A DNA stretch of 64,000 bases, taken from contig NZ_CP095187.1 of NCBI RefSeq assembly GCF_022965755.1, positions 1,736,001 to 1,800,000 on the forward strand, written 5' to 3'. Under the pieces are notes generated by a model. The model did not search any database, had not been told where the DNA came from, and saw nothing but the letters and a program-made list of their open reading frames with translations. Of the stretch, positions 1 through 64,000 are shown piece by piece. The translations under genes were made by a program, and so were the position numbers. This DNA is from Pseudoxanthomonas sp. F37 (GTDB taxonomy: Bacteria; Pseudomonadota; Gammaproteobacteria; Xanthomonadales; Xanthomonadaceae). How positions within the stretch are numbered: position 1 is the first letter of the stretch; each line of letters opens with the position of its first letter.

Positions 1-486
1 GTCCAGCAGGCCAGCACCGATCCGGTCACCGGCCTGCTCAACCGCAACGGCTGGAGCGAGCGTGCCGAAGCCGCGCATGCGCGCGCCGCCGCCGGCGTGC
101 CGCTGGCGCTGGTGGTGCTGGACATCGATTTCTTCAAGCGCATCAACGACCGGCTGGGACACGACGGGGGCGACGCGGTGCTGCAGCGCCTGGGCGCCAT
201 CCTGCAGGCGCGCGCGGGAGCCCGCGGGTGCGCCGCACGCATCGGTGGCGAGGAATTCGCCGTGTTGCTGGAAGGGCACGACGCGCGTTCGGCGCGGACA
301 TTCGCCGAACGCGTGCGCAGCGAGTTCGGTGGCGAGCATGAGGGCGCGGTCACCACGCTGTCTGCCGGCGTCGCCGAGCATCGGCCGGGAGAGACGCTGC
401 GCGAGCTGATGCGACGGGCCGATCTGGCGTTGTATTCAGCCAAGCACGAGGGGCGGGATCGCGTGTGCGTGGCGCCTGTTTCCTGA
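1..486 (+). CDS. Diguanylate cyclase, C-terminal part (GGDEF domain)
   Basis: The gene begins upstream of the window and only the catalytic GGDEF domain is visible. The reading frame is open from base 1 to a TGA at 484-486. It starts with the typical entry motif DPVTGLLNR and has the metal-binding LDIDFFKRIND segment and the signature RIGGEEF. Such domains make cyclic di-GMP from two GTP in the cytoplasm. GGEEF is a functional variant of GGDEF. I see no RxxD inhibitory site five residues before the signature, so product inhibition at the classical I-site is unlikely. The sensor part and promoter are outside the window. Confidence 0.9.
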   Translation, partial: VQQASTDPVTGLLNRNGWSERAEAAHARAAAGVPLALVVLDIDFFKRINDRLGHDGGDAVLQRLGAILQARAGARGCAARIGGEEFAVLLEGHDARSARTFAERVRSEFGGEHEGAVTTLSAGVAEHRPGETLRELMRRADLALYSAKHEGRDRVCVAPVS

Positions 487-594
487 ACGGATTTGTCTTC
501 ATTCCCAATGTGACATTCCTGCGATAGCATCCCCGGACTTTCCGCGCGCGGCGACTGTCGGAGTCGCAGCGCGTCCATCGGATGCCAGGGGAAC

Positions 595-2619
<2,025 letters not shown>

Positions 2620-2836
2620 GGTGCTGAAGCACATCCGGGGCGACGAGAAACTGAAGCACCTGCCGGTGGTGATCCTGTCCTCCTCACGCGAGGAGAGCGA
2701 CCTGGCGCGCAGCTGGGACCTGGGCGTGAACGCGTACGTGGTCAAGCCGGTGGACATCGACCAGTTCTTCCAGGCGGTGAAGACGCTGGGCACGTTCTGG
2801 GCCGTCATCAACGAAACACCGATCAGGGACTGAGCC

Positions 2837-4345
2837 GTGCCGCATTCCGGTGCCCCGCTGGGCCGCGTCCGCATCCTGCTGGTGGAAGATTCCGAGCTCG
2901 ATGCGGAGCTGTTGATCGAACAACTGCTGGAGGCCGGCCTGGAGGCGGAGTTCCTGCGCGTGGACGGTGAGGACGACATGCGCGCGGCACTGGCCGGCGA
3001 TCCGTTCGACCTGGTGCTGTCGGACATGGAGCTGCCGGGTTTCTCCGGCTACCAGGCGCTGGAAATCGTGCGCGCGCGAGACCCGCGCCTGCCGTTCGTG
3101 TTCTTCTCGGGCACCATCGGCGAGGAGGCGGCGGTCAGGGCGCTGCAGCAGGGCGCCAGCGACTATGTGCTCAAGCACACGCCGGCGCGCTTGCCGTCGG
3201 CGGTGGCGCGCGCCATCCGCGAGGCGCGTACCGAGCGCGAGCGCGAACATGCCGAAAAGGAACTGATGCGCTCGCAGCGGCTGGACTGCCTGGCCATGCT
3301 GGCCGCCGGCCTGAGCCATGACCTGCGCAACATCCTGCAGCCGTTGTTGATCGTGCCGGACCTGCTGTCCACGTACAGCGACGATCCCAAGATCCTGCGC
3401 CTGGGCGCGGTGATCTCGGAAAGCGGCAAGCGCGGCCACGAAATGGCCGATTCCATGCTGTCGTTCGTGCGCGGTTCGCGCAAGGCCAGCGAAACGATCA
3501 GCGTGGCCGCGCTGTTCAGCGCCGTGCAGCTGCTGCTGCAGGGCAGCCTGTCGCGGCAGGTCCGACTGGTGGTGGAGCCGCCGCCGGAGGACCTGTTGAT
3601 CGAGGGCAACTACACCGAGTTCCAGCAGTGCCTGATCAACCTGTGCCTCAACGGCATCCAGGCCATGGCCGAGCGCGGCGGGCAGCTGACGCTGTCGGCC
3701 ACGTTCACGGTGGGCGCCGACGGCCAGGAATACGTGGTGCTGCGCGTGTCCGACGAGGGCACCGGCATGGACGAGGCCACGCGCGGGCAGTTGTTCACGC
3801 CGTTCTTCACCACCAAGGCCAGCGGGACCGGGCTGGGCCTGATGTCCTGCAAGCGCATCGTCGAGTCGGTGCGCGGTCGCATCGAAGTGCGCAGCACGCT
3901 GGGCAGCGGCACCGTGTTCGAACTGCATCTGCCGGCCCCGGCGGCCGACGAATGGGCCGCGGCCGAGGATGCCGCGTTCCTCGATGGCGGGGGACGCCGG
4001 ATCCTGCTGGTCGATGGCGATGCGACGCGCCTGTCGTTGCTGGGCAATGCCCTGGCCGCGCAGGGCTACGACCCGGTGATGGCGCCCGATGGCGCCAACG
4101 CGCTGCAGCAGATCGCGCGCAACGGCCTGCCGGCGCTGTCGATCATCGACGACGACATCCTGTTGCTGTCGGCGGCGGACGTGCTGGCGGTGTTGAAGGA
4201 AGCGGGCTTCGAAGGCCCCGTGGTCCGGCTGCGCGAGCCGGGCAGGCAGGCCGACGGTCACGATTGCGCGGCCAGCGTGGCCAAGCCGGTGCAGGTGCCG
4301 GCGCTGTTCGGGGCCATCGAGCACGCCCTGGGATTGCGCGCCTGA
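2837..4345 (+). CDS. Hybrid REC-histidine kinase-REC protein
   Basis: A soluble 502-residue protein. An N-terminal receiver (about 10-130) has ILLVEDSELD, the Asp in LVLSDMELPG, and the Lys in YVLKHTP. A kinase core follows with H-box GLSHDLRNIL, N-box LINLCLNGIQAM, DEGTGM, and GTGLGLMSCK. The C-terminal receiver-like domain (about 385-500) has LLVDGD at the start and IIDDD at the acceptor position, so its chemistry may be altered. No membrane segment is present. The start is a GTG three bases after the previous stop, so it is translationally linked to the response regulator. The three genes look like one signalling operon. The signal is unknown. Confidence 0.88.
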   Translation: MPHSGAPLGRVRILLVEDSELDAELLIEQLLEAGLEAEFLRVDGEDDMRAALAGDPFDLVLSDMELPGFSGYQALEIVRARDPRLPFVFFSGTIGEEAAVRALQQGASDYVLKHTPARLPSAVARAIREARTEREREHAEKELMRSQRLDCLAMLAAGLSHDLRNILQPLLIVPDLLSTYSDDPKILRLGAVISESGKRGHEMADSMLSFVRGSRKASETISVAALFSAVQLLLQGSLSRQVRLVVEPPPEDLLIEGNYTEFQQCLINLCLNGIQAMAERGGQLTLSATFTVGADGQEYVVLRVSDEGTGMDEATRGQLFTPFFTTKASGTGLGLMSCKRIVESVRGRIEVRSTLGSGTVFELHLPAPAADEWAAAEDAAFLDGGGRRILLVDGDATRLSLLGNALAAQGYDPVMAPDGANALQQIARNGLPALSIIDDDILLLSAADVLAVLKEAGFEGPVVRLREPGRQADGHDCAASVAKPVQVPALFGAIEHALGLRA

Positions 4346-4378
4346 GGCCTGGCAGCCGGCAGGCGCGCCCCGGACCGC

Positions 4379-4696
4379 TCAGGCGTGGCCCACGCTCGGC
4401 TTCAGCCTCTGCCAGACCGCGCGCATGATGGGTTGCGCGCGGTACCAGCCGATCGGCGTATCGGGGCAGTAGCGCTGCAGCCGGTCGCGCAGGGAAGGCG
4501 CGATCTCGTCGAAGTCGTGCCGGTGGTGCAGCAGATAGGCGTCGTAGCCGATCTTCAGGCACTTCTCCAGGTCGCTGACCGTGGCGCCGACCACCTGGAA
4601 CGTATCTTCATTCAGACGCGTCTTCCAGTATGCGAGTTCGGCATCGATGTCGACGATCTGCGCAGTGGCGTGGCTGTTGCGGTACTGGCTGGCCAT
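4379..4696 (-). CDS. Hypothetical protein, first of three related small proteins
   Basis: A 105-residue soluble protein with no signal peptide or membrane segment and no function I recognise. It has a pattern shared with the next two genes: an acidic start and aromatic pair (IDAELAYW), a Tyr-rich helix (LKIGYDAYLL), a short basic and acidic stretch, and a closing W-containing helix (IMRAVWQRL). Pairwise identity looks low, so these are old paralogues. The start ATG is preceded by GGGGATTCACC, a weak ribosome binding site. It is convergent with the hybrid kinase gene. AT-rich upstream DNA (4730-4800) probably holds its promoter, but I could not assign boxes. Confidence 0.7.
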   Translation of the reverse strand: MASQYRNSHATAQIVDIDAELAYWKTRLNEDTFQVVGATVSDLEKCLKIGYDAYLLHHRHDFDEIAPSLRDRLQRYCPDTPIGWYRAQPIMRAVWQRLKPSVGHA

Positions 4697-4777
4697 GGTG
4701 AATCCCCGTGTCGATGTGTTGGTGACGGGGAAAGTTTTTGTTCCGCGCGGTGATGCTTAAGTGAAATAAAGGGCGAT

Positions 4778-5251
4778 CTAACGCGGATTTAACCACGCAG
4801 CCCCTTTTTCGTTCACCTTTGACATGACGACGTGAACCTCGCTCCGTCGTTGCATGGCGTGGTCGAGCAGTGCGCGCTCTTCCAGCGCCGGGGACGGCGC
4901 GAACAGGGGCGGGTCTTCTTCCAGGGGTGCGTTGAGCCGTGCCCACACGCGTTCGATGATCGCCATGGCCCAGGGCCAGTCCAGGCGGGTGCCGCGCACG
5001 ATGGCGGCCTCGTAACGCGCGGGCAGCGTGGGCAGGAGTTCGTGCAGCGAGCGTCTGCGCGAGAGCAGGTAGGTGTCGTATGCGAACTTGAGCGTGGGCA
5101 CGTAGCAGCGGAAAGGCGTGCCGGGCCGGTGGAAGGGCTGGCACGCGAAGGTGTCCTCCCAGAAGCGCAGTTCGGACTGGATGTCGATCACGGAGCACGG
5201 CACGGTGGTGTCCGTCCAGGCGTGAGCGAACGGATCGGGCAGGCGGGGCAT
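4778..5251 (-). CDS. Hypothetical protein, second of three related small proteins
   Basis: A 157-residue protein sharing the pattern of the gene at 4379: VIDIQSELRFWED, then LKFAYDTYLLSRRR, then a terminal MAIIERVWARL helix, followed by a unique ~55-residue tail. I chose ATG 5251 because GGAGGG lies six bases before it; the frame is open further upstream to 5575, but that part has no family similarity and unusual composition. No signal peptide, membrane segment or catalytic motif was seen. Function unknown. It is separated from its neighbours by 81 and 275 bp, so each paralogue may have its own promoter. Confidence 0.7.
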   Translation of the reverse strand: MPRLPDPFAHAWTDTTVPCSVIDIQSELRFWEDTFACQPFHRPGTPFRCYVPTLKFAYDTYLLSRRRSLHELLPTLPARYEAAIVRGTRLDWPWAMAIIERVWARLNAPLEEDPPLFAPSPALEERALLDHAMQRRSEVHVVMSKVNEKGAAWLNPR

Positions 5252-5526
5252 GGGTTTCCCTCCATGGCGCAAGAACTCGCCCAGGGTGGACCCGTCGGAT
5301 GAAACGCGGCTTGCATCTGCATGACAGCCGCCTGCGCCTGCCCATCGCGGCAGCGGATGCTGTCGCAAGGCCCCCTGTGGCAACGCGTCACCCCATCCTC
5401 CCCAAGGAGGCGCGTGGTCAACGCCCTTGCCGGTTCTTGTCGTTATTTTCGCCCCTGCGCCATGGAACACGACCTTGCATGCGACGAACGGCCAACCGTT
5501 CGTCGTCTCGTCATGGCCCGCCTTCT

Positions 5527-5877
5527 TCAATGCGCACGCGAGGCGACCGGATCGTGTTCGTCCAGCCAGCGCCAAGCTTCCCGCAACAGCGTGCGTGCGA
5601 CCGGCCAGTCAGGACCCGCATCGCCGCGCAGGCGGTCCCACTGGTCCTCCAGGCGCAGTTCGGTGTCCAGGTCGAGCGCGCCGGCATGCTCGGCATGGGC
5701 CGCGGCGGCGAACGCATACGCGCGGCAGGCATCTTCCCAGTCCACATCCGGATGCAGGCGCCTGCGCCGCCCGTAGTCGTACGCGGTGAATGCGGCGAAT
5801 TCGTCATCCTGCAGAACGGGGGAGCGGGGCACCTGTCGCAGCGTGTCCAGATGTGCGTGGTAGAGGTGGGGGTTCAT
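5527..5877 (-). CDS. Hypothetical protein, third of three related small proteins
   Basis: A 116-residue protein, Ala- and Asp-rich, with several Trp and Tyr. It fits the same layout as the two preceding paralogues (aromatic-rich start, ACRAYAFAAAA helix, LDLDTELRLEDQW, closing LLREAWRWLDE), although similarity is weaker. The ATG is preceded by GGAG with seven-base spacing. There is no signal sequence or known domain. The gene is divergent from the MrfA-like helicase gene at 6052, with about 170 bp between them. Function unknown. Confidence 0.65.
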   Translation of the reverse strand: MNPHLYHAHLDTLRQVPRSPVLQDDEFAAFTAYDYGRRRRLHPDVDWEDACRAYAFAAAAHAEHAGALDLDTELRLEDQWDRLRGDAGPDWPVARTLLREAWRWLDEHDPVASRAH

Positions 5878-5994
5878 GCGGGTTCTCCGGTCATGCCGGC
5901 AGTGGTATCGCGCCAGCTGTTACCCAGAGGTGAGAAATGCCTTCAACGGCCGATCACAAAGCTGATGCGGCGCGTATCGAGCGGCCGCTGGTCA

Positions 5995-6011
5995 GTCTCA
6001 GCGGCTGAGAC
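5995..6011. promoter_or_regulatory. Perfect 17-bp palindrome upstream of the helicase gene
   Basis: GTCTCAGC and GCTGAGAC are separated by one base, 40 bp before the ATG at 6052. It could be an operator for a dimeric regulator of the helicase-exonuclease pair. A short hairpin is the alternative. Assignment is inference from symmetry and position. Confidence 0.4.
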
Positions 6012-6051
6012 GGGCAAGGCGTCAGATGGACGGCATCCCCGAGAGCCCGAC

Positions 6052-8472
6052 ATGCCCGCACAGACCGCGCTTATCCGACGCCAGGCCGACGAGGCCGCAC
6101 TCCTGCCCGCCAGGCAAGCCGATGGGCGCGCGCTGGCCGAGCGGCTGGCGGGCAAGTACCGCGACCGCGTCACCGGGCAGTTCGTCCTGCCCGCGCGTGA
6201 AGGACGCTACGAGGCGCTGCCGGCTGATCTGCCCGACGCGCTGGCCACGGCCCTGCGCAGCCGCGGCATCGAACGGCTGTATTCGCACCAGGCCGAGGCG
6301 TGGCGGCATGCCCAGGGCGGCGATCACCTGGCCGTGGTCACCCCCACGGCCTCCGGCAAGTCGCTGTGCTACACGTTGCCGGTGGTCGCCTCGGCGCTGT
6401 CGCGCAAGGGCAAGGCGCTGTACCTGTTCCCCACCAAGGCGCTGGCGCAGGACCAGGTGGCCGAGCTGCTGGATCTGAGCAAGGCCGGCGGGCTGGGCTT
6501 GAAGGCCTTCACCTTCGACGGCGACACCCCGGGCGATGCCCGCCAGGCCATCCGCCTGCACGGCGACATCGTGGTCAGCAACCCGGACATGCTGCACCAG
6601 GCCATCCTGCCGCACCACACCAAGTGGGCGCAGTTCTTCGAGAACCTGCGCTACGTGGTGATCGACGAAGTGCATACGTATCGCGGCGTGTTCGGCAGCC
6701 ACGTGGCCAACGTGCTGCGGCGGTTGAAGCGGGTATGCGCGTTCTACGGCGCCACGCCGCAGTTCATCGTCTGCTCGGCCACCATCGGCAATCCGCAGGC
6801 GCACGCGGAAGCGCTGCTGGAACTGCCGGTGCATGCGATCACCGAATCCGGGGCGCCGGTGGGCGAGAAGCATGTGCTGTTGTGGAATCCCCCGGTGGTC
6901 AATCCCGACCTGGGCCTGCGCGCGTCGGCCCGTTCGCAGAGCAACCGCATCGCAAGACTGGCGATCAAGGCCGGGCTGAAGACGCTGGTGTTCGCCCAGT
7001 CGCGCACGATGGTGGAGGTGCTGACCAAGTACCTGAAGGACGTGTTCGACCACGATCCGCGCAAGCCGGCGCGCATCCGCGCCTACCGCGGCGGTTACCT
7101 GCCCACCGAGCGGCGCGAGGCCGAGCGTGCGATGCGCGACGGGCGCGTGGACGGCATCGTGTCCACCTCGGCGCTGGAACTGGGCGTGGATATCGGCAGC
7201 CTGGATGCGGTGGTGCTGAACGGTTATCCGGGCTCCATCGCGGCGACATGGCAGCGCTTCGGGCGCGCCGGGCGACGGCAGCAGGCGTCGCTGGGCATCC
7301 TGGTGGCCAGTTCGCAGCCGCTGGACCAGTACGTGGTGCGGCACCCGGAGTTCTTCGCCGACAGTCCGCCCGAACACGCGCGCATCGCGCCGGACCAGCC
7401 GATGGTCCTGCTGGATCACATCCGCTGTGCCGCATTCGAGCTGCCGTTCCTCGCCGGCGAACCCTTCGGCCCGGTCGATCCCTCGCCGTTCCTGCAACTG
7501 CTGGACGAGGACAGCGTGGTGCACCGCGAAGGCGACCGTTACGAGTGGATCGCCGACAGCTATCCGGCCAATGCGGTCAGCCTGCGATCGGTGGCCGATG
7601 GCAACTTCGTCGTGGTGGACCGCACCGATGGCCGCCAGGTGATCATCGCCGAGGTCGATTACAGCGGCGTGCCGTTGACGCTGTACGAGGGGGCCATCCA
7701 CATGATCCAGTCCACGCCCTACCAGGTGGAACGGCTGGACTGGGAGGGGCGCAAGGCCTATGTCACCCGCACCCACGTCGACTACTACACCGATGCCATC
7801 GACTACACCAAGCTCAAAGTGCTGGAGCGCTTCGATGGCTGCATTGCCGGGCAGGGTACCTGCCACCACGGCGAGGTACACGTGGTGCGGCGGGTGGCCG
7901 GCTACAAGAAGATCCGCTACTACACCCACGAGAACATCGGCTACGGGCCGGTGAACCTTCCCGACCAGGAGATGCATACCACCAGCGTGTGGTGGCAGCT
8001 GCCGCCGGCGCTGCTGGAATCGGCCTTCGAATCGAGGCAGGACGCGCTGGACGGGTTCCTCGGCGCAGCGTACGCGCTGCACATCGCCGCCACCGTCGCC
8101 GTGATGGCCGAAGGACGCGACCTGCAGAAGGCGGTGGGCGATGGCGACGGGGCCTGGTTCGCCCTGCCGGATGCGCAGGGACGCGGCCAACTGCGCGGCA
8201 CCGACAGCCAGGTGCTGTCGCCGGTGTCGGGGGACCGTTTCGTGCCCACCGCGTACCTGTACGACAACTACCCGGGCGGCATCGGCCTGAGCGAGCCATT
8301 GTGGCGACGGCAGCGCGAACTGGTGCAGCGCGCCGCGCAACTGGTGGCGGCCTGCGACTGCCGGGCAGGGTGCCCGGCCTGTGTCGGTCCGGTGCTGGCC
8401 AACGACGAGGAAGCCGAGACCACGCCGCGCACGCTGGCGGCGCGCGTGCTGCAGCTGCTGGACGCCGCATGA
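6052..8472 (+). CDS. mrfA: MrfA-like DEAD/DEAH-box helicase with C-terminal Cys cluster
   Basis: An 806-residue superfamily 2 helicase. It has Walker A (VVTPTASGKS, about residue 95), DEVH box (VIDEVHTYRG, about 205), motif III (CSATIGNP) and motif VI (QRFGRAGRR, about 401). The C-terminal DUF1998-type region carries the close Cys cluster CDCRAGCPAC, which in Bacillus MrfA binds a metal. MrfA with the exonuclease MrfB excises mitomycin C lesions independently of UvrABC. Here the exonuclease gene overlaps the helicase stop by four bases, the same pairing. ATG 6052 was chosen because homology begins there; the upstream open frame to 5299 covers non-coding DNA and an opposite gene. Lesion specificity in this organism is inferred. 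Confidence 0.9.
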   Translation: MPAQTALIRRQADEAALLPARQADGRALAERLAGKYRDRVTGQFVLPAREGRYEALPADLPDALATALRSRGIERLYSHQAEAWRHAQGGDHLAVVTPTASGKSLCYTLPVVASALSRKGKALYLFPTKALAQDQVAELLDLSKAGGLGLKAFTFDGDTPGDARQAIRLHGDIVVSNPDMLHQAILPHHTKWAQFFENLRYVVIDEVHTYRGVFGSHVANVLRRLKRVCAFYGATPQFIVCSATIGNPQAHAEALLELPVHAITESGAPVGEKHVLLWNPPVVNPDLGLRASARSQSNRIARLAIKAGLKTLVFAQSRTMVEVLTKYLKDVFDHDPRKPARIRAYRGGYLPTERREAERAMRDGRVDGIVSTSALELGVDIGSLDAVVLNGYPGSIAATWQRFGRAGRRQQASLGILVASSQPLDQYVVRHPEFFADSPPEHARIAPDQPMVLLDHIRCAAFELPFLAGEPFGPVDPSPFLQLLDEDSVVHREGDRYEWIADSYPANAVSLRSVADGNFVVVDRTDGRQVIIAEVDYSGVPLTLYEGAIHMIQSTPYQVERLDWEGRKAYVTRTHVDYYTDAIDYTKLKVLERFDGCIAGQGTCHHGEVHVVRRVAGYKKIRYYTHENIGYGPVNLPDQEMHTTSVWWQLPPALLESAFESRQDALDGFLGAAYALHIAATVAVMAEGRDLQKAVGDGDGAWFALPDAQGRGQLRGTDSQVLSPVSGDRFVPTAYLYDNYPGGIGLSEPLWRRQRELVQRAAQLVAACDCRAGCPACVGPVLANDEEAETTPRTLAARVLQLLDAA

Positions 8473-9335
8473 GCGTCAGCCTGGAGAAACTGCAGAGGCT
8501 GCGGCGCCAGGCCGGGCATGGCAGCGGCGTATCGCCGTCCGCGCTGTTGCCGCCGGCGCATGACCCGTTGCCCGCACTGCGTCGCATGCTGGGCATCCGC
8601 GAGCGCTCGCGTCCCTCCGTTTCCGCGCGCGCCTGCGATCGCGCGCTGCCGGGCGACCAGATCGCCCCGGGGTTGCTGCAGCTGGAACAGGTCCTGCCCT
8701 TCAGTGGGGTCTCGCCGCATGTCGATGGCGCGTTCGCGCGGACCGGCGCGTTGCCGACCCAGGGCATGCTGTTCTTCGATACCGAGACCACCGGGCTGTC
8801 CGGCGGCACCGGCACGCGCGCCTTCATGGTGGGGGCGTCGGATTTCGTGCCCGGCGGCCTGCGCGTGCGCCAGTTGCTGATCACGCACCTGGCGGCGGAG
8901 CCGGCGATGCTGCGCACGTTCGCCGGCTGGCTGGCGGAGGACACCCGGCTGGTCAGCTACAACGGGCGCTGCTACGACGCGCCGCTGCTGGCCACCCGCT
9001 ACCGGCTGGCGCGCCAGGGGACGCCGCTGGCCGGCATCGAGCACCTGGACCTGCTGTTCCCCACGCGACGGCGTTATCGCGGCGTGTGGGAGAACTGCCG
9101 GTTGGCCACCATCGAGCGCCATGCGCTGGGCATCGTGCGCGAGGACGACCTGCCGGGCTCGGAGGCGCCCGGCGCCTGGCTGCAATACCTGCGTGGCGGC
9201 GATGCCGGCCTGCTGCGACGGGTGCTGCAGCACAACTTCCAGGACGTGGTGACGCTGGCGCATCTGCTGCTGCATCTCGCGCAGCCGGAGAATGGGGAAG
9301 CGGATACGCCGCCGTCCGCCCGCGTTCCGCCTTGA
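8469..9335 (+). CDS. mrfB: MrfB/YprB-like exonuclease (RNase H fold)
   Basis: A 288-residue protein with a DEDD-type exonuclease domain. Visible motifs are Exo I (LFFDTETTGLSGG, with the catalytic Asp and Glu, about residue 100), an Exo II region (LVSYNGRCYDAPLL) and a C-terminal HNFQDVVTL with the last Asp (about residue 259). It matches YprB family length and layout but lacks a TPR extension. Its ATG overlaps the TGA of the helicase gene (ATGA), so the two are translated together. The expected role is degradation of the damaged strand exposed by the helicase. The first ~75 residues are poorly conserved in composition and may be flexible. Confidence 0.87.
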   Translation: MSVSLEKLQRLRRQAGHGSGVSPSALLPPAHDPLPALRRMLGIRERSRPSVSARACDRALPGDQIAPGLLQLEQVLPFSGVSPHVDGAFARTGALPTQGMLFFDTETTGLSGGTGTRAFMVGASDFVPGGLRVRQLLITHLAAEPAMLRTFAGWLAEDTRLVSYNGRCYDAPLLATRYRLARQGTPLAGIEHLDLLFPTRRRYRGVWENCRLATIERHALGIVREDDLPGSEAPGAWLQYLRGGDAGLLRRVLQHNFQDVVTLAHLLLHLAQPENGEADTPPSARVPP

Positions 9336-9442
9336 CCGTCGTTCGTCCCAGGTGGGTGCTGGCCGGGCGGGCAGCCGGCGCTGCGTGTCGGGAATCCACC
9401 GACAGCGGAATGTGAAGGACTGCGCATTCCCCGCATCGCGGC

Positions 9443-9469
9443 TCAAGAATGCCCCGTTGCGGCCGACAC
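9443..9469 (+). promoter_or_regulatory. Candidate sigma28 (FliA) promoter for the HDOD gene
   Basis: TCAA, 15 bases, GCCGACAC. The spacing matches the other sigma28 sites in this window exactly; the -10 matches six of eight bases of GCCGATAA. It lies about 80 bp before the proposed start at 9548. It is the weakest of the set. Confidence 0.5.
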
Positions 9470-9547
9470 CCTTGCTAGATTTCATCCGGTCCGTGTCCCT
9501 GCCAGCAGGGCGCGCGTTGAAGGTTGCACGAAACAAGGGGAAGTGCT

Positions 9548-10669
9548 TTGCGCATTCTGTACGTTGGCGATACCGCCTGCCTGCCTGACGATCTGTCCGA
9601 TTACATCGGCGACATGGGAGACGAGTGGACCGTGGAAACGGTGGCCGACGGCAAGTCGGCGATGTTCGCGGTGGCCAACGGCCCGGTCGATGTGGTGATG
9701 GTGGGGCCCACGCTGGCCGACCTGCCGCCGGCCACGCTGCTGGGGCAGATCCGCACGCTGCGTCCCGAGACCATCCGCATCGCGCTGCTGGAAGGCAGTA
9801 CCGACAGCCTGGCGGCGCCGATCAAGCTGATCGGCGTGGCGCACCGCTTCCTGCCGCTGCCGCTGTCGTCGGAAACCGTGTTGGAGGCGATCCACAGCCT
9901 GGAGGAGCTGCGCGACCTGCTGGACAGTCCGCGCCTGCGCCGGGCCATCGGCCGCGTGGAGCACCTGCCATCGCCCCCGCACCTGTACTTCGCGCTGACC
10001 CGCGCGCTGGAGGAGGACGAGGGCACCGCCAACGACATCGCCAAGTTGGTGGCGGGCGATCCCGCCATCGCCGCCAAGGTGCTGCAGCTGTGCAACTCGG
10101 CCTACTTCTCCAACGGGCGCGCGATCACCGACCTGCGCGCGGCCGTCACGCGGCTGGGCCTGGGCACGCTGCGCGACCTGGTGCTGGCCAGCGAAGTCTT
10201 CTCGATGAAGACCGCCTCCAGCGTGGACCGCACCGCCCTGCAGCACCGTGCGCTGCTGGCCTCGCGCCTGGCCGCGAAGATCCTGCCGCGCACCAGTTCC
10301 GAACTCGGTGCCACGGCGGCGCTGCTGGCCGACATCGGCCTGCTGCTGCCGGGCGTGCGCGACGAGCGCGACACGCCGGTGGCCGAAGACGACGACCGCC
10401 CCGGCCATACCGAGGCCGGCGCCTACCTGCTGGGCCTGTGGGGCCTGCCGATGCCCATCGTCGAGGCGGTGGCGTTCCACCGCCAGCCGCAGCGTTCCAG
10501 CCTGCGCAGTTTCTGGGTGCCCGGCGCCGTGCATGTGGCCGGTGCGCTGGCCAGCAACGAACCGGTGGACGAGGGCTACCTGAAATCCCTGGGCGTGCTG
10601 GACCAGCTGCCCAGCTGGCGCCAGATGGCCGAGACCATGGTCGAGCGCGCCGAGGAACAGGCCGCCTGA
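9548..10669 (+). CDS. HDOD domain protein with degenerate receiver domain
   Basis: A 373-residue cytoplasmic protein. Residues 1-115 have a receiver-like fold (RILYVGDTACL start) but VMVGPTLADL replaces the phospho-acceptor strand and no Asp sits at the acceptor position, so phosphorylation is unlikely. Residues 130-330 form an HDOD domain with LVAGDPAIAAKVLQLCNSA and an LRAAVTRLGL helix. HDOD proteins act in signalling and often regulate motility, stress or c-di-GMP output. I chose TTG 9548 because AAGGGGAAG precedes it at good spacing and the receiver begins there; TTG 9524 is an alternative. A sigma28-like promoter lies upstream. Confidence 0.83.
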   Translation: MRILYVGDTACLPDDLSDYIGDMGDEWTVETVADGKSAMFAVANGPVDVVMVGPTLADLPPATLLGQIRTLRPETIRIALLEGSTDSLAAPIKLIGVAHRFLPLPLSSETVLEAIHSLEELRDLLDSPRLRRAIGRVEHLPSPPHLYFALTRALEEDEGTANDIAKLVAGDPAIAAKVLQLCNSAYFSNGRAITDLRAAVTRLGLGTLRDLVLASEVFSMKTASSVDRTALQHRALLASRLAAKILPRTSSELGATAALLADIGLLLPGVRDERDTPVAEDDDRPGHTEAGAYLLGLWGLPMPIVEAVAFHRQPQRSSLRSFWVPGAVHVAGALASNEPVDEGYLKSLGVLDQLPSWRQMAETMVERAEEQAA

Positions 10670-10700
10670 GGCTTCGTCCGCGGCAGGAAAAGCAACCTTG

Positions 10701-11540
10701 CCGTCATTCCAGCGCAAGCTGGAATCCATTGCCCGTCAGTGATGTCCATCCTTCCGTACGTCAGGAAGGCAACGGCAAGGTGGGTCCCAGCTTTCGCCGG
10801 GACGACGGACGGACGTGTCCGAACCTGTGCCATCACCGCCTTGCCGTCATTCCAGCGAAAGCTGGAATCCATTGCCCGTGAGTGATGTCTATCCTTCCGT
10901 ACGCCAGGAAGGCAACGGCAAGGTGGGTCCCAGCTTTCGCTGGGACGACGGTATTGAGGCGTGTCCGAAACCCGTGCTGCCACTGTTCTGCCGTCATTCC
11001 AGCGAAAGCTGGAATCCATTGCCCGTGAGTGATGTCTATCCTTCCGTACGCCAGGAAGGCAACGGCAAGGTGGGTCCCAGCTTTCGCTGGGACGACGGTA
11101 TTGAGGCGTGTCCGAAACCCGTGCTGCCACTGTTCTGCCGTCATTCCAGCGCAAGCTGGAATCCATTGCCCGTGAGTGATGCGCATCTTTCCGTACGTCA
11201 GGAAGGCAACGGCAAGGTGGGTCCCAGCTTTCGCTGGGACGACGGTATTGAGGCGTGTCCGAAATCCGTGCGGCCACTGTTCTGCCGTCATTCCAGCGCA
11301 AGCTGGAATCCATCACCCGTCAGTGATGCATATCCTTCCGTACGTCAGGGAAGCAACGGCAAGGTGGGTCCCAGCTTTCGCTGGGACGACGGTATTGAGG
11401 CGTATCCGAAATCCGTGCGGCCACTGTTCTGCCGTCATTCCAGCGAAAGCTGGAATCCATTGTCCATGAGTGACGTCCATCCTTCCGTACGCCAGGAAGG
11501 CAACGGCAAGGTGGGTCCCGGCTTTCGCCGGGACGACGGT
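10701..11540. repeat. Six tandem copies of a ~147-bp palindrome-bearing repeat
   Basis: Units begin at 10701, 10844, 10991, 11138, 11285 and 11432; four of the five steps are exactly 147 bp and the first is 143. Each unit starts with the hairpin ATTCCAGCGAAAGCTGGAAT, continues with a less conserved middle, and holds a second hairpin, GTCCCAGCTTTCGCTGGGAC. Single-base differences between units show divergence after duplication. Because 147 is divisible by three and stops are rare, several frames stay open across the array; I do not regard these as genes. Single related hairpin pairs occur at 30534-30635 and 35206-35308. This fills the gene-free stretch 10670-11553. Confidence 0.92.
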
Positions 11541-11553
11541 GGGCGCGTCGCCG

Positions 11554-11982
11554 TCAGGGACGGTAGGCGGGAGAGGACTCCTGCACCTTGCCGGGAGCCT
11601 TTGCGATGATCCGTGGGCGTAGCCACGCGGCGAAATCCGCTTCGCCGAGGCTGCCTTCCGACAGGCCGAGATACTGCGGATAGAGTTCGTGGTCCTCGGC
11701 CGACAGCGTGGCGCCGTTGAGCACGATGAAGACTTCGCAGGCCACGGCCGCCATGCGCTTGTTGCCGTCCACGAAGGGATGGTTGCGCGCCAGGCCGAAG
11801 GCCGTGGCGGCCGCCAGATCGGCCAGGTCCGGTACGGGTTGCCCATAGGCGTGCAGCTGCCTGGGGCGCGCGAGCGCCGATTCCAGCAATCCCTCGTCGC
11901 GAATGCCGGTGGCGCCGCCGTGCTCGGCCAACTGGCGGTCATGGATGGCCAGGGCCAGGGCCCGGCTGATCCAGACGATCAT
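11554..11982 (-). CDS. doc: Doc-type toxin (Fic fold)
   Basis: A 142-residue death-on-curing family protein. The active-site motif HPFVDGNKR (about residues 69-77) matches the Doc variant of the Fic motif, in which the changed loop turns AMP transfer into phosphorylation of elongation factor Tu. Other family features are the start WISRALALAIHD and GGATGIRDEGLLESAL. It lies ten bases after the stop of an AbrB-type antitoxin gene, the usual antitoxin-toxin order. The C-terminal part extends to the edge of the 147-bp repeat array, so the last ~15 residues may be variable. Chromosomal copies often serve as stress modules or addiction remnants. Confidence 0.9.
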   Translation of the reverse strand: MIVWISRALALAIHDRQLAEHGGATGIRDEGLLESALARPRQLHAYGQPVPDLADLAAATAFGLARNHPFVDGNKRMAAVACEVFIVLNGATLSAEDHELYPQYLGLSEGSLGEADFAAWLRPRIIAKAPGKVQESSPAYRP

Positions 11983-11992
11983 GGGCGCCGCA

Positions 11993-12214
11993 TCACTGCG
12001 CCAGCTTGTTGAGCAGGGTACGGCGACGGCGCATGACCTGCTCGGCCACGTCCATCTGCTCGGCCAGGGTGGGGTCGTACACCGTCAGGCGGATGCCGTC
12101 GGGCGTCTCCAGCGCGTGCAGCTCGTCGCCCTTCTCCAGGCGCAGACGGGACAGCAGCTCCTTGGGCAGGATGACGCCGGCGGAGTTGCCGACCGTGGTG
12201 ATCTTGAGCTTCAT
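11993..12214 (-). CDS. AbrB/MazE-like antitoxin
   Basis: A 73-residue protein with the swapped-hairpin AbrB DNA-binding domain at the N-terminus (MKLKITTVGNSAGVILPKEL) and a short C-terminal tail that would bind the toxin. The ATG is preceded by AAGGAGG at ideal spacing; upstream open frame is spurious. The pair probably represses its own promoter through the palindrome at 12233-12248. The partner is the Doc toxin gene directly downstream. A Phd-type antitoxin is the classical Doc partner, so AbrB-Doc is a hybrid combination, known from other chromosomes. Confidence 0.88.
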   Translation of the reverse strand: MKLKITTVGNSAGVILPKELLSRLRLEKGDELHALETPDGIRLTVYDPTLAEQMDVAEQVMRRRRTLLNKLAQ

Positions 12215-12232
12215 GGCCGCCTCCTTGGGTGT

Positions 12233-12248
12233 TATAACGTAGGTTATA
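12233..12248. promoter_or_regulatory. Palindrome in the toxin-antitoxin promoter
   Basis: TATAAC-GTAG-GTTATA, a perfect inverted repeat 19 bp upstream of the antitoxin start on the minus strand. AbrB-type antitoxins bind AT-rich palindromes and repress their own operon, so this is a likely autoregulatory operator overlapping the promoter. Confidence 0.6.
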
Positions 12249-12308
12249 TTGAGGCGTGTGGGGCCTGGAAGCAAGCTGCACGTCTTTCTCGCCATGTGAG
12301 ATCTCAAG

Positions 12309-12324
12309 GTGTACAAATGTACAC
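12309..12324. promoter_or_regulatory. LexA2-type operator (SOS box)
   Basis: GTGTAC-AAAT-GTACAC, a perfect palindrome ending two bases before the lexA start codon. GTAC-N4-GTAC/GTGC-like boxes are the type described for LexA2 repressors linked to imuA-imuB-dnaE2. Position implies autorepression of the whole damage operon. Confidence 0.75.
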
Positions 12325-12326
12325 CT

Positions 12327-12932
12327 ATGAACTCCCTCGACCTGCCTCCCCAACGTGCCGCCGTCCTGGCCTTCCTGCGCCGGGAACTGGCGGCCGGGCG
12401 CGCGCCCAGCCTGGCGGACATCGCCGTGGCCTTCGGTTTCGCGTCCCGCAATGCCGCGCAGAAGCATGTGCAGGCCCTGGTGGCCGATGGGCTGCTGGAG
12501 CAGGCCCCAGGCCAGAAGCGCGGCCTGCGCCTGCCCGGCGGCACAGCCGACCTGCTGCCGTTGCCGGTGCTGGGGCGGGTGGCGGCCGGCCAGCCGATCG
12601 GGGCCGACATCGGTCTGGATGAGCAGTTGTGGCTGGACCGCCGGCTGTTCTCGCCGCAACCCGATTACCTGCTGAAGGTGCAGGGCGATTCGATGATCGA
12701 CGACGGCATCGTCGACGGCGACCTGGTCGGCGTGCATCGCACGCCCGAGGCACGCAACGGCCAGACCGTGGTGGCCCGCATCGATGGCGAACTGACCATC
12801 AAGCGGCTGCAGCGCGAACGCCGTCGCATCCGCCTGCTGCCGCGCAACCCCGCCCATGCGCCCATCGACGTGCAGCCGGGGCAGGACTTCGCCATCGAAG
12901 GCGTGTACTGCGGCCTGGTGCGCCGCGGCTGA
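12327..12932 (+). CDS. lexA: LexA repressor (LexA2 type, mutasome-linked)
   Basis: A 201-residue SOS repressor. The N-terminal winged helix (about 1-65) contains the recognition region FASRNAAQKHVQAL, typical of LexA. The self-cleavage site is the Ala-Gly in GRVAAGQP (about residue 85), the catalytic Ser is in QGDSMIDDGI and the Lys in DGELTIKRL. RecA bound to single-stranded DNA stimulates self-cleavage and derepression. I chose ATG 12327; the GTG at 12309 would place the operator inside the gene. No Shine-Dalgarno fits before 12327 because the operator ends at 12324, so the mRNA leader may be very short. imuA follows after one base. Confidence 0.93.
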   Translation: MNSLDLPPQRAAVLAFLRRELAAGRAPSLADIAVAFGFASRNAAQKHVQALVADGLLEQAPGQKRGLRLPGGTADLLPLPVLGRVAAGQPIGADIGLDEQLWLDRRLFSPQPDYLLKVQGDSMIDDGIVDGDLVGVHRTPEARNGQTVVARIDGELTIKRLQRERRRIRLLPRNPAHAPIDVQPGQDFAIEGVYCGLVRRG

Positions 12933-12933
12933 C

Positions 12934-13560
12934 ATGGGCGCTGTCGTCGCCCTCGATACGCTGCTGGCCGCGCGCACGCTGTGGCATGCCGGACGCAGCA
13001 CGGCCATCGCCGCCGATGGCGAGCCTACCGGCCACGCCGCCCTCGATGCGCTGCTGCCGCAGGGCGGCTGGCCCCGGCGCGCGTTGACCGAATTGCTGCT
13101 GCCTGCCGACGGCGTGGGCGAACTGGCGCTGCTGCTGCCGACGCTGGCGCGCATGACCCAGGCCGGCAGCACCGTGGCGGTGATCGCGCCGCCGTACATT
13201 CCCTATGCGCCCGCGTGGCAGGCCGCCGGCGTGGATCTGGCGCTGCTGGAAATCGTGGAAGCCGCGCCGCGCGACGCGCTGTGGGCGTTCGAGCAGTGCC
13301 TGCGCAGCGGCGCCTGTGCTGCCGTGCTGGGCTGGCCGGTGCAGGCGGATGGACCTGCGCTGCGTCGCCTGCAGGTCGCTGCCGACAGTGGCGAATGCCT
13401 CGGCTTCGCGCTGCGCGAGCGCCGCCATGCGGCCAATCCCTCGGCGGCCGCATTGCGGCTGGAAGCGGTGCGCGATCCCCAGGGTGCCACGGCCTGGCAG
13501 GTGCGGAAGTGCCGCGGCGGCCCGGCGCCGGCGCAGCCCTTCGCGCTGGTCGCGCATTGA
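12934..13560 (+). CDS. imuA: ImuA (SulA/RecA-like mutasome protein)
   Basis: A 208-residue protein of the ImuA family, recognised from position between lexA and imuB and from motifs such as ALDALLPQGGWPRRALTELL and a RecA-like core (VAVIAPPYIPYAPAWQAAGV). A Walker A motif is not intact. In other bacteria ImuA works with ImuB and DnaE2 in damage-induced mutagenic synthesis across lesions. The ATG lies one base after the lexA stop; an upstream open frame within lexA is spurious. It is co-transcribed with lexA and so should be SOS-inducible. Confidence 0.88.
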   Translation: MGAVVALDTLLAARTLWHAGRSTAIAADGEPTGHAALDALLPQGGWPRRALTELLLPADGVGELALLLPTLARMTQAGSTVAVIAPPYIPYAPAWQAAGVDLALLEIVEAAPRDALWAFEQCLRSGACAAVLGWPVQADGPALRRLQVAADSGECLGFALRERRHAANPSAAALRLEAVRDPQGATAWQVRKCRGGPAPAQPFALVAH

Positions 13561-13569
13561 GGTCCGCAC

Positions 13570-14988
13570 ATGCTCTGGGCCTGTGTACTGCTGCCGCAGC
13601 TGGCGCTGGACGCCGTCCTCCGGCGCTTGCCTGATCCTGACGCGCCGCTGGCGCTGGTCGGCGGCGCCGTGCAGCTGCGCACCCTGCATGCGGTGAATGC
13701 CGCCGCCGCGCAGGCGGGCCTGCGGGCCGGCATGCGCCTGACCGCCGCGCACGCGCTGCTGCCGGAGTTCGCCCTGGTGGAACACGACCCCTCGGCCGAA
13801 GCGCGCTGGCAGCGCTTCCTCGCCGCCTGGGCCTACCGCCACAGCTCGCTGGTCAGCGCGCAGTGGCCGGGATGCCTGGTGCTGGAGGTGCGCGCCAGCT
13901 TCCGCCTGCTGGGACCGTGGCCGCGCATCGAGGCGCGCCTGCGCGAGGAACTGGGCATGCTGGGGTTCCAGCATCGGCTTGCGCTGGCGCCCACGCCGCG
14001 CGCGGCGCATGTGTTCGCAGGCCTGCGCGACGGCCTGGCGGTGATGCAGCCGGCGGCGATGGCGGAGATGCTGGACCGCGTGCCGGTGCGCCGCGCCCGC
14101 CTGCCGGACGATGCCGGCGAACGCCTGCACCGCATGGGTATCCGCGACCTGCGCACGCTGCGCGGCTTGCCCCGCGACAGCCTGCGCCGCCGCTTCGGCC
14201 TGCCGGTGCTGGAACACCTGGACCGCCTGTACGGACAGGCCGACGATCCGCTGGCGTACTACGCGCCGCCGGACCACTTCGATGCACGCATCGAACTCGG
14301 CTACGAAGTCGAGAGCCACATGGCGCTGCTGTTCCCGCTGCGCCGGCTGATCGGTGACCTGTGCACCTACCTGTCCATCCGCGACGGTGGCGTGCAGCGC
14401 TTCGTGCTGCGCCTGGAACACGAGCAAGGCCATACCGATGTCGAGGTGGGCCTGCTGGCCGCCGAGCGCGAGCCGGCCATGCTGTTCGAACTGACCCGCA
14501 ACCGCCTGGAGCGTGTGCAGATCGCGCAGCCGGTGGTGGGTGTGCGCCTGCTGGCGCGCGAACTGCCGCCGTTCGTACCCGCTGCGCGCGACCTGTTCGA
14601 CACCCGCCCGCAGCAGCAGCTGCCGTGGCCGCAGCTGCGCGAACGCCTGCGCGCGCGCCTGGGCGACGAGGCCGTGCATCGCGTGGCGCCGGCCGGTGAT
14701 CCGCGTCCGGAGCGCGCATGGCGATGCGTACAGGGCGATGGCGGGCGCATCGAACAGGCACCCCTGCGCCCGCCGCGTCCCACCTGGTTGTTGTCGCAGC
14801 CGGTGCCGCTGCGCGATCCGCACCCGCGTATCGTCTCCGGCCCCGAACGGCTGGAAAGCGGCTGGTGGGACGGTCAGGACGCGCGCCGCGACTACTACGT
14901 GCTGGAGACCTCGCAGGGCCAGCGCGCCTGGGCCTTCGCGCCGCCGGGCGAGCAGGGCGGCTGGATGCTGCACGGGTGGTTCGCATGA
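13570..14988 (+). CDS. imuB: ImuB (inactive Y-family polymerase-like protein)
   Basis: A 472-residue Y-family polymerase homologue. The region where active polymerases have the SxDE catalytic carboxylates reads [13 protein letters not shown], and the first metal-binding Asp motif is replaced by [11 protein letters not shown], so it should not polymerise. A helix-hairpin-helix region ([17 protein letters not shown]) and little-finger region follow. A possible sliding-clamp contact is QQQLPWPQL (about residue 352). ImuB is the hub that brings DnaE2 to the clamp. The imuA gap is nine bases, and dnaE2 overlaps its stop by four bases. Confidence 0.9.
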
Positions 14989-17900
14989 GCCGCGACGAGG
15001 AGCGCGGCGACTACCCGGGCGCGCACGTGCCGCGCGCCTGGGAGACCGCGCACCGGCTGCGGGCGCATGCGGCGGCCAATGACGATGCGCCCGCCGACGA
15101 TGGCTTGCCGGCCTATGCCGAACTGCACTGCCTGTCGGATTTCTCTTTCCTGCGTGGCGCCTCCAGTGCGGAGGACCTGTTCGTCCGCGCCAAGCATTGT
15201 GGCTACCAGGCGCTGGCGATCACCGACGAATGCTCGCTGGCCGGCATCGTGCGCGGGCTGGAAGCCTCGCGGGCCACCGGGCTGAGGCTGATCGTCGGCA
15301 GCGAGTTCACCTTGAAGTGCGGGTTGAAGTGCGTGCTGCTGGTGGAAACCCTCGCAGGATACGTGCGCCTGTGCGAAGTGATCACCACCGCGCGCCGCGC
15401 GAGCCCCAAGGGCACCTATGCGTTGACGCGGCAGGACGTGGAGCGGGTGCTGGGCGATGGCGATCCGGAAACCGGCGGGCTGTTCGCGCTGTGGCTGCCG
15501 GCGCGCATGCCGGATGAAGCGCAGGGGCTTTGGCTGCAACAGGTGTTCGGCGCGCGTGCGCACCTGGCGGTGGAACTGCATCGCGAGCATGACGATGCCG
15601 CACGCCTGCAGCAGCTGCTCGATCTGTCCGCGCGGCTGGCGATGCCGGCCGTGGCGGCCGGCGACGTGCACATGGACGTGCGCCGGCAACGGATGCTGCA
15701 GGACACGATGACGGCGATCCGCCATGCGTTGCCGCTGGCCGAGTGCGGGGGGCACCTGTTCCGCAACGGCGAACGCCATCTGCGCACACGCCGGGCGTTG
15801 GGCAACATCCACCCGCATGCATTGCTCGAAGGGGCGGCCGCGTTGGCGCGGCGCTGCACCTTCTCGATGGAAGAGGTGAAGTACCGCTATCCGGCCGAAC
15901 TGGTGCCCCACGGCCACACGCCGGCCAGCTGGCTGCGCGAGCTGACCGAGCGGGGCATGCGCGAACGCTGGAAGGGCGATGTGCCGCCGGCCATCGTCGC
16001 CCAGATCGACGACGAACTGGCCCTCATCGCCAGACTGGAATACGAAGCGTTCTTCCTCACCGTGGAGGACATCGTCCGTTTCGCGAAATCGCAGGGCATC
16101 CTCTGCCAGGGGCGTGGTTCTTCGGCCAATTCCGCCGTGTGCTACGCCCTGGGCATTACCGTGGTGAACCCCGGGGAGAGCCGGCTGCTGATGGCGCGCT
16201 TCCTGTCCGAGGAGCGTGGCGAACCACCGGACATCGATGTCGACTTCGAGCACGCACGGCGCGAGGAGGTGCTGCAGTACGTCTATGGCAAGTATGGCCG
16301 CCGTCGTGCGGCGCTGGCCGCCACCGTCATCCGCTATCGCGGCAAGAGCGCGGTGCGCGACGTGGCCAAGGCCTTCGGCCTGCCGCCGGACCAGATCGCG
16401 CTGCTGGCCGAATGCTTCGGCTGGGGCAATGGCGAGACGCCGATGGAACAGCGCCTGCGGGAAGCCGGCTTCGACCCTGACAATCCGCTGATCCGACGCG
16501 TACTGGCGGTGACGGCGCAGCTGCGCGGCCATCCGCGCCATCTCTCCCAGCATGTCGGCGGCTTCGTCATCAACGACGGGCCGCTGTCCGAGGTCGTGCC
16601 GGTGGAGAACGCGGCGATGGCCGACCGCACCATCATCCAATGGGACAAGGACGACCTGGAGACGATGAAGTTGCTGAAGGTCGATTGCCTGGCCCTCGGC
16701 ATGCTGACCTGCATCCAGAAGGCCGTGGAGCTGGTGGCGAAGCATCGCGGTTACAGGATCGACCTGGCGCACGAGCCGCCCGCAGGGGACGGACCCACCT
16801 ACGCCATGATCCAGGCCGCCGACACCGTGGGCGTGTTCCAGATCGAGTCGCGCGCGCAGATGAGCATGCTGCCGCGGTTGAAACCCCGCAATTTCTACGA
16901 CCTGGTGATCGAAGTGGCCATCGTGCGCCCCGGCCCCATCCAGGGCGGCATGGTGCATCCGTACCTGCGGCGCCGGCAGGGCAAGGAAGCGGTGACGTAT
17001 CCCTCCAGGGGTATCGAAGCCATCCTCGGCAATACGCTGGGCATCCCGCTGTTCCAGGAGCAGGTGATGGAACTGGTGATCCATGCCGGCTACACACCGT
17101 CGGAGGCCGATGGCCTGCGCCGTTCGATGGCGGCGTGGGGCAGGGGCGGGGACATGGCGCCGCATCGCGACAAGATCCGTCGGCTGATGGAGAAGAAGAA
17201 TTATTCCCCGGAGTTCATCGACCAGATCTTCGAACAGATCAAGGGTTTCGGCTCCTACGGCTTTCCGCAGAGCCATGCGGCGTCCTTCGCCAAGCTGGTC
17301 TACATCAGCTGCTGGTTGAAGCGGCACGAGCCGGCGGCGTTCGTGTGCGCGCTGCTCAATGCGCAGCCGATGGGGTTCTATTCGGCCAGCCAGATCGTGC
17401 AGGACGCACGCCGCGGGCATGGCGGGCGGCGCGGCATCGAGGTACGGCCGGTCGATGTGACGTGCAGCGACTGGGACAACACCCTGGAAGGCGGGCATGC
17501 GCGTGTGGGGGCGGACGATGGCGGGCAGGCCGCGCTGCGGCTGGGCATGCGCCAGGTCAATGGCCTGTCCGAGGCGACGGCGAGGGCGATCATGTCCGCA
17601 CGCGCACAGCGCCCTTTCGCCGACGTGCGCGACCTGTGCCTGCGCGCCGACCTCGACGAGAAGGCACGCAGTGCGCTGGCCGAAGCAGGCGCACTGCAGT
17701 CGCTTGCCGGCCATCGCCACGCGGCGCGTTGGGCGGTGGCCGGCGTCGAGCGCCAGCGTCCGTTGTTGCCTGGAAGTCCCGACGAGGACGATATCGTGCT
17801 TCCCGCACCGAGCCGGGTCGAAGACGTGCTGTCGGATTACCGCGTCACCGGATTGACGCTGGGCGTGCATCCACTGGCGTTGCTGCGGGAGCGCCTGCGC

Positions 17901-18230
17901 CGGCAGCGGGTGGTCGATTCGCGCCAACTGCAGGACCTGCCGCACGGGCGTGGCGTGCATGTGGCCGGCATTGTCACCCAGCGCCAGCGGCCGGGGACGG
18001 CCAGCGGCGTCATCTTCGTCACCCTGGAAGACGAGCATGGCGTGGTCAACGTGGTGGTCTGGGCGCGCATCGCCGAACGCCGGCGCAAGGCGCTGCTGGG
18101 CGCACGCCTGTTGGGCGTGCGCGGACGCTGGGAGCACGTCGACGGCGTGCGCCACCTGATCGCCCACGACCTGCATGATTTCAGCCATCTGCTGGGCGAG
18201 CTGGACACCCGTTCGCGCGATTTCCACTGA
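14985..18230 (+). CDS. dnaE2: Error-prone DNA polymerase DnaE2
   Basis: A 1081-residue C-family polymerase of normal DnaE2 length. It has the PHP domain start ([20 protein letters not shown]), the catalytic palm motif [15 protein letters not shown] (about residue 413), helix-hairpin-helix, and a C-terminal OB fold ([16 protein letters not shown]). It performs mutagenic translesion synthesis with ImuA and ImuB and lacks the replicative tau-binding role. The ATG overlaps the imuB TGA, giving translational coupling, and upstream open frame inside imuB is not used. The large antisense frame over this gene is a codon-bias shadow. Confidence 0.95.
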
Positions 18231-18238
18231 GGACGACG

Positions 18239-18877
18239 ATGCACGCGCTCTCCATGCTGGCCGAGGACCTGTTTGCGCCTGCGATGGTGCAACTGGTGGA
18301 CGATGCCGAAGGCGGCATCCGCTACTGGCCGGATGCCATCGATCCTGCGACCGCACGGCGCTGGTTCGAGCTGCTGCGCGCGGGCGCCGCCTGGACGCAT
18401 CTGCAGCGTCCGATGTACGACCGCATCGTCGACGTGCCTCGGCTGCTGGCGAACTACGCCGTGGACGCATTGCCGGACGACCTTCCGCTGGCGCAGTTGC
18501 TGGCCTGCGTGCAGGCGAGGGCGCCCGCGCCCTACTCGCGCATCGGCATGAACCTCTACCGCGACGGCAACGACAGCGTCGCCATGCATGGCGACAAGCT
18601 GCACACCGTGGCGTCCGGCCATCCGATCACGCTGGTGTCGCTGGGCGCGCCGCGGCGCATGCTGATCCGTGCGCGCACGGGCCGGCGCGAGACGCTGGCG
18701 GTGGATCTGCAGCCGGGCAGCGTGCTTTCGATGAGCCACGCCTCGCAGAGCACGCATGAACACGGCATTCCGAAGACCCGTCGTGCGCAGGGGTCGCGGA
18801 TCAGCGTGGTGTTCCGGGTGAGGCCGCCGAGTTCCCCTCTCCCTGCGCAGCGGGGAGAGGGTGCCGCAGGCGGGTGA
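18239..18877 (+). CDS. alkB: AlkB-like 2-oxoglutarate/Fe(II) DNA dealkylase
   Basis: A 212-residue AlkB family dioxygenase. Motifs are MNLYRDGNDSVAMHGDK, holding the iron-binding His-x-Asp (HGD), the second iron His in STHEHGIPKT, and the 2-oxoglutarate Arg in RISVVFR. The family removes methyl lesions such as 1-methyladenine and 3-methylcytosine by oxidation. The gene starts eight bases after dnaE2 with GAGGA before the ATG, so it is probably the last gene of the LexA2 operon. The final ~17 residues are encoded by a dispersed repeat (18834-18883), so the native C-terminus was probably near RISVVFR. Confidence 0.9.
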   Translation: MHALSMLAEDLFAPAMVQLVDDAEGGIRYWPDAIDPATARRWFELLRAGAAWTHLQRPMYDRIVDVPRLLANYAVDALPDDLPLAQLLACVQARAPAPYSRIGMNLYRDGNDSVAMHGDKLHTVASGHPITLVSLGAPRRMLIRARTGRRETLAVDLQPGSVLSMSHASQSTHEHGIPKTRRAQGSRISVVFRVRPPSSPLPAQRGEGAAGG

Positions 18878-19011
18878 GGGGCGAGCGGGGAAGGGATGCT
18901 TCTGCCGAGATCGAAGGTCAGCGTTCGTCTGTCATCAGAGTGCGGACTTTCTGCGCGAAGAGCGCCCCTCATCCGCCTGCGGCACCTTCTCCCCGCAGGC
19001 GGGGAGAAGGG
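18834..19011. repeat. Inverted pair of ~49-bp dispersed repeats
   Basis: The left copy (18834-18883) and right copy (18963-19011) are near-exact reverse complements with an 80-bp spacer. Each contains its own hairpin (CTCCCTGCGCAGCGGGGAG or CTCCCCGCAGGCGGGGAG) next to CTCATCCGCCTGCGGC. This is a REP-pair layout. It lies between the convergent alkB and flgL genes and may act in transcription ending. Confidence 0.8.
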
Positions 19012-19017
19012 CACATA

Positions 19018-19045
19018 CAAAAAATCGCCGCGACGTATCGCGGCG
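19018..19045 (-). terminator. Intrinsic terminator of the flg operon
   Basis: On the minus strand an 8-bp GC-rich stem (CGCCGCGA/TCGCGGCG) with a four-base loop is followed by ATTTTTT. It stands 38 bases after the flgL stop. A textbook rho-independent terminator. Confidence 0.88.
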
Positions 19046-19082
19046 TGAAGGCAAGGACTGCTTGAAAGGGCGTGGCCCGCCG

Positions 19083-20285
19083 TCAGCCCATCAGCTTGAA
19101 CAGCGACAGCGACTGCATCTGCATGAAGACCGTCTGCGCGGCCTGCAGGGCGGTGTTCTCCATCTGGTAGCGGCCGATGGCCTCGGCCCAGTCCAGGTCG
19201 CGCAGGGTGGACAGCGTGCCCTGCAGGGTGATGTTGTTGGCCTCGCGCAGCGCCGCCGCGTCATCGATGGCGGACAGTTGCGCGCCGCCGCTGGCGCGCG
19301 CGTCGATCATCTTGCTCTGCGCGGTGGCGATGTCGCGCATGGCGGCCTGCAGCTCGTTCTGCATGGCCGCGCGTTGCGCGTCGGTGGTGGGGTTGGTGTC
19401 CAGCGTCGTGATCAGCCCCTGCACCGTGGCGAAGATGTCGCGCGAGCCGGCCGGGCCCAGCGTGAAGCTGTCGCCGTTGGCCGGCTGGCCGTCGATCCTC
19501 ATCTGCACGCCGGCGAAGGCGATGCTCTCGCCCTTGGCGTAGGTGCCGGTGGTGACGACGGCACCTCCGGCATCGGTCACCTGGTAGGTGTCGCCCGCGC
19601 CGAAGCTGAGCGTATAGGTGCCTGCGTCCCAGGCTGTGGAATCGGTCACGCCGAAGCCCATCAGCAGGCCGGTGCCGGTGTTGCCCGCGGCCGGCTGGCC
19701 GTCGATGCGGCCATCGCCGGTGCGCAGGCGCAGGAACACCTCGCTGCCCGGCAGGGTGTCGGCGACGAACATGTCCGGCGCCACTTCCACCTGCCGCTGG
19801 GTCTGGTCGCCGCTGTAGATCACGTTGCCACCGGCGATCGCGAACGGCGCGCTGCCGTCGCTGGTGCCGCCGAACAGGTAGCGTCCCGCGCCGTCGGTGC
19901 TGTTGGCCAGGTCCAGCAGGCCGGCGTAGATCGCCTTCAGTTCGGTGCTGATCGCTTTCCGGCTGTCTTCGCCCATGGCGGCGTTGTTGGCCTGGATGAC
20001 CAGTTCGTTGACGCGCGCCATCGCATCGCCCACCTGGGTCAGCGCGTTCTCCTGCAGGCCCAGCCGGTTCTGCACAGCGCTGGCGTTCATGCCGAAGCGC
20101 TCGAGCTCGGCCACGGCACGGTCCAGGCCGACGGCCGTGCCGGCGGCGACCGGGTCGTCCTTGGCGGTGACCAGGCGCTGGCCGCTGGCGAGCTGCTGCT
20201 GGGTGTGCGCCAGCTTCGCCTGCTTGGTCAGCATCGTGCTGATCGACTGCTGGTACATCATGCCGGTGGAGATGCGGTAGTTCAT
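19083..20285 (-). CDS. flgL: Flagellar hook-filament junction protein FlgL
   Basis: A 400-residue FlgL (HAP3). The N-terminal flagellin-like coiled coil begins MNYRISTGMMYQQSISTML and contains AKDDPVAAG; the C-terminal coiled coil ends LQAAQTVFMQMQSLSLFKLMG. The variable centre (about 150-290) forms the exposed domain. FlgL is exported by the flagellar type III system and joins the hook to the filament together with FlgK. ATG 20285 overlaps the flgK stop by four bases; the much longer open frame upstream is a shadow of flgK. It is the last gene before the terminator at 19018. Confidence 0.95.
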   Translation of the reverse strand: MNYRISTGMMYQQSISTMLTKQAKLAHTQQQLASGQRLVTAKDDPVAAGTAVGLDRAVAELERFGMNASAVQNRLGLQENALTQVGDAMARVNELVIQANNAAMGEDSRKAISTELKAIYAGLLDLANSTDGAGRYLFGGTSDGSAPFAIAGGNVIYSGDQTQRQVEVAPDMFVADTLPGSEVFLRLRTGDGRIDGQPAAGNTGTGLLMGFGVTDSTAWDAGTYTLSFGAGDTYQVTDAGGAVVTTGTYAKGESIAFAGVQMRIDGQPANGDSFTLGPAGSRDIFATVQGLITTLDTNPTTDAQRAAMQNELQAAMRDIATAQSKMIDARASGGAQLSAIDDAAALREANNITLQGTLSTLRDLDWAEAIGRYQMENTALQAAQTVFMQMQSLSLFKLMG

Positions 20286-22162
20286 CGGCGGGTCGCGGCC
20301 AGGAGGGATTGGAAGAGGGTGTCGGCGGTGGCGATGATCTGCGACGCCGCCTGGTAGGCCTGCTGCAGGCGCATCAGGTCGGCGGCTTCCTCGTCCAGGT
20401 TGACGCCGGACACCGCATCGCGCGCGGCCTGCGCCTGGTCGTGGATGACCTGCTGGGCCTGCGCGGAGTAGTCGGCCTGGCGCGCCGCCGAGCCGACCTG
20501 GGTGGTCAGGCCGCCGATGGCGCCGTTGAGCGTCAGGGTGCCGCCATTGAGCACGCGCGCGTCGTCCAGGTTGGACAGGAGCTTGGCGTTGCCGTTGTCG
20601 CTGGAATTGGCGCCTGTCGGACCCACGCTGAAGGTGTCGCCGGCGGCGGGCGCGCCGTCCAGCACCACGCTCCAGCCGTTGTAGGCGATGGTCTGGCCCG
20701 GCGTGTAGGCGAACGGACCGGTGCCGTTGATCGTGTACTGGGTGGCGTCGATGAACTCGATGTCGGCCGGCGCCAGCAGGCCGGCGTTGGCGGCATCGGT
20801 CACCCGCAGGCCGCTGAGCGTGCCGCTGCCGGTGTTGGCCAGGTCGGTGGTGGCCTTCACCGGCGTGGCCGCGGCGATGCGGCCGGGATCGGTGATCGCC
20901 ACGGCCAGGTTGCCGGCCGCGCCCGCGGTGGGCTGCAGCAGGAAGCGGTCGTTGGCCGCGGGCGTGCCGGAAGCCAGCACCACCTCGATGCCGTTCACCA
21001 CCAGCGGGTCGGCGGCGGTGCCCGTACCCGTCATGGGGATGCTGGCGCCGGTGTCCGGGTGGGTGGCCACCCAGGCGGCACCATCGAAGCGCAACAACAC
21101 GTTCTGCGCGTTCAGGCCCGCCACGCTGCCGACCGATGTGGTCAGGTTCGCGGTGCCGGTATTGCCGGCATTGGAGGAGATGCGGGGGGCGGGCAGGCTG
21201 AAGAAATCCGTGCCCATCTGCCCGTACTGGTCCATGCCCGCGCGGTGGCCCTCGTTGAAGGTCTGCGCCAGCGAGGTGGCGATGCGTCCCAGTTCGGCCA
21301 CGGCCGGATCCAGCACGGTGGTGCGGAACTCGACCAGCCCGCCGATCTGGCCGCCCAGTGCGCGCCTGTCCAGCGTCACGCGCTGGCCATTGGTTTCCAG
21401 CGCCACCTGCAGCCGCTCCGGGCGGTAGGGGTCGGGCACGGTCACCAGCGTGCTGGCGGTGGCGCCGACCACCAGCGGCTGGCCGCCGGCGCTGAACACG
21501 TTGACCAGGCCGCCGTCCTGCGTGACCGCATTGCCGCCGGTGAAGGCGACCAGCTCGCTGATCAGCTGGTCGCGCCGGTCCAGCAGGTCGCCCGACGGGC
21601 TGGTGCTGCCGCCGATCTGTCCGTTGAGCTGGGCGATCTCCTTGGCCAGCCGGTTCACCTCGCCGGTCGCCGCCGTCAGGCCGGCGTTCACCTCGGTATC
21701 CAGGCTGTCCAGGTGCTGATCGATCTGGCCCAAGCGCGTGACCAGGGCGTTGGCCTGTGCGAGCACGCTTTCGCGGTCGGCCGAGCCCGCCGCGTTGGAC
21801 GACAGCGCGTTGACCGAGTCGAAGAAGCTGGACCAGGGCGCGCTGATGCCGGTGGCCTTCTCGGAGAACAGCTGGTCCAGGCGCGAGGACAGCGTGGACA
21901 GCTGCTGCAGCCGCGCCAGTTCGCCGCCGCTGTCGAGCAGGCGCGAGGTGGCCAGCGAGTCCGCCATGCGGCGGACATCGACGATCTGCACGCCGTTGCC
22001 CTGGTAGCCATAGCCGAAGTAGGTGGCATCGCGGGCTTCGAATTCCACGCGCTGGCGCGAATAGCCCGGCGTGTTGATGTTGGCCACGTTGTGGCCGACG
22101 GTGGAAAGCGCGCGCTGGAAGGCGATCAGGGCGCTGCTGCCGGTGGCGAGAAGGTTGGACAT
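20282..22162 (-). CDS. flgK: Flagellar hook-associated protein FlgK
   Basis: A 626-residue HAP1. The rod-hook family N-terminus (MSNLLATGSSALIAFQRAL, with HNVANINTPGYSRQR) and the C-terminal helix with NLDEEAADLMRLQQAYQA identify it. Extra beta domains with repeated Gly/Thr/Asn motifs fill the middle and account for the length. FlgK lies between hook and FlgL and is needed for filament growth. AGGGGAT precedes the ATG. It follows flgJ by 14 bp. Confidence 0.95.
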   Translation of the reverse strand: MSNLLATGSSALIAFQRALSTVGHNVANINTPGYSRQRVEFEARDATYFGYGYQGNGVQIVDVRRMADSLATSRLLDSGGELARLQQLSTLSSRLDQLFSEKATGISAPWSSFFDSVNALSSNAAGSADRESVLAQANALVTRLGQIDQHLDSLDTEVNAGLTAATGEVNRLAKEIAQLNGQIGGSTSPSGDLLDRRDQLISELVAFTGGNAVTQDGGLVNVFSAGGQPLVVGATASTLVTVPDPYRPERLQVALETNGQRVTLDRRALGGQIGGLVEFRTTVLDPAVAELGRIATSLAQTFNEGHRAGMDQYGQMGTDFFSLPAPRISSNAGNTGTANLTTSVGSVAGLNAQNVLLRFDGAAWVATHPDTGASIPMTGTGTAADPLVVNGIEVVLASGTPAANDRFLLQPTAGAAGNLAVAITDPGRIAAATPVKATTDLANTGSGTLSGLRVTDAANAGLLAPADIEFIDATQYTINGTGPFAYTPGQTIAYNGWSVVLDGAPAAGDTFSVGPTGANSSDNGNAKLLSNLDDARVLNGGTLTLNGAIGGLTTQVGSAARQADYSAQAQQVIHDQAQAARDAVSGVNLDEEAADLMRLQQAYQAASQIIATADTLFQSLLAATRR

Positions 22163-22176
22163 GCGTTATCCCCTGG

Positions 22177-23238
22177 TCAGCGCCGCAGCGCGTTGCCGAT
22201 GGCGTTGCCCACGGCGTTGCCGATCGGGCCGCCCACCGTCGTGCCGATGGCCGACAGCACCTTGCCCAGGGTGGGGCCGTTGGCGATGGAGGCGATCTTG
22301 CTGGCATAGGTCGGGTCGGTCGCGTAGCCAGCACGCTGCAGCCCGCGCGCGAAGCCGGCGATGTCCTTGCCGGCCGACAGCGCCTGCTGGTAGCGCGGGT
22401 TGTTCTTCAGCAGCCGCACGTAGTCGGCGAAACTCTCGGCCGGCGATGCGTAGGCGCGGAAGTCCGCGGTCTCGGTGCGCTTCACCCCGTCGACGTATTC
22501 GTGCGTGGCTGTGCGGGCGCGCTCGCCCTTCCAGCCGGTGGCCTTGATGCCGAACAGGTTGTGCGCGCTGCCGCCTTCGCCGGTCTTGATCTGGCGCTTG
22601 CCCCAGCCGGTCTCCAGCGCGGCCTGCGCGACCAGCGCGCGCGGGTCCACGCCCAGTTCCTTGGCGGCCTTCTGCGCGTGGCCCCAGATCTCGGCGACGA
22701 AGCGCTCGGGCGTGTTGCGGGCATATTTGGATGGGTCAGCCGAGGCCACCTGTTCGACTTCCTCGCACGCCGCGTCGGGGCGCACGGTCATGGTGTCCAG
22801 GGTGATCGTGTCCGGCATCCCGGAGGCTGCATGGGCATCGCTGCCGATGCCGCGCCCGGCGATGGCATCGAGCATCGCGCCGGTGTCGGTGCCGGGCAGA
22901 AGGCGCTTGTACGCCGACAGCGCGGTGGTGGCGGGCACCGCGGGCGTGGCCGCATCGGTCGCGCCCAGCTGGCGCGCGATCATCGGCGCCAGGCCAAGGC
23001 CACGGCCCTGCGACATCGCCGTGGCGATCTGCTGGTCGTACATGTCGCGGAAGACCTGGTTCTCGCCCGGGAACAGCGAGTCGCCGAAGCCCGCTTCGCG
23101 CATGCACTTGATCATCATCTGCGCGAACTGGCCCTCGAGCTTGCGCGCGACGTCGTGGATGCGCGCGTTGTCCGGCTTGCCGCCGGCGTCGGCCAGCGGC
23201 AGGGAGGGATTCAGGGCGCCGATGGGAACACTCGCCAT
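22177..23238 (-). CDS. flgJ: Flagellar rod-capping muramidase FlgJ
   Basis: A 353-residue two-domain FlgJ. Residues about 25-110 form the rod cap (LEGQFAQMMIKCMREAGF, QMYDQQIA-like MYDQQIATAMSQGRG). Residues about 175-310 form a glucosaminidase/muramidase domain with ALVAQAALETGWGKRQI (catalytic Glu) and NLFGIKATGWKGE. It opens the peptidoglycan layer for the rod in the periplasm. A Gly-rich C-terminal tail (GTTVGGPIGNAVGNAIGNAL) is additional. The start is one base after the flgI stop. Confidence 0.95.
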   Translation of the reverse strand: MASVPIGALNPSLPLADAGGKPDNARIHDVARKLEGQFAQMMIKCMREAGFGDSLFPGENQVFRDMYDQQIATAMSQGRGLGLAPMIARQLGATDAATPAVPATTALSAYKRLLPGTDTGAMLDAIAGRGIGSDAHAASGMPDTITLDTMTVRPDAACEEVEQVASADPSKYARNTPERFVAEIWGHAQKAAKELGVDPRALVAQAALETGWGKRQIKTGEGGSAHNLFGIKATGWKGERARTATHEYVDGVKRTETADFRAYASPAESFADYVRLLKNNPRYQQALSAGKDIAGFARGLQRAGYATDPTYASKIASIANGPTLGKVLSAIGTTVGGPIGNAVGNAIGNALRR

Positions 23239-23239
23239 G

Positions 23240-24421
23240 TCAGATCACCTCGAGCTCCGCGCGCAAGGCGCCGGCCTGCTTCAGGGCTTCCAGGATCGCG
23301 ATCAGGTCGCCGGGCGCGGCGCCGACTTCGTTCACCGCGCGGACGATCTCGTCCAGCGAGGTGCCGCCCTCGAACTTGAACATGCGGTTGCCTTCCTGGC
23401 TGACCGAGACGCTGGACTGCGGCGTCACCACTGTCTGGCCGCCACGCGAGAACTCGTTGGGCTGGCTGACGTTCGCCGATTCGGTGATCGTCACCGTCAG
23501 GGAGCCGTGGGTGACCGCCGCCGGCATCACCTGCACCTGCGCGCCGATCACGACGGTGCCGGTGCGCGCGTTGACGATGACCTTGGCCGGCGCGCTGCCG
23601 GGCGTCAGCTCCAGGTTCTCCACCTGGGCCAGGAAGTTCACCCGGCGCGAGATGTCGGCCGGTGCGCGCACGGCGACGGTGACGGCATCCAGGGCGTAGG
23701 CGTTGCCGGCGCCGAAGTTCTGCTCGAGCGCCGCGACCATGCGGGAGACGGTGGTGAAGTCGGCGCGATGCAGGTTCAGCGTGATGGTGCCTTCGCCGCT
23801 GTCCAGCGCATTGGGGATCGCGCGCTCGACGGTGGCGCCATTGGGAATGCGGCCCACGCTGGGCACGTTGACCGAGACGCGCGAGCCGTCGCGACCCTGC
23901 GCACCGAAGCCGCCGACCACCAGGTTGCCCTGGGCGATGGCATAGACCTCGCCATCGGCACCGCGCAGAGGCGCCATCAGCAGGCTGCCGCCGCGCAGCG
24001 AGGTGGCGTTGCCGATGGAGGACACGGTGATGTCGATCGGCTGGCCGGGCTTGGCGAAGGCCGGCAGGTCGGCGTGGATGGCCACGGCGGCGACGTTCTT
24101 CAGCTGCGGATTGACGTTGGCCGGGACGTTGACGCCCAGCTCGCCCAGCATGTTCTTCAGGCTCTGCACGGTGAAGGGCGCCTGGCTGGTGCGGTCGCCG
24201 GTGCCGTCCAGGCCCACGACCAGGCCGTAGCCGACCAGCGGATTGCTGCGCACGCCGCCGACCTGGGCCAGGTCCTTGATGCGCTCGGCGCGTGCGGCCG
24301 GCGCCAGGCAGACCAGTACCAGGCCGATCCAGGCCAGCAGGCCCAGCAGCGTATAGGTGTCGATGCGGCGCGGCTTCCTGGCAGGCGTCGTATTGGCGCG
24401 GTCGGCGCTGGGCGTGTCCAT
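23240..24421 (-). CDS. flgI: Flagellar P-ring protein FlgI
   Basis: A 393-residue P-ring subunit. A hydrophobic export signal at residues 24-45 ([21 protein letters not shown]) precedes the mature start [17 protein letters not shown], which is diagnostic. The N-terminal extension before the hydrophobic segment is longer than usual, so a start nearer the signal peptide is possible. Conserved [13 protein letters not shown] and the C-terminal [18 protein letters not shown] are present. FlgI polymerises around the rod in peptidoglycan. It follows flgH by 10 bp. Confidence 0.95.
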
Positions 24422-24431
24422 GGCGCGTCGC

Positions 24432-25118
24432 TCAGTTCGGGAAGATGGGGGAGTTGAAGAACCGGCCCAGCCAGCCCATCGAGTTGGACTGTGCGATCGC
24501 GCCGCGGCCGCCGTAGGCGATGCGCGCGTCGGCGACCTTGCCGGAGGAGATGGTGTTGTCCGGGCTGATGTCGGCCGGACGCACGATGCCCTGGATCTGC
24601 ACCAGCTCGTCGCCCTGGTTCAGGCGCATGTTCTTCTGCCCCTGCACCACCAGGTTGCCGTTGGGCAGGCGCTGGATCACGGTGACTGTCACGCTGCCCT
24701 GCAGCCGGTTGCTCTGCGCGCTGTTGCCCGCGCCGCTGAAGCCGCGGTCGCCGTTGATGGACGCGCTGAGGATGTCGCGGCCGTTGAGCGTGACCGGCGC
24801 ACCGGCGATGTTCGGCGCGGCCAGGCTGACTTCGCTCTGCTTGTCCACCGAGGTGGTGGCCGAGGTCTGCGCGGCCGTGTTTTCCACCAGGTTGATGGTC
24901 AGCAGGTCGCCGACGTCGCGCGCGCGGCGGTCGGCGTACAGGTTCAGGCCCGGGCCGGCGCGGTAGATGGAGCCGGCGGTGGCGGGTGCCTGCACGGCGA
25001 CCACCGGCTGGATGGGCTGCATCGGCGCGTAGGGGCGCACGTCGCCGTAGTAGCGCGCGCAGCCGGGCAGCAGGAGCAGGGCGCAGGCGAGGGAGGTGGC
25101 GGACGTGGTGCGCTTCAT
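24432..25118 (-). CDS. flgH: Flagellar L-ring lipoprotein FlgH
   Basis: A 228-residue outer-membrane ring subunit. A lipoprotein signal peptide ends in the lipobox LLPGC (Cys about residue 20). Conserved [19 protein letters not shown] and [19 protein letters not shown] follow, and the C-terminus [11 protein letters not shown] is typical. FlgH forms the L ring around the rod in the outer membrane. It follows flgG by 29 bp on the same transcript. Confidence 0.95.
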
Positions 25119-25147
25119 GGCGGGCCTCGGGGAGGGCGTCGGGCGGA

Positions 25148-25933
25148 TCAGACGTTGTTGTTGAGGTAACCGAGCATCGAGTCGGTGGTGGAGATGGCCT
25201 TGGCGTTCATTTCGTAGGCGCGCTGGGTCTCGATCATGCTGACCAGCTCTTCCACCACGTTGACGTTGGAGCCTTCCAGCGAGCCCTGCACCAGGCTGCC
25301 CAGGCCGTTGAGACCAGGCGTGCCGTTCTGGGCGGGGCCGGACGCGGTGGTCTCGACATAGAGGTTTTCGCCCTTGGCCTGCAGGCCGGACGGATTGACG
25401 AAGTCGGTCAGCGTCAGCGAACCGATCTCCAGCGCCTGGGCCTGGCCGGCCATGGTCACGCTGACAGTGCCGTCGGCGCCGATGGTCATCGACTGCGCGC
25501 CCTCGGGCACCTGGATGCCCGGCTGCACGGGATAGCCGCTGTTGGTGACCAGCTCGCCCTGTGCGTTGATCTGGAACGAGCCGTCGCGGGTGTAGGCCGG
25601 CGAGCCGTCCGGCAGCAGCACTTCGAAAAAGCCGCGGCCGTTGACCATCACGTCCAGCGAGCGGCCGGTCTGCTGCGGGTTGCCCTGCTGGAAGTCCTTG
25701 GAGGTCGACACGACGCGCACGCCGGTGCCGAGCTGCAGGCCGGAGGGCAGCTGGGTCTGGGAGGAGGTGGAGCCGCCGGGCTGGCGCACCTGCTGGTACA
25801 GCAGGTCTTCGAAGCTGGCGCGGTCGCGCTTGAACCCGGTGGTGTTGGTGTTGGCCAGGTTGTTGGAGACCACGGACATGCGCGTCTGTTGCGCATCCAG
25901 TCCGGTCTTGGCGACCCAGAGGGCCTGGTTCAT
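25148..25933 (-). CDS. flgG: Flagellar distal rod protein FlgG
   Basis: A 261-residue rod protein, the family's usual length. The N-terminus [19 protein letters not shown] with [16 protein letters not shown], central GRGFFEV and [13 protein letters not shown], and C-terminal [19 protein letters not shown] are diagnostic. ATG 25933 was chosen by homology; the frame is open to 25999 but that part is upstream DNA. In most genomes flgG directly follows flgF. Here an 870-bp gap with a repeat element lies between them, and flgG has its own sigma54-like promoter. Confidence 0.95.
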
Positions 25934-25994
25934 GGCGGGGTTCCTCGCGGGTGGAAGGGCGGAGCCGCGTGGTGCGGTTCCTCGCCTCCTCTCA

Positions 25995-26010
25995 GGCAAG
26001 TCCTGTGCCG
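25995..26010 (-). promoter_or_regulatory. Sigma54 promoter for flgG-L
   Basis: On the minus strand CGGCAC, five bases, TTGCC, with GG and GC elements at -24/-12 spacing. It is 62 bp upstream of flgG and lies between the repeat element and the gene. This would restart transcription after the insertion. Confidence 0.65.
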
Positions 26011-26131
26011 AAACGGGCGTCGTAAGTCCGGCGCGGGCGCCGGGGCGGCAATGGGACCGTTGTCACGTGGGGATGCGCCAGGTGCCGGGATGTTGGCGGC
26101 GGGGCCGGAGGCATCCGGGCTTCTTGGACAT

Positions 26132-26618
26132 GGTGCCGCTCGCCGCGGGGGCCCTACTTTTCTTTGCTTGTGCAAAGAAAAGTAGGCAAAAGAAACACCC
26201 CCCGGCGGTCCGCCCGCCGCTGCGCGGCGGGTGCGCAGTCCCGGCGGGAATTTTCGGACGGGGCCTCCTGCCCCGGCCGAAAACGGCGCACATCCTTGTG
26301 CGCCGCCCTGCGGGTTTTACCCGCCGGGACTGCCGGACCTAAGGGGCCCCAAAAGCCCGCACGGACAGATCCGGCGTGCACGCCGTTGCCTTGGCTGTTC
26401 GGGGTCCCCATGAGGCACGGCGAGTGGGCCGGGTAAAACCCGAAGGGCGCCGTCATGGATGACGGCGTTTCCGTATGGCACAGGGACGTGCCTTACGGAA
26501 ATTCCCGGCCCGCTCGCGGACCCGGAGCGAAGCGCAGGGCGTGCCGCCTGGGGTGTGTTTCTTTGATTCTTTCTTTGCACAAGCAAAGAAAGAATGCCCC
26601 CGCGGCGAGCGGCGCCAT
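26132..26618. mobile_element. MITE-like hairpin-rich element, copy A
   Basis: A ~487-bp element ending in ~20-bp terminal inverted repeats (GGYGCCGCTCGCCGCGGGGG). Just inside each end is CTTTGCTTGTGCAAAG or its reverse complement. Internally it holds long perfect or near-perfect hairpins, such as TTTTCGGMCGGGGC with a four-base loop, GGCGCACA-TCCT-TGTGCGCC, and an 11-bp CGCCGTCAT stem. The two halves mirror each other around a centre near 26370. Open frames across it are not gene-like. Copy B at 31777-32275 is its reverse complement. It occupies the gap between flgG and flgF. Confidence 0.82.
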
Positions 26619-26736
26619 GCGTGACATCAAGCAGACCCGCACCGGAAGATGCACGCAACAGGTTCATCGCGCGTACGCGTTTTCGGTGAATCGCGGATAG
26701 GGTCAGTCGGTTTTCAGCGTGCGCTGACTTCGCTGG

Positions 26737-26793
26737 CCCTCATCCCAACCCCTCTCTCGCAGTGAGAGCGCCTTCCAGCGCGGGGAGAGGGCC
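26737..26793. repeat. Dispersed palindromic repeat downstream of flgF
   Basis: A CCTCATCCCAACCCC...GGGGAGAGGG unit with internal hairpins CTCTCGCAGTGAGAG and CGCGGGGAG, related in layout to the pair at 18834-19011. It lies 13 bp after the flgF stop and may act as a 3'-end structure. Confidence 0.6.
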
Positions 26794-26805
26794 CAGAACG
26801 AAGCG

Positions 26806-27558
26806 TCAACCACCCAACCGCAGCAACTGGTTCGACGACTGCGCCATCTCGTCGCCGCTGCGGATCACCTTCACCTGCATCTCGAACTGCCGCTGCAACT
26901 GGATCATCTGCACCAGCGCACCGGCCGCGTCCACGTTGCTGCCTTCCAGCACACCGACCGTCAGACTGTTGCCCGTGGCCGGCGCCAGCGCCGGTGCCTG
27001 CGGATCGGACGGGCGCATCAGGCCGTCGCCGCCGCGCGCCAGCTGCGACTGCGCCGCTTCCACGATGCGCATGCGGCCGACCACGGCCATGGTCTGCGGG
27101 CCCTCGCCCTGCGGGATGATCGACACCGTACCGTCGGCGCCGACATCGATCGACTGTGCCGGCGGCACCGCGATGGGGTTGCCGTTGTCGTCCAGTACCG
27201 CACGGCCACCGGCGGTGACCAGCTGGCCGTTCGGGGTGACGCTCAGCTCGCCGTTGCGCGTGTAGGCCGTGCCGCCATCGGCGGCCTGCACGGCCAGCCA
27301 GCGGTTCGGCTGCAGCGAAATGTCCAGCGAACGGCCGGTGACCATCTGCGAGCCGGTACGCCCGTCGAAGCCGGGATCGATCAGCACCGCATCCACGCGC
27401 GAGGGAAAGCCCTGGCCCTGGATCCTGAACGCCTCGGTGCCGGCCAGTGCGGCCTTGAATCCCTTGGTGTCCACGTTGGCCAGGTTGTGCGATACGGTGC
27501 CCTGCGCCTGCAGCGAAGCGCGGGCGCCGGTCATGGCGACGTAGAGGGCTTTGTCCAT
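26806..27558 (-). CDS. flgF: Flagellar proximal rod protein FlgF
   Basis: A 250-residue rod protein. The N-terminus MDKALYVAMTGARASLQAQ with HNLANVDTKGFKA, a central LDISLQPNRWLAVQ, and the C-terminal VLEGSNVDAAGALVQMIQLQ identify it. FlgF joins FlgB, FlgC and FlgG in the rod. The gene follows flgE after 110 bp containing an inverted repeat, and is cut off from flgG by the 487-bp element, so flgB-F and flgG-L may be two transcripts. It has normal length and no signs of damage. Confidence 0.94.
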   Translation of the reverse strand: MDKALYVAMTGARASLQAQGTVSHNLANVDTKGFKAALAGTEAFRIQGQGFPSRVDAVLIDPGFDGRTGSQMVTGRSLDISLQPNRWLAVQAADGGTAYTRNGELSVTPNGQLVTAGGRAVLDDNGNPIAVPPAQSIDVGADGTVSIIPQGEGPQTMAVVGRMRIVEAAQSQLARGGDGLMRPSDPQAPALAPATGNSLTVGVLEGSNVDAAGALVQMIQLQRQFEMQVKVIRSGDEMAQSSNQLLRLGG

Positions 27559-27570
27559 AAGGTGAGTCCG

Positions 27571-27662
27571 GAGTGGAGAGGAGTGAGAAGTGAGGAAAGG
27601 CGGGGGAGTGCGTCAGCGAGTGCGGGGGGTTCCACTCACTCCTCACTCCTCTCCGCTCACTC
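27571..27662. repeat. Imperfect inverted repeat between flgE and flgF
   Basis: Purine-rich GGAGTGGAGAGGAGTGAG at the left and pyrimidine-rich CTCACTCCTCTCCGCTCACTCC at the right can form a long stem within the flgE-flgF gap. It may attenuate readthrough or protect mRNA ends. Confidence 0.55.
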
Positions 27663-27668
27663 CTCGCC

Positions 27669-28889
27669 TCACCTGATGTTGATCACCGCCTGGGTGATCT
27701 GGTCCTGCGTGGACAGGGCCTGCGAATTCGCCTGGAAGTTGCGCTGCGCCACGATCATGTTGACCAGTTGCTCGGTCAGGTCGACCGTCGAGGCTTCCAG
27801 TGCGCCGGAGGCCACCTGGCCGAAGTCCGACGTGCCCGGCGCGCCGATGCGCGGTTCGCCGGAGGCGTAGCTGTGCGTCCAGGTGTTGTTGCCCTGCGAG
27901 ACCAGGCCCTGCGGGTTGCTGAAGTTCGCCAGCGCGACCTGGCCCAGCGCCTGGTCTTCGCCGTTGGAATAGCGCGCGTAGACCACGCCGGTCTCGGACA
28001 CGCTGAACTCGTTGAGCTTGCCGGTGGCGTAGCCGTCCTGGTTCTGGATGCGCTTGGCGAATTGCTCGCCGTACTGGGTGGTGCCGCTGATGTCCAGCGT
28101 CATGTTCAGGACGCCGGCGCCGGTGCTGGGCGTGAACGGGGACAGGGTCACCAGGCCGTTGGTCGGTGCGGTCAGCGTGCCGTTGTTGTCGAACTGCACC
28201 GTGGTCGGTGCGCCCATCGACGTCCCGTCCACGTACGTATGCATCTGCCACTCGTTCGGGTTGGGCGTCTTCACGTAGTAGACCGTCTGCTGGTGAGCCA
28301 CGCCCAGCGAGTCGTACACGGTGACCGAGGTGGTTTCGTTGTAGCTGGCGCTGTCGGTCGGCGAGAACGGCGCGATGGTCGGCTGCGCGGCGTTGCCCGG
28401 CAGGGTGACGCCCAGCTCGACGCGCGTGGTGGGCGAGGGCGGGCTGTCGGTGGTCAGCAGGCGCAGGTCGATCATGTTGCCGGTATCGAAGCCGATGCCG
28501 TCGGCGCGCGGCGGAAACACCTGCAGGCGGTAGCCCTCCGGCGTGGTGACGTAGCCGTTGGGGTCGCGCTGGAAGTTGCCCGCGCGGGTGTAGACGTTGG
28601 TGCCGTTGTTGCTGACGGTGAAGAAGCCTTCCTTGTCCACCGCCATGTCCAGGTAGCGCCCGGTCTGGTTGATGTCGCCCTGCGAGAACTGCTGGGCCAC
28701 GTTGGTCAGGCGCACGCCGGCGCCGATGCCGTTGCGCAGCAGTCCGTAGCCGGTGGACGAGAACACTTCGGCGAACTCCGCGCGCGACTCCTTGAAGCCG
28801 GTGGTGTTGACGTTGGCGATGTTGTGCGAGGTGACGTTGAGGTCGGCGTTGGCCGCCCTCATGCCGGACAGCGAGCTGTTGAATGCCAT
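27669..28889 (-). CDS. flgE: Flagellar hook protein FlgE
   Basis: A 406-residue hook subunit. The N-terminus MAFNSSLSGMRAANADLNV with SHNIANVNTTGFKESRAEF, Thr/Asn-rich central domains, and the C-terminal SALEASTVDLTEQLVNMIVA are diagnostic. FlgE polymerises to the hook under the FlgD cap. AAGGAG lies six bases before the ATG. It follows flgD by 35 bp. Confidence 0.96.
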   Translation of the reverse strand: MAFNSSLSGMRAANADLNVTSHNIANVNTTGFKESRAEFAEVFSSTGYGLLRNGIGAGVRLTNVAQQFSQGDINQTGRYLDMAVDKEGFFTVSNNGTNVYTRAGNFQRDPNGYVTTPEGYRLQVFPPRADGIGFDTGNMIDLRLLTTDSPPSPTTRVELGVTLPGNAAQPTIAPFSPTDSASYNETTSVTVYDSLGVAHQQTVYYVKTPNPNEWQMHTYVDGTSMGAPTTVQFDNNGTLTAPTNGLVTLSPFTPSTGAGVLNMTLDISGTTQYGEQFAKRIQNQDGYATGKLNEFSVSETGVVYARYSNGEDQALGQVALANFSNPQGLVSQGNNTWTHSYASGEPRIGAPGTSDFGQVASGALEASTVDLTEQLVNMIVAQRNFQANSQALSTQDQITQAVINIR

Positions 28890-28924
28890 GGAAGACTCCT
28901 TGCGTTATGCGGTGGGAGCGGAGG

Positions 28925-29608
28925 TCAGGACGCCGACTTGCCGATGCGCAGCACGTAGTCGAGCGGTGCGGTGCCCAGGCCGGGCAGGTTGAGATACAGG
29001 CCATCGGAGCCGATGGTCACGCTGTCGACCGTGGCGTCGACGTAGGTGTTCAGTGCGGTGGCCGTGCCGTCGGTGGCCGTATGGGTGGCCTTGATCGAGT
29101 ACGTGCCTTCCGGCGCGCGCTCGCCGTTGGCCTTGATGCCATCCCAGGAGAACGCGGTTTCGCCCTTGGCGCCGGCTTCCACTTCGATCGTGTCCACCAC
29201 CACGCCGCTGGCGTCGGTGATCTCGAAGGTCACCTTGCCTGCGCCAGGGGACATCACCAGGCCGCTGGTGTCGCCGGTGGCGGGCAACGCGACGGATTCC
29301 GAAGGCACCACCACCGAATGGCCCACCAGCGAGGCGCCCTTCAGCACCTGGTCGCCGGTCAGCGCGGCCGTGAACCCGTTGACCGTGCCGTTGAGGTCGC
29401 TGATGCCCTGCACGGTGGAGAACTGCGCCAGCTGGGCGACGAACTCGCTGTTGGACAGCGGCTTGAGCGGGTCCTGGTTGGCCAGCTGCTCGGTCATCAG
29501 CCGCATGAAGTCGGCCTGTCCCAGTGTGTCGGCCTTCTTTGCCGTGGTCGCCGCGCCGGTGGTGCTGGTGTTGATGGCGGCGAAGGGGTCGCCGTTGACG
29601 GTGGTCAT
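28925..29608 (-). CDS. flgD: Flagellar hook-capping protein FlgD
   Basis: A 227-residue hook cap. The N-terminal FlgD core has LGQADFMRLMTEQLANQDPL and NSEFVAQLAQFSTVQGI. The centre holds a FlgD Ig-like/tudor pair with ITDASGVVVDTIEVEAGAKG and FSWDGIKANGERAPEG. FlgD sits on the growing hook and is removed when the hook is finished. It lies between flgC and flgE with 26- and 35-bp gaps. Confidence 0.95.
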   Translation of the reverse strand: MTTVNGDPFAAINTSTTGAATTAKKADTLGQADFMRLMTEQLANQDPLKPLSNSEFVAQLAQFSTVQGISDLNGTVNGFTAALTGDQVLKGASLVGHSVVVPSESVALPATGDTSGLVMSPGAGKVTFEITDASGVVVDTIEVEAGAKGETAFSWDGIKANGERAPEGTYSIKATHTATDGTATALNTYVDATVDSVTIGSDGLYLNLPGLGTAPLDYVLRIGKSAS

Positions 29609-29634
29609 GTGCGTGTTCGCTCGGTGGCAGGCCG

Positions 29635-30042
29635 TCAGCGGCCCATGGTCAGGGTGGCCAGCGCCAGTTCCTTGGCGGTGTTCAGCACTTCCACGCCGGC
29701 CTGGTAGCCGCGCGAAGCAGAGATCAGGTTGACCATCTGCGCGACCGGATCGACATCCGGCGCGTAGACGTAACCGTCGCCATCGGCCATCGGGTGGCCG
29801 GGCTCGTAACGTTTGATCGGTGGCGCCTGGCTCTGGGTGATTTCCTTCACCTGTACCGAGGTCAGCGAGCCGTCCGCGTCGAGCGGGCGCGCCTGGAAGA
29901 TCGGTTCGATCGGTTTGTAGACCGCCTCGGGCGAGGAGGCGATGGAATCGGCGTTGGACAGGTTGCTGGCGATGGTGTTCAGGCGTACGGACTGCGCCTG
30001 CAGCGCGGAGCCGGCGACGTCGAAGATGGGCAGGTTGCTCAT
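29635..30042 (-). CDS. flgC: Flagellar proximal rod protein FlgC
   Basis: A 135-residue rod subunit of standard length. It begins MSNLPIFDVAGSALQAQSVR with NTIASNLSNADSIASSPEA and contains PGHPMADGDGYVYAPDVDP; the C-terminal helix is VAQMVNLISASRGYQAGVEV. It assembles with FlgB and FlgF above the MS ring. It follows flgB after 11 bp. Confidence 0.96.
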   Translation of the reverse strand: MSNLPIFDVAGSALQAQSVRLNTIASNLSNADSIASSPEAVYKPIEPIFQARPLDADGSLTSVQVKEITQSQAPPIKRYEPGHPMADGDGYVYAPDVDPVAQMVNLISASRGYQAGVEVLNTAKELALATLTMGR

Positions 30043-30053
30043 GGCGCGTCCCC

Positions 30054-30440
30054 TTACTGGCCTGTGATGGCGGTGAGCATGGTGCGCACCTTGGATTCGA
30101 TGAAGCTCAGCGAGGCGCGGTATTCCAGGGCGGCCCGGCCGTAGGCGGCGCGCTCGGTGTCGGCATCGACGGTGTTGCCGTCCAGGCTGGGCTGCACGCC
30201 GGCGCGCTCGAACACGCGCGGGCCGGCATCGAGCAGGGTGAGGTGCTGCTCGTGGGTGGTCTGCAGGGGCGAAGCCTTGGCGGCGGCCTGCTCCAGGGCG
30301 GCCTGGAAATCGAGATCCCGGGCCTTGAAGTGGGGCGTGTCCGCGTTCGACAGGTTGCTGGCGATCAGCTGCATGCGCTGCTCACGCAGCGGCAGCGCCG
30401 CGGCGTGGACGCCCAGATAGTTGGAGATGGGATTGGACAT
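30054..30440 (-). CDS. flgB: Flagellar proximal rod protein FlgB
   Basis: A 128-residue rod subunit and first gene of the flgB-L set. It has LREQRMQLIASNLSNADTPH, FKARDLDF and the C-terminal YRASLSFIESKVRTML. ATG 30440 was chosen by homology; the frame is open to 30512 but this runs through the sigma54 promoter at 30474-30489. Hence the promoter and start agree. Confidence 0.95.
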   Translation of the reverse strand: MSNPISNYLGVHAAALPLREQRMQLIASNLSNADTPHFKARDLDFQAALEQAAAKASPLQTTHEQHLTLLDAGPRVFERAGVQPSLDGNTVDADTERAAYGRAALEYRASLSFIESKVRTMLTAITGQ

Positions 30441-30473
30441 GGCACCGCTCCGGCAGACCGTTGCCGGGGGTGG

Positions 30474-30489
30474 TGCAAGGCGTGTGCCA
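30474..30489 (-). promoter_or_regulatory. Sigma54 promoter for flgB
   Basis: On the minus strand TGGCAC, five bases (ACGCC), TTGCA: a near-perfect -24/-12 element 34 bp before the flgB start. The same extended context, TTCTGGCACAC, occurs in the flgA promoter. Confidence 0.85.
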
Positions 30490-30533
30490 GAACCGGGCGA
30501 GCATCCGCCCAAGCAGGGATGGGGATCCCCGGG

Positions 30534-30635
30534 CCGTCATCCCGGCGAACGCCGGGATCCATCTTGATCCTGCCCTTTACCCCTTCTCTCTTCTAGGGGA
30601 AGAGCACATGGGTCCCAGCTTTCGCTGGGACGACG
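30534..30635. repeat. Dispersed ATTCC/GTCCC hairpin repeat
   Basis: Contains the hairpins CATCCCGGCGAACGCCGGGAT and GTCCCAGCTTTCGCTGGGAC, the same kind as in the tandem array at 10701-11540. It fills the space between flgB and the cheV stop codon at 30637. Confidence 0.75.
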
Positions 30636-30636
30636 A

Positions 30637-31590
30637 TCAGGCGGCCATCTGCGCCGCGGCCACCTGGTTCAGCCGGAACAGCACGTGCTCGGCCAGCTCG
30701 TGCGGGCTGTACTTGGCCACGAAGGCGTTGGCGCCCACGCGTTCGACCATGGCGTTGTTGAACACGCCCGACAGCGAGGTGTGCAGCAGCACGTACAGGC
30801 CGGCCAGGCCCGGGTGGCGCCGGATTTCCGTCGTCAGGGTGTAGCCGTCCATGGCCGGCATTTCGATGTCGGAGATGACCATGGCGTAGCGCTCGGCGGG
30901 ATTCTCGCCGGCCGCATGCACCTGCAAGAGGTGGTCCAGCGCCTGGCGGCCGTCGGAAAGCAGGGTGGCGGTGACGCCCAACTGCTCCAGCACGCTGCGG
31001 ATCTGCGAGCGCGCCACGCGGGAATCGTCCACCACCAGCACCTGCATCGGCGGCGCGTCGGCGGGCAGCGCCATCTCCGGCGCCAGCGTGGCGTCCATGC
31101 GCGACTGGCAGATGTCGGCCAGTACGCTTTCCACGTCGATCACCTGGATCAGCTCGCCCTGGAAGCGCGTCACCGCGGTGAGGTAGCTGTTCTCCGCGCC
31201 CAGTTCCGGCGGGGGATGGATGTCTTCCACCGCGATGTTGACGATGCGCTCCACGCCGCTGACCAGGAAGCCCTGCACGGACCGGTTGAACTCGGTGACC
31301 ACCAGGTAGTTGGGGGCGTTCTCGGGGTTGGGGTCGCGCTCGGGGTGGCGGATGCTCAGGCCCAGGTCCAGCACCGGCACCGAGCGCCCGCGCACATCGG
31401 CCACGCCGACGAATTCGCTGGGCAGCCCCGGCAGCTGGAACAGGCTGGGCCGGCGCAGGACTTCCTGCACCTTGAAGACGTTGACGCCAAAAAGCTGACG
31501 GCCGCCCAGGCGGAACAGCAGCAGGGCGAGGCGGTTGTGGCCGGCCAGGCGGGTACGCTGGTCGATGCGGTTGAGCAGGTCCTGGGTCAT
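30637..31590 (-). CDS. cheV: Chemotaxis coupling protein CheV (CheW-REC)
   Basis: A 317-residue fusion of an N-terminal CheW domain (about 10-170, with LLFRLGGRQLFGVNVFKVQE and VADVRGRSVPVLDL) and a C-terminal receiver (about 185-310, with VLVVDDSRVAR, the acceptor Asp in MVISDIEMPAMDG and Lys in FVAKYSP). CheV links chemoreceptors to CheA and may act as a phosphate sink. An ATG at 31599 is also in frame, but it lies within the -10 element of a sigma28-like promoter (31598-31624), so I prefer the ATG at 31590. No Shine-Dalgarno precedes either. The stop abuts a dispersed repeat. Confidence 0.92.
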   Translation of the reverse strand: MTQDLLNRIDQRTRLAGHNRLALLLFRLGGRQLFGVNVFKVQEVLRRPSLFQLPGLPSEFVGVADVRGRSVPVLDLGLSIRHPERDPNPENAPNYLVVTEFNRSVQGFLVSGVERIVNIAVEDIHPPPELGAENSYLTAVTRFQGELIQVIDVESVLADICQSRMDATLAPEMALPADAPPMQVLVVDDSRVARSQIRSVLEQLGVTATLLSDGRQALDHLLQVHAAGENPAERYAMVISDIEMPAMDGYTLTTEIRRHPGLAGLYVLLHTSLSGVFNNAMVERVGANAFVAKYSPHELAEHVLFRLNQVAAAQMAA

Positions 31591-31597
31591 GTCCAGC

Positions 31598-31624
31598 ATA
31601 TCGGCCGGGGGGTGGGGCACTTGA
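31598..31624 (-). promoter_or_regulatory. Candidate sigma28 promoter for cheV
   Basis: On the minus strand TCAA, 15 bases, GCCGATAT. The -10 ends eight bases before ATG 31590, so the mRNA would have almost no leader. Confidence 0.6.
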
Positions 31625-31776
31625 GCCGGAGGAATGGCGCCGATCAAAGCCCCTGTTTCTGGGGGGCGGGGTTGGGGTGAGGAGCAGCGGAGCCCGTGCC
31701 TTTCCTTTGTTGTCACGATACCCACGATGACGTTGGTTCGATGGCCTTGCGGGACGAGTCCTACACGCCTTGAAGA

Positions 31777-32275
31777 TGGCGCCGCTGGCCGCGGGGGCCT
31801 TCTTTCTTTGCTTGTGCAAAGAAAGAAGCAAAGAAACACACCCCAGGCGGCACGCCCTGCGCGCTGCGCGCTCCGGGTCCGCGGGCGGGCCGGGAATTTC
31901 CGTATGGCACATCCCTGTGCCATACGGAAACGCCGTCATCCATGACGGCGCCCTGCGGGTTTTACCCGGCCCGCTCGCCGTGCCTAGATGGGGCCCCAAG
32001 GCAGGAGCAACAGCACATGCAGATCGCGGGCGCGGACGCGTTTGCTTTCGCTCCCGGGGCCCCTTAGGTCCGGCAGTCGCGGCGGGCAAAACCCCGCAGG
32101 GGCGGCGCACAAGGATGTGCGCCGTTTTCGGCCGGGGCAGGAGGCCCCGTCCGAAAATTCCCGCCGGGACTGCGCACCCGCCGCGTGCGGCGGGCGGACC
32201 GCCGGGGTGTGCTTTCTTTGCTTACTTTCTTTGCACAAGCAAAGAAAGTAAGGCCCCCGCGGCCAGCGGCGCCAT
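31777..32275. mobile_element. MITE-like hairpin-rich element, copy B
   Basis: About 499 bp, the reverse complement of the element at 26132-26618, with the same terminal inverted repeats (GGCGCCGCTGGCCGCGGGGG) and subterminal CTTTGCTTGTGCAAAG. It contains a perfect 15-bp stem, TTTCCGTATGGCACA with loop TCCC, and the CGCCGTCATCCATGACGGCG hairpin. The central ~70 bp differs from copy A. No transposase or plausible gene is inside. It fills the gap between the divergent cheV and flgA genes. Confidence 0.82.
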
Positions 32276-32326
32276 GCTTCCGTGCCGGAAAACCCGCGCC
32301 GCAGGCCTCGCTTCGGTCCGCCGTTC

Positions 32327-32342
32327 TGGCACACCCCTTGCA
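32327..32342 (+). promoter_or_regulatory. Sigma54 promoter for flgA
   Basis: TGGCAC, five bases (ACCCC), TTGCA: a near-perfect -24/-12 element 34 bp before flgA ATG 32376, at the same distance as in the flgB promoter. Confidence 0.87.
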
Positions 32343-32375
32343 GCCCCTCCGCCGATGAACCGACGGAGCCCGCCC

Positions 32376-33023
32376 ATGCTGCTGCGCCTGACCACCGCCC
32401 TGATCGGCGGCCTGACCGCATGCGCCGTCATGGCCGCGGACTTCCAGCCGGTCGAATCGATCCGCGCCGCCGCCATTGGCGCGCTGCCGGCCGGCGCCGA
32501 CGCCGAGGCGACGCTGGACCCCGCACTGCGCCTGCCGCGCTGCAGCCAGGCGCTGATCGCGCGCGTGCAGGGCAGCAGCAGCGTGGAAGTCGGCTGCCCC
32601 GACGGCTGGCGGCTGTTCGTGCCGGTGCGCGTGCGTCGCAGCCAGACGGTGCTGGTGTTGAGCCGCGGCATGGCGCCGGGCGAAACGATCACCGCCGATG
32701 CCTTCATTCCGGAAACCCGCGACGCGTCGCGCATCGTCGGGGCGGCCCTGGCCGATCCCGCCCAGGCCGTCGGCCGCGTAGCCCGTCGCACATTGTCGGC
32801 CGGCGCCGTGCTGTCGGCGACCGACCTGGTGGCGCAGCGCCTGATCCGCCGGGGCGACAACGTCGCCCTGGTGTCCCGCCGCGGCGGAGTGGAAGTGCGC
32901 GTGGTCGGCAAGGCGCTGGGCGATGCCGGCGAGAACGAACGGGTGACCGTGGAAAACCTCTCCTCCCGGCGCGTGGTGCAGGGCGTGGTGGGGCCGGGCG
33001 GCGACGTCTGGGTCAGCCGATGA
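32376..33023 (+). CDS. flgA: Flagellar P-ring chaperone FlgA
   Basis: A 215-residue periplasmic protein with a signal peptide (MLLRLTTALIGGLTACAVMA) and a C-terminal SAF domain with VLVLSRGMAPGETITADAF and LIRRGDNVALVSRRGG. It assists FlgI assembly into the P ring. ATG 32376 has CGGAGCC upstream; ATG 32355 is an in-frame alternative adding seven residues. It is monocistronic or leads into flgM after 166 bp, and has its own sigma54 promoter. Confidence 0.93.
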   Translation: MLLRLTTALIGGLTACAVMAADFQPVESIRAAAIGALPAGADAEATLDPALRLPRCSQALIARVQGSSSVEVGCPDGWRLFVPVRVRRSQTVLVLSRGMAPGETITADAFIPETRDASRIVGAALADPAQAVGRVARRTLSAGAVLSATDLVAQRLIRRGDNVALVSRRGGVEVRVVGKALGDAGENERVTVENLSSRRVVQGVVGPGGDVWVSR

Positions 33024-33131
33024 AAGAACGTCCGAACCGCCCCTCAAGTTGTCCGTCGGGGGGGCGATACCGACGCCGGGTGGAAGAACCGGCGACCATC
33101 CGGCCTTCTGCGGAATTGTGGAATCCGTCAC

Positions 33132-33158
33132 TAAAGTTGGCGTGGCCGCGGCCGATAA
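33132..33158 (+). promoter_or_regulatory. Sigma28 promoter for flgM
   Basis: TAAA, 15 bases, GCCGATAA: an exact consensus match, 32 bp before flgM. This lets FliA drive its own anti-sigma factor. Confidence 0.92.
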
Positions 33159-33189
33159 CCTCGATGAACCCTGTTACAGGTGAACCAAC

Positions 33190-33498
33190 ATGAGCCAGAA
33201 AATCGAAGGCACTCCCCCTGCCGCCGTACGCACCACGGGCCCCGTAGGCGGCCGTGTCGCGCCGGCGGGTGCCGAGCGTTCGCGGCCGGTGGAAGCCAGC
33301 GCCGGCGGCGACAGCCTGCGCCTGACCGGTGAGGCCACCAGCCTGCAGGCGATGCAGCGCGAGTTGTCCACCGCCCCGGCCATCGACCACGCCCGCGTGC
33401 AGGCCGTGCGCGAAGCGCTGCAGGCCGGCACGTACACGATCAACGCCGAAGCCATCGCCGACGGCATGCTCGGCCTGGAAGACCAGCTCGGCGCCTGA
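33190..33498 (+). CDS. flgM: Anti-sigma28 factor FlgM
   Basis: A 102-residue FlgM. The disordered N-terminus is Pro/Ala/Gly-rich; the C-terminal FliA-binding helices include LSTAPAIDHARVQAVREALQ and GTYTINAEAIADGML. It binds FliA until it is exported through the finished hook. AGGTGA lies at good spacing before the ATG. A perfect FliA promoter lies just upstream, and flgN follows after five bases. Confidence 0.95.
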   Translation: MSQKIEGTPPAAVRTTGPVGGRVAPAGAERSRPVEASAGGDSLRLTGEATSLQAMQRELSTAPAIDHARVQAVREALQAGTYTINAEAIADGMLGLEDQLGA

Positions 33499-33503
33499 CC
33501 ACG

Positions 33504-33847
33504 ATGACGCACACCCCCTCCAGCGACTGTCCGCGGCCCTGGAAGAGGAGCGTCGCGCCATCGTCGAGCACGACGTGGAAGGCCTGGTGCGCTGCACCCA
33601 GGAAAAGCTGGACGCGCTGCGCGCACTGGAAGCGGCCGCCGCGGGCTACGGTTTCCCCGATGAACTGCAGGGGCGCCTGGCCGAGCTGGCCGAAATGAAC
33701 CATGCCAACGGCATCCTGCTGGCGCGCCGCCGACGGGAAGTGAACTGGGCCCTGCGCCATCTCGGCCGCGCCGAAAGCAGCGGCGCCTACGATGCACAGG
33801 GACAGACGTCCACGCTGTCCGCCCCGCGCCCGCTCGCGGTCGCCTGA
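33504..33847 (+). CDS. flgN: FlgN-like export chaperone, apparent frameshift near the start
   Basis: The conserved part (LSAALEEERRAIVEHDVEGL, then CTQEKLDALRALE and REVNWALRHLG) is in one frame, while the only good start (ATG 33504) is in another. Adding one C to the five-C run at 33514-33518 joins them and gives an N-terminus of MTHTPLQRLSAAL, as expected for FlgN. As read, the conserved frame has no ATG, GTG or TTG after the flgM stop. FlgN chaperones FlgK and FlgL to the export gate, so a real loss should impair filament assembly. Sequencing error is a strong alternative. Total expected length is about 114 residues. Confidence 0.8.
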
Positions 33848-33852
33848 GCCCG

Positions 33853-35187
33853 GTGCCCGATCCGCAAACTGCGACCTCGCCCCTTGCCGCTGCCACGGGT
33901 GCGCCGGATACTGGCGCCCCGTCGCCGCCGTCCGATGCGTCCGTGGCCACCGCCCCCTCCCCGAATCCATTCCCCCATGCCTGTGCGGCGGGAGACATCC
34001 CGACCTTCGCCGATCTCAAGGCGCTGGCCGAACTGATGGACGACGGATACCTGCTGTGTCGCGGCGATGCACGCCCCCTGCACGCGAATGCCGCCGCCCT
34101 GGCGCTGGTGAACGACGAGCACGATGCGCTGGCAGCGCTCGCCCGGCTGTTGCCGGCCGATGCGATCGCTACGGCACGCGCCACCGGCCGCTGGAACGGC
34201 GACCTGAGCCTGGACGACGGCCTGGTGCTGCAGGTGCGCGCCTATTTCCACGACAATCCCGGCGGCGGACACTGCCTGGTGGTCTTCCACGACGTCAGCG
34301 AGGCGCACGCGCGCCAGCAGGAACTGCAGCGCCGCCACGCGCAGCTGCGCCAGACCTTGGTGCGTCTGGCCGGTGCGCAGGAACAGCTGGTGCAGTCGGA
34401 GAAGATGGCCTCCATCGGCCAGCTCGCGGCCGGCGTCGCGCACGAGATCAACAACCCCATCGGCTACGTGCACTCCAACCTGGGCTCGCTGCAGGAATAC
34501 CTGCACAGCCTGTTCTCGCTGATCGAGGTCTACGAGCGCGCGCTGCGCCTGCCGGACCCGAAGGCGATGCTGCCCGAGATCGAGGAGATGCGGGCGCGCT
34601 ACGACATCGACTTCATCACCGGCGACCTGCCGCAGCTGATGTCGGAATCGCGCGAGGGCATCGAGCGGGTCACCGCGATCGTGCGCAACCTCAAGGACTT
34701 CTCCTACTCCGGCCGCGACGACAGCTGGAAATCCGCCGACCTGCACGCCGGACTGGATTCCACCATCAACATCGTCTGGAACGAGCTGAAGTACAAGGTC
34801 ACGCTGGAAAGGCATTACGGCAAGCTGCCGCTGGTGCAGTGCCGGCCATCCGAATTGAACCAGGTGTTCATGAACATCCTGCTCAACGCCAGCCATGCCA
34901 TCGACGAGCGCGGCACCATCACCGTCAGCACGGGCGTGGAAGGCGAGGAGGTCTGGATCGAGATCCAGGACAGCGGCCACGGCATCCCCGAGGAGATCCT
35001 CCAGCGCATCTTCGATCCGTTCTTCACCACCAAGCCGGTGGGCAGCGGTACCGGGCTGGGGCTGTCGATCTCCTACGGCATCGTGAAGAAGCACAACGGC
35101 CGCATCGAGGCGCGCAACATCCCCGGCGCGGGCGCCTGCTTCCGCATCATGCTGCCGATCCGCCAGCCGGCCGCCGACGCGGCGTGA
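33853..35187 (+). CDS. Soluble PAS histidine kinase downstream of flgMN
   Basis: A 444-residue kinase without membrane segments. A Pro/Ala-rich N-terminus (1-45) leads into a PAS-like domain (about 50-150), a coiled coil, the H-box [18 protein letters not shown] (His about residue 197), an insert, N-box [19 protein letters not shown], and [11 protein letters not shown]. The HEINNP class of H-box is typical of NtrB/FlrB-like kinases. The GTG start is five bases after the flgN stop, so it is co-transcribed with flgMN from the FliA promoter. Its partner regulator is not in the window. A role in late flagellar control is inferred from position only. Confidence 0.87.
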
Positions 35188-35205
35188 GCCCCACGCACGG
35201 ATAGT

Positions 35206-35308
35206 CCTTCGTCGTCCCAGCGAACGCGGAGACCCATCTCGATGTTTTTCGCGGAGCGAAAGCGATGCAGGACCAAGGTGGATTCCGGCGTTCGCCGGAA
35301 TGACGGTG
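35206..35308. repeat. Dispersed ATTCC/GTCCC hairpin repeat
   Basis: GTCGTCCCAGCGAACGC at the left and GATTCCGGCGTTCGCCGGAAT at the right, again the paired-hairpin element. It lies between convergent genes (kinase and GIY-YIG protein) and may act as a bidirectional end structure. Confidence 0.7.
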
Positions 35309-35311
35309 AAA

Positions 35312-35563
35312 CTAGCCGAAGAACGCCAGCTTCTTCGCCTTGGGCAACCGCTTGAGCTGTGCTTCCGCCCGTGACGCCGCGCTGCGGTCGGGATAGGCGC
35401 GGCTGGCCACGACGCGCACCGGCGGATTGGCCCGCGTGTACTTCGCGCCGGTCCCCGCAAGATGCGCGGCATAGCGCGCCTCCAGGCGATTGGTGATGCC
35501 GGCGTAGAACGCGCCGTTGCGGCACTCCAGCAGGTACAGCCACCACGGCGCCGCCTCAGGCAT
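35312..35563 (-). CDS. GIY-YIG nuclease superfamily protein
   Basis: A small protein of 83 residues (92 if ATG 35590 is used). It carries [20 protein letters not shown], where YLL and YAG form the GIY-YIG signature, followed by the family Arg/His ([16 protein letters not shown]) and a basic tail ([14 protein letters not shown]). It belongs to the UPF0213/YhbQ group, small proteins with suspected DNA repair or nuclease roles. The ATG at 35563 overlaps the stop of the GGDEF-EAL-REC gene by eight bases. Neither start has a good ribosome binding site. Confidence 0.85.
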
Positions 35564-37271
35564 GCGCGCGGTGGTGGGGCTGGTTCTCATAGGCGGTGAA
35601 GGCCTGGCGGATGTGCTCGCGCAGGTCGTCGTCGTTCCATGGCTTGGTGAGGAAGCGGTAGATCTCGCCGCGGTTGATCGCCTCGGTGACCGTGGCCAGG
35701 TCGGTGTAGCCCGACAGCACCAGGCGCACGGTGTCCGGGTACAGCATGCGCACGCGGCCGAGGAACTCGGTGCCGCTCATGTCCGACATGCGCTGGTCGG
35801 ACAGGATGACCTGCACGTCGTTGGTGGCCAGCAGTTCGAACGCGTCGGTGACGTTGCTGGCGGCGAGGATGCGGTAGCCGTCGCGGCGGAACAGGCGCAC
35901 CAGCGAGCGCAGGATGTTCTCCTCGTCGTCGAGCAGCAGCAGGGTGCGGTCGGGCTTGGTGGCCGCGAACGCGTCCGCGCGCAGGTAGCGGCGGCGCAAC
36001 ACGGCGCCCGCGTCCTCGGCCGACATGGGTTCGCCGAACAGGTGGCCCTGGAACATGTCGCACTGGTTGCGGCGCAGGAAGCCCAGCTGCGTGTCGGTTT
36101 CCACGCCGTGGGCGATGACCTTCATGCCCAACTGGTGGCCCATGGCGATGATGGCGCAGGTGATGGCCACCTCGCGGTTGCCCGACGGCACGCCCTTCAC
36201 GAAGTTGCGGTCTATCTTGATCTTGTCCACCGAGAAGCGGACCAGCGAATCCAGGTTGGAATCGCCCATGCCGAAGTCGTCCAGGGTCAGCCGCACGCCC
36301 TCGCGGTGCAGCTGCGCCAGGGTGCGGTGGACCAGGTTCATGTCCTTGGCCAGGGCGTTCTGGCGCACCTCCAGCACCACCATCTGCGGCGGTATGCCGG
36401 CTTCCTGCATCGCCTCCAGCACCTCGGCCACGAAGCTGGGCCGCAGCAGCTGCAGCGTCGAGACGTTGACCGCGATCTCGAAGTCGTCGAAGCCCCAGTC
36501 GCGCCAGATGCGCGCCTGCTTGAAGGCGTTGCGCAACACCCAGTCGCCGATCTGCACGATCACGCCCAGTTTTTCGGCCACGTGCATGAAGCGCTCGGGC
36601 ACCAGCAGGCCCAGTGCGGGCGAGTACCAGCGCAGCAGCGTCTCCATGCCCACCACGCGGCCGTCGTGCGCGTTGATCTGCGGCTGGTAGAACAGGCGCA
36701 GTTCGTTGTGCTGGATGGCGTTGACGATCTGGCGGGCGATGATGCTGTCGCTGCGCGCGGTGATGGCGGCGCCGCGGCGGTAAAGGCGCACCAGGTTCAT
36801 GCCCTCGTGCTTGGCCTGTTCCATCGCGCTTTCGGCGCACAGCAACAGGCCCGACGCCGTGTCCGCGTGTTCCGGACACAGGGCGATGCCCAGCGTGCCG
36901 GTCAGGAACAGCGTGTAGGGCAGCACCGTCATCGGCAGCTCGATCTGCTCGCGCAGCGCATCGCCGAAGCGCTCGGGCGGCAACGTGCCGGGCAGGCGCG
37001 GCACGGCCACGATGAATTCGTCGCTGCCATGCCGCCAGGCGCGCGCCTCCGGGCCCAGCGCCTGCTGCAGGCGGTCGCTGAGGATGGCCAGCGCCTCGTC
37101 GCCGACTTCCACGCCCATGTTCTCGTTGATCGAGCGGAAGTGGTCGATGTCCAGGTACAGCAGCATCAGCGGCGTCCCGCCCGCGTTGGCGGCGTCGACC
37201 ATCCGCTGCAGGTCGGGTTCGCCGGCACCCAGGCGGGGCAGGCGGGGCAGGTGGGCGTACTCGGTGTTCAA
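35556..37271 (-). CDS. GGDEF-EAL-REC protein
   Basis: A 571-residue protein. The GGDEF domain (about 25-180) reads HGSDEF at the active loop, so cyclase activity is doubtful. The EAL domain (about 195-430) reads ETLL for EALL; the usual LEITES segment is LEVRQNAL, while [10 protein letters not shown] and IKIDRNFV are kept, so activity is uncertain. A C-terminal receiver (about 445-560) has [11 protein letters not shown], the Asp in [13 protein letters not shown] and Lys in FLTKPWND, typical of RpfG-like receivers. The TTG start at 37271 overlaps the stop of the kinase-like gene (TTGA); no other start lies near the first domain. It could be an effector driven by phosphorylation. Confidence 0.85.
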
Positions 37272-37891
37272 GCGGGGTCGGGGGACGTCGCGGGTGCGGA
37301 CCCATAGGGTAGGCGAAGTCGCCAGCGACCGCCCCCCTCGTCGTCGAGCCGGCCCCCGGCGGCGACGGCCAGCGCCCGCCACAACGCGCCATCGGGCAGC
37401 TCGCCCGGGATGTCGCGGGCGGTCAGCACGAAGCCCTCGCCCTCGTCCGCCAGCGCCACCTGCGCGCGGCTGCCCGCGCGCGTGGCCGCCTGCCGCAGCA
37501 GGGCCTGGCCGATGCGGAAGGCCACCAGGGCCAGGTCCGCCTGCGGCGCGCGCGGCAGCGGCGGCAGCGAAACCGCCAGCGTGCCCGGCGCGAAGTGGCG
37601 CTCCACCTCGGCGCGCAGCGCCGCGTCCAGGCCGATGGCGTCCAACTGGGGCGGGTGCAGGCGGGCGTGCAGGTCGCGCAGGATCGCCACCGTCTCGTCG
37701 CTGGCCCGGATGATCTCGTGCAGGTCCTCCGCACGCAGCTCGGCGTCGTCCTCCGACTGCACCAGGTGCGCGCCCATGCGGATGGCCGACAGGGCCTGTC
37801 CCACCTGGTTGTGCAGGGCCCGCCCCACCCGCGCGCGTTCCTCCTCCTGCAGGCGGAACAGCTGGAGCAGCAGCGCGGAAGGAGACGGCAT
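37268..37891 (-). CDS. Small histidine kinase-like protein (HisKA_3-type)
   Basis: A 207-residue soluble protein. Its dimerisation helix, EEERARVGRALHNQVGQAL, resembles NarL-type kinase H-boxes with the His in ALHNQVGQ. The C-terminal half resembles an ATPase fold, but DEGEGFVLTA stands in place of DxGxG and I see no clear N-box, so ATP binding may be lost. It may be a phosphotransfer or scaffold protein. ATG 37891 was chosen because the upstream open frame (to 37990) runs into a terminator-like hairpin. It is translationally coupled to the GGDEF-EAL-REC gene, whose receiver is a possible partner. Confidence 0.75.
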   Translation of the reverse strand: MPSPSALLLQLFRLQEEERARVGRALHNQVGQALSAIRMGAHLVQSEDDAELRAEDLHEIIRASDETVAILRDLHARLHPPQLDAIGLDAALRAEVERHFAPGTLAVSLPPLPRAPQADLALVAFRIGQALLRQAATRAGSRAQVALADEGEGFVLTARDIPGELPDGALWRALAVAAGGRLDDEGGGRWRLRLPYGSAPATSPDPA

Positions 37892-37971
37892 GGGCGTCGG
37901 CCGGTGCGGTGGGCGGTCCCCGAAGTATGCCAGCCGCGCATCGCGGCCGAGCGCGTTGCGGACCGCACAAA

Positions 37972-38008
37972 CGCCACGGGGCGATCGCATCGCGATCGCC
38001 CCGTGGCG
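37972..38008 (-). terminator. Long perfect hairpin after the short chemoreceptor gene
   Basis: A perfect 17-bp stem with a three-base loop; arms begin CGCCACGGGGCGATCGC. On the minus strand it is followed by GTTTGTG. It lies 27 bases after the receptor stop at 38035 and likely ends that transcript. Confidence 0.8.
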
Positions 38009-38034
38009 GTGTCAGCCGGGCATGGACGACAGGC

Positions 38035-39225
38035 TCAGAACAGCTCCACCGTGCCGGCGCCCATGTTCTGCTGCGCGACCGGCTTGTGCGGCGGCCGCTC
38101 CCATTCCGTGCGCTGGTCGCGCAGGCGGTTGCCGATCAGGCGCAGGGCGCTGAGCAGCTCGTTGTCGGTCGCGCCGCCGGAGCGGTGCAGCAGTTCCTGC
38201 AGGGCGACGGCTTCCTTGTTGATGGTGGCCAGGCGCTCCAGGTGCGTCACCGCGCTGCCCAGCGACTGGGTGGCGATGTCCTCGAACTGCAGCGAGCGGA
38301 CCGCGTCGGCCACGCTGGCATCGATGGCGTGGCCGCACATCGAGACTTCGCGCATGCCGTCGCCCAGCGAGGCATTGATGGCCGCCACCTGGCTGAGCAT
38401 GCCGGCGGCTTCGGCGCGCGCCTCGCGGGAGCGGTCCAGGTCGCGCGAGGCCATGTGGGACACGGTGTCGCGCACCTTGGCGATGGATTCCTTCGAGCTG
38501 TGGGCCAGCTTGCGGATCTGTTCGTTGAAGGCGGTGGAACGCTCGGACAGGTTGCGCACCTCGTCGGCTACCACCGCGAAGCCGCGGCCGGCCTCGCCGG
38601 CACGGGCCGCTTCGATGGCGGCGTTCAGCGCCAGCAGGTTGGTCTGGTCGGCGATCGACTTCACGTCCTCCAGCAACGAGAAGATGCCGTCCAGGTGCTG
38701 GGCCATGTCGTCGATGTGGTGCACGGTGGTGCCGCTCTGGCCGGCCACCTGCTCCAGCGCCTCCACCAGCTGCTCCATGCGCTGGCTGGCGTTCTGGGCG
38801 AAACGCGCCACGTCCACGCCGGCGCGGTCGCCGTCGCCGTTGCGGTCGATGATGCGGGCGATGGCGGCGCTCTGTTCGCGCGACTTGCGGTTCATCGCGT
38901 CGAAGCTGCCGCCCAGGCTGCCGACGGCCTCGCGGATCAGTTCGCGGGCGCGGTCGATCTCGTGGCGCGAGCCTTCGATCTCGTTGTTGACGAAGCGGCG
39001 CAGATCGGTCAGCAGCGCATCCTGCTCGCGCACGACGCTGGCATGCTCCGGCGAGATCTGGTGGGAGTTGACCGCCGACAGCCAGGCGAAGATCAGCCAG
39101 GCCAGGGTCAACGACGTCAACAGGGCCCACTGCAGGGCATTGGGCCAGTCGAGACCGACCGACAGCGGGAACAGCAGGGTCAGGATGAGGGGTGCCGCCA
39201 GACGAACCAGGATGCGCGAGTACAT
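38035..39225 (-). CDS. Short methyl-accepting chemotaxis protein
   Basis: A 396-residue receptor with two N-terminal membrane segments (about 5-24 and 32-50) and almost no periplasmic part, so any signal is cytoplasmic or membrane-borne. The signalling hairpin has [20 protein letters not shown] and [20 protein letters not shown]-terminal four-helix region follows with [10 protein letters not shown], which in related proteins is a CZB-like or regulatory segment. It ends GTVELF, the same -VELF tail as CheD at 40579. It has its own sigma28 promoter (39255-39281). Confidence 0.88.
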
Positions 39226-39254
39226 GGGTGCTCTCTGATGAAGCTCACTGATGA

Positions 39255-39281
39255 GTATCGGCCGTGGGGATCGGCTCTTTA
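39255..39281 (-). promoter_or_regulatory. Sigma28 promoter for the short chemoreceptor
   Basis: On the minus strand TAAA, 15 bases, GCCGATAC, 30 bp before the start at 39225. Confidence 0.85.
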
Positions 39282-39340
39282 GGCGGGAAATCGCGTGGTT
39301 TTGCGATGGCGTGCGATCTGTGACCGGTGTTGCTGCCCCT

Positions 39341-39489
39341 GCAGGAGCGACGTGAGTCGCGACCGCGGCAGGGAAACAACGGCTGGCGTTGCCGGAGGGG
39401 CGCGGCTGACCGTCACCGCGTCCTGCCTGTGTCTCGGGCCACGACGGTGGCAGGCGTGCGGTCGCGACTCACGTCGCTCCCACAGCAGG
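39341..39489. repeat. REP-like inverted pair after cheB
   Basis: GGAGCGACGTGAGTCGCGAC at the left (39344-39363) and its reverse complement at the right (within 39458-39480), 95 bp apart. Each copy folds on itself through GCGAC-GTGA-GTCGC. It lies between the cheB stop and the next promoter and could end the che transcript. Confidence 0.75.
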
Positions 39490-39511
39490 CCCGCAGTGAG
39501 ATTCCGGAGGC

Positions 39512-40579
39512 TCAGGCGATCGCCGCCGCCAGGTCCAGCAGCCGCTGGGCGATGCGTTCCAGGGGCACGGTTTCCTTGGCCGCGCCCAGCCGCATGGCGG
39601 CGCCGGGCATGCCCCAGACCACGCTGGTGGCTTCGTCCTGCACCAGGGTGGGGGCGCCGGCCTGGCTCATCTCCAGCAGGCCGCGGGCGCCGTCGTCGCC
39701 CATGCCGGTGAGGATGGCGCCGACCGCATTGCCGCCCGCGCTCTGGGCGACGGAGCGGAACAGCACGTCCACGGCCGGCTTGTGGCGGTTCACCGCCGGG
39801 CCGTCGTCGATGCGGCAGCGCCAGCGGGCGCCGTCGCGGATGACGCGCATGTGCTGGCCGCCGGGCGGCAGGTAGGCGTGGCCGGGCAGGATGGCTTCGC
39901 CATCGGTGGCCTCGCGCACGGCCATGGCCGAATGCCGGTCCAGACGCTCGGCGAAGGCGCGGCTGAAGCCGGCCGGGATGTGCTGGGTCAGGACGATGGC
40001 GGGCGCGTCGGCCGGCATCTGCTCCAGCACCACGCGCAGGGCCTCGGTGCCGCCGGCGGAGGCGCCGATGGCGATCAGGCGGTCGGTGGTGCGGAAGCGC
40101 AGGGCGGGCGGTGCCGGCATCGTCGTATCCAGCCCGGTGCGCGGCGCGCTTGGCCGGGCCAGCGGGCGCACGCGCGCCCTGGCCGCGGTCTTGACCTTGG
40201 CGATGATCTCCTCGGCGTAGGCCTGCAGGCCACTGGCGACGTCCAGCTTGGGCTTGGAGACGAAGTCCACCGCGCCCAGCGCCAGCGCCTGCAGGGTCGT
40301 GTCGGCGCCGCGCTCGGTCAGCGAGGAGATCATCACCACCGGCATCGGCCGCAGGCGCATGACGTTCTCCAGGAAGGCCAGGCCGTCCATGCGCGGCATT
40401 TCCACGTCCAGCGTCATCACGTCCGGGTTCAGGCGCTTGATCTTGTCGCGCGCCAGCAGCGGGTCGGCGGCGGAACCGACGACCTCGATGGCGGGGTCGC
40501 GCGACAGGATCTCGGTCAGGATCTGGCGCACCACCGCCGAGTCGTCGACGATCAGCACGCGGCAAGGGGTCGTACTCAT
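39512..40579 (-). CDS. cheB: Chemotaxis methylesterase/deamidase CheB
   Basis: A 355-residue CheB. The receiver (1-125) has [14 protein letters not shown], the acceptor Asp in [13 protein letters not shown] and Lys in FVSKPKL. A linker leads to the catalytic domain with the Ser in [12 protein letters not shown], the His in [10 protein letters not shown] and the Asp in [11 protein letters not shown]. It removes methyl groups from receptor glutamates. ATG 40579 shares one base with the cheD stop; the open frame continuing upstream is a shadow of cheD. Confidence 0.96.
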
Positions 40580-41181
40580 CAGAACAGCTCCACGCCCCCG
40601 GTGACCGGCGCCTTGGACAGGTGGGCGCGGGCGGCGGACTCGGCGGCCAGCACTTCGGCATCGTGCGCATGCGGCAGGCGCTGCACGACGGCGCGCCCGG
40701 TCTGCGGGAAGTACCAGACCTTGCGCGGATGGATGCCGCGCAGGTCTTCCGCCACCACCGGGATGCGCTCCGCATCCAGGTAGCGGCGGACGAACTCGGC
40801 GTTGCGCGTGCCCACCGGATTGCTGGTGAACCCCTTCAGCACGTTGGCGCCGCCGAACACCTTGGCCTCCAGGCGATTGCGTGACGCACCGCGCTTGAGC
40901 AGGTCGTTGATCAGCAGTTCCATCGCGTAGCTGCCGTAGCGCGCCGGCGCGCCGTCGCCGACGTTGCCGTCGGGCAGCAGGAAATGGTTCATGCCGCCCA
41001 GTTTCAGCAGCGGGTCGCGGATGCACGCGGCCACGCACGAACCCAGCACGGTGACCAGCGCCGTGTCGCTGTCGACCACCAGGTACTGGGTGGGCAACAG
41101 CTTGGCCGCTTCGGTCTTGAAGCGGGCATCGTGGTACCGCATCACGCGGCCATCGGCGAAGGCGGCAGCGGCGGCGCTCAT
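40579..41181 (-). CDS. cheD: Chemoreceptor glutamine deamidase CheD
   Basis: A 200-residue CheD. It has the catalytic Cys in [13 protein letters not shown], the His in GGMNHFLLP and the [17 protein letters not shown] helix. It deamidates receptor glutamines and, in some species, regulates CheC. It ends TGGVELF, a tail shared with the chemoreceptor at 38035. The ATG overlaps the cheR stop by four bases and cheB follows with one shared base, so cheR, cheD and cheB are translated together. Confidence 0.95.
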
Positions 41182-42095
41182 GCCGCGGCCCCGGCGCGCC
41201 GGTACAGCGTGCGCCCGCAGGGCTGGATGATGTCGGCCGCGTGCAGGTAGTTCTCGGAGTGCCCGGTGTAGAGCATGCCGTCGTCGGCCAGGTGCGGGAC
41301 CAGGCGCGCCAGGATGCCGCGCTGGGTGGGCTTGTCGAAGTAGATCATCACGTTGCGGCAGAACATCGCCACGAACGGGCCGGATACCTCGTACCGCGGC
41401 GCCAGCAGGTTCAGCGGCCTGAACTCGATCAGCTGGCGCAGGGCCGGATGCACGCGGCACTTGCCCTCGTTGGGGCCGCTGCCGCGCTGGAAGTAACGGC
41501 GTTTCACCGCATCGTCCAGGCCGGCGATGCGTTCGATGGGATAGACGCCGCGCTCGCCGGTCGCCAGCACCTGCGTGTCCACGTCGGTGGCCAGGATGCG
41601 CACCGGCGGCGTCATCGTGCCATAGGCCTCGCAGGCGGTGATGGCGATGGAATACGGTTCCTCGCCGGTGGAGGCGGCGCAGGACCAGATCTTCAACGGA
41701 CCGTCGTCGCGGCGTTTGGCCAGTTCTTCGCGCAGGCGCTCGAAATGGTGGGGCTCGCGGAAGAACGAGGTCAGGTTGGTGGTCAGGGCGTTGGTGAAGG
41801 CCTGCCACTCGTCGCCGCCGTCGCGCTCCAGCTGGTCCAGGTAGTCCTTGAAGCTGCGCAGCCCCAGCGCGCGCAGGCGGCGGGAAAGGCGGCCGTAGAC
41901 CATGTCGCGCTTGCCGTCGGCCAGCGCGATGCCGGCGCGTTGCCGGATCAGGTCGGCGACGCGGCGGAAGTCGCGGTCGTCGAACTCGAAGTCGCGCGTG
42001 CCCGATGCGGCAACGTCGTCACGGATGGCAGAAGGGGCGGGGGTCCGTCGGATCGTGGCGGTGGCCTGGGCCGGAGAGCGGGTGCTGACGGACAT
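41178..42095 (-). CDS. cheR: Chemotaxis methyltransferase CheR
   Basis: A 305-residue CheR. The N-terminal helical domain includes [20 protein letters not shown], followed by [15 protein letters not shown]. The methyltransferase core has [15 protein letters not shown] for S-adenosylmethionine binding and [14 protein letters not shown]. The beta-subdomain that binds receptor pentapeptides is present. ATG 42095 was chosen; the first ~35 residues are low-complexity, so a later start is possible. Upstream is a chemoreceptor ending in the WQEF pentapeptide. Confidence 0.94.
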
Positions 42096-42195
42096 GGGGG
42101 GCTCGAAGGGACGGGATGCTGGCGGACTTCCGCCACCGGTGCCCCGTCGGGGGGCGGGACACCGGTGATGGATCAGGCAATGCAAACGGCGTGCC

Positions 42196-44424
42196 TCAGA
42201 ACTCCTGCCAGTCGTCGCCTTCGGCCAGCGCGGGCTCCAGGGCCGCCGGGGCGGCGGGTCGCGCGGTGGGCTTGGCCGGCGCGGCGGCTGCGGGACGGGC
42301 AGGCTGCCTGGCGGCCGCCGTGGGGGCGGCGTGCGCATGCAGTTTGAACACCGAGACCGATTCGCTCAGGGCCTGGGCCTGCTCCTCCATGGAACGGGCA
42401 GCGGCCGAGGCTTCTTCCACCAGCGCGGCATTCTGCTGGGTGGTTTCGTCCATCTGGGTGATGGTCTGGTTGACCTGCTCGATGCCGGCCGACTGCTCCT
42501 GCGAGGCAGCGGAGATCTCGGCCATGATGTCGGTCACGCGCTGCACGCTGGCCACGATCTCGCCCATGGTGGCGCCGGCCTGGTTCACCAGCGCCGAACC
42601 GTCGGCCACCTTGTCCACCGAGGTCTCGATCAGGCCCTTGATCTCCTTGGCGGCGTTGGCGCTGCGTTGGGCCAGCGTGCGCACCTCGGAAGCCACCACC
42701 GCGAAGCCGCGGCCCTGTTCGCCGGCACGGGCGGCTTCCACCGCCGCGTTCAGCGCCAGGATGTTGGTCTGGAAGGCGATGCCGTCGATGACCGAGATGA
42801 TGTCGGCGATCTTCTTGGACGACTGCTCGATATCGCGCATCGTCGTGACCACCTTGCCGACCACTTCGCCGCCCTGGGAGGCGACGCCGGCCGCGCCGAT
42901 GGCCAGCTGGTTGGCCTGGCGGGCGCTTTCCGCGTTCTGGCGCACGGTGGAGGTCAGTTCCTCCATGGAGGCGGCGGTTTCTTCCAGGTTGGCGGCCTGC
43001 TGCTCGGTACGGCGCGACAGGTCGCTGTTGCCGCTGGCGATTTCGCCGGCGGCGGTGTTGATGGAAGTGGAGGCGTCCTGGATGCGGCCGACGATGTCGG
43101 TCAGCTGGCTGACTGTGGCGTTGGCGTCGTCGCGCATGCGGGCGAACACGCCGTGGAAGTCGCCTTCCATGCGCGCGGTCAGGTCGCCGCGGGCGATGGC
43201 CTGCAGCAGTTCCGAGACTTCGGCCAGGTTGCCGTCGGTGGTCTCCATCAGCTGGTTCAGGCCGTCGATCATGTCGCGGAAATCGTACTGGTACCTGTCC
43301 ACGTCGCCGCGCTGGCTGAAGTCGCCCGAGGAGGCCGCCATCGCCAGGCGCTTGATCTCGCCGTTGATGGCCGACAGGTTGGCCTTGGTGGCGTCCATCG
43401 TCTCGGTCAGGTTGGCCTTCTCGCCCGGCAGCTTGGGCATGTCCAGGCTCAGGTCGCCGATCGAGTAGCGCTGCATGATCTTCAGCGCATCGCCGATGGC
43501 CTGCAGGTGCGAGCCCACCAGCGCGTTGGTGTCGCGCACCATGCGGCCGTAGTCGCCGGGGAACGCGCTGTCGTCCATGCGGTAGCTGATCTGGCCTTCG
43601 TCATGGCGCGCGGCCATCTCGCTCTGCGCGGCCATGACCGACTGCAGCTGGGTCTGCATGCGCTGCATGGCCGACAGCAGCTGGCCCACTTCGTCCTGGC
43701 GGCTGGTGTCGATCTTGCCGTCCAGCTTGCCGGCGGACACGTCGTTGGCCACGCGAACGGCGTCGCCGACGGCGTTGGCGATGGCGCGCGCGAAGAACCA
43801 GGCCAGCGTCAGGCCGCCCACGATGCCGACCAGCAGCATGACCACCATCAACGTGCTGGAGGCGGTATAGGTGCTGTCGGCGTTGGCGCTGGCCGTCCTG
43901 GCCTGCCGGTCGACGATGTCGATCAGCGCGGCGATGGCCGCGAGCGCCTTGCGGTGCTGGTCGCGCGTGCTGCCGATGAAGGCGTCCACGGCGTCGTCGG
44001 GCAGGCCCAGGTCCACCATCTCCTGCACTTCGGCATAGGACTGCTGGGCCGCCTTCCATTCCCTGACGAAGGCGTCGTAGGCCTTCTTCTCTTCCGGGCT
44101 GGCGATCAGCGGGACATAGTCCTTGATGGCCTTTTCGATCTTCTTTTCCGTCTGCGCGGCCAGTGCCTTGGCCTCGGCCTTGACGGCGTCGCTGGCGCGC
44201 ACGTGCTGGCGGTACGAGGTGGTGCGGTATTCGCCCATCAGGCTCTGCAGGTTGCCGGCGGCCTTCACGCTGGGCAGCACGTTGCCGGTGACGTCCGTGG
44301 TGGCGTTGTTCAACGAGTTCAGGCCGACGAAGGCGGCGATGCCCTGGACCAGCATCAGGGCCAGCACGACGCCGAAGGCCAGCATCATCTTCGTCGTCAG
44401 TTTGAGGTTCTTGATCCGCTGCAT
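42196..44424 (-). CDS. Methyl-accepting chemotaxis protein with four-helix-bundle sensor (MCP1)
   Basis: A 742-residue receptor. TM1 is about 13-31, the four-helix-bundle ligand domain about 35-190, and TM2 about 192-212, followed by HAMP and a HAMP-like linker with a conserved [19 protein letters not shown] segment. The signalling hairpin has [20 protein letters not shown] and [14 protein letters not shown]. An Ala/Pro-rich linker ends in DDWQEF, a C-terminal pentapeptide of the CheR/CheB tethering kind (aromatic-x-x-aromatic). It follows the OB-fold gene by 95 bp and precedes cheR, so it may share the sigma28 promoter at 44971. Confidence 0.93.
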
Positions 44425-44484
44425 GGGAGTGTTGTTCCTTTACCGGGGCGCGCGCCGCGCCGCTCTCGGGTGTGTCCTGGGCCT

Positions 44485-44508
44485 GGCAGGGCGCCTGCGC
44501 GCCCTGCC
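44485..44508. other. Perfect 10-bp hairpin between OB-fold gene and MCP1
   Basis: GGCAGGGCGC-CTGC-GCGCCCTGCC. No T-run follows on the minus strand, so it is more likely an mRNA stability or attenuation element than a full terminator. Confidence 0.6.
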
Positions 44509-44519
44509 GGTGGAGCGCC

Positions 44520-44924
44520 TCAGCGGATCGTGGCCAGCTTCAGGTTGGACGGCGAATTCACCACGATCTCGGCGCGCGAGCTGTCGCGCTCGATGGTGCC
44601 GATCACGCAGACGTCCTTGCCTTCCAGCTCTTCCGGGGCCGGCTTGAACTTGGCGCGGGCATCGCCCGGGATGCGCGCGGTGAAGGTGTGGCGCGGGAAG
44701 TTGCCGCCCATGTACAGGAAGGTCGGCGTGCCTTCGGCGTTCTCGGCGAAACGGGCCTTGCCCACCTTGCCGCAGACGGTCCCGGCCTTGCCGGTGAAAC
44801 GGGTGGCCATGTCCGCCGGGATGGCGTTGTCGACCTGCGACTGGCTGCTGGCCGGCGAGGCGGGCAGCAACAGGGCGGCACCGACGACGGCGATGGACAG
44901 GGTCAGGGCGGATGCGATTTTCAT
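44520..44924 (-). CDS. Periplasmic OB-fold-like protein, FliA-regulated
   Basis: A 134-residue exported protein with a Sec signal peptide (residues 1-28, ending PASSQSQ). The mature part is beta-rich: KAGTVCGKVGKARFAENAEG, FLYMGGNFPRHTFTARI, then ELEGKDVCVIGTIERDSSRA. This resembles small OB-fold proteins in which the Cys-G-K-V and V-x-G-x-I strands are typical of bacterial nucleic-acid-binding-like folds; the two Cys could form a disulphide. Substrate unknown. It has a sigma28 promoter at 44971-44997 and stands first in the MCP1-cheR-cheD-cheB cluster, suggesting a motility role. Confidence 0.78.
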   Translation of the reverse strand: MKIASALTLSIAVVGAALLLPASPASSQSQVDNAIPADMATRFTGKAGTVCGKVGKARFAENAEGTPTFLYMGGNFPRHTFTARIPGDARAKFKPAPEELEGKDVCVIGTIERDSSRAEIVVNSPSNLKLATIR

Positions 44925-44970
44925 TCCAGTGGCTCCGGGTTTGCAGGAAGGGGTAACGGGTCACTGCCTG

Positions 44971-44997
44971 AAATCGGCTAGCCGCGCCCAAACTTGA
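44971..44997 (-). promoter_or_regulatory. Sigma28 promoter for the OB-fold gene and MCP1 operon
   Basis: On the minus strand TCAA, 15 bases, GCCGATTT, 47 bp before the ATG at 44924. Confidence 0.7.
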
Positions 44998-45071
44998 GGT
45001 GACGGGGTCAAGTAAATGCCTGCATGCATCCGAATGGGCGGTCGGTCACACTTCGCCGTCCGCCTGCGGGT

Positions 45072-47684
45072 TCAGGACACCCGCACGGGTCCGGTTTCGG
45101 CCTCGACCGCGGCGGTATAGCGGTGCTCGGCCAGCCAGTGCTCGAGCGGGGCGGGCAGCAGGGGCGGCGAGAACAGGTAGCCCTGCAGCACCGGGAACCG
45201 CTGTTCGGTCAGGAAGCGGTGCTGCGACTCGGTTTCCACGCCCTCGGCGACGACCTTCATGCCCAGGCTTTCGCCGATGCGCAGCACCGAGGAGGTCAGC
45301 GTGCGCGCGATGGCGCTGGTGTCGATGTCGCGCACGAAGCTCTGGTCCAGCTTCAGCTCGCTGATCGGAAGGCGGTGCAGATGGCTCAGGCTGGAGTAGC
45401 CGGTGCCGAAGTCGTCCAGCGACAGGCGCACGCCCAGCACGTAGATGGCTTCGATGTTCTCCAGCACGTCCGGGTCCGGGTCCAGCATGACGCTTTCGGT
45501 GATCTCCAGCGTCAGGTCGTCCGGCGACAGGCCGTGTTCGTCCAGCAGGCCGGCGATCTGCAGCGACAGCGCGGGTTCGCGGAAATTGATCGCGGAGATG
45601 TTCACCGATACGCGCGGAATGTCGATGCCGCGGTGGCGCCAGTCGGCCATCTGCTTGCAGGCCTGGCGCAGCACCCACAGGCTGAGTTCGGCGATCAGGC
45701 CGCATTCCTCGGCCACCGGCACGAAGCGCGAGGGCGGGATGACCCCCAGGTCGGCGTGGTGCCAGCGCAACAGGGCTTCCACGCCGTACAGCTGCCGCTG
45801 GTCCCCGCCGCCGACCTGCGGCTGGTACTGCAGCTGCAGCTGGTCCAGGCGCAGGGCATCGCGCAGCGCGGTTTCCAGCGAGACGCGTTCCTGCGCCAGG
45901 CGGTTCATGTCCACGCTGAAGAAGCGGAAGCCGCCGCCGCCGTCGCTCTTGGCGCGGTACATGGCCATGTCCGCGTGGCGGACCAGCAGGTCGATGTCGC
46001 GACCATCGTCGGGGAACATCGCCACGCCGATGCTGGCGCTGGGGTGCAGGGTCATCAGGCCGGCGGCGGTGGGCGTGGAGATCGCGCCCAGCAGGCGCTC
46101 GGCCACGCTGCCCGCCTGCTCGGCGCTGCACATCGGCAGCACCGCCACGAATTCGTCGCCGGCCTGGCGGCCGACGATGTTGATGCCGCCCAGTTCCTCG
46201 CTCAGGCGCGCGGCCACGTCGCGCAGCAGGCCGTCGCCGGCCGCATGGCCCTGCGCATCGTTCACCCGCTTGAAGCGGTCCAGGTCGATGAACAGCACGG
46301 CGGCCGTGCCGTTCGCCTGGGCGACGTTGGCCAGGGCCTGTTCGGCCTTGGCGCTAAACATGATGCGGTTGGGCAGCCCGGTCAGCGTGTCGTAGAAGGC
46401 CAGCTGGTGGACGCGTTCGTTGGTCTGTTCGCGCTCCAGGGTCAACGAGCACAGGTGCAGGCAGGTGTCGGCCAGCCGTTCGTGCAGTTCGTCGGGGCCG
46501 CGGTTCTCGCGGTAGTAGAAGGACAGGGTGCCGAGGACGCGGCCGCTGCTGGACTTGATGGGATGGGTCCAGCAGGCGCGCAGGCCCAGCGGGGAGGTGA
46601 GGTGGCGCGTGTTCGCGCACAGCGGGTCGCTGGCGATGTCCTTGACCAGCACCGCGCGACCGCGCCAGGCGGCGGCGCCGCAGACGCCGGCGCGCGGGCC
46701 GATGGCCATGCCGTCGACCTTGCGCGCCCAGGCTTCGGGCAGGCTGGGTGAGGCGAGCGTACGCATCAACCCCTCGCTGTCCACGGTGATGATGGAGACG
46801 GTCAGCTCGGGCGCGATGTGCTCCACCTCGCGGCAGATCAGGGTCATCACGTCGGTCACGGCCCACTCGTGCACCAGTGCGTCCAGCACCTTGTTGTGCA
46901 GCACCTGGTGCATCTTGGTGCGGGTGATGTCGCTCAGCACGCTGACCAGGCCCAGCAGCGCGCCGTCCTCGTCGTGCACGGGGTTGATCGCCGCGGACAG
47001 CCACAGCGGCCGGCCGGACTTGGTGTACAGCAGCACCTCGGTCTGCAGGCCCTCGCCGGCGGAAATGGCGTGGTTGATCCTCTGGTCCAGCGACGGGTCG
47101 GTGTGCGGACCGGACAGCAACTGGGCGGGCCGGATGCCCCGCAGTTCCTCCAGCCGGTAGCCCAGCATGCGGGTGAAGCCGCTGTTGACGTAGACGACCT
47201 CGCGGTCGGCCGAGCTGATGAAGATCGCGTTGTCGCTGCTGTCCACCACGATGGACAGCTGGCGCAGCCGCGCCAGCTGGCGCTGCTGTTCGCTGGTATC
47301 GCGGACGAAGGCGGTGTGGAAGGCGTGCGCGCCCACTTCCATCCTGGACATCGAGACCGAACAGGCGATCTCGCTGCCATCCGGGCGCCGCAATGTGGCA
47401 TCGCGGTGGCTGCCGGTCAGCGCCGCCAGGGTCGCTTCGGGCGAGGCGGCGGTCTGGGGGGCGGCCAGCAGGCGCGTGAACGGCAGGCCATGCACGTCCT
47501 CCCGGCGACATCCCCACAGGGCTTCCGCGGCCGGATTGAACAGCACCACGCGATGCCGGGCATCGACGACGAAGGCGGCATCGACGGACTGCTCCAGCAC
47601 CTGCCAGAGACTGTCCTGCGAGGGCGCCGTCGCCGCCCGTGCGTCGTGTCCGGGCGCCAGCGAGGTCAGCGTGCGTCCTAGCAT
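45072..47684 (-). CDS. c-di-GMP phosphodiesterase PAS-PAS-GAF-GGDEF-EAL
   Basis: An 870-residue cytoplasmic protein with domain order like E. coli DosP. Two PAS domains (about 25-145 and 150-265), a GAF-type domain (about 280-420), a GGDEF domain (about 425-590) whose signature is RQAGDEF, and an EAL domain (about 605-850) with EALLRW, LEITESVML, DDFGTGYSSL and ELKLDQSFV. The EAL motifs are complete, so it should hydrolyse c-di-GMP; the GGDEF may only bind GTP. ATG 47684 has AAGGA at good spacing; the GTG at 47720 is less likely. A sigma28 promoter lies at 47785. Confidence 0.92.
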   Translation of the reverse strand: MLGRTLTSLAPGHDARAATAPSQDSLWQVLEQSVDAAFVVDARHRVVLFNPAAEALWGCRREDVHGLPFTRLLAAPQTAASPEATLAALTGSHRDATLRRPDGSEIACSVSMSRMEVGAHAFHTAFVRDTSEQQRQLARLRQLSIVVDSSDNAIFISSADREVVYVNSGFTRMLGYRLEELRGIRPAQLLSGPHTDPSLDQRINHAISAGEGLQTEVLLYTKSGRPLWLSAAINPVHDEDGALLGLVSVLSDITRTKMHQVLHNKVLDALVHEWAVTDVMTLICREVEHIAPELTVSIITVDSEGLMRTLASPSLPEAWARKVDGMAIGPRAGVCGAAAWRGRAVLVKDIASDPLCANTRHLTSPLGLRACWTHPIKSSSGRVLGTLSFYYRENRGPDELHERLADTCLHLCSLTLEREQTNERVHQLAFYDTLTGLPNRIMFSAKAEQALANVAQANGTAAVLFIDLDRFKRVNDAQGHAAGDGLLRDVAARLSEELGGINIVGRQAGDEFVAVLPMCSAEQAGSVAERLLGAISTPTAAGLMTLHPSASIGVAMFPDDGRDIDLLVRHADMAMYRAKSDGGGGFRFFSVDMNRLAQERVSLETALRDALRLDQLQLQYQPQVGGGDQRQLYGVEALLRWHHADLGVIPPSRFVPVAEECGLIAELSLWVLRQACKQMADWRHRGIDIPRVSVNISAINFREPALSLQIAGLLDEHGLSPDDLTLEITESVMLDPDPDVLENIEAIYVLGVRLSLDDFGTGYSSLSHLHRLPISELKLDQSFVRDIDTSAIARTLTSSVLRIGESLGMKVVAEGVETESQHRFLTEQRFPVLQGYLFSPPLLPAPLEHWLAEHRYTAAVEAETGPVRVS

Positions 47685-47784
47685 GCGGGATCCTTGTGGT
47701 GCGGGGGCGTCCGACAGCACGCGTCGTCGTGGGTGGGGAGTGCGACGGTCATCGGATGCCAGGGCTGGTGGGGTTTCTGGTCAC

Positions 47785-47811
47785 TTATCGACCAGGGTCC
47801 GGATTACTTGA
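47785..47811 (-). promoter_or_regulatory. Sigma28 promoter for the phosphodiesterase gene
   Basis: On the minus strand TCAA, 15 bases, GTCGATAA, 101 bp before the start at 47684. Seven of eight -10 bases match. Confidence 0.72.
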
Positions 47812-47850
47812 ATGCGGTCACGGCAGGGGCGCGTCGCCGCGCCCGTCGCC

Positions 47851-50106
47851 TCAGAACTCCTGCCAGTCGCCCTCGGCGAAGGCGGGTTCGGGCTTGCGCG
47901 CGGCTGGCTTGCGCACGCTGGCAGCCGGTGCGGGCGACGCCTTGGCCGGCCGTGGCGCAGGCGTCGTCGGCCGCGCATGAGCGCCGGTCCTGGCCCGGGC
48001 CTCCAGCTTGAACACCGCCACCGACTCGGCCAGCGCCTGCGCCTGCTCTTCCATGCTGCGTGCGGCGGCGGTGGCTTCTTCCACCAGCGCGGCGTTCTGC
48101 TGGGTGGTCTCGTCCATCTGCACGATGGTCTGGTTGACCTGCTCGATGCCGGCCGACTGCTCCTGTGAGGCAGCGGAGATCTCGGCCATGATGTCGGTCA
48201 CGCGCTGCACGCTGGCCACGATCTCGCCCATGGTGGCGCCGGCCTGGTGCACCAGCGCCGAACCATCGGCCACCTTGTTCACCGAGGTTTCGATCAGGTC
48301 CTTGATCTCCTTGGCGGCGTTGGCGCTGCGCTGGGCCAGCGTGCGTACCTCGGAAGCCACCACCGCGAAGCCGCGGCCCTGCTCGCCGGCACGCGCGGCT
48401 TCCACCGCCGCGTTCAGCGCCAGGATGTTGGTCTGGAAGGCGATGCCGTCGATGACCGAGATGATCTCGGCGATCTTCTTGGACGACTGTTCGATGTCGG
48501 TCATCGTGGTGACCACCTTGCCGACCACTTCGCCGCCCTGGGAAGCGACGCCTGCGGCGCCCTGGGCCAGCTGGTTGGCCTGGCGGGCGCTTTCCGCGTT
48601 CTGGCGCACGGTGGAGGTCAGTTCCTCCATGGAGGCGGCGGTTTCTTCCAGGTTGGCGGCCTGCTGCTCGGTACGGCGCGACAGGTCGCTGTTGCCGCTG
48701 GCGATCTCGCCGGCGGCGGTATTGATGCTGGTGGAGGCGTCCTGGATGCGGCCGACGATGTCGGTCAACTGGCTGACGGTGGCGTTGGCGTCGTCGCGCA
48801 TGCGGGCGAACACGCCATGGAAGTCGCCTTCCATGCGCGCGGTCAGGTCGCCGTCGGCGATGGCGCGCAGCAGGGCGGACAGTTCGGCCAGATTGCGGTC
48901 GCTGGTGGCCATCATCGCGTTGAGGCCCTGCACCATGTGCAGGAAATCGTGGCGGAAGCCGGCCTCGTCGCCGCGGGCGGTGAAGTCGCCGGCGGCGGCG
49001 GCGGCGGCCAGGCGCCTGATCTCGCCGTTGATCGCCAGCAGGCTGGTCTTGGCCGCATCCATGGCTTCATGCAGGAAGGCGCGCGTACCCGGCAGGCGGC
49101 GGGCGTCCTGGCTCAGGTCGCCGCTGGCGTAGCGCTCCAGGATGCCGATCGCATCGCGGAAGGCATCCAGGTGTTCGAACATCATGGTGTTGATGCCGCC
49201 GGCCAGTTCGCCATACACGCCCGGGAAATCCTCCGGCATGCGATGGCTGATGTCCTCGGCGGCGTGCAGGCGGATCATGTCGCGCGTTTCATGAGAGAAG
49301 CGCTCCAGCATGTGCACCATCTCGTCGGTGGCCTTCAGCATCTGGCCGACCTCATCCCGTCCATGGTGGCCGGTGCGCACGCTCAGGTCGCCGCGGGAAA
49401 CGCCCTTGATGGCGGCCAGCGCGCGCGAGACCGGTTCCAGCACCGACTGGCCGATCACCCAGCCGATCGCCATGCTCAGCAGCACCAGCAGGCCGCCGGC
49501 GATGGTCATGATGAAGGTGAACTGCAGCGCCTGGGCCTGGGTGTCGTCGACGTAGACGCCGGTGCCGATCACCCAGCCCCAGGGCTGGTACAGCACGGCA
49601 TACGAGGTCTTCGGCACGGGGTCCTCTTCGCCGGCCTTGGCCCAGCTGTAGTCGACGTGGCCGCCGCCGGCCTGCGCCGCGCGGACGAACTCGGGGAAGA
49701 TGCGCTTGCCGTCCGGGCTCAGTACATCGTCCAGCGGCTTGCCGATCAGGTCGGGGCGGGTGGGGTGCATCAGCATGGTCGGGACTTCGTCGGTCACGAA
49801 GAAGTAGTCCACGCCCTTGTTGGCCTGCATGGTGGACAGCGTGGCCAGCGCGCGCGCCTTGGCCTGGTCCTCGTCCAGCTCGCCGCGCTTGACTTGGTCG
49901 GCGTAGCCCTCGATCACGCCCAGCGCCATCTCGGTCTGGGCTTTCAGTCCTTCCTGCCGCGTGCCGGTCAGGTCCAGGTACTGCATGCGTGCGGCGACGA
50001 CGGCCAGCGCGATGGTGCCCAGGGCGACCAGTGCCGTCTGGATCAGGAACTTGCGCTTGAGGGGGAGGTGGGACAGGGAGTGGGCGAGGCGGGCATTGAC
50101 GTTCAT
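47851..50106 (-). CDS. Methyl-accepting chemotaxis protein with single Cache sensor (MCP2)
   Basis: A 751-residue receptor. TM1 is about 20-42; the periplasmic sCache_2 domain (about 45-195) has [20 protein letters not shown] and [19 protein letters not shown]2 is about 198-222, followed by HAMP. The signalling hairpin is nearly identical to the other large receptors here. It ends EGDWQEF, the tethering pentapeptide. sCache_2 domains often bind small organic acids; the ligand here is unknown. Its 3' coding region (48001-48697) is identical in DNA to 58977-59673 in MCP4. It has a sigma28 promoter at 50177. Confidence 0.93.
48001..48697. repeat. 697-bp direct repeat, copy 1 (within MCP2)
   Basis: By eye this stretch is identical to 58977-59673, including synonymous positions at which the other receptors differ. 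It covers the signalling hairpin. Separation is 10,976 bp in the same orientation. Confidence 0.85.
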
Positions 50107-50176
50107 GCGGAGATCTCTGGCGACGGGCGCGGTACGTGGGCGTTCGGGATGCGGGAGCCGATGGCCCTCCCGATCG

Positions 50177-50203
50177 ATATCGGCCTGTGTCGGCGGAATT
50201 TCA
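50177..50203 (-). promoter_or_regulatory. Sigma28 promoter for MCP2
   Basis: On the minus strand TGAA, 15 bases, GCCGATAT, 71 bp before the start at 50106. Confidence 0.75.
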
Positions 50204-50266
50204 GGGCATCCGGCGCTTCTTCGACGAAAGGCGGATGGGCCTGCCGGGCGGCGCGCGCAAAACGAA

Positions 50267-50296
50267 GGGACCGCGGGCCTTGCGGCCGGCGGTCCC
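50267..50296 (-). terminator. Terminator-like hairpin after cheW
   Basis: GGGACCGC pairs with GCGGTCCC, with a further CCGG-rich inner stem. On the minus strand it is followed by TTCGTTTT. It lies 27 bases after the cheW stop. Confidence 0.7.
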
Positions 50297-50322
50297 GGGG
50301 CACGCTGATCGCAGGGCGGGCG

Positions 50323-50811
50323 TCAGGCCGCGACCTGCTCCGGCAGCGGCTGGCCGAAATCGGCGCTGTCGATCAGCGTTTCGATATCCAGCAGGATCAG
50401 CATGCGGTCGTCCACGGTGCCGATGCCCGAAATGAAGCGGGTGTCGACGCTGGCGCCGAATTCGGGCGTGGGCCGGATCTGTTCGGCATTGAGCGCGATC
50501 ACGTCGGACACGCTGTCCACCACGATGCCGACCACGCGGTCCTCCACGTTCAGCACGATCATCACGGTGAAGGCGTCGTAGCGGGCCTCCTTCAGGCGCA
50601 GCTTCAGGCGCAGGTCGATGACCGGCACGATGGTGCCGCGCAGGTTGATGACGCCCTTGATGTAGTCGGGGGCGTCGGGCAGGCGGGTGACCGAGTCGTA
50701 GCCGCGGATTTCCTGGACTTTCAGGATGTCAACGCCGTAGTGCTCTTCTCCCAGGGTGAAGCTGAGGAACTCGTCCGCGCTCGCTGCGGCCTGTGTCTTC
50801 TTGTCGCTCAT
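50323..50811 (-). CDS. cheW: Chemotaxis coupling protein CheW
   Basis: A 162-residue CheW. It has FTLGEEHYGVDILKVQEIRG, the RLPDAPDYIKGVINLRGTIV segment and VVDSVSDVIAL, all diagnostic. It bridges chemoreceptors and CheA at the membrane array. It is flanked by receptors MCP3 upstream and MCP2 downstream, and has its own sigma28 promoter and a downstream terminator-like hairpin. Confidence 0.96.
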   Translation of the reverse strand: MSDKKTQAAASADEFLSFTLGEEHYGVDILKVQEIRGYDSVTRLPDAPDYIKGVINLRGTIVPVIDLRLKLRLKEARYDAFTVMIVLNVEDRVVGIVVDSVSDVIALNAEQIRPTPEFGASVDTRFISGIGTVDDRMLILLDIETLIDSADFGQPLPEQVAA

Positions 50812-50875
50812 TGGTCGGGCTCCTGTGGCAGCCGGAATGGGGCAGGGGTTCCCGGGGCGGAACCGGTCTAGGCCT

Positions 50876-50902
50876 AGATCGGCCCCGGGCGGGGTTTCTT
50901 TA
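50876..50902 (-). promoter_or_regulatory. Sigma28 promoter for cheW
   Basis: On the minus strand TAAA, 15 bases, GCCGATCT, 65 bp before the cheW start. The -35 abuts the MCP3 stop codon at 50906. Confidence 0.82.
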
Positions 50903-50905
50903 GGG

Positions 50906-53611
50906 TCAGTAGGGACGGGCTTCGGACAGGGCGCGCGGCGATGCCGCCGAGGTGATGCGGGTCACGCGCTCCTGCACCAGCCGGGCCACGTGTCCATGCT
51001 CGCCCAGCCGGAAGGTGGCCACGGCCTGGCTCAGCGCCTGGGCCTGCTCTTCCATGCTGCGTGCGGCGGCGGTGGCTTCCTCCACCAGCGCGGCATTCTG
51101 CTGGGTGGCTTCGTCCATCTGGGTGATGGTCTGGTTGACCTGCTCGATGCCGGCCGACTGCTCCTGCGAGGCGGCCGAGATCTCGGCCATGATGTCGGTC
51201 ACGCGCTGCACGCTGGCCACGATCTCGCCCATGGTGGCGCCGGCCTGGTGCACCAGCGCCGAGCCGTCGGCCACCTTGTCCACCGAGGTCTCGATCAGGC
51301 CCTTGATCTCCTTGGCGGCGTTGGCCGAGCGCTGGGCGAGGGTACGCACTTCCGAGGCCACCACCGCGAAGCCGCGGCCCTGCTCGCCGGCACGGGCGGC
51401 TTCCACCGCCGCATTGAGCGCCAGGATGTTGGTCTGGAAGGCGATGCCGTCGATGACCGAGATGATCTCGGCGATCTTCCTGGACGACTGTTCGATGTCG
51501 GTCATCGTGGTGACCACCTTGCCGACCACTTCGCCGCCCTGGGAAGCGACGCCTGCGGCGCCCTGGGCCAGCTGGTTGGCCTGGCGGGCGCTTTCCGCGT
51601 TCTGGCGCACGGTGGAGGTCAGTTCCTCCATGGAGGCGGCGGTTTCTTCCAGGTTGGCGGCCTGCTGCTCGGTACGGCGCGACAGGTCGCTGTTGCCGGA
51701 AGCGATTTCGCCGGCGGCGGTATTGATGCTGGTGGAGGCGTCCTGGATGCGGCCGACGATGTCGGTCAGCTGGCTGACCGTGGCGTTGGCGTCGTCGCGC
51801 ATGCGGGCGAATACGCCATGGAAGTCGCCTTCCATGCGTGCGGTCAGATCGCCGCGAGACAGCGATTGCAGCACGCCCGAGACCGCGTCCACGCTGCCGG
51901 CGATCGTCGCCAGCAGGCCATTGAGCTGCTGCGACAGCGCCAGCAGGAAACCCTGCTTGCCGGTTTCGGCGATGCGGCCGCTCAGGTCGCCCTGTGCCGC
52001 GGCCTGGACGATGCGGGTGACCTCCTGCTCGACCATCACCTCGGCGGTGCGGTCGGCCCATTCCACCACGTAGCCGATGCGCTGGCCGTCGCCGTCCGTC
52101 ACCGGGTTGATGATCAGCTGCATGACGCGGCCGCCCACGTGGATCTGCGCGCGATGCGTGCCCTGCAACTGCGACAGGATGCGCGACTGGTGCTCGGGCT
52201 TCTTGTGGAAGACGTCGATGCTGTTGCCCACCAGGGTGCGCACGTCGAAGGCCGGCAGGTCGCGCCGCAGGTCCTGTTCGGCGTCGGTCAGCATCTTCAT
52301 CAGCGGCCGGTTGGCGTAGACGATGGTGCGGTCGGCGTCGGCGATCATGACGTTGGTGGTCACTTCCTCCAGCGCGGTGCGGATGCGCAGGCTTTCGCGC
52401 GCGACGACCTGGTCGCGCTCGATGCGCTCGCGCAGGGTGGCCTGCATGCTGCGCAGAGCCTTCATCAGCGTGCCGACCTCGTCGTCGCGGCCCACGCCGA
52501 TCTCGCTGTCCAGCTTGCCGGCGGCGATGTCGTCGGCCACGCGCACCGCGCCCGCCAGCGGAACGCTGACCTGGCGACGCAGCAGCCAGAACACCGCGCC
52601 GCACAGCAGCGCCGCGCCCAGCGCGCCCACGGCCACCACGGTCCACAGCACGGCGCGGGCTTCACGCATCAGCACCGCGCGCGGCACCACCACGCCCAGG
52701 GCGAACCGCTCCGCCGCCGTGCCGATCCGCAGCGGCACGTAAGCCTCGACCATCGCCTCGCCCGAGGCGTCCGGCACCTCGCGGAATACCGGCTTGTCGG
52801 CCGCGATCTGCTTCAGCAGCGCGGCCGCCCCGGGATCGGCGAACGGCTTGCCCAGCGATGCCTTGTCGTGATCGGCGATCACCACGCCCGCGGGGGTCAA
52901 CAGGCGGACGAAGCCGGCCTCCATCGGGGTGAGCCTGGCAATGCGTTCCTGCAGCGATTGCAGGGCGAAGTCCACGGTCATCACACCGACGTATCGGTCG
53001 CCGTCCAGGATGGGCGTGGACAGCGTGGTCATCAGCACGTCCTTGCCGGCGATCTTGTAGACGTAGGGCTCGGCGACGACCTCGCGCTTGAGTTCGCGCG
53101 GACGCAGGTACCAGTCGCCCGCGCCGGGCACCTCGTAATCGCGCAGGGCTTCCAGCAGCGGCGCACCGTCGCTCCAGGCCCAATAGCTCATGAAGCGGCC
53201 CGTGTCGTCGTGGCCCTCGCTCGATAGGTGCTGCGCATCCTGGCCGTCGAAGGCGTCGGGTTCCCACAGGGTTCCGACGCCCACCCATTCGGGGTGCGCC
53301 TCCAGCTGGCGCCTGATGACGGCACTGGCGGCGGCGCGGCTGACGCCGTCGCCGGCGCGCTGGGCCAGCAGCGCGTGCGCCAGGGCCTGGTTGCCGTCGA
53401 AGGCGCGCCCGAGTTCGCCGGAAATGCGCTGTGCCTCCAGGCTGGCCAGCCCCTCCATGGTGGCGCGCGCGCCCGTCAACAGGGCCTGGCTGCTGCGCAG
53501 GTAGCTGGCCGCGGCAGCCACGCCGAATGCCAGCAGCGCGACCAGGGCGATGCCGTACATCACCCGCGTGGCGATGCTGCGGGAAGATGAGCGGGGAAGA
53601 GCGGATGACAT
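50906..53611 (-). CDS. Methyl-accepting chemotaxis protein with dCache and PAS domains (MCP3)
   Basis: A 901-residue receptor, the longest here. TM1 is about 14-34; a double-Cache periplasmic domain (about 40-315) has [19 protein letters not shown] and [19 protein letters not shown]-like segments; TM2 is about 317-341. HAMP is followed by a cytoplasmic PAS domain (about 410-520, with [20 protein letters not shown]) and the usual signalling hairpin. It ends ALSEARPY and lacks the WQEF pentapeptide, so it may be methylated with help from tailed receptors. dCache domains often bind amino acids. A sigma28 promoter is at 53709. Confidence 0.92.
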
Positions 53612-53708
53612 GGCGGCCTCGTGCAGGTTGAGCGATACGGCGGTAACGCCTGCAGGCAGGGAGACCGCTGGCGGCGGTCACGCCCGTGTTGCAGGAGTGT
53701 TACGCCGT

Positions 53709-53735
53709 ATATCGGCGGGCGTGCGGCCAGGTTGA
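53709..53735 (-). promoter_or_regulatory. Sigma28 promoter for MCP3
   Basis: On the minus strand TCAA, 15 bases, GCCGATAT, 98 bp before the start at 53611. Confidence 0.75.
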
Positions 53736-53784
53736 GTGCGAAGACGTGCGATACGGAGGGCGGCGGCGCGAAACCCGACGCGGA

Positions 53785-54564
53785 TCACGCAGCGCCACGT
53801 TCGCGGGCGCTGCGCTGGCGTTCCAGGCGGAAGATGTAGCGCTGGATCAGCGCATCGGCCCCGCGCGGCAGGTCGGTGAACTGGCAGCCGGCGCGCCAGC
53901 TTTCGGTGCCGTTCTGGTTGAGCTGGCTGTGCAGGCTCTTCACCATCAGGCGCACGCTCAGGGGGCCGCTGTCGGGCAGGTGCAGCAGGCAGTCCGGGAA
54001 TTCGCGGTACGGCCGCAGCGTGGGGTTTTCCGCCTGGACCGCCAGGGCGATGCCGCCGCCGCTGATGTCGAGCACGCGGTAGCGCTCATAGGTGGTTTCG
54101 CCATCGGGGTGGTGCTGGGGAATGGCGCACTCCAGCGGTTGGGTCACCGGGACCTGCAGCCGGTAGTACTCGCGCCGCTGCAGGCGCAGCAGGGTCTCGG
54201 GCAGGTCGGCGCGGAAGGCGACCTGTCCTTCGTGGCGCAGGCGTACCAGCCCCTGCAGGCGGAACTGCACGTGGATGCGGTCCAGCCGGGAGACGCAGGT
54301 GACGTGGCTGGCGTCCTCGATGCTGCGATTGATGGCCTCGCTGGCGCTGCCGTCGATCAGGACGGCGTCTTCATCGTCCAGGACTTCGACGATGGAGGTC
54401 GGAAAGGTGTGGTTGCGCGGCATCGCGCAGCCGCTCACCAGGGCGCGTCGCTCGATCAGCGCCTGCAGGATGCGCCGGATCTCATGTCCATTGCGCACCA
54501 GGTACTTCTCCTCGTCCTCGTACCGGATCGGCTCGGCCAGGGGGGAGTCGGTGGGCTCGGTCAT
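53785..54564 (-). CDS. ycgR: Flagellar brake protein YcgR (YcgR-N, PilZ)
   Basis: A 259-residue protein. The N-terminal YcgR domain (about 20-125) precedes a PilZ domain (about 128-240) with the c-di-GMP motifs RREYYR (RxxxR) and DISGGGIAL (D/NxSxxG). When loaded with c-di-GMP, YcgR binds the flagellar motor and slows swimming. The gene has a sigma28 promoter at 54611-54637, like the chemoreceptors, so brake and motor are made together. It is followed on the minus strand by MCP3. Confidence 0.92.
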   Translation of the reverse strand: MTEPTDSPLAEPIRYEDEEKYLVRNGHEIRRILQALIERRALVSGCAMPRNHTFPTSIVEVLDDEDAVLIDGSASEAINRSIEDASHVTCVSRLDRIHVQFRLQGLVRLRHEGQVAFRADLPETLLRLQRREYYRLQVPVTQPLECAIPQHHPDGETTYERYRVLDISGGGIALAVQAENPTLRPYREFPDCLLHLPDSGPLSVRLMVKSLHSQLNQNGTESWRAGCQFTDLPRGADALIQRYIFRLERQRSARERGAA

Positions 54565-54610
54565 ACGGTCGGCGATGGGGCAGCAGGCCCGGCGGAAGGC
54601 GTCACAGGCT

Positions 54611-54637
54611 GTATCGGCGTGCGTCGCATGATCTTTA
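54611..54637 (-). promoter_or_regulatory. Sigma28 promoter for ycgR
   Basis: On the minus strand TAAA, 15 bases, GCCGATAC, 46 bp before the ycgR start. Confidence 0.85.
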
Positions 54638-54670
54638 GCGACGGCACGACGCCCCTCCGGTGGCGCCGTT

Positions 54671-55333
54671 TCAACGCTTGGCGTAGCCGATCCAGGAGAA
54701 CAGCGGACGGCCGAGCAGCAGGCAGGCCAGCGACAGCACGACCACGGCGCCCATGTGCCAGAGCAGTACCATCAGCGCGGTCTCGCCGCCGTGGTAGAGG
54801 CTCACGCCGGCGGCCGACAGGGCCGCGGCGCTCAGGGCCACCAGCATCGCCGTCTGCGCGGGGCGGACGACCCCTGCATGGCGCACCATGACCAGCATCA
54901 GCAGGCCCAGCGGGATGCTGGTCATGGTGATCGCCACCGTGCATTCGGAACTGACGAGTTCCACCAGGAAGGCGTCCGCGCCCAGGCGCGCACGGTCGTG
55001 CAGACAGCCCCAGCCCAGGCCGCCGAGCCACAACAGCAGGGGGGGCAACGGCAACCACATCCATCGCAGCGAGCGTCCCGGCACGCTGATCTGGAACACC
55101 GCGTATGCGGCCGTCAGTCCGGTCAGGACGCTGGCGATCCATTCGACCAGCACCGGCGGTCTGGACAGCTCCGCGGCCAGGCCGGCGCGCACGCCGTAGA
55201 CCCATACGATCATGCCGATCATGACCGCCGCCAGCGCCGACCAGGCCAGCGTCCTGCGCAGCGGCGAGGTCAGCGGGCGCACCGGTTCGGCGCGCGCGGC
55301 CAGCTGATCGATCAGGTGGCGGGTCTCAGTCAC
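54671..55333 (-). CDS. nrsF: NrsF-type membrane anti-sigma factor (DUF1109)
   Basis: A 220-residue protein with about six hydrophobic segments and a short cytoplasmic N-terminus (TETRHLIDQLAARAEPVRPL), the layout of NrsF/DUF1109. Members hold an ECF sigma factor at the membrane until copper or other stress. Two Cys (in GLGWGCLHDR and VSSECTVAI) fall in places where NrsF uses conserved Cys for sensing. The GTG start at 55333 has GGGGAAG before it and overlaps the sigma gene stop by eight bases. It is the last gene of the bufferin operon. Confidence 0.88.
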   Translation of the reverse strand: MTETRHLIDQLAARAEPVRPLTSPLRRTLAWSALAAVMIGMIVWVYGVRAGLAAELSRPPVLVEWIASVLTGLTAAYAVFQISVPGRSLRWMWLPLPPLLLWLGGLGWGCLHDRARLGADAFLVELVSSECTVAITMTSIPLGLLMLVMVRHAGVVRPAQTAMLVALSAAALSAAGVSLYHGGETALMVLLWHMGAVVVLSLACLLLGRPLFSWIGYAKR

Positions 55334-55988
55334 GGTCTTCCCCTTTGCCCAGCACATGCTGGAGCGATTTCAGCGCCCGGTGGCAGGCGACCTTCAAGGC
55401 GCTCACGCTCTGGCGGCTCTCGGCCGAGGCTTCGTTCAACGACATGTCCTTCAGGTGCACCAGTTCGATGGCCTGCTGCTGGCGGGGCGAAAGCTGTGCC
55501 ACGGCCGCGCGCACCTCGCGCGCCGCCTGCCGGCGGGCGGCGGCCTCCTCCGGGCCCGCGTTCGCATCGTCCACGCGGTCGAGCGGTTCGTCGGTGAGGA
55601 CTTCGTGTTCGATCCGTCGCGCGCGCCGGCGCAGCACATCGATGCAGCGACGCGTGGCGATGGTACCCAGCCAGGGCTTGAACGGACGACCCGGCTCGTA
55701 GGTGTGACGGACGCCGTGAACGATCAGCAGGATGTCCTGCACCGCGTCCTCGGCATCTTCGCGCGCGCCCAGGTAGCGGCGGGCGATGGCGCGCAGGTAG
55801 GGAACGATGGCGCTGAGCAATGCGTGGTAGGCCACGGTGTCGCCGGACTGCGCGCGCGCCATCCAGGCACCCCATGCATCGTCATCGCCCGGGGGCGCGC
55901 CGGAGAGTCCATCGGGTACCTGCTCGCGATGCAGGGGCATGTCCGCGGCTGCGTCCGGCACGGGAAAGGGAAGGAGAGTGGCCATCAT
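55326..55988 (-). CDS. sigF: ECF sigma factor (SigF-like, NrsF-controlled)
   Basis: A 220-residue ECF sigma factor. Region 2 (about 62-130) has YLGAREDAEDAVQDILLIVH and PFKPWLGTIATRRCIDVLRR; region 4 (about 160-215) has LSPRQQQAIELVHLKDMSL and ALKVACHRALKSL. The first ~50 residues are an extra low-complexity extension. Paired with NrsF directly downstream, it matches the SigF-NrsF systems described in Caulobacter for heavy-metal response. The promoter at 58641 fits the SigF consensus, so it should drive its own operon. Starts at 55988 or 55985 are both possible (Met-Met). Confidence 0.88.
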   Translation of the reverse strand: MMATLLPFPVPDAAADMPLHREQVPDGLSGAPPGDDDAWGAWMARAQSGDTVAYHALLSAIVPYLRAIARRYLGAREDAEDAVQDILLIVHGVRHTYEPGRPFKPWLGTIATRRCIDVLRRRARRIEHEVLTDEPLDRVDDANAGPEEAAARRQAAREVRAAVAQLSPRQQQAIELVHLKDMSLNEASAESRQSVSALKVACHRALKSLQHVLGKGEDRD

Positions 55989-56013
55989 GCGGTGCCCCTG
56001 CGTGGCTGCCAAG

Positions 56014-56550
56014 TCACCGGCCCTGCGTGCCGACGCGCGCCAGCAAGGCATCCAGCGAGATCGTGCCGGGCCCGCGCGCCATCAGGTACAGCAATGCCAC
56101 CGCCCACAGGCCATGGGTCGGAAAGGCGTCGGGGTAGACGAACACCTGGATGACCAGCGTCATGACCAGCAGCGCCAGCGCCGAGAGCCGGCTGGCAAGC
56201 CCGGCCAGCAGCAGGACGGGGAACACGTGTTCGGCCACGGCCGCCATGCGCGCGGCGAACTCGGGCGCAAGCAGGGGCAGCGCGTACTCGCTGCGGAAGA
56301 GTTCCAGTGCGTTGTCCGACAGGCGTGGAATGCCCAGTTCGAACGCGCCGCGGAGGGGATCGACCACCAAGCCTTCGATCTTGGTCTGTCCCGACTGCCA
56401 GAAGGTCATCGCCACGGACACGCGGGCCAGCACGGCGACCAGATCGTGCGGGATGCGCCCGAAACATGCCGTCATGCGGTTCGCGTACCGTATCGGCAGA
56501 GGCGTGGAGGGGCGGGAAGGCGTAGGGATCGGTGTGGTCCGACTGTTCAC
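56014..56550 (-). CDS. DoxX-family membrane protein
   Basis: A 178-residue membrane protein with four hydrophobic helices, starting after an N-terminal stretch of ~30 hydrophilic residues. It has VAVLARVSVAMTFWQSGQTK and AEHVFPVLLLAGLASRLSAL, which fit DoxX. DoxX proteins are common in bufferin-type operons (as in hvf/buf loci), where a redox or electron-transfer role is suspected but not shown. The GTG at 56550 has GGAG seven bases before it and stands just after the bufC stop; ATG 56475 is an alternative. Confidence 0.83.
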   Translation of the reverse strand: MNSRTTPIPTPSRPSTPLPIRYANRMTACFGRIPHDLVAVLARVSVAMTFWQSGQTKIEGLVVDPLRGAFELGIPRLSDNALELFRSEYALPLLAPEFAARMAAVAEHVFPVLLLAGLASRLSALALLVMTLVIQVFVYPDAFPTHGLWAVALLYLMARGPGTISLDALLARVGTQGR

Positions 56551-56551
56551 A

Positions 56552-57348
56552 TCAGGGCTCCGGAAGAGGGTCGAGCGCCACGACAAGGCCGTGCGTCACC
56601 AGGACGGCGAACAGCGCGCCGTCGTCCAGCAGGGGAACCGCCAGCCGCGCCCGCTGGAACGCACGTCCCAGCGTGAGGCCATCGCGCAGGGCATCCAGCA
56701 GTTCCAGCGCGCCGGGTGGCAGGCGCTCCACCGCGACCTCCAAGCCGGGCCGCGCGACCAGCGTGTCCTCGGCGCGCGTGGCATCCACGTCCTCCAGCGC
56801 CGCGGCGGACGGATGGGCCAGGCCTTGGTGCGCCTGCCAGAGCGTGCACGCGGCATGCTGCGAACGGAACCACGTGCACGCGGGATGCAGCACCACACGC
56901 GTGCGATGAAACCGCGATGGATCCGCCAGCAGCGCGTGGTAGGCCGCGTGCGGAAGGGGCGCCGCATCGGCGGCGTGGTAGGCCTGGATCCGCCGGGCTT
57001 CGATCTGCGCCACGTCCGCCAGATAGGGAACGCTGGCGGCCGGCGCGAATGCGGCGATGAAGTCCGGCAGGCCCAGGGCGTAGTCGATGAGCATGGGCGA
57101 ACGGGGGGATCGGCCAGCACGCGCTCACGTGCCATCGCGCGGAAAAAGGGCTCGCCCACGAGCGCCTGGCTGACCGGGAACGCGTCGGCCAGCGCATCGA
57201 CCAGGCTCACGATGAAGGTGTTGCGATGCACGGCCAGGCGCCGTTGGGCATCGTCGCCGCCCTGCGCGAAGTCTTCGCCGGCCACCGGCCGGGCGGGCGC
57301 CCGCAGCGCCGTCGCGAGGGTGTTGTAGACGCTGTCGTGTGCGCTCAT
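56552..57348 (-). pseudogene. bufC: BufC-like MNIO partner protein (DUF2063), apparently frameshifted
   Basis: The N-terminal DUF2063 part begins at ATG 57348 (SAHDSVYNTLATALRAPARP, then HRNTFIVSLVDALADAFP and FRAMARERVLADPP) and loses frame at a six-base G run (57104-57109; C on the coding strand). The C-terminal part resumes in another frame as MLIDYALGLPDFIAAFAPA to the stop at 56552. Restoring one C gives ADPPRSPMLIDYALGLPDF, an uninterrupted ~265-residue protein as expected. DUF2063 proteins deliver the precursor peptide to the MNIO enzyme. As read the gene is broken, but sequencing error is quite possible because all partner genes look intact. Confidence 0.85.
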
Positions 57349-58241
57349 GCCGCGGCCTTCGCGCATGCCGCCGCGTCGATCGAGACCTGCGCCCGGGTGG
57401 CCTGTTCGCGCAGCCGCGCATAGGGCGGAACGTGGGTATCCCATTCGATCAGGGTCGGCACCGGCCCGGTCCGCGCCAGCACCTGGCGGAACAGCGCCCA
57501 GACGGCCTCGTCCACCGGCGCGCCATGGTCGTCGATCAGCAGGGGCTCGCCGTGGATGCCCCCATCCCGGGCATGGCCGGCCAGATGGATCTCGTGCACG
57601 GCGTGCAACGGCATCGCCTCCAGGTAGGCCTGGGGATCGCGGCGATGGTTGTGGCACGAGACATGAACGTTGTTCACGTCCAGCAACAGGGCGCAGCCGG
57701 TGCGCTGGACGATGGCCGCGATGAACTCGGGCTCGCTGTACGTGCCGTGGGCGAACTCGAGATAGGTGCTGGGGTTCTCCAGCAGCAGGCGCAGCCCCAA
57801 CCGTTCCTGCACCTGGTCGATGTGCCGGCACACGCGCGCCAGGCTGGCCGCGTCGTAGCGCAGCGGCAGCAGGTCGTTGAAGAAGCGGCCGTTATGGGTC
57901 GACCACGCAAGATGCTCGGAGAACACCGCCGGACGGTAGCGCGCGACCAGCGTCTCCAGGCGGGCGAGGTGGGCGGGGTCGAGCGGGCCTGCGCCGCCCA
58001 GGGACAGACCGACCCCGTGCAGGGAGAGCGGCAGGCGCTCGCGCAGCGTCGACAGCATGTGGTGCGGCGCGCCGCCCGCACCCATGTAGTTTTCCGCATG
58101 CACCTCGATGAAGGCAGGTGGGTGCGCATCGCTCATCAGGTCCGCGAAGTGCACCGGCTTGAACCCGATGCCGGCCTGCGCGGGCAGGCAGGCATCGGCC
58201 GTCCCGCAACCGGTACCCGGGGCGTGGCAGCGAACGTGCAC
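57345..58241 (-). CDS. bufB: MNIO family RiPP-modifying enzyme BufB (DUF692)
   Basis: A 298-residue TIM-barrel protein of the DUF692 multinuclear non-heme iron oxidase family. Motifs in order are GIGFKPVHFADLM, IEVHAENYMG, LSLHGVGLSLGGA, FSEHLAWS, LLLENPSTYL, LLLDVNNVHVSCHNH, IHLAGHARDGGI and LIEWDTHVP, with the His, Glu, Asp and Asn metal ligands visible. These enzymes oxidise Cys residues of a precursor peptide to copper-binding heterocycles. The GTG start at 58241 is 13 bases after the bufA stop; homology begins near GIGFKP. It overlaps bufC by four bases. Confidence 0.92.
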   Translation of the reverse strand: MHVRCHAPGTGCGTADACLPAQAGIGFKPVHFADLMSDAHPPAFIEVHAENYMGAGGAPHHMLSTLRERLPLSLHGVGLSLGGAGPLDPAHLARLETLVARYRPAVFSEHLAWSTHNGRFFNDLLPLRYDAASLARVCRHIDQVQERLGLRLLLENPSTYLEFAHGTYSEPEFIAAIVQRTGCALLLDVNNVHVSCHNHRRDPQAYLEAMPLHAVHEIHLAGHARDGGIHGEPLLIDDHGAPVDEAVWALFRQVLARTGPVPTLIEWDTHVPPYARLREQATRAQVSIDAAACAKAAA

Positions 58242-58254
58242 GGCTGCGGGCCGA

Positions 58255-58578
58255 TCAGCCGGCCTTGGCGGGCTTGGGCTTGAACTCGGCCAGCTGGCCG
58301 AAGCCGGTGGGCGAGGTCTTGGAAGCGGTCTTGGTGCAGGTGCCGGCGGGCACGTACTTCCACGCATTGGCCTGGTGGTCGCTCTTGGACGTTCCGGCAC
58401 AGGTGGTTCCGGGGCCTGCGGCGCAGTCGTTCTTGCCCGCCATGGCAATGCCGAAGCAGCGTTCCTTGGCGGCGCCCTTCTCGGCGGCGGACGCGGGGGC
58501 GGAGCCTGCGGCCAGGACCGAACCGAGAGCGGCGGCCAGGGCAAGGGCGGGTACGGCGGACGAGCGGCGGATCGACAT
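58255..58578 (-). CDS. bufA: Bufferin-type RiPP precursor BufA1 (DUF2282)
   Basis: A 107-residue exported precursor peptide. The signal peptide spans about 1-32 (ending APASAA). The mature part has four Cys at residues 41, 52, 60 and 81, in [31 protein letters not shown] and VPAGTCTKT, which is the DUF2282/BufA1 pattern. In characterised bufferins the Cys are modified by the MNIO enzyme to bind copper in the periplasm. AGGAGA lies six bases before the ATG. It heads the operon and follows a GTAACC-N16-CGAA promoter. Confidence 0.92.
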
Positions 58579-58640
58579 GGGACGTCTCCTGTTGGCGGGA
58601 TGGAGGGCGGGCACCGTGCCGGCCGCTCTCACAGGAAGAC

Positions 58641-58666
58641 TTCGTCGCGATGGTGGAAAAGGTTAC
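58641..58666 (-). promoter_or_regulatory. SigF-type ECF promoter of the bufferin operon
   Basis: On the minus strand GTAACC, 16 bases, CGAA, 62 bp upstream of bufA. This is the form described for SigF-NrsF regulons in Caulobacter. It ties the ECF sigma factor at the end of the operon to its start. Confidence 0.8.
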
Positions 58667-58778
58667 GTCTGCCGCCCATCGGCGCAGGTGTTCCGCCCCG
58701 GTCGTCGCACCCCACGGGGTCGCGGTCCGGTCGGGACGGAGGCGTCAGCGGCCCGGTCGGGACGGAGGCATCGAACGC

Positions 58779-58805
58779 GCACGGCCCGGATCGACCGGGC
58801 CGTGC
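58779..58805 (-). terminator. Hairpin after MCP4
   Basis: A perfect 11-bp stem (GCACGGCCCGG / CCGGGCCGTGC) with a five-base loop, 27 bases after the MCP4 stop. There is no clear T-run, so termination strength is uncertain. Confidence 0.6.
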
Positions 58806-58832
58806 GTGGACTGCATGTCGCAACCGCAGGGC

Positions 58833-61475
58833 TCAGGACGCCTGCCAGTCGCCCTCGGCGAGGGCCGGTTCCGGCTTGCGTGCGACCGGCTTGCGGACCA
58901 CGACCTTGGGCGTGAACACGGCACGCGGGGCAATCGCGGCGGCGGCAGGCTTGCGCACCGGGGCACTCATCGTGGCCTCCAGCTTGAACACCGCCACCGA
59001 CTCGGCCAGCGCCTGCGCCTGCTCTTCCATGCTGCGTGCGGCGGCGGTGGCTTCTTCCACCAGCGCGGCGTTCTGCTGGGTGGTCTCGTCCATCTGCACG
59101 ATGGTCTGGTTGACCTGCTCGATGCCGGCCGACTGCTCCTGTGAGGCAGCGGAGATCTCGGCCATGATGTCGGTCACGCGCTGCACGCTGGCCACGATCT
59201 CGCCCATGGTGGCGCCGGCCTGGTGCACCAGCGCCGAACCATCGGCCACCTTGTTCACCGAGGTTTCGATCAGGTCCTTGATCTCCTTGGCGGCGTTGGC
59301 GCTGCGCTGGGCCAGCGTGCGTACCTCGGAAGCCACCACCGCGAAGCCGCGGCCCTGCTCGCCGGCACGCGCGGCTTCCACCGCCGCGTTCAGCGCCAGG
59401 ATGTTGGTCTGGAAGGCGATGCCGTCGATGACCGAGATGATCTCGGCGATCTTCTTGGACGACTGTTCGATGTCGGTCATCGTGGTGACCACCTTGCCGA
59501 CCACTTCGCCGCCCTGGGAAGCGACGCCTGCGGCGCCCTGGGCCAGCTGGTTGGCCTGGCGGGCGCTTTCCGCGTTCTGGCGCACGGTGGAGGTCAGTTC
59601 CTCCATGGAGGCGGCGGTTTCTTCCAGGTTGGCGGCCTGCTGCTCGGTACGGCGCGACAGGTCGCTGTTGCCGGAAGCGATTTCGCCGGCGGCGGTATTG
59701 ATGCTGGTGGAGGCATCCTGGATGCGGCCGACGATGTCGGTCAGCTGGCTGACCGTGGCGTTGGCGTCGTCGCGCATGCGGGCGAATACGCCATGGAAGT
59801 CGCCTTCCATGCGTGCGGTCAGATCGCCGCGGGCGATGGCCTGCAGCAGTTCCGAGACTTCGGCCAGGTTGCCGTCGGTGGTTTCCATCAGCTGGTTCAG
59901 GCCGTCGATCATGTCGCGGAAATCGTACTGGTACCTGTCCACGTCGCCGCGCTGGCTGAAGTCGCCCGAGGAGGCCGCCATCGCCAGGCGCTTGATCTCG
60001 CCGTTGATCGCGGAAAGGCTGGCTTTGGTGGCATCCATCGTCTGCGTGAGCACGGCCTTTTCGCCGGGCAGGCGGTCCATGTCGATGGACAGGTCGCCGA
60101 CGGCGTAGCGCTGCATCACCTCCACCAGGCGCAGCTTGACCGCGATGTGCGAGGCGACCAGTGCGTTGGTCGCACGCACCATGGTTCCGTACTCGCCAGG
60201 GAACGCGCTGTCGTCGATGCGGTAGCTGATCGTGCCTTCGTCGTGCTGCCGTGTCATCTCGGTCTGTGCGCCGATGACCGACACGACCTGCGTCTGCACG
60301 CGCTGCATGGCCGACAGCAGCTGGCCGATCTCGTCGTGGCGGTGGGTGTCGATCCTGCCATCCAGCTTGCCCGCCGCCACGTGTTCGGCGATGCCGACGG
60401 CGGCACGCAGGGGATGCGACACCCCCCTGCGCACGCCGATCCATGTCAGGCCGGCGATGACCAGGAGGGCGAGCGAAGACAGCGCGAGGATGCTGACCGT
60501 CAATGCATGGCTGGAAGCCAGCACCGTGGAGCGCGGCTCCACGGCCACCAGCGCCCACTTCCATGGGGCGAAGCGCTTGACGGCAACGAGGGCAGGTTCG
60601 GCGGTCTGGCCTGCCTTGGGCGCGATGTCGAGCACCGCATGCCCATGCTCCTGTTCGAGCAGGCCTTTCATCGCAGGTTGCGAGCCGGCACCGACCACGG
60701 CGGTGTAGGGCGACTCCTGGCTGGCCGGGTGCGCGGCGAGCATGCCGTGGCGGTCGCCTTCGGCGAGGTCGACGACGAAGAAATAGCCCGCTTCGCCCAG
60801 ATGCGTATTGCGCAGCTGGTCCTTCAGCGCGGCCAGGCCGTCGCCGTAGTCCTGGCCCACGAACAGGATGCCGACGGTCCTGCCTTCGGCATCGGTCAGC
60901 GGCTCATAGTGGGTCATGTAGTCGCGGCCGAACAGGCGTGCGCGGCCCGTGTACGGCTTGTCCTCCAGGATGAGCGCATAGGCCGGGTGCTTGTGGTCCA
61001 GGGCCGTGCCGATGACGCGCTCGTTTTCGCTGTTGCGCAGCGAGGTGGTGGCGCGGATGAACTCGTCGTCCTTGCGCACGAACAGCGTGGCGACCACCTC
61101 GGTCGCTTCGGTGAAGCGGTCCACGCCGGAGAAATCGAGGTTGACGACATGATCGCCGAACCGGAGCTCGGGAACGTCCGTTTCGCCGATCAGCGTCGTG
61201 CGTGCGGGGTCTACGGACACATCGCCCTGCGGCAATGACGCGCGGAAGCTGTCCGCCATGCGCTGGGTCCCTTCGGTGAGGGTGCGGTCGTACAGGGAGA
61301 CGGACTCCAGCATCACCTGCGCGGCGACGTCCAGGTCGGCCAGCGCGCGGTCCTGGATGGCGCGGCTGGACTGGCGCTGGACCACGAAGGCCAGCAGGAG
61401 CAGGACGACGGCGACGGCGACGGTGACCTGGAGCGAGAGCTTACTGCCGAGCGAAAGGCGCGAGAGTCGGTTCAT
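58833..61475 (-). CDS. Methyl-accepting chemotaxis protein with Cache_3-Cache_2 sensor (MCP4), mosaic gene
   Basis: An 880-residue receptor. TM1 is about 14-33; the large periplasmic domain (about 36-320) is of the Cache_3-Cache_2 kind, with RTVGILFVGQDYG and EAGYFFVVDLAEGDRHGML; TM2 is about 328-350, followed by HAMP and the [19 protein letters not shown] linker. The signalling domain is a mosaic of stretches matching MCP2, MCP3 and MCP1. It ends EGDWQAS instead of WQEF, so the last aromatic residue of the tethering pentapeptide is missing. A sigma28-like promoter is at 61509. Confidence 0.93.
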   Translation of the reverse strand: MNRLSRLSLGSKLSLQVTVAVAVVLLLLAFVVQRQSSRAIQDRALADLDVAAQVMLESVSLYDRTLTEGTQRMADSFRASLPQGDVSVDPARTTLIGETDVPELRFGDHVVNLDFSGVDRFTEATEVVATLFVRKDDEFIRATTSLRNSENERVIGTALDHKHPAYALILEDKPYTGRARLFGRDYMTHYEPLTDAEGRTVGILFVGQDYGDGLAALKDQLRNTHLGEAGYFFVVDLAEGDRHGMLAAHPASQESPYTAVVGAGSQPAMKGLLEQEHGHAVLDIAPKAGQTAEPALVAVKRFAPWKWALVAVEPRSTVLASSHALTVSILALSSLALLVIAGLTWIGVRRGVSHPLRAAVGIAEHVAAGKLDGRIDTHRHDEIGQLLSAMQRVQTQVVSVIGAQTEMTRQHDEGTISYRIDDSAFPGEYGTMVRATNALVASHIAVKLRLVEVMQRYAVGDLSIDMDRLPGEKAVLTQTMDATKASLSAINGEIKRLAMAASSGDFSQRGDVDRYQYDFRDMIDGLNQLMETTDGNLAEVSELLQAIARGDLTARMEGDFHGVFARMRDDANATVSQLTDIVGRIQDASTSINTAAGEIASGNSDLSRRTEQQAANLEETAASMEELTSTVRQNAESARQANQLAQGAAGVASQGGEVVGKVVTTMTDIEQSSKKIAEIISVIDGIAFQTNILALNAAVEAARAGEQGRGFAVVASEVRTLAQRSANAAKEIKDLIETSVNKVADGSALVHQAGATMGEIVASVQRVTDIMAEISAASQEQSAGIEQVNQTIVQMDETTQQNAALVEEATAAARSMEEQAQALAESVAVFKLEATMSAPVRKPAAAAIAPRAVFTPKVVVRKPVARKPEPALAEGDWQAS
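58977..59673. repeat. 697-bp direct repeat, copy 2 (within MCP4)
   Basis: By eye identical to 48001-48697 in MCP2. Recombination between the two copies would delete about 11 kb holding cheW, MCP3, ycgR and the bufferin operon. Confidence 0.85.
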
Positions 61476-61508
61476 GAGGTCGGGGGCTGGGCTGGGGTAT
61501 CGAAAGCG

Positions 61509-61535
61509 ATATCGGCGTCACACCACCGCGATTAA
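61509..61535 (-). promoter_or_regulatory. Sigma28 promoter for MCP4
   Basis: On the minus strand TTAA, 15 bases, GCCGATAT, 34 bp before the start at 61475. Confidence 0.75.
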
Positions 61536-61602
61536 GTACATGAACTTACTTGCCCGACGAGCGGTAGGGGCCGCCCTGTCGGGCAGCGGCGCCAGTGGGA
61601 CG

Positions 61603-61630
61603 AAAAACGGCCCGGAAGTCCGGGCCGTTT
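61603..61630 (-). terminator. Intrinsic terminator of MCP5
   Basis: On the minus strand AAACGGCCCGG pairs with CCGGGCCGTTT around a four-base loop and runs into TTTTT. It lies 28 bases after the MCP5 stop. Confidence 0.88.
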
Positions 61631-61657
61631 GCTTGCTGCCGACGGAGGCTTGTCGGC

Positions 61658-63868
61658 TCAGAACTCCTGCCAATCCCCGTCGGCGAGAGCCGGCTCGGGC
61701 TTGCGCGCGGCGGGCTTGCGGACCACGGCCTTGGGCACGGTCGTCTTCGGTGCGGCCGGCTCGGCGATGACGCGCCGGAGGGGGGCACTCACCGTGGCCT
61801 GCAGCTTGAACACGGCAACGGACTCGGTCAGCGTCTGCGCCTGCTCTTCCATGCTGCGTGCGGCAGCGGTGGCTTCCTCCACCAGCGCGGCATTCTGCTG
61901 GGTGGCTTCGTCCATCTGGGTGATGGTCTGGTTGACCTGTTCGATGCCGGCCGACTGCTCCTGCGAGGCAGCCGAGATCTCGGCCATGATGTCGGTCACG
62001 CGCTGCACGCTGGCCACGATCTCGCCCATGGTGGCGCCGGCCTGGTGCACCAGCGCCGAGCCATCGGCCACCTTGTTCACCGAGGTCTCGATCAGGTCCT
62101 TGATCTCCTTGGCGGCGTTGGCCGAGCGCTGGGCGAGGGTACGCACTTCCGAGGCCACCACCGCGAAGCCGCGGCCCTGCTCGCCGGCACGGGCGGCTTC
62201 CACCGCCGCATTGAGCGCCAGGATGTTGGTCTGGAAGGCGATGCCGTCGATGACCGAGATGATCTCGGCGATCTTCCTGGACGACTGTTCGATGTCGGTC
62301 ATCGTGGTGACCACCTTGCCGACCACCTCGCCGCCCTGGGAGGCGACGCCTGCGGCGCCCTGGGCCAGCTGGTTGGCCTGGCGGGCGCTTTCCGCGTTCT
62401 GGCGCACGGTGGAGGTCAGTTCCTCCATGGAGGCGGCGGTTTCTTCCAGGTTGGCGGCCTGCTGCTCGGTACGGCGCGACAGGTCGCCGTTGCCGGCGGC
62501 GATCTCGCCAGCGGCCGTGTTGATGCTCTGCGCAGCCATCTGGATGCCGCCGACGATCTCGGTCAGCTGGCTGACCGTGGCGTTGGCATCGTCGCGCATG
62601 CGGGCGAACACGCCATGGAAGTCGCCTTCCATGCGCGCGGTCAGGTCGCCGCGGGCGATGGCCTGCAGCAGTTCCGAGACTTCGGCCAGGTTGCCGTCGG
62701 TGGTCTCCATCAGCTGGTTCAGGCCACCGATCATGTCGCGGAAATCGTACTGGTACTTGTCCACGTCGCCGCGCTGGCTGAAGTCGCCGGACGCGGCTGC
62801 GGCCGCCAGCCGTTTGATCTCGACGTTGATGGCCGACAGGTTGGCCTTGGTCACGTCCATGGCCTGCGTCAGCTTGGCCTTCTCGCCGGGCAGGCGATCC
62901 ATGTCGATGGACAGGTCGCCGATCGCGTAGCGCTGCATCACTTCCACCAGGCGCAGCTTCACCGCGATGTGCGAGGCGACCAGCGCGTTGGTGTCGCGCA
63001 CCATGCGGCCGTACTCGCCGGGGAACGCGCTGTCGTCCATGCGGTAGCTGATTTCGCCGACATCGTGGCGCTGCGCCATTTCGCTCTGGGCCGCGATGAC
63101 CGACTTAACCTGTGTCTGCATGCGCTGCATGGAGCTGAGCAGGTCGCCGAGCTCGCTGCGGTCATCGACCGTGATCTGGCGATCCAGCTGACCCCGCGCC
63201 ACCGCGTCGGCGACGCTCATGACGTCGGTCATCGGCCGCACGATCGAGCGCGTGATGAGGACCGCAGCTGCGATGGCCAGCAGCATCGCCACCACCACCA
63301 GCAGCCCGATGGCCTTGATGTTGGTGCTGTAGCCAGCCTCCTGCGCAGCCACAGCGTTGTCCAGCACCTTCATTTTCGCATCCAGCATCCGCGCGACGGC
63401 ATCGGCGGTGGCCTGGCGCAAGTCGGCGGCACCACTGGCAGGCGTCAGATCGCCGACCTTGACCGACTCGATCAGGCGGCGGCTGTTCTCGAAGTACAGC
63501 GCGGATCTTGCCATCATCTCCTGGTGCAGGGCCCGGTCCTGTTGGTCGGAAAGGCCGCGTCCATACGCCTTGGACAGCTCGTCGAAGGCCTTGCCGCCCG
63601 CGATCAGCTCCTCGGTGTACTCGGCGACCTTTTCCGGGTCCTCGTAGCTGGCGACAAGGCCGCGCTCGCTGACGCGGTACTCGGCCAGCATCGTGGCCAT
63701 GCGCCCGAGATCGCGGATGGCCGGTACTTCCTTCTTCGTGATGTCGAGCACCACGTCCTGGGCCACGCCCATCCGCTGTGCGGAGAACGCCCCGGTGGCG
63801 ACGATGAGCAGGACGAGCACGGCGAAGCCGATGGCCAGGCGCTTGCCGATCTTGAGGTGCTTGAACAT
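61658..63868 (-). CDS. Methyl-accepting chemotaxis protein with four-helix-bundle sensor (MCP5)
   Basis: A 736-residue receptor. TM1 is about 10-30; a helical periplasmic domain (about 32-185) contains [20 protein letters not shown], typical of 4HB_MCP; TM2 is about 187-209, followed by HAMP (about 210-265) and [19 protein letters not shown]. The signalling hairpin matches the other receptors and most closely MCP3 in DNA. It ends DGDWQEF, an intact tethering pentapeptide. ATG 63868 starts just before the first membrane helix; the upstream ATG at 63934 adds 22 residues with no role. A sigma28 promoter is at 63961. Confidence 0.93.
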
Positions 63869-63960
63869 GAAGGCGGTCTCGATGGAGTTCAGTGGGTGGA
63901 GCTGGTGCATGACCCGGAAGCAGTGGCGGTCCATGCCCTTGGTGCGATATCTGTTCCGGA

Positions 63961-63987
63961 GTAACGGCGGAACGTGACGCTTCTTTA
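63961..63987 (-). promoter_or_regulatory. Sigma28 promoter for MCP5
   Basis: On the minus strand TAAA, 15 bases, GCCGTTAC, 93 bp before the start at 63868. The -35 is exact and the -10 matches six of eight bases. Confidence 0.65.
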
Positions 63988-64000
63988 CGACCGCCGGGCG

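Follow-up and report, generated by a model that had tools for sequence, protein, structure and literature searches.

Bufferins have been described as peptides that retain copper in the periplasm through thiooxazoles derived from cysteines, BufB being the modifying enzyme and BufC its partner (PMC12452194), and related peptides have been described as copper-binding thiooxazole metallophores (PMC13097082). In the Buf1 (DUF2282) clusters described in the former paper, a four-cysteine BufA with a signal sequence is encoded together with a BufB of the MNIO family, a DUF2063 BufC and DoxX, and clusters that also contain sigma factor and NrsF genes have already been published (PMC12452194). A similar gene set is found in the SigF-NrsF regulon of Caulobacter crescentus, in which the targets encode DUF2282, DUF692, DUF2063 and DoxX proteins and the regulators are an ECF sigma factor and a membrane anti-sigma factor of the DUF1109 family (PMC3511200, PMC8224329). 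It was previously shown that SigF is restrained by NrsF and controls these genes from a GTAACC-N16-CGAA promoter (PMC3511200). Three transcription units are controlled there, and a promoter was mapped upstream of sigF (PMC3511200, PMC8224329). The work in PMC3511200 dealt with chromate and cadmium, while copper was reported to induce the regulon and a sigF mutant to be copper sensitive (PMC8224329). By its description, the gold- and copper-responsive GIG operon of Cupriavidus and Legionella is also alike, with DUF692, DUF2063 and DoxX components (PMC5413113).

Here, we analysed a 64,000-nt stretch of the Pseudoxanthomonas sp. F37 genome (the window), which contains a locus that we consider, with a probability of roughly 0.85, to be a Buf1-type bufferin operon under the control of its own SigF-NrsF pair. 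Its parts, listed in minus-strand order between 58666 and 54671, are as follows.

58641..58666, minus strand: SigF-type promoter element GTAACC-N16-CGAA, exact match
58255..58578, minus strand: bufA, DUF2282 (Buf1) bufferin precursor of 107 aa (PF10048, 84.1 bits)
57345..58241, minus strand: bufB, MNIO enzyme of 298 aa with a GTG start (PF05114, MbnB_TglH_ChrH, 341.4 bits)
57085..57348, minus strand: bufC, N-terminal half, DUF2063, frame -2 (PF09836, 59.8 bits, profile positions 5-71 of 83)
56552..57106, minus strand: bufC, C-terminal half, RRE-type domain by position only, frame -1
56014..56550, minus strand: doxX, probable GTG start at 56550 (PF07681, 57.4 bits)
55326..55988, minus strand: sigF-like ECF sigma factor gene, 220 aa (PF04542, Sigma70_r2, 59.7 bits; PF08281, Sigma70_r4_2, 32.4 bits)
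54671..55333, minus strand: nrsF, membrane anti-sigma factor gene with a GTG start (PF06532, 116.2 bits, profile positions 1-204 of 204)

The Pfam scores of all operon families exceeded their cut-offs (for bufC, in the N-terminal half only), and the five genes other than bufC are all open frames with family matches. These matches and the coordinates agreed with the order, strand and positions of the six genes given by an earlier, sequence-only reading, and they upheld its bufferin identification (DUF2282, MNIO and DUF2063 families) as well as its SigF-NrsF assignment, the sigma and anti-sigma genes overlapping by 8 nt. The description of BufA as a DUF2282 precursor with four cysteines was likewise confirmed by the family match and the translation, which places them at residues 41, 52, 60 and 81; inspection by eye found all four in 14 of 14 relatives and a Sec-type signal sequence at the start of the peptide. 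BufB contained 30 His, Asp, Glu, Asn, Cys, Tyr, Lys or Arg residues that were invariant across 15 sequences. The genes are tightly spaced, with a gap of 13 nt between bufA and bufB, an overlap of 4 nt between bufB and bufC, a gap of 1 nt between bufC and doxX (if doxX starts at the GTG at 56550) and a gap of 25 nt between doxX and sigF. The order and overlaps that had been noted stood; an intact bufC was not confirmed.

Within the promoter element, GTAACC occupies 58666-58661 and CGAA 58644-58641, and the element is separated by 62 nt from the bufA ATG at 58578, exactly as had been reported from the letters. The exact pattern occurred 3 times in the 3.97-Mb genome (the window's match included) vs once for a reversed control pattern, with a chance of ~1e-4 per 250-nt stretch, and its occurrence before bufA is more than chance. 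Compared to Caulobacter, in which several units are controlled, only the window's site among these three precedes a recognised target. Reading the frames around the other two (L072 and L073) by eye rather than by family search revealed no recognisable target, and 0 matches were obtained with the GTAACT variant, so that a broader SigF regulon is unsupported for this genome. Relaxing the motif was of little help: the loose pattern GTAACC-N15-17-CG was uninformative (228 matches vs 387 for its reversed control), and one mismatch gave 3 matches in the window vs a chance mean of 1.0, a number reached in 8 of 100 shuffles, which is close enough to chance that only the exact match counts. A scan for promoters and terminators in general gave nothing useful.

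The position of the element is conserved. GTAAC[CT]-N15/16-CGAA preceded bufA in 12 of 12 loci, window included, and in 17 of 18 once further loci were added; the sole miss was a Rhizobium plasmid locus (L098), where the pattern was absent across all 10,582 bases. It also occurred at most 300 nt before sigF, on the same strand, in 4 of the 5 loci that have sigF-nrsF without the full buf set. In L058, the 300 nt before sigF contained no motif on the strand of that gene, and its duplicate (L122) showed one match on the opposite strand. Since the pattern also matched other positions in several of the further loci, its mere presence in a 12-kb locus means little, and it is the position before bufA or sigF that counts.

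The nearest named relative of the host was Pseudoxanthomonas mexicana DSM 17121, with an NrsF 94% identical to that of the window, which supports the earlier proposal of a gammaproteobacterial host. NrsF was found in 5 of 38 genomes of the genus, a count that covers the window's own genome and also a distant sequence (G036; 30% identity, one internal stop) that we did not treat as a carrier, while MNIO genes occurred in 32 of the 38. In a sample of the family, 28 of 395 genomes had an NrsF match (including the weak G131, G156 and G193), with E below 1e-40 in 24. Among 20 regions that were fetched, the six genes shared a strand in 11, the sigF-nrsF pair occurred without the full set in 5, and the remainder comprised one region cut by a contig end, one doxX-sigF-nrsF group with a distant MNIO gene, one distant locus and the second MNIO locus of the window's own genome. 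That a single promoter element precedes all six genes, which share one strand, is a point on which the window can be set against the Buf1 clusters of PMC12452194, as far as these are described, and it is a layout common to the 11 regions; we therefore rejected the idea that it is unusual.

Nor did the view of the six-gene unit as a special, compact fusion hold, given these 11 regions and the plasmid pT136c of Rhizobium sp. T136 (L098), on which genes for DUF2282, DUF692, DUF2063, DoxX, sigma factor and DUF1109 proteins are co-directional and keep the order of the window. This alphaproteobacterial plasmid differs from the window by an extra gene before the DUF2063 gene, by a partner gene in one frame and by its lack of a match to the promoter pattern. 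On a conjugative plasmid of Nitrobacter, the buf genes and the sigma pair run in opposite directions. Overall, one promoter element and one gene order recur across the family, and the Pseudoxanthomonas locus is, by descent, a further member of a documented class, for which both the presence of sigma and NrsF genes in Buf1 clusters and the SigF-NrsF promoter have been published.

The window departs from the Buf1 clusters described in PMC12452194 in that its bufC is frame-broken. The two halves of the gene occupy different frames, with their junction at ~57085-57106 within a run of C. When the intact BufC of P. mexicana was placed on the window, residues 2-88 mapped in frame -2 and residues 82-264 in frame -1 (the C-terminal half being 87% identical to the latter stretch), and this split mapping sets the frame change at the junction. 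The C-terminal half alone had no Pfam match. The DUF2063 partner gene that follows the MNIO gene is therefore present as DNA with homology to the full length of P. mexicana BufC, and no single open frame in the window holds both of its domains. Because the halves are in different frames, we assign the locus to Buf1 by descent only and do not claim a working pathway. For the same reason, the operon is not "self-contained" in the sequence as given, as the sequence-only reading had called it; that reading implied a complete bufC and overlooked the frame break, a caution that motif and order may lead an operon to be called complete despite a broken partner gene.

In all 16 distinct related loci having both halves of bufC (10 + 6), the halves shared a common frame; this count leaves out L069, in which tblastn found the C-terminal half only, and duplicates were dropped (L108 = L066, L110 = L064, L118 = L069). 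Of the 56 coding segments retained by a codon-usage scan of the window, 2 lost their coding signal at least 200 nt before the stop, namely bufC and a histidine-kinase-like gene (named by eye) ending near 2380, the end of which differed by one base of frame between the window and 8 of 8 relatives. With two frame events in 64 kb, an assembly error is plausible. On balance, we lean towards the bufC break being an assembly or sequencing error, such that the operon of the living strain would be intact and ordinary. This fits with the position of the break in a C run, its uniqueness against the 16 related loci, the uniqueness of the second difference against its 8 relatives, the restriction of early signal loss to these two segments, and the open state and family matches of the remaining five operon genes. 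However, the window differs from its relatives near 2380 by more than one letter, which a real change would fit equally well, and the genome was assembled as one contig with 100% completeness.

A real mutation, with the operon at the start of decay and the second MNIO locus elsewhere in the genome whole, is a serious possibility to which we give somewhat less than even weight. Such a course would be in keeping with L059, which keeps the promoter and, by eye, an apparent remnant of the bufA signal sequence, then continues into sigF-nrsF and lacks any match to bufB, bufC or doxX. It would also be in keeping with the second MNIO-DUF2063 locus of the same genome (L054), which is in open frames. 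Against decay, the remaining five genes are open frames, and no second lesion was found in the operon. It is very improbable that the break is both real and reversible, with slippage in the C run toggling the partner protein so that a sub-population would export unmodified BufA under metal stress.

From the gene spacing and the conserved motif, it is fair to infer that the six genes would form a single autoregulated operon. In the proposed mechanism, NrsF would keep the sigma factor bound at the inner membrane. Release would be triggered by metal stress, by analogy that of copper, through the two conserved NrsF cysteines. The free sigma factor would then initiate transcription from GTAACC-N16-CGAA, raising bufA, bufB, bufC and doxX together with the sigma-NrsF pair itself. 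BufB and BufC would turn the two central cysteines of BufA into thiooxazoles, and BufA, exported by the Sec route, would hold copper in the periplasm. The autoregulatory part of this model is countered by the report that sigma-F of Caulobacter is not strongly autoregulated under metal stress (PMC3511200). Moreover, the bufC break speaks against a functional unit: with bufC frame-broken as the sequence stands, the peptide from the window copy would be expected to carry little or no modification, provided that the break is not an artefact of assembly.

The cysteines on which this model depends, Cys110 and Cys131 of NrsF, were invariant in 18 of 18 sequences, and the same two were aligned in 6 of 6 more from Rhizobium, Nitrobacter, Cupriavidus and Methylobacterium. 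In contrast, the key cysteines of Caulobacter NrsF are numbered 131 and 181 (PMC3511200). Those numbers were taken from the description, and given a spacing of 21 residues here vs 50 there, the two pairs cannot be equated.

The operon had been described as set between chemotaxis genes and as probably mobile. Its neighbours are a chemoreceptor gene upstream and pilZN (YcgR-like) downstream. A pilZN match was present in 24 of 38 genus genomes, and nrsF lay beside it only in the window and P. mexicana, in flanks examined up to 1500 nt, some of which were cut by contig ends. In L076-L079 and L082, the space between the receptor gene and pilZN measured ~150-260 nt and contained no operon gene. In two further carriers (G028 and G013), the operon occupies another location, with flanks that are similar between the two. 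From this distribution, the operon was gained or moved at this site in the common ancestor of the window strain and P. mexicana.

The empty site in relatives, the different location in other carriers and the distant plasmid relatives are what remains of the mobility proposal. Inspection of the six operon genes and the flanking genes read revealed no mobility gene or element end, and mobility of the operon is weakly supported. Insertion of the operon, as a mobile cassette, at the chemoreceptor-pilZN junction is in our view unlikely. Such an insertion would account for the occurrence of nrsF at only two of the genus pilZN loci, for the receptor-pilZN sites free of operon genes, for the operon's other location in G028 and G013, and for related clusters on plasmids, one of them conjugative. 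However, plasmid matches to NrsF (69 records) and BufB (351 records) were all below 60% in identity, and no direct repeat occurred at both ends of the operon among 20 of the 21 repeat families, which were those listed. Base make-up was ordinary (G+C of 0.703 in the operon vs 0.689 in the window), and with neither a mobility gene nor a repeat at both ends, a clear mobile element was not supported. Identities among carriers were 94, 84 and 82% for NrsF and 97, 79 and 78% for pilZN, values near enough to each other that an old presence with losses and relocation fits as well.

In Lysobacter sp. M2-1, the promoter element is followed by an apparent remnant of the bufA signal sequence and then by sigF-nrsF, and at this locus (L059) bufB, bufC and doxX were all without a match.

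L059:8678-10258, promoter element and apparent bufA remnant, then sigF-nrsF (the identical place to locus L114)

A sigF-nrsF pair without matched buf genes nearby was carried by family loci L067 (identical to L117), L068, L070 (identical to L111), L107, L113, L115 and L119, which belong for the most part to Lysobacter and in which the promoter element precedes sigF. The second MNIO locus of the window's own genome encodes a precursor with EGKCG repeats plus EF hands, and its DUF2063 partner gene lies in a single frame alongside the MNIO gene.

L054:4905-6966, second MNIO locus: precursor, MNIO and DUF2063 partner

At the downstream end of the operon, pilZN is preceded by a sequence, also present in empty-site relatives, that resembles a flagellar sigma-28 promoter.

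window 54611-54637, sequence resembling a flagellar sigma-28 promoter, before pilZN

Our scan found no terminator between nrsF and this sequence, and therefore transcription from the operon may possibly read through past nrsF toward pilZN. Among Pseudoxanthomonas contigs with pilZN, 8 of 24 were under 10 kb. Upstream of the operon lies a short tandem repeat, and several long, closely similar chemoreceptor genes are clustered near each other at window 47851-63934.

window 58722-58772, tandem repeat of a 25-nt unit in two copies that are 92% alike, in the stretch separating the promoter element from the chemoreceptor gene

Elsewhere in the window, the 3' end of a histidine-kinase-like gene is out of frame by one base relative to 8/8 relatives, such that the usual stop is lost and the frame enters the next gene.

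window 595-2619, histidine-kinase-like gene, identity judged by eye

The gene that follows it resembles a response regulator.
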